From positions 1 to 32,860 of the forward strand of contig CANJRV010000027.1 in NCBI GenBank assembly GCA_947476825.1: a stretch of 32,860 nt of DNA, written 5' to 3'. Origin of the DNA: Bacteroidota bacterium. Its GTDB lineage: Bacteria; Bacteroidota; Bacteroidia; Chitinophagales; Chitinophagaceae. Below the pieces are notes generated by a model, which had not been told where the DNA came from, searched no databases, and worked only from the letters and a program-made list of their open reading frames with translations. Within the stretch, counting starts at the first letter, position 1; every line of letters begins with the position of its first letter. Position numbers and translations under genes: made by a program. Positions 1 to 32,860 of this stretch are shown piece by piece.

Positions 1-160
1 CATTGACGCAAGTGATTTCTTGTTGTTGGATGCTGACATTCAAGCTTTCTCTTCCGGTTATCTGGTTTCCGATTTAAATGGAGATGGTGCTGTCGATGCT
101 TCTGATTTTTTAATATTAGATTCTAGTATTCAGAATTTCATTAGTGTAGTAACTCCGTAA
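1..160 (+). CDS. C-terminal end of a surface protein with dockerin-like Ca-binding repeats (partial)
   Basis: The frame is open from base 2 and ends at TAA 158-160, giving the last 52 residues of a protein that begins outside the window. It contains two EF-hand-like loops. The first is truncated (IDASDFLLLDADIQ). The second is complete, DLNGDGAVDASD, with the spaced D/N residues of a dockerin calcium loop. Each loop is followed by a short helix of the form FLxLDxxIQxF. Paired loops of this kind close many large secreted Bacteroidota proteins and are usually called dockerin-like. Whether this one binds a cohesin, or only stabilises the C-terminus with calcium, cannot be told. The catalytic or adhesive part is not visible. 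Confidence 0.75.
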   Translation, partial: IDASDFLLLDADIQAFSSGYLVSDLNGDGAVDASDFLILDSSIQNFISVVTP

Positions 161-206
161 ATAATTCAATTGTCTTCAAGTTCTAATTTATCTCAAACTC
201 TTCATC

Positions 207-728
207 ATGAAATTCATTTCTCTTTTTGGCATACTTTTATTGTGTAGCATGCAATGCTTTTGCCATGCAAAAAGAGGAAATGGTGCATGGGTAAAAGTGA
301 GTGGGCATATTACCCAAACGAGCGACTACTGCGGTGGAGCGAGGCCTTCTGACGAATTGCTGGAAAATTTGAAGAAGCCAAGTCCTCTTGAAAATAAAAT
401 CATTTTTATCAAAATAGGGACTGCAAATAATTCAAGTATAAAGTACTTTCAAAAAGTAATAACAGATAGCAATGGAGATTTTGTGGTTACATTAAAAGCT
501 GGAATGACCTATTGTTTTATTGAAGAATGGAAACAAAAGAAATTGCTTATACCAGAGGATACAAAATATCTAACATGGGATGCAAAATGCCTTGAGGCTC
601 GCTACCACACGGCAGATTTTGTATTGAAAGTCAAAAGAATAAAAAATCCTATCATTACTATTAATTACCATAACCCTTGTTTCTATAGTCCCTATTGTGG
701 TACCTACACTGGTCCATTGCCACCATAG
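207..728 (+). CDS. Small secreted protein of unknown function, possible transthyretin/Cna-B-like fold
   Basis: A 173-residue protein with a signal peptide (about 1-21, hydrophobic FGILLLCSMQCFC, cleavage near CHA). The mature part starts with a beta-rich VKVSGHIT segment, followed by a CGGARPS motif and an ITDSNGDFVVTLKAGMTYC stretch. The latter resembles the strand-turn-strand of carboxypeptidase-regulatory or transthyretin-like domains. Several cysteines (in YCGG, TYCF, KCLE, PCFY, YCGT) could form disulfides outside the cytoplasm, and the protein ends GPLPP. It appears to belong to an uncharacterised Bacteroidota secreted family. It lies 46 bases after the dockerin gene and before mutL. 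No TAnnTTTG box was found before it, so it may be read through from upstream. Confidence 0.7.
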   Translation: MKFISLFGILLLCSMQCFCHAKRGNGAWVKVSGHITQTSDYCGGARPSDELLENLKKPSPLENKIIFIKIGTANNSSIKYFQKVITDSNGDFVVTLKAGMTYCFIEEWKQKKLLIPEDTKYLTWDAKCLEARYHTADFVLKVKRIKNPIITINYHNPCFYSPYCGTYTGPLPP

Positions 729-773
729 AGAAGATTGCAAGTCTACAAGTTGGAACATTGATTGAATGTAAGT

Positions 774-781
774 TATATTTG
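774..781 (+). promoter_or_regulatory. Putative -7 box (TATATTTG) for mutL
   Basis: TATATTTG matches the Bacteroidota -7 consensus TAnnTTTG. A GTTG at 749-752 could serve as the -33 element (21-base spacing). The box ends only 4 bases before the ATG at 786, so transcription would begin at or beside the start codon. Inferred from sequence only. Confidence 0.35.
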
Positions 782-785
782 CTGT

Positions 786-2633
786 ATGCCCGATATTATA
801 GAATTATTACCTGATCATATTGCTAATCAAATAGCAGCTGGAGAAGTAATACAACGTCCTGCAAGTGCCGTTAAGGAGTTATTAGAAAATGCAATTGATG
901 CAGGTGCTAGCTATATTCATCTTATTATCAAAGATGCAGGTAAAGAATTAATACAAGTCAATGACAATGGAAAAGGAATGAGCCCTACCGATGCAAGACT
1001 TAGTTTTGAAAGGCATGCAACATCCAAAATCCGCTCCATAGAAGATTTGTTTCAAATTTATACCATGGGATTTCGTGGAGAAGCCTTAGCATCCATTGCG
1101 GCAGTTGCACAAGTTGAACTCAAAACAAAAACTGAGGAAGATGAATTGGGTACTTATATTTTTATTGAAAACAGTACCGTCAAAATACAAGAACCTTGTC
1201 AGGCTGCAACAGGAACTAGTTTGAGTATCAAAAATTTATTTTACAATGTGCCTGCTCGACGCAATTTTTTAAAATCGAATACTGCCGAAACACGCCATAT
1301 TTTAGAAGAATTTAGTCGGGTTGCTTTAGCGTTTCCAGAGATAAGTTTTAAGTTCACAAACAATAATACAGATGTTTTCAATGTAGAAGGTGGGAAATTG
1401 AAACAAAGAATACTAAGTCTTTTAGGCAATCATTTGCAGCCCAAATTAGTGCCAGTGAATGAGTCTACCGATTTTGTGAGTATTCATGGGTTCATCGCAT
1501 CACCAGAAGCTGCTACCAAAACTAGAGGTAATCAATTCTTCTTTGTCAATAATCGTTTTATAAAAAATGCTTATCTTAATTATGCTGTATCACAAGCGTA
1601 TAAAGAATTAATTGGAAAAGACGAGTTTCCATTATTTGTTTTGTTTATTCAAATTGAACCCAAGCGCGTAGATATTAATGTGCATCCAACTAAGCAAGAG
1701 ATTAAATTTGAAGAAGATAGAATTATTTATTCTGTTGTGAATTCAGCCGTCAAACACGCTTTGAGTAAATATAGCATTGCACCATCACTCGATTTTAGTT
1801 TGGATAGTACCATTGAATCTTTGCAAGCAGTGACTCAACCTTTCGCAAAAAATATCCAAGAAAAAACAAAAGCCAATTATCTCTTTCAATCCTTTGGCGA
1901 AAAAGGCAAAGCGCATTTTTTAGAAAAAAAAGGAGATGCCCAACAATGGAAGGAATTGTATAAAGTACAACATGCCTTTCAATTACAAGGAGATCAAGAG
2001 ATTCAAACTGAACCCATAGCTCCTTCGCATTTGGAAAACTTAAACTTGAATTTACAAAAAGATACTTTTAAGCAAGAATTTGTACAACTTCACCAAGGGT
2101 ATATTATAGCAACCACAAAGACTGGATGTTTGTTGATAGATCAACATTTAGCGCATCAGCGAATATTATATGAACGATATGAGCAATCTATTTCGAATCA
2201 CATTGCTATTCAGAGATGTTTAATTCCAATCACATTTGAACTAGCTCCTGCAGATGCGGTGTTATTAGAATCCATTTTAGATGAATTGAAATTATTGGGT
2301 TATGATGTAGAAGTTTTTGGCAGCCATACTTTTATTATTCAAGGTGCTCCAGCTGATGTAAAATTGGGCAGTGAAAAAGAATCGATGGAAAAAATCATAG
2401 AAGCCTACAAGCATGAACAAACGGAGGTAAAATTGGACAAGCGTGAAAAATTATTTCGAATGATGGCGATGCAACGAGCCATATCGAGTACCAAAAAATT
2501 AGCCACAGAAGAGATGGAAGAATTGTTTCAGCAATTATTGTTGTGTGAGCAACCCCAACTTTCACCGAATGGGAAAAAAATATTTGCAAAGCTTTCCGTC
2601 AATAATTTTATGCAACTCATTCAACATGCGTAA
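786..2633 (+). CDS. mutL: DNA mismatch repair protein MutL
   Basis: A GHKL ATPase that links MutS mismatch recognition to downstream excision. The 615-residue protein has all N-terminal ATPase motifs: ELLENAIDAG, DNGKGM, GFRGEALASI and the GTSLSIKNLFYNVPAR block. The DINVHPTKQEIKF signature follows, then a poorly conserved linker and the C-terminal dimerisation domain. The start is placed at the ATG giving MPDIIELLPDHIANQIAAGEV, the usual MutL beginning. An in-frame TTG at 762 adds eight unrelated residues and lies upstream of the TATATTTG box. The C-terminal endonuclease motifs look degenerate: DQHLAHQRILYE at 452-463 has Q for the metal-binding E, and SPNGKK at 593-598 replaces CPHGRP. This may therefore be a non-nicking MutL. 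The 3' end overlaps the next gene by 8 bases. Confidence 0.95.
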   Translation: MPDIIELLPDHIANQIAAGEVIQRPASAVKELLENAIDAGASYIHLIIKDAGKELIQVNDNGKGMSPTDARLSFERHATSKIRSIEDLFQIYTMGFRGEALASIAAVAQVELKTKTEEDELGTYIFIENSTVKIQEPCQAATGTSLSIKNLFYNVPARRNFLKSNTAETRHILEEFSRVALAFPEISFKFTNNNTDVFNVEGGKLKQRILSLLGNHLQPKLVPVNESTDFVSIHGFIASPEAATKTRGNQFFFVNNRFIKNAYLNYAVSQAYKELIGKDEFPLFVLFIQIEPKRVDINVHPTKQEIKFEEDRIIYSVVNSAVKHALSKYSIAPSLDFSLDSTIESLQAVTQPFAKNIQEKTKANYLFQSFGEKGKAHFLEKKGDAQQWKELYKVQHAFQLQGDQEIQTEPIAPSHLENLNLNLQKDTFKQEFVQLHQGYIIATTKTGCLLIDQHLAHQRILYERYEQSISNHIAIQRCLIPITFELAPADAVLLESILDELKLLGYDVEVFGSHTFIIQGAPADVKLGSEKESMEKIIEAYKHEQTEVKLDKREKLFRMMAMQRAISSTKKLATEEMEELFQQLLLCEQPQLSPNGKKIFAKLSVNNFMQLIQHA

Positions 2634-3594
2634 TCATTTAGTTTGGTGTTGTCTTGTTCTATCTATTTGTTTAATTGCTTGCAAGAAAAATAAAATACAA
2701 GCCGATGTGACAGACAAATCATTGTCGATCGAAATGCGTTTGAATAAAATAAAATTCTTAGGAGATAAAGCATTTATGGTTGGTGGAGAACGATTTACAC
2801 AAGCGCATATTTATTCTCTAGAAAATGAAGGAAATGCACAAGATCTAGCATTACCTTCTACTGCTTCACAAAAGGAAATTTATGGATTAGATATTCGAAA
2901 CGATGGCCATATCATTGCAGTAGGATATGATGGTTCTGTGTTTACAAGCAAAGACAGTGGTATGACTTGGTCTTTCTCGCAACATGGCATGTGGAAAGAG
3001 TTTCAGGCTGTGGCTATAGGCTCCGATGATTCCGCATTAGTAGTTGGCGGGCATGGATTTAGAGAAGGAATTATTGCTCATATTTCGAATGAAGGCAATG
3101 GTAGTATAGCCTTATCTGAATTAAGAAATTTTGAAATGTCTGATATAGAATTTGCTTCTACCAATCGAGTGTATATCAGTGGGTATGGCGCTATTTTAAG
3201 ATCGAATGATGCAGGAAGTACTTGGAATTTTACCCATGCAAAAAATGAATTTTTCAAAGCCATGGCTTGGCAAAATGAAGAAACGGGAATCGCTATTGGT
3301 TACGAAGGTAGTATTTATAAAACCAGTGATGGTGGTAATGGATGGCGAGTGATTCGGAATGGGAATAATTTTTTAAAAAAGAAATATCACTTTTTAGATA
3401 TTGCAAAAAATAGTAGTGATACTTATGTCCTTGTTGGTGAAGAAGGAACTGTGTGGTTAAGTACAAATGGCGGTGAAGATTGGAAAGAACTTGCTTCCTT
3501 CACGAAAAAAGATTTACGAGGTGTCTCCTTTAGAAATGAAAATACATTTGTAGTTGTTGGAGAAGAGGGCGCTATTTTTTCGATTAAAATTTAA
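2626..3594 (+). CDS. Lipoprotein with Ycf48/BNR-type beta-propeller repeats
   Basis: A 322-residue protein starting at the ATG that overlaps the mutL stop (ATGCGTAA). The N-terminus is a lipoprotein signal, with hydrophobic residues followed by the lipobox LIAC and Cys20. The rest is built of repeats with the pattern GxxGxVxxSxDxGxTWxx: GYDGSVFTSKDSGMTW, GYGAILRSNDAGSTW, GYEGSIYKTSDGGNGW, GEEGTVWLSTNGGEDW and a final GEEGAIFSI. This is the Ycf48-like or sialidase BNR propeller pattern. In plants and cyanobacteria Ycf48 is an assembly factor for photosystem II; in Bacteroidota such propellers are exported proteins of unknown role. Translational coupling to mutL is likely, but no functional link is evident. 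Confidence 0.85.
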   Translation: MRNHLVWCCLVLSICLIACKKNKIQADVTDKSLSIEMRLNKIKFLGDKAFMVGGERFTQAHIYSLENEGNAQDLALPSTASQKEIYGLDIRNDGHIIAVGYDGSVFTSKDSGMTWSFSQHGMWKEFQAVAIGSDDSALVVGGHGFREGIIAHISNEGNGSIALSELRNFEMSDIEFASTNRVYISGYGAILRSNDAGSTWNFTHAKNEFFKAMAWQNEETGIAIGYEGSIYKTSDGGNGWRVIRNGNNFLKKKYHFLDIAKNSSDTYVLVGEEGTVWLSTNGGEDWKELASFTKKDLRGVSFRNENTFVVVGEEGAIFSIKI

Positions 3595-3700
3595 TATTTA
3601 GAGAAGCTGTTCATCATCAACAAGTTATTATGGCGAAAAATATTGTAAGTTGGGTTACACGGAAATGTATCTTTTTGCAAAAGAATAAACGCTAAATGTT

Positions 3701-5140
3701 TTATTTCTTCTCGTATAAATTAAATAAAGTTGTTTTGTCATTGACTTTCATCGGTATATATACAGAGTCAACTGGACTATTTTTACCAGCAATCAAATAT
3801 TGACTCTCGGCATTTCCTTGCATACTAATCATGCGAGTTCTCATCAAGTAACACATCAATTCAGAATCATTATGTGCATCACTGCTAGAATTGATAGTGA
3901 TACGTTCTGGTAAGGCCTTGCCTATTGCATATACATCTTGTAATAATTCTTTGTCACGACATGTTTTTCCAATTTGGGCAACTGAAAAAATAAAGGCACT
4001 TGTCAATAAAACGATACCGACTATTTTGAAAACCTTATATGTTTGTGTGTGGGAATGCCAAGAGTGGATAAAATGCAACAGAATCGGTGCAGTTAAAATA
4101 GCAAACCCCATGGCAAAATAAGGAAGTGCAGGAACAAAATAAAAACCATTTTGAACCATAGTTAACATTAAAGGTAAGGATCCAGCGAGGCCAACGCATA
4201 AAAAGAAAATGGCTTTGCGTAAATGTTTCGTCTTTATTAAATCCAACTTTTTCCAATAAGAAAGAAGGAATGCCAATCCTGTGAAAAGTAATACAGGAAT
4301 TAATTCCGTAAAGAGTCGGATTAAAATAAAGTAGCGATGCACAACACTCGGGTTTTCAAGAATTCTCTTGAAAGCTCTTTTGAAGATATAAATAGAAAGA
4401 CCATGTTTTGCATCTGGCATTAAAAATAAAACAACTGCTATAAAAAGATAAGTCAATATCATAGCGGTGGTTATTTTGACCGTTCTAGAAACAGTAATTT
4501 TTTTAAGAACTAGGCAATAAAAAAATGGGATACAAGTGATAAAAAAAGCAGGAAAGCCTTTAACTAGAAATCCTAAAAAAACAAAACAAGCGGATAATAC
4601 CCATGCGCCAACGCGAAGTGATTTGCGTCGAACGGTTTTGTACATCAGAATAGAAGCGCCTAAAATGAAAAGGCTCAAGGTATTCTCTAACATATTATTG
4701 GAGTAAGACCAAAAGCAAACTGGAATTGTGATCCAGAGCAAGACAGGCAACCAACTCATCTTTTGTAAATCGCGGTAATGCTTAAAAACTTCTTTCCATA
4801 AAACGCTTATCAACAGGGCATTTAAACAAAGCGTAACCAAAACATAAGCTCTTTCTACGTACATACTGCTACCAAAAAAACGAAAAAAGAAAGACATGAT
4901 GCCTATGCCTAAGGGCGGTTGTTCATGAAAAGTATGAAATCCAACTATATTATATTCATCGAAAATGGGAAGCCAAAAACTACCTAAACCCTGACTTAAA
5001 TTATGTGCGACTGAAGTGTATAAAACAGCATCCATAAACATGCCATCTTGTAAAAGTGTTGGGAGTGTAAGTCCAACCAAAACTGAACAGGTAATTAACC
5101 AATAAGGGAGATGTTTGACATGTTCTCTTGTCGATGACAT
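3701..5140 (-). CDS. GT-C type membrane glycosyltransferase (ArnT/PMT-like, GT39/GT83 group)
   Basis: A 479-residue polytopic membrane protein with about ten or more hydrophobic segments. After TM1 the first loop carries acidic residues, QDGMFMDAVLY (D32, D37), followed by the conserved loop FHTFHEQPPLG. This is the ArnT/PMT layout, in which sugar from a polyprenyl-phosphate donor is transferred on the outer face of the membrane. The C-terminal soluble tail is short. Acceptor and sugar cannot be predicted. The ATG at 5140 is preferred: a TATATTTG box lies 3 bases upstream, and the alternative in-frame TTG at 5146 overlaps that box. The gene is monocistronic, convergent with the Ycf48-like gene and divergent from apaG. 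Confidence 0.8.
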   Translation of the reverse strand: MSSTREHVKHLPYWLITCSVLVGLTLPTLLQDGMFMDAVLYTSVAHNLSQGLGSFWLPIFDEYNIVGFHTFHEQPPLGIGIMSFFFRFFGSSMYVERAYVLVTLCLNALLISVLWKEVFKHYRDLQKMSWLPVLLWITIPVCFWSYSNNMLENTLSLFILGASILMYKTVRRKSLRVGAWVLSACFVFLGFLVKGFPAFFITCIPFFYCLVLKKITVSRTVKITTAMILTYLFIAVVLFLMPDAKHGLSIYIFKRAFKRILENPSVVHRYFILIRLFTELIPVLLFTGLAFLLSYWKKLDLIKTKHLRKAIFFLCVGLAGSLPLMLTMVQNGFYFVPALPYFAMGFAILTAPILLHFIHSWHSHTQTYKVFKIVGIVLLTSAFIFSVAQIGKTCRDKELLQDVYAIGKALPERITINSSSDAHNDSELMCYLMRTRMISMQGNAESQYLIAGKNSPVDSVYIPMKVNDKTTLFNLYEKK

Positions 5141-5143
5141 GCG

Positions 5144-5151
5144 CAAATATA
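5144..5151 (-). promoter_or_regulatory. Putative -7 box (TATATTTG) for the glycosyltransferase gene
   Basis: On the minus strand the sequence reads TATATTTG, CGC, then ATG. It is a perfect TAnnTTTG match 3 bases from the start codon, implying a leaderless transcript. No convincing -33 TTTG was found. Confidence 0.35.
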
Positions 5152-5295
5152 GTTGTAAACTTTATTATTCTTTATTCTTGTTACTTTTTTTTGATGATGC
5201 GTATTGCACGTATCCTTTTTTCTAGATAAAATAAATTTTCAGAATGTAAAAAAAATATGCTTGCTTACAAAAAAAACTTACTTTTACAAGTTAAG

Positions 5296-5682
5296 ATGGT
5301 ACAACAAATTACAGAAGGAATTAGCATTACCGTAGAAACCTTTTACAATAAGGAGCAGTCGAATCCGCTTCTCAACGAATTCACATTTGCGTATCGTATT
5401 TCTATTGATAATTTTTCCAATTTTCCCATTAAATTAATTAGACGACACTGGCAAATATTTGACAGCAATGGTACACATCGAGATGTAGAAGGAGAAGGTG
5501 TTGTAGGGCAGCAACCAATTTTGGAGCCTGGTGAATCCTTTCAATATATTTCTGGAGCTAGCATAAGGACTGATATCGGTAAAATGATAGGAAAATATCA
5601 AATGGAAAATATGCTAAACAAAAAACTATTTAGTGTTCAAATACCAGAATTTGATTTGATTGCACCCCATAAATTAAATTAA
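5296..5682 (+). CDS. apaG: ApaG-domain protein (Co2+/Mg2+ efflux protein ApaG family)
   Basis: A 128-residue all-beta (fibronectin type III-like) protein. It shows the family pattern from its start (MVQQITEGISITVETFY), then FTFAYRISIDNFS, the LIRRHWQIFDSNG block, VEGEGVVGQQPILEPGESFQYISGA and a final YQMENM...FSVQIPEFDLIAP. ApaG is linked genetically to cobalt/magnesium sensitivity and Ap4A metabolism, and its biochemical role is unsettled. An ATG 39 bases upstream (5257) would add 13 residues not usual in the family, so the internal ATG is preferred. The gene lies alone between the divergent glycosyltransferase gene and the 90-bp repeat array. Confidence 0.9.
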   Translation: MVQQITEGISITVETFYNKEQSNPLLNEFTFAYRISIDNFSNFPIKLIRRHWQIFDSNGTHRDVEGEGVVGQQPILEPGESFQYISGASIRTDIGKMIGKYQMENMLNKKLFSVQIPEFDLIAPHKLN

Positions 5683-5749
5683 GCGAAAGAACACAAATGG
5701 AAACAATATTTTTAACATCAGTTTTGGCACATCCTTCTTCACATTTTAA

Positions 5750-5757
5750 TAGCTTTG
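5750..5757 (+). promoter_or_regulatory. Putative -7 box (TAGCTTTG) upstream of the PBP1A leader
   Basis: TAGCTTTG matches TAnnTTTG. A TTTG lies at 5723-5726, 23 bases earlier, which is a little long for the usual -33 spacing. Transcription starting about 5 bases downstream would begin just before the 90-bp repeat array and produce a leader of about 460 bases ahead of the PBP1A gene. Confidence 0.3.
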
Positions 5758-5862
5758 TCGCCATTTTGTAACATATCATGTAATGAGGCATACCAAATGT
5801 TGACATCAAAATCAAATGGTAATAGCCGAATTCCTCGTGGCAAAAAAAATAAATAGGAACAA

Positions 5863-6212
5863 ATGAAATGAGGCTTTACAAAATTTGTAATCCATATCAA
5901 ATGATAATAGCCGAATTCCATGTGACAAATGAAAAAAAATAAATAGGAACAAATGAAAAGAGGCTTTACAAAATTTGTAATCCATATCAAATGATAATAG
6001 CCGAATTCCATATGACAAATGAAAAAAAATAAATAGGAACAAATGAAAAGAGGCTTTACAAAATTTGTAATCCATATCAAATGATAATAGCCGAATTCCA
6101 TATGACAAATGAAAAAAAATAAATAGGAACAAATGAAATGAGGCTTTACAAAATTTGTAATCCATATCAAATGATAATAGCCGAATTCCATATGACAAAT
6201 GAAAAAAAATAA
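5863..6212 (+). other. Chained leader mini-ORFs inside the 90-bp repeats
   Basis: Copies at 5953 and 6043 encode MKRGFTKFVIHIK, whose TGA overlaps by ATGA the start of a second frame, MIIAEFHMTNEKK. The second frame is intact in all four units (5901-5942, 5991-6032, 6081-6122, 6171-6212; His-Val instead of His-Met in the first). Its TAA is followed by exactly ten bases, ATAGGAACAA, and then the next ATG. In copies 5863 and 6133 an A-to-T change turns the first frame into ATG AAA TGA. It also creates an overlapping ATG that extends the second frame to 24 codons (5868-5942 and 6138-6212). The last TAA lies ten bases before the PBP1A ATG. Translation is unproven. Confidence 0.45.
5876..6160. promoter_or_regulatory. 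Four operator-like palindromes TTACAAA-A-TTTGTAA, 90 bp apart
   Basis: Perfect 7-base arms around one A occur at 5876-5890, 5966-5980, 6056-6070 and 6146-6160. The degenerate first copy has lost the symmetry. They could be binding sites for a dimeric regulator placed once per repeat unit, or just part of the repeated sequence. Confidence 0.35.
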
Positions 6213-6222
6213 ATAGGAACAA

Positions 6223-8463
6223 ATGAAAAGAAGCATCAAGTTTTTATGGTTGGGTTTAATCATCTGTGTCCTTGGATTCAATATATTTATTTGGATGATC
6301 AATGAGGGATGGTTAGGCTATATGCCAAGAATGAAGGAATTAGAAAACCCTCAATCTGCAACTGCTTCTGAAATTTATTCTGGTAATGGAAATTTAATTG
6401 GCAAACTGTATTTAGAAAATAGGGATCCTTGCAAATTCAGTGAAATATCAACTTATGTATTTAATGCCTTGGTAGCAACAGAGGATGAACGATTTTACAA
6501 ACACAGTGGTATTGATGCAGAGGCTATAGGTAGAGCGGTTTTTGGGGTATTAACCTTGAATCCAAAAGGAGGTGCAAGTACAATAACACAACAACTTGCC
6601 AAACATTTATTAGATCAAGAATCTAGGTCTAAATTTTTTTTAGGGAAGTTATTGGAAAAATTAAAAGAACAAATTGTAGCGGTGAAATTGGAAAAGAATT
6701 TAACCAAACAAGAAATATTAACCCTTTACTTAAATACTGTTCCTTGGGGTTATAATGCTTATGGCATTAAGAGTGCGTCCAAAACTTATTTTAGTAAAAA
6801 ACCAATTGACTTAAAAATTGAAGAAGCAGCATTATTAATAGGAATGCTAAAGGGCTCTTCATTGTACAATCCATTGCGACATGTAGAACGAACAAGAGAT
6901 AGACGTAACACGGTTTTAGATCAAATGGTAAAAAATGCAAAAATAGATGGTGACGAAGCCGAACGTTTGAAAGAACTTCCAATCACTTTAGATTTTTCGC
7001 CAGAAAGTAATTTACAACATGAAGGTGTAGCACCTTATTTCAGGCAAGTAGTAGAACAAGATGTGAAAGTTTGGTGCAAGAAAAATGGCTTGAATATTTA
7101 TAAGGATGGCTTGAAAATTTATACTACCATCGATACCATTTTACAACGATATGCGGATGAAGCCGTACAAAAAAATATGTATGGTAAAACACGATTTGCG
7201 AATGCACAATTGTGGAATGAACATATGCCAACGCTTATGCGTGCCATCAAAGAAACAGATCGCTATAAAGGTTTAGTAGATGAAGGAAAGAGTGAGAAAG
7301 AGATCATGTCTATTTTTAATACCAAGACAAAAATGAAAGTTTTTTCATGGAATAATAAGCGGGAAAAAGACACTATTATTTCGCCTTTGGATAGTATTAA
7401 GTATATGAAAGGTTTTGTGCAAACTGGCTTCGTAGTGATGGATCCAGCTACAGGTGAAGTGAAGGCTTGGGTAGGTGGTATTGATCATAAATATTTTCAA
7501 TTTGATCACTGCAATATCAATACAAAACGACAAGTTGGTTCAACCATCAAACCATTATTATATTGCTTGGCTGTAGATAATGGCTATTCGCCATGTCAAT
7601 CCATAAGCTTGAATCCAGTGTATTTTCCTGGCTCTGGTTTATATGGTCCGGATAAAAGTAGAGGAGCAATGCAGATGAAAATTGCATTGGCAAAATCAAA
7701 AAATAATGCAACAGTAAATATTTTAAAATTAGTCGGCATAGACCATTTTGTAAAATTTCTTAAAACACTTGGTGTGGAAAGTAAAATCAATTCTTTCCCT
7801 TCCGTGTGTTTAGGTGCTGATGATATTTCCATTATTGAAATGTTGCGTGCTTATACCATGTTTCCAAATTATGGCATCAATACAAAGCCCATTTATATCA
7901 CTCGCATTGAAGATAGAAATGGCAACTTATTAGAAAATTTTGTACCAGAAAGAAATGAAGTGATTAATGAAATAACGGCGTACAAAATGATTCGTATGAT
8001 GATGGGAACCGTATTGATTGGGACTGCAAAACGATTGAAACCCGTATGGGGAATCACTGGTGAATGCGCTGGTAAAACAGGTACTACCAATAGTGAGGCC
8101 GATGCTTGGTTTATAGGTTATACACCACAATTATTAGCAGGTGCATGGGTTGGTTGCGATGATCGATTTATTGGTACAGGTTTAGGTGAAGGCGCTCGAG
8201 CAGCCATGCCAACTTGGGGTGAATTTTTTAAATCATTACAAGCGGATCCAAGATTGGGTTATTCTAAAATTGATGTATTTGAAAAACCAGTTTCTATGGA
8301 AGGTATGGATGAATGCGATGCCTCTGATGAAATAAGTTTGAAGAGAGCTGCAGCCATCATGAATGTTTCTCGAAGTGATAAACAAGTTGAAGATGATGAA
8401 CCAAAGGAGGAAAATCATTTTGACAATGGCGATAAAGGAACAGAAAAAGAAGATTATAAATAA
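6223..8463 (+). CDS. mrcA: Class A penicillin-binding protein 1A (bifunctional peptidoglycan glycosyltransferase/transpeptidase)
   Basis: A 746-residue protein that polymerises lipid II and cross-links the stem peptides. An N-terminal membrane anchor (about 7-27) is followed by the GT51 domain: EDERFYKHSGID (catalytic Glu87), GGASTITQQLAKHLL (117-130), the EKLKEQIVAVKLE helix and AALLIGMLKGSSLYNP. The transpeptidase domain has the acylation motif STIK (Ser440, Lys443), SKN (492-494) and KTG (618-620). The C-terminal tail is acidic and low in complexity. Length is normal for PBP1A. Its start codon is the last of a series of identical start regions in the 90-bp repeat array, which suggests unusual translational or copy-number-dependent control. 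It probably forms an operon with the following DUF3108 gene. Confidence 0.95.
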   Translation: MKRSIKFLWLGLIICVLGFNIFIWMINEGWLGYMPRMKELENPQSATASEIYSGNGNLIGKLYLENRDPCKFSEISTYVFNALVATEDERFYKHSGIDAEAIGRAVFGVLTLNPKGGASTITQQLAKHLLDQESRSKFFLGKLLEKLKEQIVAVKLEKNLTKQEILTLYLNTVPWGYNAYGIKSASKTYFSKKPIDLKIEEAALLIGMLKGSSLYNPLRHVERTRDRRNTVLDQMVKNAKIDGDEAERLKELPITLDFSPESNLQHEGVAPYFRQVVEQDVKVWCKKNGLNIYKDGLKIYTTIDTILQRYADEAVQKNMYGKTRFANAQLWNEHMPTLMRAIKETDRYKGLVDEGKSEKEIMSIFNTKTKMKVFSWNNKREKDTIISPLDSIKYMKGFVQTGFVVMDPATGEVKAWVGGIDHKYFQFDHCNINTKRQVGSTIKPLLYCLAVDNGYSPCQSISLNPVYFPGSGLYGPDKSRGAMQMKIALAKSKNNATVNILKLVGIDHFVKFLKTLGVESKINSFPSVCLGADDISIIEMLRAYTMFPNYGINTKPIYITRIEDRNGNLLENFVPERNEVINEITAYKMIRMMMGTVLIGTAKRLKPVWGITGECAGKTGTTNSEADAWFIGYTPQLLAGAWVGCDDRFIGTGLGEGARAAMPTWGEFFKSLQADPRLGYSKIDVFEKPVSMEGMDECDASDEISLKRAAAIMNVSRSDKQVEDDEPKEENHFDNGDKGTEKEDYK

Positions 8464-8486
8464 GCATGCATCTTACTATTCATGCG

Positions 8487-9239
8487 ATGAAAATTAGTGT
8501 TTGCTTTTTACTCTGTTTATTACAAATGCAAAACGTTTTTTGTCAAACCAATGTAGCGTTTTGTGGCATAAAAAATAAAACTACATTTTCAGGAGAGGTA
8601 TTAAATTATAAGGTCTATTATACATTAGCAGGTGCCTATTTTCGTGCTGGTGAAGCTACATTTAGCAATACATTATCTGTATTAAATCATCAACCTGTTT
8701 ATCACGTTATTGGCTCTGGTAAGACTTTTAAGAACTATGATTGGTTTTTTAAAGTGAGGGATATTTATGAAAGTTATTTAGATACAGCCACAATGTTGCC
8801 ACTTAAATTTACACGTAATGTAAGTGAAGGCAAAAATAGAATCTATAACAATGTGCAATTTAACCAGAAGCAAGGCACTGCATTATCTACGAATGGATTG
8901 TTTGAAATACCACCTTGCATACAAGATGTATTATCGGCAATTTATTATGCTAGAAATATTGATTTTAATACCTACAAAATTGGAGACAAAATACCACTCA
9001 CCCTTTTTTTAGATGATGAAGTTCATCCCATTTATATTCGTTATTTGGGCAAACAAAAATTGTCAACTTCCAGTGGCGTTTACAATGTCATTAAATTTAG
9101 ACCAATGTTAATAGAAGGCACTTTATTTAAAGGTGGCGAAAAAATGACGGTCTATGTTACGGATGATGAAAGGAAAATTCCTATCCTGATTGAAACACCA
9201 ATTTTGGTTGGAAGTGTGAAAGTGTATTGGGTGAAGTAG
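8487..9239 (+). CDS. DUF3108-like exported protein
   Basis: A 250-residue protein with a signal peptide (MKISVCFLLCLLQMQNVFCQ). It then has the pattern of DUF3108 periplasmic proteins: FSGEVLNYKVYYTLAGAYFRAGEATFS at the start of the mature chain, a YHVIGSGKTF segment, a YESYLDTATMLPLKFTRNVSEG segment and a C-terminal IPILIETPILVGSVKVYW. The family has a beta-rich fold and no established function. It lies 23 bases after the PBP1A gene, so co-expression is likely. An in-frame ATG at 8466 would add seven residues in front of an otherwise ideal signal peptide, so 8487 is preferred though not certain. Confidence 0.8.
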   Translation: MKISVCFLLCLLQMQNVFCQTNVAFCGIKNKTTFSGEVLNYKVYYTLAGAYFRAGEATFSNTLSVLNHQPVYHVIGSGKTFKNYDWFFKVRDIYESYLDTATMLPLKFTRNVSEGKNRIYNNVQFNQKQGTALSTNGLFEIPPCIQDVLSAIYYARNIDFNTYKIGDKIPLTLFLDDEVHPIYIRYLGKQKLSTSSGVYNVIKFRPMLIEGTLFKGGEKMTVYVTDDERKIPILIETPILVGSVKVYWVK

Positions 9240-9265
9240 TGTTATTGTCGCGCGTTTCAATGGTG

Positions 9266-9604
9266 TTAGAGTTCCTCTGCTATTTCAATTTGTTGTATAT
9301 CGTTATCTTCTATTCTATATGTGATCCTAACCTTCAATCCATCTCGTAGCACATTGTTGTATGTTTTACTAAATGTATTAAAACGCCCTAACAAGTAGTC
9401 GTTGTATTGAAAAGTAACTGCATCAACTTGAAAGCTTTCAGATGTAACATTTGTATATCTCTTGTGTTCTATTGTTCTATTGAAGTTTGTAATTACACCT
9501 TCCACTTTTCCAGCTTGTGTTGATGCTAAAATTGTCTTTATTCTTTGGTCTGTGTCATCAATTGTAAAGAATGTTAAGTAAAGATAAAGTGACAATGATA
9601 ACAT
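9266..9604 (-). CDS. C-terminal part of a small membrane protein of unknown function
   Basis: From the only usable ATG (9604) the protein has 112 residues: a short hydrophobic stretch, then a soluble beta-rich domain (VEGVITNFNRT, ESFQVDAVTFQYNDYLLGRFN, LRDGLKVRITY, IQQIEI). This domain resembles uncharacterised Bacteroidota proteins with an N-terminal membrane region. Starting at 9604 would cut a transmembrane helix in half, because the same frame continues upstream and supplies the other half plus a further helix. The gene is therefore probably longer, with its start damaged. It is convergent with the DUF3108 gene. Confidence 0.5.
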   Translation of the reverse strand: MLSLSLYLYLTFFTIDDTDQRIKTILASTQAGKVEGVITNFNRTIEHKRYTNVTSESFQVDAVTFQYNDYLLGRFNTFSKTYNNVLRDGLKVRITYRIEDNDIQQIEIAEEL

Positions 9605-9787
9605 GGAAAAAATTCCAGCAGACCATAACAGAATTGTTTTTTCATAATTGTCGTCTGCCTTTTTAAATATTTTAGTTAGAATCCAAACAATTGTAGCCGT
9701 AATAAAAACAAATAAACGAACTTCATACGATTTTATAGAATTCGTTGGTGCATCTATATTGACCAGTAAATTTTGTAATTCATTTTT
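9605..9787 (-). other. Upstream in-frame extension of the small membrane protein, lacking a start codon
   Basis: The frame of the preceding feature stays open to a TAA at 9788-9790 without any ATG, GTG or TTG. Its conceptual translation is protein-like: ELQNLLVNIDAPTNS, then a helix (VRLFVFITATIVWILTKIF), a KKADDNYEK loop and the first half of a second helix. An ATG at 9781-9783 stands immediately before but one base out of frame (ATGAATTA). One extra G would give ATG GAA TTA and a protein of about 172 residues. Either the gene is recently broken or the sequence has a one-base error. Confidence 0.5.
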
Positions 9788-9852
9788 TTAAGTTAAGATT
9801 CGTTTGCGCTCACTCTTCTAATTGGCAGTAACTTTTAATTATAGATACAGCT

Positions 9853-11193
9853 TTATATTATTTGCTTCGCCTTCAATTCTAAATACGTATTCACTACCGA
9901 AATACTGAGCTTTTGAGGTGCCGTATAAATAACCAAAATGCCATTTTTTTGTAGCTCTTTTACGATCATTTTCTTTTCATATAAAAATTTGTCTGCTATG
10001 GTTTTTACATAAATATCTTCTAACTGATTTCCTCTTTTTTCATGTAAACTACTGACCTCTGTATTTTCAAAAAAGATAATACAAAGAAGATGTTTTTGGT
10101 TGAGGGCTCTGAGGTAAGGCAATTGTCGTTCAAAGCCTGTATAGGTTTCAAAGTTGGTAAAAAATAAAAGCAAACTTCGCTGTCCAGCTCGCTTTAACAA
10201 AACTTGATGTACATCGGCAATATTGCTTTCTTTAAATTGTGTTTGCTGTTTATAGAGTGTTTCTAAAATCGCATTAAATTGCTTTTTGGATTTCGAAGGC
10301 TTTAGAAAGTCATTTATTTTTTCATTGAAAGTGAGTAGCCCAATTTTGTCTTCTTTTTGCAATGCCACATACGAAAACATCAAAGCGGCATTGATAGAAT
10401 AGTCTAATAAGGTAAGGTTGTCGAAAGGCATTTTCATTAATCTGCCCATGTCTACAATGCAAAATATCTGTTGCGATTTTTCGTCCATGAAAGCGTTGAC
10501 CATCAATTCATTTTTTCGTGCACTTGCTTTCCAATTGATGGTGCGTGCATCATCGCCGCGAGTATATTCTTTCACATGATCAAACTCTGTACTCATTCCT
10601 CTTCGATAACGAATTCGTCCGCCAGATTGCGCTTGTGGATTGGGTATAGAGCGAATTTGAAATTTACGAAGTTGTAAAAAAGATGGATATACGCTTACTG
10701 TTTGCTCATGCATGGCGGTAAATCTTTTTTGAACCAATTGCAAACGGGAAGAAATATAGGTTTGAATATTTCCAAATAAATATACTCCTCTTTGTGTTGG
10801 CTTTACATGATAATGCAATTCATTTTTAGACAAAGCCGATAGGCTTTTGTGGATAGCAAAATCTCTTTTTTGAAAATGCATGGGAAGCTCATCAATGATC
10901 ATGCTTTGCAAGGGAATATTATACGTGCTTTGGATGATTAGTTGTATTTTATTGTCATCGCCATTACTCAGTAAATCTGGTACCACACGATGCAAGTGTA
11001 GTTTGCTATTTGTAAAAAAAAGTAAGGCATAATCTACCAAACTTAATATCAATAAGAATACAAAAGCTGCTTTTGTAAAGATGAACAAGAGTGGTAAAAA
11101 ATAGGAAAATAAAAATAGAATAACCAGAGCACCCCAAGACAAGAAAAAACGTTGGGTGAAAAATAAATCGCCTAAGAAATGTGTTTTTTTCAT
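9853..11193 (-). CDS. DUF58-domain protein
   Basis: A 446-residue protein. Two membrane helices lie at about 17-60. An extracytoplasmic-type beta region follows, then the DUF58 signature EFDHVKEYTRGDDARTINWKASAR (203-226) and a von Willebrand factor A-like C-terminal half starting IFCIVDMGRLM. The MIDAS serines are replaced (DMGR), so metal binding is doubtful. DUF58 proteins usually sit beside a MoxR AAA+ ATPase and VWA proteins of the Bat type; none is seen here. It is last in a minus-strand run (PASTA, T9SS protein, rhodanese, PspC, DUF58) and lies 42 bases after the PspC gene. Confidence 0.88.
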   Translation of the reverse strand: MKKTHFLGDLFFTQRFFLSWGALVILFLFSYFLPLLFIFTKAAFVFLLILSLVDYALLFFTNSKLHLHRVVPDLLSNGDDNKIQLIIQSTYNIPLQSMIIDELPMHFQKRDFAIHKSLSALSKNELHYHVKPTQRGVYLFGNIQTYISSRLQLVQKRFTAMHEQTVSVYPSFLQLRKFQIRSIPNPQAQSGGRIRYRRGMSTEFDHVKEYTRGDDARTINWKASARKNELMVNAFMDEKSQQIFCIVDMGRLMKMPFDNLTLLDYSINAALMFSYVALQKEDKIGLLTFNEKINDFLKPSKSKKQFNAILETLYKQQTQFKESNIADVHQVLLKRAGQRSLLLFFTNFETYTGFERQLPYLRALNQKHLLCIIFFENTEVSSLHEKRGNQLEDIYVKTIADKFLYEKKMIVKELQKNGILVIYTAPQKLSISVVNTYLELKAKQII

Positions 11194-11235
11194 TTCTTAT
11201 TGAATTTGTTTATATAGAAAAATAATGTGCATTTG

Positions 11236-11457
11236 CTAAAACCAGCGCAAAGGGTTTCGCTTTGCTGAGAGAATATAATTTTTAATATTCATCCAAAAAG
11301 CGACAATGAAATAGAGTATAACAGGTGATCCAAACGTAAGGAAGGAAATATAAATAAACCAAAGTCGAATGCGTGAAATTGAAATATTTAATTTCTCACC
11401 CAAATGAGTGCAGACGCCAAATATTTTCCATTCTAAGAAATTCCGAAAATTACGCAT
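11236..11457 (-). CDS. PspC-domain small membrane protein
   Basis: A 73-residue protein. It begins MRNFRNFLEWKIFGVCTHLGEKLNISISRIRLWF, which follows the PspC pattern (FGVCxxLGexxxIsxxxvRlxF), and continues with a hydrophobic helix and a basic tail. In Proteobacteria PspC senses membrane stress with PspB and PspA; stand-alone PspC proteins are common in Bacteroidota with unknown partners. The ATG at 11457 is chosen because TACATTTG ends 4 bases upstream and an upstream in-frame start would precede that box. Confidence 0.8.
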   Translation of the reverse strand: MRNFRNFLEWKIFGVCTHLGEKLNISISRIRLWFIYISFLTFGSPVILYFIVAFWMNIKNYILSAKRNPLRWF

Positions 11458-11461
11458 AACA

Positions 11462-11469
11462 CAAATGTA
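11462..11469 (-). promoter_or_regulatory. Putative -7 box (TACATTTG) for the PspC gene
   Basis: On the minus strand the sequence reads TACATTTG, TGTT, then ATG. It is a perfect TAnnTTTG match 4 bases from the start codon. If used, PspC and DUF58 have their own transcript inside the larger gene run. Confidence 0.35.
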
Positions 11470-11517
11470 ATTTTTTTTAGCTAAAAAAATATACATTAAG
11501 ATTCATTTCCAATAAAA

Positions 11518-11823
11518 TTAATTCTGTAATTCCACCCAAGCAAGTATGCCACCGCTTAGGTTTTTGGTATTGGTAAAACCCATTTGCTCTAATACCAAAC
11601 ATGCAGTGAGACTACGTTTGCCACTTCTACAATGTACTATTACCTCTTTGTCTTTCCAATCTTCAATCGCATCTATTTGACCATTTATAACTTGACCCAA
11701 TGGAATCAATAAAGCACCCATATTGGATTCTTTGTATTCATCTGGTTCACGTACATCTAGTATATATAATTCTTCACCAGATTCTTTTCGTTTTTTTAAT
11801 TCTTCTACGCTTATGTTTTGCAT
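11518..11823 (-). CDS. Single-domain rhodanese-like sulfurtransferase
   Basis: A 101-residue cytoplasmic protein made of one rhodanese domain: ISVEELKKRKESG, ILDVREPDEY, and the active-site loop CRSGKRS with Cys65 as the persulfide-carrying residue. It ends LSGGILAWVE. The six-residue loop after Cys is the length of GlpE/thiosulfate sulfurtransferases, not of Cdc25-type phosphatases. Its ATG lies 3 bases after the stop of the T9SS protein gene, so the two are probably cotranscribed. The physiological sulfur acceptor is unknown. Confidence 0.9.
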   Translation of the reverse strand: MQNISVEELKKRKESGEELYILDVREPDEYKESNMGALLIPLGQVINGQIDAIEDWKDKEVIVHCRSGKRSLTACLVLEQMGFTNTKNLSGGILAWVELQN

Positions 11824-11826
11824 GCC

Positions 11827-13668
11827 TTATTGTTTGTAAATCTTATTGTAATAGGTATTTCCATGAAGGTCGGTGCTCCGAAGGATATATAAACCGCTTG
11901 GTATATTTTCCAGATTGATTTTATTTTCTGTAGGAATATATTTTTTGATGAATGCACCACTTGTGGCAAATAGACTACATTCTACTATGGTATTTTTGCT
12001 TTTTATCCATAATGAATTTGCTACAGGATTAGGATATACTTGCAGTGTTGCGTTATTTGTAGTCGCTGTAATATCATTAGTAGCTGTTGGTGTAAACGAC
12101 TGACCAACTATAGGTCGCATCATCACACTGCCTGCTGTAATGGATGCAAGCCAAGTACCATCTACATTATAATATAAATGTTGGCTATTGGTATTTGTGT
12201 TCACATCTAATCCATAATACAAACTATCACTTCCAAAGTTCGCTGGCTGTGTAATTCCCATATAGTAAGTTCCTGCTTGTAAGAATACAGGATTTAATAA
12301 TGCATAAGTCGAAAAACCATTGATGGTATTATCATATTGCACTTGTAATAAATCTTCTTGTTGAATGATGGAATCTGTGGATCCAATGCCTCCGGAAAGC
12401 GATTTATATAATACAATAGAAAAATATTTTCCTGCAGCAGTTGGTACTTGTGCGCCAAAATGGATCATTAATCCACGTATAGTATCTGCTTCATTCAAGG
12501 TAAAGGATAATGCAGTTTTGGAAGGATAATTAAAAGCAGGCAACAGGAAATACGATTTCTCAGCGCTACCATCATCATACGCAAAGTAATTATCGAATAC
12601 CGCATCTCTGACCAAGGTATCATTCTGTCTTCTATCTGTTCCATTGACTGGCGCATAGAAATAAGTATTGCGAATGACGATTTTACTTTTATTAGTTGGG
12701 GCTGTATACGCGATATTATAAGTAGGAATGGATTGATTGATGGAAGACTTTGCAACTATTGCTGTACTTGGCAAACTTGCATTTGAAATTGACGTAGATG
12801 AAATAAGCTCAGTGGCAGTATGCATCGTGGTTACAGACTCTGCAATTGGATATAAATTCCGAATGGTAAAATCTTGTGTAAGCGACTTTTCATTTGCTTG
12901 ATTGGCGATAAAATGACGATACGGCATAGAGGAATATGGACTTAAAATAGAGGTTGGTTCTGTGGTAAATGCAACATCATTCATGATGCTATCTGCAAGA
13001 TTACGATTGACATCTATTTTGATATAATCTAAATTCCACACATCATCATTTAGGTTTAATGAAGCAATATTTACAAATCGAAATTGAAAACCGGCATGTA
13101 AATATTGCGCATCCGTAATTGGTAATAATTGGATTTTAAATACTTGTAAACCTGTACCTCTGGTTTGCCAAACACGAACCCAATCATTATTATTATTTTT
13201 GAAATAAAGGAATAAGCTATCATTCATTTCTGGCGCAAAACCAAGACCTTGTGCTTGATAAAAAAAACTAAAATAAATATTATTTGCAGCTGTGTAACTA
13301 GATAAATCAATCGGCTTAGAAGTGAGGCTATCTGCAAGTCCGGACGAATATTGATATGGATAATACGGTCTTCCTTTTGCATTTAATCCATCCAATGTGG
13401 CCACACCTCGTGTAATCGGAAAGGAACCCATTGTATTGTTGATATATGCCAGACTATCTTCCCAAAGATTCGGATTTGGATAAGGACCATCGTAGGAAAA
13501 ATCATCGATGAAAGGTAATACCGCTCTTGTTTTGTGTGTGTTGAATTGTTGAATCGTTGTATGTTGCAAAACTGGATTGAATCGCAAGGGTGCTACAACT
13601 TCCTGTGCATGTATCCAATGGCTTGTACAAACAAGTAACATGGATAATATGTAAATTACTTTTTTCAA
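11827..13668 (-). CDS. Secreted protein with type IX secretion (por) C-terminal sorting domain
   Basis: A 613-residue protein with a signal peptide (MKKVIYILSMLLVCTSHWIHAQ). A long beta-rich body follows, with jelly-roll-like and repeated aromatic/Asn segments (FIDDFSYDGPYPNPNLWED near the start). The last 75 or so residues form the T9SS type A sorting domain: LQVYPNPVANSLWI, then IVECSLFATSGAFIKKY, ending NIPSGLYILRSTDLHGNTYYNKIYKQ. The protein should cross the outer membrane by the por system and be released or anchored to A-LPS. Its own activity is not recognisable. The start is TTG, directly after the stop of the PASTA gene (TAA then TTG AAA AAA), so translation is probably coupled. Confidence 0.88.
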   Translation of the reverse strand: MKKVIYILSMLLVCTSHWIHAQEVVAPLRFNPVLQHTTIQQFNTHKTRAVLPFIDDFSYDGPYPNPNLWEDSLAYINNTMGSFPITRGVATLDGLNAKGRPYYPYQYSSGLADSLTSKPIDLSSYTAANNIYFSFFYQAQGLGFAPEMNDSLFLYFKNNNNDWVRVWQTRGTGLQVFKIQLLPITDAQYLHAGFQFRFVNIASLNLNDDVWNLDYIKIDVNRNLADSIMNDVAFTTEPTSILSPYSSMPYRHFIANQANEKSLTQDFTIRNLYPIAESVTTMHTATELISSTSISNASLPSTAIVAKSSINQSIPTYNIAYTAPTNKSKIVIRNTYFYAPVNGTDRRQNDTLVRDAVFDNYFAYDDGSAEKSYFLLPAFNYPSKTALSFTLNEADTIRGLMIHFGAQVPTAAGKYFSIVLYKSLSGGIGSTDSIIQQEDLLQVQYDNTINGFSTYALLNPVFLQAGTYYMGITQPANFGSDSLYYGLDVNTNTNSQHLYYNVDGTWLASITAGSVMMRPIVGQSFTPTATNDITATTNNATLQVYPNPVANSLWIKSKNTIVECSLFATSGAFIKKYIPTENKINLENIPSGLYILRSTDLHGNTYYNKIYKQ

Positions 13669-14745
13669 TTATTCGTATTCATTTTTAATATTGTCGTCCG
13701 ATTTTTTAATTTTCGTATCGACTTTTACTGGTGTAGTAGATTTTGATTTTGGATTGCCTATAACGTTAGAGTCCTTGGGTTTATTGCTTTTATCCGCGCC
13801 TCTCGGTGTTGAATTTAAAGGGGTTTGTTTATTCACTTGTGGGATATGCATACCAGGGATTTTGTTCTTCGTTTTTAATGAATCTGGAATGTTATGTCGT
13901 GTTGGTAATTTGGCAGAATCCGCAACTAAAACATCGGTGGAATCATCCCCTAATAATTTATGAGAGCCAGATCTATTTTTATCTAATAATTCTTGTGAAG
14001 GCGATTGCATAATTCTCAAATCAATCATGTCGCCGGATAGAATGGTATTCTTGAAATCCAGTTCATTGTATTCTTCTGGGGTTTGCATATAGACTACAGC
14101 ATTTGCTGAATCGGTGATAGCGCCATCCCAAATAATATTGGAAGTAAGACCCAAAGATTCGATTATTGTTTTCGCCTCATAAAATGTTTTACCAATCAAG
14201 TTAGGCACATCTTGCATATCTGACAATCCTTCTCCAATCACCAAGTCAATTTTAGCACCAAATGGAATGGCAGTACCTATCGGAATTTTTTTTCCTTTAT
14301 ACCATTGCTCCAAAACCGCACCAGCAGCCACATCTGGTCTGTAATTGGTATCACCCATTTGCAAACGATAGCTTTGCATGGTAAGCAATGCATTTCGAAA
14401 AGAGAGGTTCACCAAATTAGGCATGTTGGTAGTTGGGACAGATTTTTTATTAACGGTTAAAAAAATAGTACGTCCTATTTTTACTGTTGCGCCTGCTTCT
14501 GGTTCTTGAAATAAAATTTCTAAAGGTTTTTTTTGTGCTTGATAGGTAGAGTCAATTTCAATTCTGAATCCTTCGTCTTCCAGAAGACTGATTGCATCTT
14601 TCATTTTTTTTCCAGTTAATGCAGGCACTTTAGTTTCTTGTCCGTGATTTGTAAGCCAGTTTAATGAATTAAAAAACAAAAAAAGCAAGGCAATAACCAC
14701 GAGGAATATCAAAAATAGATGGAAGAGAAATGAATTTTTCAGCAC
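13669..14745 (-). CDS. Membrane-anchored PASTA-domain protein
   Basis: A 358-residue protein with one N-terminal transmembrane helix (about 7-30) and three PASTA domains: about 37-100 (KVPALTGKKMKDAISLLEDEGF), 104-172 (TTNMPNLVNLSFRNALLTMQS) and 177-247 (MQDVPNLIGKTFYEAKTIIESLGL). A low-complexity Lys/Asn/Ser/Thr/Pro-rich tail follows. PASTA domains bind peptidoglycan fragments or beta-lactams in kinases and PBPs, but no kinase domain is present. In Bacteroidota a similar protein often lies next to rluD and ddl; here rluD is 9 kb away. The start is GTG. It is first in a minus-strand gene run. Confidence 0.88.
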   Translation of the reverse strand: MLKNSFLFHLFLIFLVVIALLFLFFNSLNWLTNHGQETKVPALTGKKMKDAISLLEDEGFRIEIDSTYQAQKKPLEILFQEPEAGATVKIGRTIFLTVNKKSVPTTNMPNLVNLSFRNALLTMQSYRLQMGDTNYRPDVAAGAVLEQWYKGKKIPIGTAIPFGAKIDLVIGEGLSDMQDVPNLIGKTFYEAKTIIESLGLTSNIIWDGAITDSANAVVYMQTPEEYNELDFKNTILSGDMIDLRIMQSPSQELLDKNRSGSHKLLGDDSTDVLVADSAKLPTRHNIPDSLKTKNKIPGMHIPQVNKQTPLNSTPRGADKSNKPKDSNVIGNPKSKSTTPVKVDTKIKKSDDNIKNEYE

Positions 14746-14895
14746 TTGTAGAAATTTCTATCGGGTAAAAATAGGGTTTTTGTAGTTGTATTCTGTTGCA
14801 AAGATGTAAAAATAATAAGGAAAAGTTTCCATTCGTTAGACCTTAGATAGTGTCAAATATTTTTCAATTAAAAAATACACTTCCATATAAAATAA

Positions 14896-14919
14896 AATGG
14901 GCACCATGTGGCGCCCATT
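14896..14919 (-). terminator. Probable intrinsic terminator of the lipoprotein gene
   Basis: AATGGGC and GCCCATT form a 7-bp stem. Read on the minus strand it lies 24 bases after the lipoprotein stop and is followed by TTTATTTTATATGG. It separates that gene from the PASTA gene run. Confidence 0.6.
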
Positions 14920-14943
14920 CTTTTCTACATCCATTTATCAAAT

Positions 14944-15636
14944 TTAGAAATTCACAGAAGAAATTCTATTTCCCCAACCCATTGTAAATAAATTTGGAAT
15001 ATTATTTACAACAGCAAAAAATACACCTGGACCAGGATTGTAATTTATGGCGTCAAAGAAATGAACATTCATTGGTCCATTACCTGCACCTTTCGCAGAA
15101 TTGGACAAGTTATTAATTGGGGCAACCAAATTAGGTGTTGGTCCTAAAACAGCAAACCCTGGAGCTGGTGCAAAATTGATTAGATTAAACAAGGTAATTG
15201 GAAATGCACGAGTTTTATGTTGATCCAAATACGCAGTAAATGTTGGACTAGAAGTGCCGTGTTCAGCCACATATTCATCTTCATGAATAGAAACTGCGTA
15301 TGCTCTATGTGCTTTTGATTGTTTTATTTCTGCTTGCATTTCAGTGAAAGAAGGAACAGAATTAATGAAGCTTTCAGCCATGTCGCTATTATCGAAATAG
15401 TAATAGTTCATAACACCATCTAATTGATCGGTTACTACTACAGATGTTTGTGGTAACCCAAAATTAGTGATGTCGTGTTGGTGGTATACTTGTTTACCAT
15501 TGCAATAATAATGTGCATCAGTTGGTAGAACATCAGAGGATACTTCTGTAGTAGTTGCAGGAATAGTAATTGGTGTTTTTTGGCATGCTGTGAATGTGAT
15601 GGCAATGACTGCGATTGCGAAGATTAAAGTTTTCAT
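14944..15636 (-). CDS. Lipoprotein of unknown function with a possible beta/gamma-crystallin-like C-terminus
   Basis: A 230-residue protein. The signal MKTLIFAIAVIAITFTACQK has its lipobox Cys at position 18. The middle region (YYFDNSDMAESFINSVPSF..., AYAVSIHEDEY) matches no family I recognise. The C-terminal 45 residues read MNVHFFDAINYN, a Gly/Pro turn, FFAVVNNIPNL, then MGWGNRISSVNF. This resembles a beta/gamma-crystallin Greek-key motif, in which N/D-x-x-S-S binds calcium. The ATG at 15636 is chosen because of the signal peptide; the frame stays open upstream through a leader rich in A and C. A promoter at 15814-15821 and a terminator at 14896-14919 make it a single-gene unit. Confidence 0.7.
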   Translation of the reverse strand: MKTLIFAIAVIAITFTACQKTPITIPATTTEVSSDVLPTDAHYYCNGKQVYHQHDITNFGLPQTSVVVTDQLDGVMNYYYFDNSDMAESFINSVPSFTEMQAEIKQSKAHRAYAVSIHEDEYVAEHGTSSPTFTAYLDQHKTRAFPITLFNLINFAPAPGFAVLGPTPNLVAPINNLSNSAKGAGNGPMNVHFFDAINYNPGPGVFFAVVNNIPNLFTMGWGNRISSVNF

Positions 15637-15813
15637 GATTTTAAATTTTTGTTTTGTTTGTAAATGTTGTTTGTGAATTTTGTTTTTGCTTTTTGTTTGT
15701 TTTGTTTTTGCTTTTGTTAGTGTATTAGAAAGAGAAATTAATGACGCTAGGGTGGATATGTTTTGAAGTAGTTGATGTGTATTTCGTTTTTCATTTTGTT
15801 TGCTTTTCTGATA
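15637..15813 (-). other. Long A/C-rich, G-poor leader of the lipoprotein gene
   Basis: From the putative promoter to the ATG there are about 170 transcribed bases. On the minus strand they consist largely of AAACAAA and AAAAGCAAAAAC stretches with very few G residues. Such a sequence has little capacity to fold and could act as an unstructured ribosome- or protein-binding leader. No clear riboswitch or hairpin was seen. Confidence 0.4.
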
Positions 15814-15821
15814 CAAATGTA
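15814..15821 (-). promoter_or_regulatory. Putative promoter (ATTG, 20 bases, TACATTTG) for the lipoprotein gene
   Basis: On the minus strand TACATTTG is a perfect -7 match, and a TTG lies 20 bases upstream within GGGATTGTACAG. This is the best-spaced -33/-7 pair seen in the window. Confidence 0.45.
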
Positions 15822-15844
15822 GAACCGCATACCACGCTGTACAA

Positions 15845-15886
15845 TCCCGTAAAAGGGTGTACTCTGTAAAATACCGTATTACGGGA
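15845..15886. repeat. Inverted repeat TCCCGTAA / TTACGGGA
   Basis: Perfect 8-bp arms at 15845-15852 and 15879-15886 enclose 26 bases, upstream of the lipoprotein promoter. It is either a regulatory hairpin or operator, or part of the palindromic block that follows. Confidence 0.5.
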
Positions 15887-15945
15887 GAGGGATAATTTTA
15901 GTGTGCTACTAGTGTGAGATACAGTAAAAACAAGGCTTGCAACAA

Positions 15946-16085
15946 ATTATACTTTTTACAGAGGTGTATAATTTACCACAGAGTTGCACTCAGTTTTACC
16001 ACAGAGTTGGACGGAGTTTTTTCACAGAGTTGGACGGAGTTTGACTCAGTTTTACTCTGTGTTTGACTCAGAGTAACTCTGTGGT
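15946..16085. repeat. Palindromic block with three 23-bp CACAGAG direct repeats and inverted copies
   Basis: Direct copies start at 15977, 16000 and 16023, exactly 23 bp apart. The last two share 20 identical bases starting CACAGAGTTGGACGGAG. Inverted counterparts follow at 16054-16061 (ACTCTGTG) and 16075-16084 (AACTCTGTGG), so the block can fold into a long hairpin. A smaller hairpin (ATTATAC/GTATAAT) precedes it at 15946-15972. Similar CACAGAG/CTCTGTG strings occur between genes in many environmental bacteria, from memory and unchecked. Confidence 0.7.
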
Positions 16086-16333
16086 TATTTCTCGAAATAC
16101 TGGCGCAGGAATGGCGTGTAAATGTGCGTGAGCTTCCTTGGCTTGTCAATATTTTTACACTTCTGAGTGCATTGGGAATTGCTGAATGGTCAAGTCAGGA
16201 GCAAGGATAACACGGATGAAAGGATTACATAGATTATAAAAAATGGAAGAACGGTAGATTCAAACCAAAAAAAATATTGTGGCTGTTGGTTAAGAAAAGC
16301 ATAGAAAGGCGAAAAGTAATTTGAGCTATTTCT
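16086..16333. other. Intergenic stretch without a gene
   Basis: No coding frame or RNA gene was recognised. The only pattern is a degenerate direct repeat, GGATAACACGGAT at 16205-16217 and GGATTACATAGATT at 16222-16235. This type of GGATTACACGGATT string is, in my recollection, often found between genes near the CACAGAG repeat. Confidence 0.5.
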
Positions 16334-18454
16334 TTACTTATTCAAGGCTGCATATTTTGCAAGAACAGCGTCTAAGTGTTTTACAAATTTGCTTGGATCT
16401 GCATCATATTTATATCCATTTTCAGCGAGTAGATGTTCGTCTGCATCTATGAAAAAATAATAAGGTTGTGTATTAGAATTGTATTTTGCAGATTGAATAT
16501 CAGAATTTTTTTGCCCTAAATTCATAACCCTACTTCCTAAGAAGGTAGATTCATATTGTTCAGATTCTGGGATTTTTACATTGGTCGCATCACAAAATAA
16601 AGACACGACAATAAATTTATTTTTCATGCGTGAAAACACTTCCTCATTACTCCATACTTGCGTCTCCATTTTTCGGCAGTTGACACATGTAATACCAGTA
16701 AAATCAAGCATGATAGGCTTATGCTGTTCTTTAGAAGCTTTTAACGCATCTTGATAATCATAGTAAGTATTCATGCCATTTTTCTTCACCACTTCTGGTT
16801 CGTAAATTTTGAAATCTTCGGCATAACGATTTTTATTTTCACTTAGGTTATGGCTTGTTGAACCAGACACATTTGCACCTGAATTTATGACAAAATCTTG
16901 GGTGCCCATTGGAGGAACAAATGCGCCCATGCCATTTAATGGCGCGCCCCACATGCCAGGAATTAAATAAAATGCGAATACCATGGTGGTCAAGCCAAAC
17001 ATCAATCTTGTTACGGTAAGATATGGTAAGCCCCAATCATTTTTTGGCAATTCACTGTCATGCGAAAACCGAATAATACCAAATAAATAGAGAGTCATTG
17101 CCAAAGAGATAACAACCCAAATGGCAATAAAGATTTCACGATCTAATAATCGCCAACCCATTTGCAAATCGGCATTACTTAAAAACTTAAATGCCAATCC
17201 TAATTCGATAAATCCGAAAACTACTTTCACAGCATTTAACCAACCGCCTTGCTTATTTAATGCATTTAATAACTGCGGAAAAATAGCAAACAAAGTAAAT
17301 GGCAAAGCCAAGCCCATACCAAATCCTGTGAAGCCAAACAATGGACCAATTTTTGCGCCTTTGCCTATTTCTGAAATCAGTCCACCAATGAATGGTGCTG
17401 TACAAGAGAAAGAAACAATTGCCAATGTCAATGCCATGAAAAATATACCAGACCAAGAATTTAAGTTGGCTCGATTATCGGTAAAAGTGCTCCATTTAGC
17501 AGGAAGCGTTAATTCAAATGCACCTAGGAATGCCGAACCAAAAATTAGAAAAATAATAAAGAAAAAGAAGTTGGTTACCCAATGAGAAGAAATTTCGTAG
17601 AGTATATTTTTATTATTTACGAGCGTAAGCAAAAGTCCTAGTAAAGCAAAAATGAGGATAAGGCTTATAGAATATTGTAAAGCAACTTTAATACCTGATT
17701 TTCTATCTTTGGTACGCTTCAAAAAAAAGCTAACCGTCATAGGTAACATGGCAAATACGCATGGTGTAATGATGGCGAGTAAACCACCACCCATGCCTTC
17801 CAACATTAGAATAATATTGGATCGATGGTCTTCGCTAACTGTAGTTGGTGTGCTTGTTTGATTGGATTTTATTGTTTCTGATATAGGAAGTGGATGGGTT
17901 GTATCTTCGATTTTTGAACCAGAATTCACATCCTGTGGTGTAGTATCTACAATAGTTTCAGCTCCTTTTGCAGTATCTAATTTTGCATCTCCAGCGTCTG
18001 TTATTTTTATTTCAAATGCTCGGTCAACGGCTTTTAAACATTGAGAATGGTCGCAAGTTTGGTAGTTTACATTTCCTTTGATGGAGGTATTGCTAAGTAC
18101 TTTTAGCTTTTGTGTATAGGTAATTTCATTTTCAAAAAAATGGGTAACGCCATCTGTTCCCGGAAATTCTTTGCTAATTTTTTTCCCGGATTCTTTAATT
18201 TTTTCATGGATAAGAACTTGCGGGTTCTTAGTAAACTTAAATGAAGGTGGAACCAGAAGCCCATCTCCACCAGGATCTAAACTCCATAAATGCCATTCAG
18301 GTTTTAAAGAACAATGAATTTTTAATTCATATTCATTGTCTTTTAGCTTGCTTGCATTAAATGTCCAAGTGGTAGGATCCGCAATTATTTGTGCGTCAAT
18401 AAATTGATAGCAACTTAAAAATAGGACAAGCAACAAACATATTTTCTTCTGCAT
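16334..18454 (-). CDS. dsbD: Thiol:disulfide interchange protein DsbD
   Basis: A 706-residue three-domain protein that moves electrons from cytoplasmic thioredoxin to the periplasm. After a signal peptide, the N-terminal DsbD-alpha-like domain has the reactive pair Cys134/Cys139 (YQTCDHSQC). The eight-helix membrane domain carries the partner cysteines in ITPCVFAMLP (Cys232) and SFSCTAPFIGG (Cys351). The C-terminal thioredoxin-like domain has TGITCVNCRK (Cys590, Cys593). All three cysteine pairs are therefore present. It is last in the lipB-to-dsbD run, 4 bases after a gene for a stand-alone copy of its own N-terminal domain. Confidence 0.93.
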   Translation of the reverse strand: MQKKICLLLVLFLSCYQFIDAQIIADPTTWTFNASKLKDNEYELKIHCSLKPEWHLWSLDPGGDGLLVPPSFKFTKNPQVLIHEKIKESGKKISKEFPGTDGVTHFFENEITYTQKLKVLSNTSIKGNVNYQTCDHSQCLKAVDRAFEIKITDAGDAKLDTAKGAETIVDTTPQDVNSGSKIEDTTHPLPISETIKSNQTSTPTTVSEDHRSNIILMLEGMGGGLLAIITPCVFAMLPMTVSFFLKRTKDRKSGIKVALQYSISLILIFALLGLLLTLVNNKNILYEISSHWVTNFFFFIIFLIFGSAFLGAFELTLPAKWSTFTDNRANLNSWSGIFFMALTLAIVSFSCTAPFIGGLISEIGKGAKIGPLFGFTGFGMGLALPFTLFAIFPQLLNALNKQGGWLNAVKVVFGFIELGLAFKFLSNADLQMGWRLLDREIFIAIWVVISLAMTLYLFGIIRFSHDSELPKNDWGLPYLTVTRLMFGLTTMVFAFYLIPGMWGAPLNGMGAFVPPMGTQDFVINSGANVSGSTSHNLSENKNRYAEDFKIYEPEVVKKNGMNTYYDYQDALKASKEQHKPIMLDFTGITCVNCRKMETQVWSNEEVFSRMKNKFIVVSLFCDATNVKIPESEQYESTFLGSRVMNLGQKNSDIQSAKYNSNTQPYYFFIDADEHLLAENGYKYDADPSKFVKHLDAVLAKYAALNK

Positions 18455-18458
18455 ACTT

Positions 18459-18908
18459 TTATTTTATTTCTACGGTAAAAGGTAAATCAGTTGGCGGCAA
18501 GCACATTTTGTCATTGCAACATTGATAGGTAATGGTTCCGGTAAGTTTGAAAGGTTTTGCACTATCGAAGTCTATCATGAAGACTGCATCATTTTCAAAA
18601 AAGTTGACCATGCCTATTCCTTCCATTTCTTTGGTAACAGGTTTGCGTTCCATACGCACTTCACTTTGATTGTTCAGTTTCAATTTGGGATTGATTACCA
18701 CTTGTGTTCCTATCAATAATCCATCCCCTCCAGGATCGGTTGCAAATACGTGCCAATCCTTTTCAATACTGGCCTTCGCATACAAAGTATATTTACCGCT
18801 GGTAGCATTTTTTGTGGCAGAGAAAGTCCATTTCACAGGATTCATATTTTGGGAAAACGCTATTGCACTGCAAAAAAGTATCAACAGTGACAGTATTATT
18901 TTTTTCAT
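18459..18908 (-). CDS. Stand-alone DsbD N-terminal-domain protein (periplasmic)
   Basis: A 149-residue protein with a signal peptide (MKKIILSLLILFCSAIAFSQ) and a single DsbD-alpha-type domain. It aligns by eye with the first 150 residues of the following DsbD: PVKWTFSATK vs PTTWTFNASK, DWHVFATDPGGDGLL vs EWHLWSLDPGGDGLL, and FFENDAVF vs FFENEITY. The redox pair is Cys131/Cys136 in YQCCNDKMCLPP, with an extra Cys130. It probably takes electrons from the membrane domain of DsbD, either as an alternative or as a diffusible carrier. The tandem arrangement points to a domain duplication. It lies 10 bases after purQ. Confidence 0.85.
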   Translation of the reverse strand: MKKIILSLLILFCSAIAFSQNMNPVKWTFSATKNATSGKYTLYAKASIEKDWHVFATDPGGDGLLIGTQVVINPKLKLNNQSEVRMERKPVTKEMEGIGMVNFFENDAVFMIDFDSAKPFKLTGTITYQCCNDKMCLPPTDLPFTVEIK

Positions 18909-18918
18909 GCTTTTTATT

Positions 18919-19605
18919 TTAATTATGAATTAAACTGGCAAATAATTTACGACCATCTACATTTTCTAAGGTAGGCGAACAGGCTCTTTCGGGATGTGGC
19001 ATCATACCAAATACATTGCGACCTGCATTACATATACCTGCAATTGCATTGGTTGATCCATTTGGATTTTCTTGTCCTATTACCCCTGCTCGATTACAAT
19101 ATCTAAAAATGACTTGGTCATTGTCTTCTAATTGTTGCAGCGTTTGCGCATCCGCATAATATCTGCCTTCGCCATGTGCTACTGGAATTTGCAACACTTG
19201 ATTTTTAATGTCTTTTGTTATTGGTGATGCATCATTCTCACTTTGGATAAATACATTTTTACAAACAAATTTTTGGGTGTCGTTCAATAATAATGCGCCG
19301 GGTAATAAACCAGCTTCGCACAATATTTGAAATCCATTGCAAACACCAAGTACTTTTCCGCCACGATTGGCATGTGCAATTACACTTTCCATCATTGGGC
19401 TGAAACGCGCCAGAGCACCACATCTTAAATAATCGCCATAGGAAAAACCACCGGGTAAAACGATACAGTCTTCTTTGCCAAAAGCACTGATATCTTTATC
19501 TTTATGCCATAACATAATCACTTCTTGCTCTAACTCATGACGTAATGCAAATTCCATATCGCGGTCACAATTAGAACCAGGGAAAACAACAACTCCGAAT
19601 TTCAT
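18919..19605 (-). CDS. purQ: Phosphoribosylformylglycinamidine synthase, glutaminase subunit PurQ
   Basis: A 228-residue class I glutamine amidotransferase that supplies ammonia to PurL in step four of purine synthesis. It starts MKFGVVVFPGSNCDRD, with PGGFSYGDYLRCGA, the nucleophile Cys89 in GVCNGFQIL, and His204/Glu206 in MMPHPERA completing the triad. The length is that of a separate PurQ, so separate PurL and PurS subunits should be encoded elsewhere; neither is in the window. The ATG at 19605 is chosen over an in-frame upstream start that would overlap the preceding gene and add ten unrelated residues. Confidence 0.95.
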   Translation of the reverse strand: MKFGVVVFPGSNCDRDMEFALRHELEQEVIMLWHKDKDISAFGKEDCIVLPGGFSYGDYLRCGALARFSPMMESVIAHANRGGKVLGVCNGFQILCEAGLLPGALLLNDTQKFVCKNVFIQSENDASPITKDIKNQVLQIPVAHGEGRYYADAQTLQQLEDNDQVIFRYCNRAGVIGQENPNGSTNAIAGICNAGRNVFGMMPHPERACSPTLENVDGRKLFASLIHN

Positions 19606-19622
19606 GCTTAAATAGTATTGGT

Positions 19623-20603
19623 TTAGAAAAGCCATTGCACGATGACAATGACCGAAAGTAAAAAATAGAATGTAAATATATTATATTTTTCCTTTTGGTT
19701 GTGAAAGGCTTGACTTAAAATAATGCTAATTGGCGTAATTGCTAATAGCCAAGGCAATCCTGGGAAAATATTCGCGAATATGCCAATCAGGACAGAAAAT
19801 ATTAAATACAGGATAATCACATTCCATTTCTTCTGCACGGCAATCGGGTTTTTGATGCCAGATTGATTGATTAAGTAAAGACTATGTACTATGAGAAATA
19901 ATGAAGTAATGGTGAGGATGATGAATTGCACATTGGAAATTAATTTCAAGGGTAAATATATATGTAGAAATAAATGAGGCATCACAGAATGCCAATGTCC
20001 AGTAAGAAAAACAATGCCTAGCGCGAAATAGAAAGGTGTAACGATGCCGAATACATAAGCCAATATTTCTTTAAATGAAAAGGAACGCAAAATGAGCAAC
20101 GTCATCAAAAAGAATATAAACATGGGTATTGCAGGAAAATAGAACAAGCAAGCAGCAGATACCCAAATGCCTATGTCGAAACTGGCTATTTTGGAAGACC
20201 GTGAATGGTAGAGCTGTAAAGACTTTGCGAATGCAATAAATAGGCAAATATTCGCTATAAATACGGTGGAAAATAAAGTTAAGGAAGGCACCAATGCACT
20301 ATATAAAACCAGTGCCAGAGCGGGTAACATGCTTTTGCGTTGGTACAGTTTTTCTTCATTAATGACATAGTTAAAATAAAAAGCAAACAATAAAAAAAGA
20401 ATGGTAGAAATAAAAAGATACAATACAGGTTGATGGATATAGAATTCCTTCAAGCTTTGCCAAGTGAAAAAAAGACCTTGGTTAAAATCAGAAATGCTTT
20501 GTACGTCAGGAGGATGTAAAAATAGATGCACTCTGGTTAGGAGAGTCAGCACTATCAAGCCTATGGAAGAGGCAATGTCATTACGTTTGAACAGTTGAAT
20601 CAC
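19623..20603 (-). CDS. Polytopic membrane protein, DUF6427-like
   Basis: A 326-residue, very hydrophobic protein with about nine or ten predicted membrane helices and no soluble domain. The start MIQLFKRNDIASSIGLIVLTLLTRVHLFLHPP and the LPWLLAITPISIILSQAFHNQKEK segment near the end fit the DUF6427 group of Bacteroidota membrane proteins, which are commonly encoded beside purine or uracil genes. The function is unknown. The start codon is GTG, 9 bases after the previous gene, and it is followed after 17 bases by purQ. The assignment to DUF6427 rests on overall pattern and context. Confidence 0.65.
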   Translation of the reverse strand: MIQLFKRNDIASSIGLIVLTLLTRVHLFLHPPDVQSISDFNQGLFFTWQSLKEFYIHQPVLYLFISTILFLLFAFYFNYVINEEKLYQRKSMLPALALVLYSALVPSLTLFSTVFIANICLFIAFAKSLQLYHSRSSKIASFDIGIWVSAACLFYFPAIPMFIFFLMTLLILRSFSFKEILAYVFGIVTPFYFALGIVFLTGHWHSVMPHLFLHIYLPLKLISNVQFIILTITSLFLIVHSLYLINQSGIKNPIAVQKKWNVIILYLIFSVLIGIFANIFPGLPWLLAITPISIILSQAFHNQKEKYNIFTFYFLLSVIVIVQWLF

Positions 20604-20612
20604 AAAGAAGAA

Positions 20613-22097
20613 TTAAAAACTAATTTTAAGGAAACAAAGATAATTTTTTGTAATACATGGTATCACTATTTCTCCAGCGGATACTTGAATGCCTAATCGG
20701 TTCATGATATTCCAATCGTCTACCTCATCGGAAGTTTGAATTTCTTTCATATTCAATTCACCTTTTGCAGAAATATAGCAGGCCATTAAACGAGTTACTT
20801 TTGAACTAAAATCATTGAAGAGATAAACCTTACCCAATGGATGTTGCAGCATAGCAAATGAGGAAAATTTGCCTTCATCGTCGCTGGTCATTTGTGCTTT
20901 TAAAAAGGTTTGACTCCATGCCATAGCGCCTTCTGGCTTCACATTAAAAATAACAACCTCATCATAATTGAATTCTTGCACGGTACGTGAGTTTTCCGCC
21001 ATCGGTACCATAGAACTTGACATGAGCGGGTTGATAGAAGAAATGGTACGGGTAGTTTGGTACGTTTTTTCGGCACAAAATTCTATACCACCATCTTTCC
21101 GCAAGCTGATCTGCCTAATTTTCATGTCCCGCAAATCTGTTTTACTCGAAGTCACTTGCATCGCCAATGGAATAAAATGACTCATGGTTGGCGTTTGTTG
21201 TGTGATATCGAATTGGGTAACAAAAATTCCATGAGGTGCACTATATCTAGCATCTGCATAATAGCCACAGGCAATGACTAAATGATTGGTATTGTCTGCA
21301 ATCATTTGTAAATCGCTTAGGGTATGTTTATTTAATGTGATATTGTTGATGCTAAATTCTTTTTGATTGCTACAAGCCAATATTTTCAATTCTTCTACAC
21401 CAGCCCTGATTTTATTTCTATCTGTTGCTAAAATGAATATTTCTGCATTATTGTTGATGCATGCTTTATCTGAAATAAAAAAATCGATATTATCCAATAA
21501 TTGATTGACTTGATATTGTATTTGTAAAGCTTCATTTATCACGATAGATTTTAAAACCCAATTGCTTTCCACAATGTACTGGGTATAAAATAAAAACTTG
21601 GATTTATCTTCACTAACTTCCATTGTATAGGCAATATCATCTTGGAAATTGGCTACAGGATTGCTGTCTATAAGCTGTGGTTCTGTAAATGTAAAATCGG
21701 CATTCAATTTAGCCAGCATCAAATTTTTACGTTTATCCTTTTTGACCAGATAAACAAGAAGTATTCCATTGGCCGAAGAAAGTAAACGAATATCGGTTGC
21801 ACGTTCTGGCAAAAAATCTAAGGCAACCGTTTTTTCTTTTTTGAAATCCTTGGTGTAAAAAATAATTTCAGGTAAATCATTATGCTTTCGATACACGGCA
21901 GTGAGTTGCTGATAAGCCCCGATGACCGAGAAGTCATCTACACGGAAATTGAAATCTTCTTTTGGGCTAAGACTTAATTTCTGCGCAAATAGTGGTATAG
22001 ACAAGCAAAGTAAAAAACAGCTTATGCCTATTTTTTTGGTGAATAGCAAATGGAATATCATTTGCGCAAAACTAAGCTTAAAATAGTTTAATTTCAT
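20613..22097 (-). CDS. Secreted beta-rich protein of unknown function
   Basis: A 494-residue protein with a signal peptide ending LLCLSIPLFAQ. ATGs at 22097 and 22061 are both possible; the second gives the more compact signal. The mature chain is made of strand-like segments of the form I-L-L-V-Y-L-V and F-I-L-A-T-D, typical of an extracytoplasmic beta-propeller or sandwich. A SSSMVPMAENSRTVQEFNYDE region lies in the middle. No catalytic motif was recognised. It lies between lipB (34 bases upstream) and the DUF6427 gene (9 bases downstream) in the same operon. Confidence 0.6.
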   Translation of the reverse strand: MKLNYFKLSFAQMIFHLLFTKKIGISCFLLCLSIPLFAQKLSLSPKEDFNFRVDDFSVIGAYQQLTAVYRKHNDLPEIIFYTKDFKKEKTVALDFLPERATDIRLLSSANGILLVYLVKKDKRKNLMLAKLNADFTFTEPQLIDSNPVANFQDDIAYTMEVSEDKSKFLFYTQYIVESNWVLKSIVINEALQIQYQVNQLLDNIDFFISDKACINNNAEIFILATDRNKIRAGVEELKILACSNQKEFSINNITLNKHTLSDLQMIADNTNHLVIACGYYADARYSAPHGIFVTQFDITQQTPTMSHFIPLAMQVTSSKTDLRDMKIRQISLRKDGGIEFCAEKTYQTTRTISSINPLMSSSMVPMAENSRTVQEFNYDEVVIFNVKPEGAMAWSQTFLKAQMTSDDEGKFSSFAMLQHPLGKVYLFNDFSSKVTRLMACYISAKGELNMKEIQTSDEVDDWNIMNRLGIQVSAGEIVIPCITKNYLCFLKISF

Positions 22098-22131
22098 TTC
22101 TGTCAAAACACAAAGCAGATAAAATAATTTT

Positions 22132-22857
22132 TTATTGCTCTACCAATTCCACGTCGAATACCTCTGCAAAATGGTGTTTAATTTTTGCTTCAACATCTGC
22201 CATTGCTACTGTATGGCCAAGTTCTTTTTCGATGCTTGTTACTTGTTTATGTTGTATGCCACAAGGTACTATCATATTGAAATAAGATAAATCTGTGTTT
22301 ACATTTAATGCAAACCCATGCATAGTAATCCATCGGCTAGTACGTACGCCCATGGCGCATATTTTTCGGGCTTTGTGTGGTAGGTCAACATCTAGCCAAA
22401 CGCCAGTTTCGCCTGCACTGCGTGTGCATTGCAAGCCGTATTCAGCTAAGGTTCGAATGATGATTTCTTCTAAATTGCGCATATACCAAACCAAGTCTGG
22501 TTTGAGGCTTTCTAAATCTACAATTGGATAACCTACAATTTGTTCTAAGCCATGAAAGGTAATATCGCCACCTCGATTCGTCTTAAAAAAAGTAATTCCT
22601 TTCTCTTGTAAATATGCGTTATTCACGAGTAAATTTTCGATATGTCCACTTTTACCTAAAGTAAATACAGGTTCATGTTCGCAAAGCAAAAAATGGGATT
22701 TAGTGTGCTCCATTTGTTCTGAACTACTTGCTATTTCCTTTTCTCTATTTCTTTTTTTGATGTCTACATTTTCTTGTAGCAAAGATTCTTGATAATCCCA
22801 TGCTTGCTGGTATTCGATTCTGCCAAGATGTTGAAAGGCAACCTTCAATTTACTCAT
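22132..22857 (-). CDS. lipB: Octanoyl-[acyl-carrier-protein] transferase LipB
   Basis: A 241-residue enzyme that moves octanoate from ACP to lipoyl domains, the first step of endogenous lipoate synthesis. Visible motifs are RGGDITFHG (95-103), the catalytic lysine in HKARKICAMGVRTSRWITMHGFALNV (Lys165) and the catalytic cysteine in NMIVPCGI (Cys199). The region normally reading HGPGQ is HGLEQ (102-106), an unusual change near the substrate pocket. A charged insertion (about 31-52) follows the first helix. The start is supported by the signature MSKLKVAFQHLG and by a TACTTTTG box 5 bases upstream. lipA is not in the window. It is first in the minus-strand run ending with dsbD. Confidence 0.92.
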   Translation of the reverse strand: MSKLKVAFQHLGRIEYQQAWDYQESLLQENVDIKKRNREKEIASSSEQMEHTKSHFLLCEHEPVFTLGKSGHIENLLVNNAYLQEKGITFFKTNRGGDITFHGLEQIVGYPIVDLESLKPDLVWYMRNLEEIIIRTLAEYGLQCTRSAGETGVWLDVDLPHKARKICAMGVRTSRWITMHGFALNVNTDLSYFNMIVPCGIQHKQVTSIEKELGHTVAMADVEAKIKHHFAEVFDVELVEQ

Positions 22858-22862
22858 AGGGG

Positions 22863-22870
22863 CAAAAGTA
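22863..22870 (-). promoter_or_regulatory. Putative -7 box (TACTTTTG) for the lipB operon
   Basis: On the minus strand the sequence reads TACTTTTG, CCCCT, then ATG. It is a perfect TAnnTTTG match 5 bases from the lipB start, implying a leaderless or nearly leaderless message for the six-gene run. Confidence 0.35.
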
Positions 22871-22934
22871 TGCCAGTAGCATTAATTTTTAATCATTATA
22901 ACACCACAACCTATCATCCAAGGATCTGGGTTTT

Positions 22935-23016
22935 GCGGCAACGATTGTAATGGAAATCCTTTTTGCGGCGAAGCAAGCAAAAAGATTGAAATGGAAAGCG
23001 TGTGGGCCGCCCAAAA
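22935..23016 (+). repeat. Interspersed GCGGCAACG element, copy 1
   Basis: An 82-bp element running from GCGGCAACGATTG to GGCCGCCCAAAA. It has an internal hairpin, CTTTTTGC and GCAAAAAG around GGCGAAGCAA. It differs from copy 3 (30379-30460) at only four positions and lies between lipB and rluD. A 75-codon minus-strand frame through it is not considered a gene. Confidence 0.8.
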
Positions 23017-23111
23017 TATATTCATTGCATTTTTAGTAGAATGTAAAAGTTCTAAAGATGTAATTGAATGGTTTCGACAAATAGTAATAAATGGTTTAAC
23101 TTCGTCCACTT

Positions 23112-24185
23112 ATGAAAAATACAAGCACTGCTTTGCTCCATCATGCGTTAGAGGAAGATGATGAATTGCAAGAGGATATGCCAATTGTTAGGCATGTCAT
23201 TTTTGATTATGTCGTTGAGAATGGGCAAGAGTCAATACGTATCGATAAATATTTACACGCAAAAATTGCAGGCATCACCCGCAATAAGGTGCAGCAAGCC
23301 ATTGATGATGAATGCATTACAGTGAATGATAAAATTGTAAAGCAAAATTATAAGATAAAACCTGCAGATCATGTAGTCGCGTATACATTTCGGGAACCAG
23401 AAAGTACAGAAATCATACCAGAGAATATTCCCTTGAATATTGTGTATGAAGATGATGATGTGCTGGTAATTAATAAACCATCGAATATGGTTGTGCATCC
23501 TGGACATGGCAATTATTCGGGAACGGTTGTAAATGCTGTTGCGTATTATTTGCAACAACAAAATAATGATTTTGTAAACCTACCTCGCATCGGTTTAGTG
23601 CATCGAATAGATAAAGATACGACTGGTTTACTCGTGATTGGAAAGACAGAAAAATCATTTAATTTTCTGGCTGAACAATTCAAAGAACATACTGTAAATC
23701 GAAGATATTATGCACTTGTTTGGGGCGATGTGGAAGAAGAAACAGGAACGATAGATACCTATATTGCAAGGCATGAAAGATTGCGAAAAATATTCGATAC
23801 TTACCCTGCTGGCGAGATTGGTAAACATGCCATCACACACTATAAAGTGGTGGAACGATTCAACTATGTAACCCTTGTAGAATGCAGGTTGGAGACAGGT
23901 AGAACGCATCAGATTCGGGTACACATGAAGCATATTGGACATACCTTATTTAATGATAAAACGTATGGTGGCGATCGTATTTTGAAAGGAACTGTCTTTG
24001 CGAAATACAAGCAATTTGTAGATAATTGTTTTGCGCTTTTACCTCGTCAAGCCTTGCATGCAAAAACGCTTGGATTTGTACATCCTACTACTGGTAAGCA
24101 GATGGATTTTGAAAGTGATTTGCCGGATGATATGTTGCAAGTTTTGGAGAAGTGGACGACTTATGCCAAGGCGAAGAAATTGTGA
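23112..24185 (+). CDS. rluD: RluD-family 23S rRNA pseudouridine synthase
   Basis: A 357-residue protein. An S4 RNA-binding domain (about 42-90; SIRIDKYLHAKIAGITRNKVQQAI) is followed by the pseudouridine synthase core: VLVINKPSNMVVHPGHGNYSGTVVNAVAY, the catalytic motif HRIDKDTTGLLVI (Asp167), RRYYALVWG, and LETGRTHQIRVHMKHIGHTLFNDKTYGG. This is the RluA/RluD/YfiI layout; targets are probably helix 69 uridines of 23S rRNA. An acidic N-terminal extension of about 30 residues precedes the S4 domain. The gene is divergent from lipB and flanked by inverted copies of the GCGGCAACG repeat. Confidence 0.93.
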   Translation: MKNTSTALLHHALEEDDELQEDMPIVRHVIFDYVVENGQESIRIDKYLHAKIAGITRNKVQQAIDDECITVNDKIVKQNYKIKPADHVVAYTFREPESTEIIPENIPLNIVYEDDDVLVINKPSNMVVHPGHGNYSGTVVNAVAYYLQQQNNDFVNLPRIGLVHRIDKDTTGLLVIGKTEKSFNFLAEQFKEHTVNRRYYALVWGDVEEETGTIDTYIARHERLRKIFDTYPAGEIGKHAITHYKVVERFNYVTLVECRLETGRTHQIRVHMKHIGHTLFNDKTYGGDRILKGTVFAKYKQFVDNCFALLPRQALHAKTLGFVHPTTGKQMDFESDLPDDMLQVLEKWTTYAKAKKL

Positions 24186-24220
24186 GGCCATTAACATGTA
24201 TAAAATAATTGAGTAAGTTA

Positions 24221-24350
24221 TTTGGGCGGCACACACGCTCTCCTTCCAAGTCCGCCCACACCGAGGCGGATGTGGTGCGTGCTTTCCATTCGATCGTTGC
24301 CGCAATACACTGATTTCAAAAGAAATCTTCTCCTCGAGCGAAGTCTTCAT
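24221..24350 (-). repeat. Interspersed GCGGCAACG element, copy 2 (inverted), with attached hairpin module
   Basis: 24221-24304 is a copy on the minus strand. Both ends match copies 1 and 3 (GGGCGGC...CACACGCT and ATCGTTGCCGC), but the central stem is different (TCCGCC/GGCGGA). Next to it, 24326-24350 resembles the hairpin that accompanies copy 3 (CTTCTC...AGCGAAG.CTTC), in the same relative position. A small GATTTC-AAAA-GAAATC hairpin (24312-24327) lies between them and could also help terminate rluD transcription. Confidence 0.7.
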
Positions 24351-24380
24351 TAAAAAATATTTTGAATTGTAATTAGATAT

Positions 24381-24396
24381 TTAGACATTTGTCTAA
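24381..24396. promoter_or_regulatory. Operator palindrome TTAGACA-TT-TGTCTAA upstream of sdpR
   Basis: A perfect 7+7 palindrome ends 10 bases before the repressor ATG. A position overlapping the promoter region and ahead of an ArsR-family gene is typical of autoregulatory operators, so the encoded repressor is the expected ligand. Confidence 0.65.
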
Positions 24397-24406
24397 TTAT
24401 TTAATT

Positions 24407-24661
24407 ATGGATACAATTTTTAAGGCAATGAATGATCCAACGAGACGTGAAATTTTGAGAATTTTGCGGAAGAAGGATTTAACCGCAGGTCAAATTGCAG
24501 AAAAATTTGATATGACTGCACCAAGTATTTCACATCATTTGGATAAACTCAAAAGAGCCGATTTGGTAACGACTATCAAACAAGGTCAATACATATTTTA
24601 TTCCATCAACACGACCATTATTGATGACCTTTTACAATATCTTTTAACTTTTAAAAAATAA
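24407..24661 (+). CDS. sdpR: ArsR-family repressor, SdpR-like
   Basis: An 84-residue winged-helix protein that starts MDTIFKAMNDPTRREILRIL, a hallmark of the SdpR/YczG-like branch of ArsR. The recognition helix region is ITAG-like: LTAGQIAEKFDMTAPSISHHLDKLKRADLV. It ends with the wing (IKQGQYIFYSIN) and a C-terminal helix. No metal-binding cysteine motif is present, so it is not a metal sensor. In Bacillus SdpR represses the sdpRI operon until the toxin SdpC is sensed by SdpI. Here too it is followed after 5 bases by an sdpI-like gene and preceded by a palindromic operator. A TTG 18 bases upstream lies within that operator and is rejected as start. Confidence 0.88.
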   Translation: MDTIFKAMNDPTRREILRILRKKDLTAGQIAEKFDMTAPSISHHLDKLKRADLVTTIKQGQYIFYSINTTIIDDLLQYLLTFKK

Positions 24662-24666
24662 AAATC

Positions 24667-25314
24667 ATGCGATTCTCTATCAAAGAAACACTGCTCTTAT
24701 TGTTCTCTTTTTTACCTTATTTTTACTTGTATACATTATGGGCGACGTTGCCGCAACAAGTGCCCACACATTTTGATTTTAATGGTGTTGCCAATGATTG
24801 GTCGAGTAAGTATTTTCTATTGTTTTTACCATGTGGCTTAGGTATTATTTTCTACTTTATTTTTAAGGCTTTGCCCTACTTAGATCCAAAAAAGAAACTA
24901 GAGCAAATGGGAAATCTATATACCAAGTTGAGATTCATCGTTTGTATTTTCATCACGTCTCTTTCTTTGTATATCTTATCGGTTACAGCTTCAGGAAGCA
25001 TGAAGAACATGTCTTTGCTTTTCGTTTTGTTGGGCTTTTTCTTTGCCTTTCTAGGAAATTATTTTCAGGCAATCAGACCCAATTATTTCGTTGGTATACG
25101 CACGCCGTGGACATTAGAAAGCGAAGCGGTTTGGCGCAAGACACATCTATTGGGTGGGCGTTTGTGGATGATTGGCGGATTGCTAATATCTTTATTGGCA
25201 TTTATTATTCCAGCAACCATATTTCCTGAAATTTTCTTGGGTATAGTTGCTATAATTTGTGTAGTTCCGATTGTGTATTCCTGGTTGGAATTTAGAAAGG
25301 AAAAGATGGAGTAG
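24667..25314 (+). CDS. sdpI: SdpI-family membrane protein (DUF1648 + SdpI)
   Basis: A 215-residue protein with about six membrane helices. The N-terminal DUF1648 region has LPQQVPTHFDFNGVANDW (28-45). The SdpI region has NYFVGIRTPWTLESEAVWRKTH (139-160), the family signature. In Bacillus subtilis SdpI is the immunity protein against the SdpC killing factor and also titrates SdpR at the membrane. No SdpC-like toxin gene is visible here, which fits the wider distribution of sdpRI pairs as orphan immunity or envelope-stress modules. Probably cotranscribed with sdpR. Confidence 0.87.
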   Translation: MRFSIKETLLLLFSFLPYFYLYTLWATLPQQVPTHFDFNGVANDWSSKYFLLFLPCGLGIIFYFIFKALPYLDPKKKLEQMGNLYTKLRFIVCIFITSLSLYILSVTASGSMKNMSLLFVLLGFFFAFLGNYFQAIRPNYFVGIRTPWTLESEAVWRKTHLLGGRLWMIGGLLISLLAFIIPATIFPEIFLGIVAIICVVPIVYSWLEFRKEKME

Positions 25315-25369
25315 TAAGCTTTCAATACGGCGTTAGGGAAAAAAAATAAATTATTTGTTCAGAATAAAG

Positions 25370-25678
25370 CTATTCATTATCCATCAATTTTGCGTTTTTC
25401 ATATCTCTTGAAGCATGGAAAACAGATACAATTTCAACTCTATCTGAGTCCGCAATTTGATATACAATTCTATAATTTCCTTCAATTAGTTCCCTTATAG
25501 TTTCCATTTCAAATTCTGGAACTATTTTTCCTATTTCTTTGTAAGTTTTTAAAATAGTAGTCCTATTCTTTAAGGTGGTTACTGTTTTTGCGGCGTAATA
25601 TTTGCTATTTTTTGCTATGAAATCATAAATGTCTTTCAAATCATTTTTAGATTTTTCTGACCATATTATTTGAACCAT
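25370..25678 (-). CDS. parE: RelE/ParE-superfamily toxin
   Basis: A 102-residue basic protein with the ParE pattern: VQIIWSEKSKNDLKDIYDFIAKNS at the start (beta strand then two helices), IGKIVPEFEMETIRELIEGNYRIVYQIADSDRVEIVSVFHASRD at the end. The conserved ELIEGNYRIVY and VFHASRD blocks are typical of the ParE branch, whose members poison DNA gyrase; RelE-type mRNA cleavage cannot be excluded. Its ATG overlaps the antitoxin gene end by 13 bases, the usual toxin-antitoxin coupling. Confidence 0.88.
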   Translation of the reverse strand: MVQIIWSEKSKNDLKDIYDFIAKNSKYYAAKTVTTLKNRTTILKTYKEIGKIVPEFEMETIRELIEGNYRIVYQIADSDRVEIVSVFHASRDMKNAKLMDNE

Positions 25679-25848
25679 GATTGCATTTCTTTTTCAAGCT
25701 CTGTCTCAGTCAAAATTCTACCTTCTTTCAAATCGTTTAGGCCTTGCCCAACAGATTCAATAAAGCTCATGCGCTCAAACAAATCATCCATACTAAATTC
25801 GTTAGGTAGATGTTCAATAATTTCTAATACTTTACTTTTTAGTAACAT
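25666..25848 (-). CDS. Antitoxin partner of the ParE-type toxin
   Basis: A 60-residue acidic protein (MLLKSKVLEIIEHLPNEFSMDDLFERM...), mostly helical, with a C-terminal segment EGRILTETELEKEMQSWFK of the kind that wraps the toxin. There is no obvious ribbon-helix-helix start; the N-terminal region could be a small helical DNA-binding or dimerisation unit. The ATG at 25848 is chosen because TAGATTTG lies 18 bases upstream and the in-frame TTG at 25869 overlaps that box. Identified mainly by size and by its 13-base overlap with the toxin gene. Confidence 0.8.
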   Translation of the reverse strand: MLLKSKVLEIIEHLPNEFSMDDLFERMSFIESVGQGLNDLKEGRILTETELEKEMQSWFK

Positions 25849-25866
25849 ATTTTTATAATTGTGAAA

Positions 25867-25874
25867 CAAATCTA
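25867..25874 (-). promoter_or_regulatory. Putative -7 box (TAGATTTG) for the toxin-antitoxin pair
   Basis: A perfect TAnnTTTG match 18 bases before the antitoxin ATG on the minus strand. No clear -33 element. The intergenic region to gltX is only 146 bases, so the two divergent promoters are close. Confidence 0.35.
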
Positions 25875-25967
25875 AGGAAAATCATTTGACTCTAAGAAAA
25901 AATAATGTAACCTGCATTTTAAACCGCTCACCTAAAAAAAACTCCTGCTTCTCTCAGACTATCCCTT

Positions 25968-25975
25968 TAAATTTG
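25968..25975 (+). promoter_or_regulatory. Putative -7 box (TAAATTTG) for gltX
   Basis: A perfect TAnnTTTG match 19 bases before the gltX ATG. The -33 element is not evident. Confidence 0.35.
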
Positions 25976-25994
25976 CAACTTAATTTATCAAAAC

Positions 25995-27530
25995 ATGACG
26001 AGAGAAGTAAGAACAAGATTTGCACCGAGCCCTACTGGTGGGCTACATTTAGGTGGTGTGCGTACAGCATTATACAGTTATTTATATGCAAAAAAACACC
26101 AAGGTAAATTTATCTTGCGTATTGAAGATACAGATCAAAATAGATATGTAAGTGGTGCAGAACAGTATATTGTGGATTGCTTAGCATGGTGTGGTTTATC
26201 TCCTGATGAAGGTCCGCATATAGGTGGTGAACATGCGCCTTACCGACAAAGTGAACGCAAAGAAAGTTACAAACAATATGCTTTGCAATTGGTAGAAAGT
26301 GGTCATGCTTATTATGCTTTTGATACCACAGAAGAGTTGGAAAAAATGCGGGAAGATTTTAAATCCGTTCAAAATCCTTCGCCGCAATATGACCATACAA
26401 CGCGAATGAAAATGAAAAATTCATTGACATTGAGCAAGGAAGAAGTACAACAATTGCTAGCAAATAATACACCTTATGTGATACGTATTTCTATGCCAGC
26501 AGATGACACTATTTCCTTTACGGATATGATTCGTGGAGAAATTAAAAATGATTCGAATTTGGTAGATGATAAAGTATTGTTGAAAGCAGACGGTATGCCT
26601 ACTTATCATTTGGCGGTTGTGGTTGACGATTACCTCATGAAAATTACACATGCTTTTCGAGGTGAAGAATGGTTGCCGAGTGCGCCTGTTCATATTCTGC
26701 TTTGGAAATATTTAGGTTGGGAAAAGGACATGCCACAATGGGCTCATTTACCTTTGATTCTGAAACCAGATGGTCATGGTAAATTAAGTAAACGCGATGG
26801 AGATCGATTGGGATTTCCAGTGTTTGCTATGGATTGGCATGACGATAAAGCAAATGAAACCATTAAAGGATTCAAAGAACTTGGGTTTTTACCAGAAGCA
26901 TTTATTAATTTATTGGCATTATTAGGTTGGCATAGTGGCGAAGAAAAAGAGCTCTTTACAAAAGAAGAAATGATCGCTGCTTTTAGTATGGAAAGAGTAC
27001 ATAAAGGAGGTGCGAAATTTGATTATGAAAAAGCAAAATGGTTCAACCATGAATGGATAAAAGCCTTGCCAGCTAAGACTTTGATGCCTAGTATGAAAGC
27101 GATACTCCTTGCAGCAAATGTTCCTATACATGAAGACGATTATTTATTGGATGTGATTACACTGGTCAAAGACAGGTGTGTTTTTTTGAATGATATTGTC
27201 ATGCAATCGGCTTACTTTTTTCAAGCACCAACAGCAATTGATTTTGACGCCATCAAACCAAAATGGGCAGATGATAAAGCATTGTTTTTTTCGGAACTCA
27301 TTCATCAATTTTCACAGCTTGACACTTGGGAATTGCAAGGAATTGAAGCAACATTTAAAACATTAGCTACAGAGAAAAATATTAAAGTGGGTGAATTACA
27401 ATTCTTATTCAGAATGATATTGGTGGGTGGGAAATTTGGACCAGGTGTGTTTGATATTGCTTACAAAATCGGTAAAGAAGAAACACAATCTCGAATTCAA
27501 TATCTTCTACAACATATTGGAACTGTATAA
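25995..27530 (+). CDS. gltX: Glutamyl-tRNA synthetase
   Basis: A 511-residue class Ib aminoacyl-tRNA synthetase charging tRNA-Glu. The N-terminus has RTRFAPSPTGGLHLGGVRTALYSYL, in which HLGG (18-21) is the HIGH-type motif. FILRIEDTDQNRYV, the GDGMPTYH-like KADGMPTYHLAVVVDD, HAFRGEEWLPSAP and the KMSKS-type loop KLSKRDGD (263-270) follow. The C-terminal anticodon-binding domain is complete. The length is a little above the usual 470-490. The start follows a TAAATTTG box and is the first ATG before the APSPTG motif. Transcribed alone, diverging from the toxin-antitoxin pair. Confidence 0.95.
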   Translation: MTREVRTRFAPSPTGGLHLGGVRTALYSYLYAKKHQGKFILRIEDTDQNRYVSGAEQYIVDCLAWCGLSPDEGPHIGGEHAPYRQSERKESYKQYALQLVESGHAYYAFDTTEELEKMREDFKSVQNPSPQYDHTTRMKMKNSLTLSKEEVQQLLANNTPYVIRISMPADDTISFTDMIRGEIKNDSNLVDDKVLLKADGMPTYHLAVVVDDYLMKITHAFRGEEWLPSAPVHILLWKYLGWEKDMPQWAHLPLILKPDGHGKLSKRDGDRLGFPVFAMDWHDDKANETIKGFKELGFLPEAFINLLALLGWHSGEEKELFTKEEMIAAFSMERVHKGGAKFDYEKAKWFNHEWIKALPAKTLMPSMKAILLAANVPIHEDDYLLDVITLVKDRCVFLNDIVMQSAYFFQAPTAIDFDAIKPKWADDKALFFSELIHQFSQLDTWELQGIEATFKTLATEKNIKVGELQFLFRMILVGGKFGPGVFDIAYKIGKEETQSRIQYLLQHIGTV

Positions 27531-27573
27531 TTTCCACGATTCAATTTAATTCCTAATTCCTATTTAGCACCCT

Positions 27574-27581
27574 TATATTTG
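27574..27581 (+). promoter_or_regulatory. Putative -7 box (TATATTTG) for the thiolase gene
   Basis: A perfect TAnnTTTG match 17 bases before the thiolase ATG; the leader contains AGAAGA close to the start. -33 not evident. Confidence 0.35.
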
Positions 27582-27598
27582 CCAATTAAAAGAAGACC

Positions 27599-28795
27599 AT
27601 GACCAAAGCATATATTATTGATGCCGTTAGAACCCCGATTGGAAAATATGGCGGCTCATTGAGTAGCGTTCGCCCAGATGATTTGTTAGCCATTGCCATC
27701 AAAGCATTGATTCAACGGAATGAAAAAATGGATTTGAATGCCATTGAAGATGTGATTGCTGGTTGCGCAAATCAAGCAGGTGAAGATAATCGGGATGTGG
27801 CGAGAATGGCATCTCTTTTAGCTGGATTGCCCATTACAACTGGTGGCAATACCGTGAATCGACTTTGTGCATCTGGCTTACAAGCCATTATGGATGCTGG
27901 TCGTGCGATTATGTGTGGTGATGGAGAATTTATGATTGCATGTGGTGTAGAAAGCATGACACGTGCGCCTTTCGTGATGGGTAAAAGTGAAACCGCATTT
28001 GGACGTAGCCCTGAAATATTTGATACCACATTGGGTTGGCGATTTATTAATCCAGCATTATCTCATCTATACCATCCATACAGCATGGGTGAAACAGCAG
28101 AAAATGTAGCCAAGCAATGGGCAATTTCACGTGAAGATCAAGATGCGTTTGCTTATCAAAGTCAATGGAAATATGTTCAAGCAGATGCGCAACATAAATT
28201 TGCAGATGAGCTAGTTGGCGTAGAAATTAATTTAGGTAAAGGTAAAAAAACGATGTTTGAAAAAGATGAACATCCTCGTTTAACCCCTCTAGAAAAACTA
28301 GCAGAATTAAAACCAGTTTTTGCAAAAGATGGTAGTGTTACCGCGGCTAATGCAAGTGGTATTAATGATGGTTCGGCTGCCATGCTTTTAGCCAGTGAAG
28401 ATGCCGTTCGAAAATATGATTTAGAACCAATGGCTATTATTAAAAGTATGGCAATCGCTGGTGTTGATCCAAGTATTATGGGAATTGGACCCGTGCCTGC
28501 AACCTTGAAAGCCTTACACCGTGCTGGTTTGACCATAGACGATATCGATATCATTGAAGTGAATGAAGCCTTTGCTTCCCAAAGTTTGGCTTGTATTCGG
28601 GACTTGAAAATAGATATGCAAAAAGTAAATATCAATGGTGGTGCCATCGCATTAGGACATCCTTTGGGTTGTAGTGGTGTTCGAATTTCTACTACGCTTT
28701 TGCATGAAATGAAACGCCAAGGTGCACGATATGGTTTGGCAACAATGTGTATTGGTGTTGGTCAAGGTGCTGCTATTATTTATGAAAGAGTTTAA
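27599..28795 (+). CDS. pcaF: Thiolase, 3-oxoadipyl-CoA thiolase (PcaF/PaaJ) type
   Basis: A 398-residue degradative thiolase that cleaves a 3-oxoacyl-CoA with CoA. Cys90 (NRLCASG) is the acyl-accepting residue, His354 (GGAIALGHPLGCSG) activates it and Cys384 (TMCIGVGQG) is the second acid/base. The blocks GCANQAGEDNRDVARMASLL, VESMTRAPFVMGKSE and FDTTLGWRFINP closely follow PcaF/PaaJ enzymes of the beta-ketoadipate and phenylacetate pathways. No other gene of those pathways is in the window, so it may serve general beta-oxidation. It overlaps the convergent BioF2-like gene by 4 bases at its stop. Confidence 0.85.
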   Translation: MTKAYIIDAVRTPIGKYGGSLSSVRPDDLLAIAIKALIQRNEKMDLNAIEDVIAGCANQAGEDNRDVARMASLLAGLPITTGGNTVNRLCASGLQAIMDAGRAIMCGDGEFMIACGVESMTRAPFVMGKSETAFGRSPEIFDTTLGWRFINPALSHLYHPYSMGETAENVAKQWAISREDQDAFAYQSQWKYVQADAQHKFADELVGVEINLGKGKKTMFEKDEHPRLTPLEKLAELKPVFAKDGSVTAANASGINDGSAAMLLASEDAVRKYDLEPMAIIKSMAIAGVDPSIMGIGPVPATLKALHRAGLTIDDIDIIEVNEAFASQSLACIRDLKIDMQKVNINGGAIALGHPLGCSGVRISTTLLHEMKRQGARYGLATMCIGVGQGAAIIYERV

Positions 28796-29934
28796 TCTCT
28801 TTTTTCTTTCGTATAATAACTACTTTTAAATGGATGTCTATCCTTCCAACTATCTCCTTGTTGCTCTTTAAAATAGCCAGCAACCATTTGATAAAACCAG
28901 TTGACGATGACATTTCGCAACTTGTAATAACTAAAGCGATAATCGGGTTCACAACCTAATATTGCCTTCGCTTCAGGGGCAGTACGTCCGAGAACTAATT
29001 TTTTTCGTCCTAATGAAATCGCATGTTCCAAACAATAAAATAGAATATTAAAATACAGGTTTAAGGAACTGTTTAAGGCATAATCAAATCCAATATAATT
29101 CATATCAAATTCATCGTCATGAAGAATGGCAGAGGAGAATGCAATTAATCTGTCTTGGTAAAAATAGCCACACACTTTGTAATTTTCTTGTAGTACTTTT
29201 TTCATTTCTACAAAAAATATTGGGTTTAAAATACCCATGCTTACCAATTGTTTTTGCGTGACTTGTAAATACAATTGCTCCATTTCTATACTGTATTTTT
29301 CAATATCCTCTAGAAGAAGTTCGCGAATGTGTACATCTTTAAATGATTTTCTTATTTTCTTACAACGCTGTACATACTTATGTTTTAGCTCATTTTCATA
29401 ATCTGTAAAACTTAACCAATGTGCAGGTAGATTCATCTCCATCGAAATATCATCTCGCATGGGCGTATAGGAATTGTCGGCTTGTATATACTTCGCAATA
29501 GAAGGATGTACATCTTTTAAAAATATCCCGGATGCATTGGTATAGTTAACCATATGATCCACTGTCGCTTGATATATGGCAGCTTTATTTTCGGCACTTA
29601 CATCTTCCTGACTGAATTGAAAAAATAAAGCATCATGTCGAAATAAATTACCGACCACCAATAAGGTAGGCTTCAATAATTGTACTGCAGTGCATAATGC
29701 AAATTGTTGCATTTTTTTATTCCCTAAATTAAAGTGGATTGTCTTGACCGACAATAATTGAAAATAAGCAAAGTAGATTGCATTGGTTCCTTCATAGGTA
29801 ATTACATAATAATTTTGAATATTGGGTACATCGGCTTTTTCAACCATATCGATACCTTTACAAATCAGGACTCGATTTTTATATGCTTCTGGCAAATCTT
29901 GTATGGAGTGATAAACAGCGAATGTATATGCCAT
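28792..29934 (-). CDS. GNAT/BioF2-like acyltransferase-fold protein (DUF482-like)
   Basis: A 380-residue soluble protein. The N-terminal half is variable; the second half (about 200-340) has the pattern of the BioF2-like/peptidogalycan GNAT group: KHKYVQRCKKIRKSFKD, a long helix with LYLQV, then VCGYFYQDRLIAFSSAILHDDEFDMNYIGFDYALNSSLNLYFNILFYCLEHAISLGRKKLVLGRTAPEAKAILG. The substrate is unknown; relatives act on aminoacyl-tRNA or acyl donors in envelope synthesis. The ATG at 29934 is preferred over 29955 because a TACATTTG box ends 6 bases before it. The stop overlaps that of the convergent thiolase gene. Confidence 0.7.
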   Translation of the reverse strand: MAYTFAVYHSIQDLPEAYKNRVLICKGIDMVEKADVPNIQNYYVITYEGTNAIYFAYFQLLSVKTIHFNLGNKKMQQFALCTAVQLLKPTLLVVGNLFRHDALFFQFSQEDVSAENKAAIYQATVDHMVNYTNASGIFLKDVHPSIAKYIQADNSYTPMRDDISMEMNLPAHWLSFTDYENELKHKYVQRCKKIRKSFKDVHIRELLLEDIEKYSIEMEQLYLQVTQKQLVSMGILNPIFFVEMKKVLQENYKVCGYFYQDRLIAFSSAILHDDEFDMNYIGFDYALNSSLNLYFNILFYCLEHAISLGRKKLVLGRTAPEAKAILGCEPDYRFSYYKLRNVIVNWFYQMVAGYFKEQQGDSWKDRHPFKSSYYTKEKRD

Positions 29935-29940
29935 ATTTTG

Positions 29941-29948
29941 CAAATGTA
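29941..29948 (-). promoter_or_regulatory. Putative -7 box (TACATTTG) for the BioF2-like gene
   Basis: On the minus strand the sequence reads TACATTTG, CAAAAT, then ATG. A perfect TAnnTTTG match 6 bases from the chosen start codon. Confidence 0.35.
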
Positions 29949-30005
29949 GACGCATTGTAATGTAAACCAAAAATAAAATAAAGAGTAATTCGAAGATGTT
30001 TGACC

Positions 30006-30013
30006 TATTTTTG
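30006..30013 (+). promoter_or_regulatory. Putative -7 box (TATTTTTG) for yidD
   Basis: A perfect TAnnTTTG match 17 bases before the TTG start of yidD, the same spacing as at gltX, pcaF and the antitoxin gene. Confidence 0.3.
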
Positions 30014-30030
30014 TTCTTGAATTTTTACCC

Positions 30031-30255
30031 TTGAAAAAAATAATTATTTGGATTTTGATTACGGTCATTAAAGCATATCAGGCAATAATATCGCCATGGC
30101 TAGGACCATCAAAATGCCGCTACCAGCCTACTTGTTCGGCATACGCACAAACTGCATTGCAACGATATGGCTTATTAAAAGGTTTTTGGTTGAGCATAAA
30201 AAGAATAGCTAGATGTGCACCTTGGGGCGGCCATGGTTATGACCCAGTTCCATAA
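30031..30255 (+). CDS. yidD: Membrane protein insertion efficiency factor YidD
   Basis: A 74-residue protein with the full family pattern: an amphipathic N-terminal helix, then [32 protein letters not shown], and at the end [17 protein letters not shown] with the conserved cysteines. YidD assists YidC in inserting proteins into the inner membrane. The start is TTG (TTGAAAAAAATA); no ATG, GTG or other TTG gives the complete domain. It usually neighbours rnpA, rpmH and yidC; none of these is nearby, so this is a stand-alone copy, as is common in Bacteroidota. Confidence 0.92.
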
Positions 30256-30311
30256 AAAAATGCGAAATTAAAAATGGGTTAAAGAGGCAATTTTAATTTT
30301 TAAGATTTTTA

Positions 30312-30346
30312 TAAGGAAGGCTTCTCTCTAAGCGAAGCCTTCCTTA
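30312..30346. repeat. Perfect 13-bp-stem hairpin, module accompanying repeat copy 3
   Basis: TAAGGAAGGCTTC and GAAGCCTTCCTTA flank a 9-base loop, 57 bases after yidD. No T-run follows on either strand, so a standard intrinsic terminator is unlikely. A diverged version lies beside repeat copy 2, so it belongs to the composite repeat. Confidence 0.75.
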
Positions 30347-30378
30347 CATTCCTTGTATCCTTATATGCACTGTGCATT

Positions 30379-30460
30379 GCGGCAACGATTGTAGTGGAAA
30401 TCCTTTTTGCGGCGAAGCAAGCAAAAAGATTGGAACGGAAAGCGTGTGAGCCGCCCAAAA
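30379..30460 (+). repeat. Interspersed GCGGCAACG element, copy 3
   Basis: An 82-bp copy with four differences from copy 1 and the same inner hairpin (CTTTTTGC/GCAAAAAG). It is preceded by TGTGCATT, as copy 2 is by TGTATT. It occupies the 311-base gap between yidD and the protease gene; the rest of the gap holds no recognised gene. Confidence 0.8.
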
Positions 30461-30566
30461 AATCTCATTAAAAATTTAGTGTAGTCCATTTTTAGAACCA
30501 TCCATAAAATTCTAAGTTGCTGTATTTGTTTTTTTCAATAAATTGCACCACACTTTAATTCCTTCC

Positions 30567-32243
30567 ATGAAAAAAATAGTTCAACAGTCTAAGAAATATG
30601 TAGCCGGTGCATTTGTAGGTATGGTTATTCTACTTTGTATTCAAGCCAAAGAAGTAGACAATTATTTTGAAATCTCTAAAAACATGGAAGTCTTCACTTC
30701 GTTATTTAAAGAATTAAATACCTATTATGTAGACCCAATACAACCGGGCAAACTGATGAAAAAAGGAATGGATGCCATGCTCAATGATTTAGATCCATAC
30801 ACAAATTATATCACGGAAGAAGATGTGGAAGATTCTCGTTTTCAAACAACAGGTAAATATGGTGGCATAGGTAGTACCGTGCGAAAAAAGGATGACTATA
30901 TTGCCATTTCAGAACCTTATGAAAATAGCCCCATCATCAAAGCTGGCATCAAAGCTGGTGATGTGATTATGGAGATAGATGGACATACTACGAAGAATAA
31001 GGAAATTGAGGATATCAGTAAATTTTTAAAAGGCAGTGCAGGTACGCAAGTCAAATTAAAAATTAGAGATGGCGTTACCAATGAAGTGTCGACCAAGACG
31101 GTTACAAGAGAAGAAATAACTGTGACGAGTGTTCCGTATGCAGGCATGTTAGGTGCTAGCAATGAATATGGGTATGTGCGATTGACGCAATTTACAGAGC
31201 GTTGTGCTAGCCTTGTTCGTGGGGCATTAGACAGTTTGAAAAAAGCTAATCCAAACATGAAAGGCGTTATCATCGATTTGCGATATAATCCTGGTGGACT
31301 ATTGGATGAAGCAGTTGCCATTGCCAATTTATTTATCAATGGAGGACAAATAGTAGTGACTACTAAAGGAAAAAATACAGAATGGAATAAAGAATATAAA
31401 ACACAAAACGCACCTTGGGATGAAAAAATTCCTTTGACTGTTTTGGTAAATCGCAATTCTGCATCGGCTTCAGAAATTATTGCTGGCACCATGCAAGATT
31501 TAGACAGAGGCGTGATTATCGGGCAACGTAGTTTTGGTAAAGGCTTGGTACAAAATTTACGCTCTCTTCCATTCAATGCGAAGCTAAAAGTAACAACGGC
31601 AAAGTATTATACACCAAGCGGCAGATGTATACAAGCATTGGATTATACACATAGAAATGAAGATGGTTCGGTAGGTGAAATTTCAGATTCATTGAAAACA
31701 AAATTCAAAACAAAAAATGGTCGCATCGTAATGGACGGCGGCGGTGTAGATCCAGATATCAAATTAACGGCAAAGGAATCGTTGGGCATTGTGAATTCCT
31801 TAAATACAAAATCATTTGCCTTTGATTATGCAACACAATATGTAGCAAAACATGCGACAGTATCTTCTGCGAAAGATTTTACATTGAGTGAAACAGACTT
31901 CAATGATTTCTTCCAATGGTTGGAAGGAAAAGATTATTCATACAAAACAAAGTCGGAGGAATCATTGGTTAAATTTAAAGAAATCGCAGTGAAAGAAAAT
32001 TATTTTACTGCTATTCAACAAGACTTTGAAAGCTTGCAAAAATCACTTTCGCATGATAAGAAACAAGACTTAATTAAAAATAAAAAAGAGATACTTCGTT
32101 TGTTGCAAGATGAAATTATAACGCGTTATTATTTTCAAAGAGGTCGTTTCCAAAATCAATTAGCAGATGATGATGAAGTAAAAGAAGCCATTTCTGTGTT
32201 GGGGAATGGAAGTAAGTATAAGGGGTTGTTGGGAGTGAAATAG
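30567..32243 (+). CDS. ctpA: C-terminal processing peptidase (S41 family, CtpA/Prc)
   Basis: A 558-residue exported serine protease that trims C-termini of periplasmic proteins. An N-terminal signal/anchor helix (about 10-26) is followed by a helical region (YYVDPIQPGKLMKKGMDAML, DPYTNYITEED), a PDZ domain (about 95-175; GGIGSTVRKKDDYIAISEPYENSPIIKAGIKAGDVIMEIDG) and the S41 core with IIDLRYNPGGLLDEAV. The Ser-Lys dyad is Ser300 (NRNSASASEIIAGTMQD) and Lys325 (SFGKGLVQ), with the 25-residue spacing of CtpA/Prc. A C-terminal helical extension of about 170 residues is longer than in CtpA. Its TAG stop is the first triplet of the 318-bp repeat. Confidence 0.93.
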   Translation: MKKIVQQSKKYVAGAFVGMVILLCIQAKEVDNYFEISKNMEVFTSLFKELNTYYVDPIQPGKLMKKGMDAMLNDLDPYTNYITEEDVEDSRFQTTGKYGGIGSTVRKKDDYIAISEPYENSPIIKAGIKAGDVIMEIDGHTTKNKEIEDISKFLKGSAGTQVKLKIRDGVTNEVSTKTVTREEITVTSVPYAGMLGASNEYGYVRLTQFTERCASLVRGALDSLKKANPNMKGVIIDLRYNPGGLLDEAVAIANLFINGGQIVVTTKGKNTEWNKEYKTQNAPWDEKIPLTVLVNRNSASASEIIAGTMQDLDRGVIIGQRSFGKGLVQNLRSLPFNAKLKVTTAKYYTPSGRCIQALDYTHRNEDGSVGEISDSLKTKFKTKNGRIVMDGGGVDPDIKLTAKESLGIVNSLNTKSFAFDYATQYVAKHATVSSAKDFTLSETDFNDFFQWLEGKDYSYKTKSEESLVKFKEIAVKENYFTAIQQDFESLQKSLSHDKKQDLIKNKKEILRLLQDEIITRYYFQRGRFQNQLADDDEVKEAISVLGNGSKYKGLLGVK

Positions 32244-32860
32244 GATTTCAATTGTTTCTTCTAATTGTCTGAACTAGGTTACTTCGAATGCGCTCAAGTA
32301 CAGGTATTTTTGATTTGTGTAATGGCTACTATTTTTGCTATTAATCATAGTTGTCATTTCATCATTTAAATCATAGTTCAAAGACAGTTTCCGCCGTTGT
32401 TGGTGTTATCACCAATAACCACCATGTTACAAATATCTCGATCTAATAGAGGCTTACAGTTTTTATTTTAATCTTGTTCTGGGTTTACAAAAATATTTTT
32501 CTTTGATAATAATTGTTCTATTAAAATATTGTTGGTGATAACACCAACAATGGCGGTATAGGATTTCAATAGTTTCTTCTCATTGTCTGAACTAGGTTAC
32601 TTCGAATGCGCTCAAGTACATGTTTTTTTGATTTGTGTTAAGGCTATGATTTCTGCTATTCATCATAGTTTTCATTTCATCATTTACATCATAGTTCAAA
32701 GACAGGTTCCGCCGTTGTTGGTGTTCTCACCAATAACCACCATGTTACAAATATCTCGATCTAATAGAGGCTTACAGTTTTTATTTTAATCTTGTTCTGG
32801 GTTTACAAAAATATTTTTCTTTGATAATAATTGTTCTATTAAAATATTGTTGGTGATAAC
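32241..32860 (+). repeat. 318-bp tandem repeat, at least 1.95 copies, running off the window
   Basis: The first copy is 32241-32558; the second starts at 32559 and is cut by the window end. There is no length difference between the copies. The first half, from TAGGATTTCAAT to about 32408, shows about 14 substitutions between copies. The next 134 bases (32409-32542 against 32727-32860) are identical. The left half carries GTCTGAACTA and, further on, TAGTTCAAAGACAG as a diverged inverted pair. The right half is bounded by the inverted repeat listed separately. No protein gene was recognised in this 617-base stretch; a 68-codon frame in it is judged random. Confidence 0.9.
32391..32556. repeat. 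166-bp segment bounded by 25-bp inverted repeats (MITE-like), first copy
   Basis: The left end (32391-32415, starting CCGCCGTTGTTGGTG) and the right end (32532-32556, ending ACCAACAATGGCGG) are reverse complements with one mismatch. Each end also folds on itself: the right one forms a perfect 10-bp stem, ATTGTTGGTG/CACCAACAAT, around ATAA (32528-32551). The second copy begins at 32709. No transposase gene is present. It could be a non-autonomous mobile element or a pair of regulatory/terminator hairpins. Confidence 0.65.

Follow-up and report, generated by a model that had tools for sequence, protein, structure and literature searches.

A tandem repeat that starts at the stop codon of an S41 peptidase gene raises the question of how neighbouring copies of one unit could diverge over their first part and be identical over their second. 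The window (the whole stretch of DNA that was analysed, 32,860 nucleotides) is the entire contig C27 of the source genome (G000, 184 contigs) and its end falls within the repeat, where a full copy of 318 bp (32241-32558) is followed by one cut by the contig end at 302 of the 318 positions (32559-32860). Fourteen substitutions separate the two copies, all at unit positions 13-168 and none at 169-302; the last 134 unit positions before the window end are identical, in agreement with the original prediction of a 318-bp tandem duplication with about 14 early substitutions and 134 clean positions thereafter. A clean run of at least this length has a probability of 0.0034 when 14 changes are scattered randomly over 302 sites. 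A Fisher test (14/168 versus 0/150) gave P = 1.2e-4, for a breakpoint picked post hoc and with 16 of the 150 second-part sites taken from another contig, C121. The repeat had also been predicted to begin at the S41 stop codon: the TAG is indeed the start of the unit, and the match extends one base 5' of it.

That the array would go on beyond the window was borne out by contig C121 which, reverse complemented, opens with the last 83 bases of the window as an exact overlap. Beyond this overlap come the end of the second part (B), a third first part (A3), itself diverged, and then the next gene, whose protein begins MKLKNLLLPFC and matched no Pfam family. Because C121 carries the overlap, A3 and this next gene, and because the same gene pair occurs in the sister genome G009, the two contigs are most likely neighbours and form a locus that reads A1-B1-A2-B2-A3, with at least two B copies, this copy number being a minimum. 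Reading the adjacent sequence added a third A. Array structure and gene context are both well supported; the coordinates of the features are collected in Table 1.

Table 1. Features of the S41 locus and lengths of direct duplications by event alignment against empty sites
Feature	Position or contig	Strand	Remarks
S41 peptidase gene with PDZ domain, 558 aa	30567-32243	+	stop codon 32241-32243; Pfam PF03572 Peptidase_S41, E 3.2e-50
A1, first part of unit 1	32241-32390	+	core 32265-32386, imperfect inverted ends TTGTCTGAACTA ... TAGTTCAAAGACA
B1 (about 166 nt)	32391-32556		bounded by inverted palindromes CCGCCGTTGTTGGTGTTATCACCAATAA ... TTGTTGGTGATAACACCAACAATGGCGG; predicted single-stranded DNA fold -29.3 kcal/mol, z -6.8
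B1 left palindrome	32397-32418	-	tag CGCC at its left
B1 right palindrome	32529-32550	+	TGGCGG directly after
A2, first part of unit 2	32559-32708	+	differs from A1 at 13/152 and from A3 at 11/151 positions (gaps left out)
B2, cut at contig end	32709-32860		runs on into C121 (overlap)
Identical stretch	32409-32542 = 32727-32860		unit positions 169-302; starts within left palindrome of B1
Event alignment	C16		101-bp repeats around 29-nt palindrome insert
Event alignment	C126		52-bp duplication
Event alignment	C94 (G000)		29 bp around inverted pair of 67-68 nt
Event alignment	C13 (G009)		28 bp around inverted pair of 67-68 nt
Event alignment	C40 (G009)		28-bp duplication; 16 by BLAST ends
Event alignment	uvrC-like gene site		155-bp duplication
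Event alignment	C82		63 bp, tandem copy with palindrome inside

Within the array, A1 and A3 differ at 16 of 151-152 positions, and the range among all A pairs is 11-16 differences over about 151 positions (7-11%); each of the three copies differs from the A of the sister genome by 11-14 changes (7-9%). By these alignments, the A copies are about as distant from one another as the A of one of the two species is from that of the other, whereas B1 and B2 show no differences. An alignment of all copies, suggested at the outset as a check, accordingly found the third A copy diverged by 7-11% and B identical throughout the sequence at hand, and not an even divergence. At fourfold sites of the two neighbouring genes, the two species differ by 29% (59/204) and 19% (19/100). 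Conflicting shared changes were seen among the A copies, A2 being equal to A3 at alignment columns 19, 109 and 154 and to A1 at 45-71, which suggests that exchange between copies may have occurred. The mosaic signal is weak (nine mismatches for the best three-piece mosaic versus 13 for either parent, gap columns counted), and parallel change is therefore possible.

Resemblances to both parts were seen elsewhere. The A part (about 150 nt) resembles the flanks of some GxxExxY genes in the source genome, where eight matches to PF13366 (GxxExxY) were found, two of them with internal stops. Repeats of this kind are associated with GxxExxY genes, as was seen at some of these loci: the gene on C10 is flanked by TTGTCTGAACTATGATT and ATCATAGTTCAGACAA, similar to the ends of A, and related repeats lie near those on C44, C63 and C11. 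No A-like repeat was seen in the flanks inspected at C56 and C153, and the loci on C168 and C172 have one side cut by contig ends.

B consists of about 110 nt flanked on both sides by a dispersed 22-bp palindrome with a GGCG tag, the two being inverted relative to each other, and is predicted to fold into a hairpin with a 25-bp stem. The palindrome reads TTGTTGGTGATAACACCAACAA followed by a YGGCG tag; according to our own reading, its stem comprises 10 bp closed by an R-Y pair. With at most one mismatch, it occurs at 31 forward and 32 reverse places in the source genome (0 and 1 for a reversed-pattern control); 39 places were found at up to five mismatches in the loci of this genome that were examined. 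GGCG stands 3' of the palindrome (CGCC 5' on the opposite strand) in most of the 75 copies listed, and an intergenic position was observed at single loci, without a count. The exact core was present in 17 of 294 family genomes and was commonest in G009 (29) and G000 (21), the next genome having 9. Tandem copies of the palindrome with its flank exist at other loci of the source genome (C18, C82, C70 and C95), and units of two palindromes (67-68 nt) in one species have an empty counterpart in the other where the sites can be aligned (C94 of G000, C13 of G009). The sister genome also has a B-like segment at a second place, between identical 48-bp direct repeats; this segment, not a strict orthologue, has 29 differences to B1 over 167 aligned positions and 46 further gap positions, so that B-like sequence is not generally invariant. 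In the search for a mobilising enzyme, palindrome pairs were found to enclose an 840-aa protein with Laminin_G_3 and Lcl_C domains (C138) and frames of 94 and 128 aa (L162); no frame of at least 70 aa lies between the pair at 3388 and 3632 of C170. In another genus of the family (G235, L170 1252-1850), palindromes were seen in 41-bp tandem units beside a 199-bp direct repeat (98.5%). The literature, searched by repeat names and not by palindrome letters, yielded no description of the GGCG-tagged palindrome, and the repeat may still be described.

The history of the locus was approached through the genus. The sister contig C35 corresponds to CAMDVD010000035.1, from a MAG that carries the label Chitinophaga pinensis (stretch L111 of the record includes three stretches of G009), and its S41 protein is 97% identical over 1-558. 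There, the S41 gene is followed by a single A and then by the same next gene (94.9% identical). All 14 genus genomes gave a match to the S41 gene, and 12 of them have sequence beyond its stop; only G000 and G009 showed a palindrome or A motif at up to about 1.5 kb from that stop, and in the ten others with readable sequence, neither was seen there. The next gene was found near the S41 stop only in G009, the window contig being too short for it, and the S41 sites of the other genus genomes are not strictly comparable because this gene did not turn up in their vicinity. G009 may once have had the array and lost it, instead of never having formed it. Other features of the window were recorded in passing. 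A Flavo-1 RNA (RF01705) lies at 30377-30453, just upstream of the S41 gene, and its stretch also aligns at two places of the sister contig and to the sister match of window positions 22930-23014. Positions 30322 and 30469, 147 bases apart in the window, enclose about 4.7 kb in the sister (C35 15780-20481). A 90-bp tandem repeat with 4.3 copies and 98% matches occupies 5842-6231.

We interpret the locus as an intergenic mosaic array of two unrelated dispersed repeats behind the S41 gene, similar in kind to REP and NIME arrays, in which B has recently been homogenised or newly duplicated; we would give this a probability of roughly 0.55. A would have entered the locus before the two species split, and B would have arrived beside it in the lineage of the source genome along with a direct duplication of A. 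The unit could then have multiplied by unequal exchange or by template switching at hairpins. Later, the A copies would have drifted and B would recently have been made identical by gene conversion, for example when a break in the B hairpin was repaired with the adjacent copy as template; conversion of this kind would account for an identical tract beginning inside the left palindrome. The odd divergence pattern would thus be explained by the layering of two repeat families. Any role of the array is likely incidental, although transcript ends may be affected by hairpins that follow a gene.

Among the causes of uneven divergence that had been proposed, conversion of the hairpin-bounded half and insertion of one segment into diverged copies are both compatible with our data, given that B is bounded by inverted palindromes, that a B-like second site exists in G009 and that A diverged while B did not; the third, in which one half is under selection, is disfavoured. 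Gene conversion would leave the same pattern as a second, recent insertion of B. We infer gene conversion between neighbouring copies as first choice, recent double insertion as second and assembly collapse as third. According to the insertion scenario, B would be a miniature mobile element that recently inserted into two A copies, already old and diverged, at one and the same position, without any need for conversion. The resemblance of its inverted ends to the dispersed palindrome family, the presence or absence of the 67-68 nt units at alignable sites and the 48-bp direct repeats around the second segment in the sister all fit such an element. However, both B copies occupy exactly the same place relative to A, and pass into the following A at an identical right-hand junction, so that the same target would have to have been chosen twice, and no transposase with the ends of B was found among the Y1 matches of the source genome or the IS1634-family matches of 17 genomes. 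This scenario is, in our estimate, somewhat unlikely.

Two candidate systems for mobilising the palindrome were considered and rejected. The source genome has eight Y1 transposase matches, among them five RAYT-like genes (L102-L106, frames of 167-205 aa) that sit among other repeats, with families of their own. No GGCG-tagged palindrome at up to four mismatches was present in L102-L108, and on C126 a Y1 gene and a palindrome are about 5.4 kb apart. Mobilisation as a RAYT-dependent REP was discarded, no RAYT gene being flanked by the GGCG-tagged palindrome and the Y1 genes being accompanied by other repeats. A miniature element of an IS1634-family transposase was likewise discarded: none of the 17 genomes, all of which carry the exact palindrome core, had a transposase of this family over the cut-off, and the weak matches in three of them (L219-L221) had no palindrome at up to five mismatches.

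Direct duplications around the palindromes were analysed separately, as the pair of sister genomes lets very short palindrome insertions be compared with empty sites. After masking of the palindromes, a scan of 43 loci placed 13 of 50 palindrome clusters within bracketing direct repeats, the figure for intergenic control positions being 82 of 1258 (P = 1.4e-5, with control points of one repeat not independent); among additional loci, 3 of 15 from other genera and 1 of 4 from the same genus had such bracketing repeats. Event alignment at 12 sites gave duplications at seven (Table 1) and none at five, namely G009 C8, C54 and C93, the S41 array and C70; at several palindrome sites, the orthologous place was not found or only one flank aligned. 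C8 and C54 have weak repeats by BLAST and by eye, and none were visible by eye at C93 and G009 C40:33354. All inserts were then counted in 26 orthologous pairs (73,090 aligned bases), which gave 24 rows; two window rows, where the array was chained to the second site, were dropped and three pure tandem duplications were set apart. Inserts with a palindrome had duplications of at least 16 bp in five of seven cases (1, 4, 16, 28, 29, 52 and 101 bp), and those without one in five of 12 (24, 27, 68, 93 and 152 bp, the other seven 0-4). Two of the inserts without a palindrome were looked at more closely. A uvrC-like gene (UvrC_RNaseH_dom; L082 271-1521, C13 of G000 about 19070-20320) has 152-155 bp of its 3' end duplicated around an insert of 932-936 bp absent from the sister, and on C152 (G000, L074 2846-3710) 93-bp direct repeats, of which the sister has a single copy, enclose about 680 bp (679 bp). 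By eye, the latter insert seems to contain two small open frames. Long duplications are thus common here, and the palindrome is not established as their cause: this reading is weakened because inserts without a palindrome also have duplications, the difference between 5/7 and 5/12 being small, and because the loci were mostly chosen for nearness to palindromes. It is conceivable, if unlikely, that the GGCG-tagged palindrome is mobile, either singly (29 nt) or in inverted pairs, and that this mini-element duplicates its target on insertion, through a nicking or template-switching machinery, in stretches that are long and vary in length (28, 28, 29, 52 and 101 bp in the event alignments and perhaps about 150 bp in the window), repeated events building arrays such as the one studied here. 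If palindromes make the long duplications, their mobilisation would follow a route unlike that expected of RAYT-type single-strand transposition.

An assembly product, in which B copies collapsed into one graph node or strains were mixed, is improbable. The window contig and C121 do both end within B with an overlap of exactly 83 bases, in a genome of 184 contigs, and the near-identical flanks of C168 and C172 suggest duplicates or strain variants. However, B changing at the rate of A would have about 12 changes per 150 bases (the chance of none being 2e-6), copies so different would not normally collapse, and the sister genome independently has the gene pair with one A. Selection for a constant B, for instance as a terminator or RNA hairpin, could be imagined from its strong predicted fold behind a gene but is very improbable, since the B-like segment at the second site of the sister (not a strict orthologue) is 17% different with many gaps, and since in 30001-32860 Rfam gave no family at gathering score except Flavo-1 at 30377-30453.

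The preferred reading, a mosaic array with recently homogenised or newly duplicated B, can be set beside several known systems. GxxExxY is mentioned once in PMC8934634, and the biology of TnpAREP is covered in sections of PMC8266576. Long variable direct repeats of 8-514 bp are described beside insertions of IS1634 and IS1549 in a passage of PMC2266710; some of the inserts observed here have duplications of variable, long size as well, but others have none and the 17 genomes had no transposase of the family over the cut-off. The account of REP and BIME clusters in part of PMC3733652 concerns GTAG- and CGTC-tagged palindromes of 20-40 bp in many copies, often as inverted pairs, with CGTC elements reported in Bacteroidetes too and large clusters formed by tandem reiteration with flanking DNA of variable length. 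Our palindrome belongs to the same 20-40 bp class, is present in many copies and forms an array with flanking DNA in tandem. It differs from the elements of that account by its tag, which in most of the copies listed is CGCC/GGCG, one base from CGTC, in place of CGTC, TGTC, CCTC or GTAG, and the repeats beside the five RAYT-like genes are of other kinds. The intergenic mosaic elements of Neisseria, as outlined in part of PMC3898611, combine dRS3/RS inverted repeats with segments of 30-160 bp in intergenic arrays. Their dRS3, ATTCCC(N8)GGGAAT, is unrelated to TTGTTGGTGATAACACCAACAA in sequence and in phylum, but the arrangement is alike as far as this outline goes: B1 is a segment between inverted short repeats, the array continues on C121, and the locus would work like a NIME.
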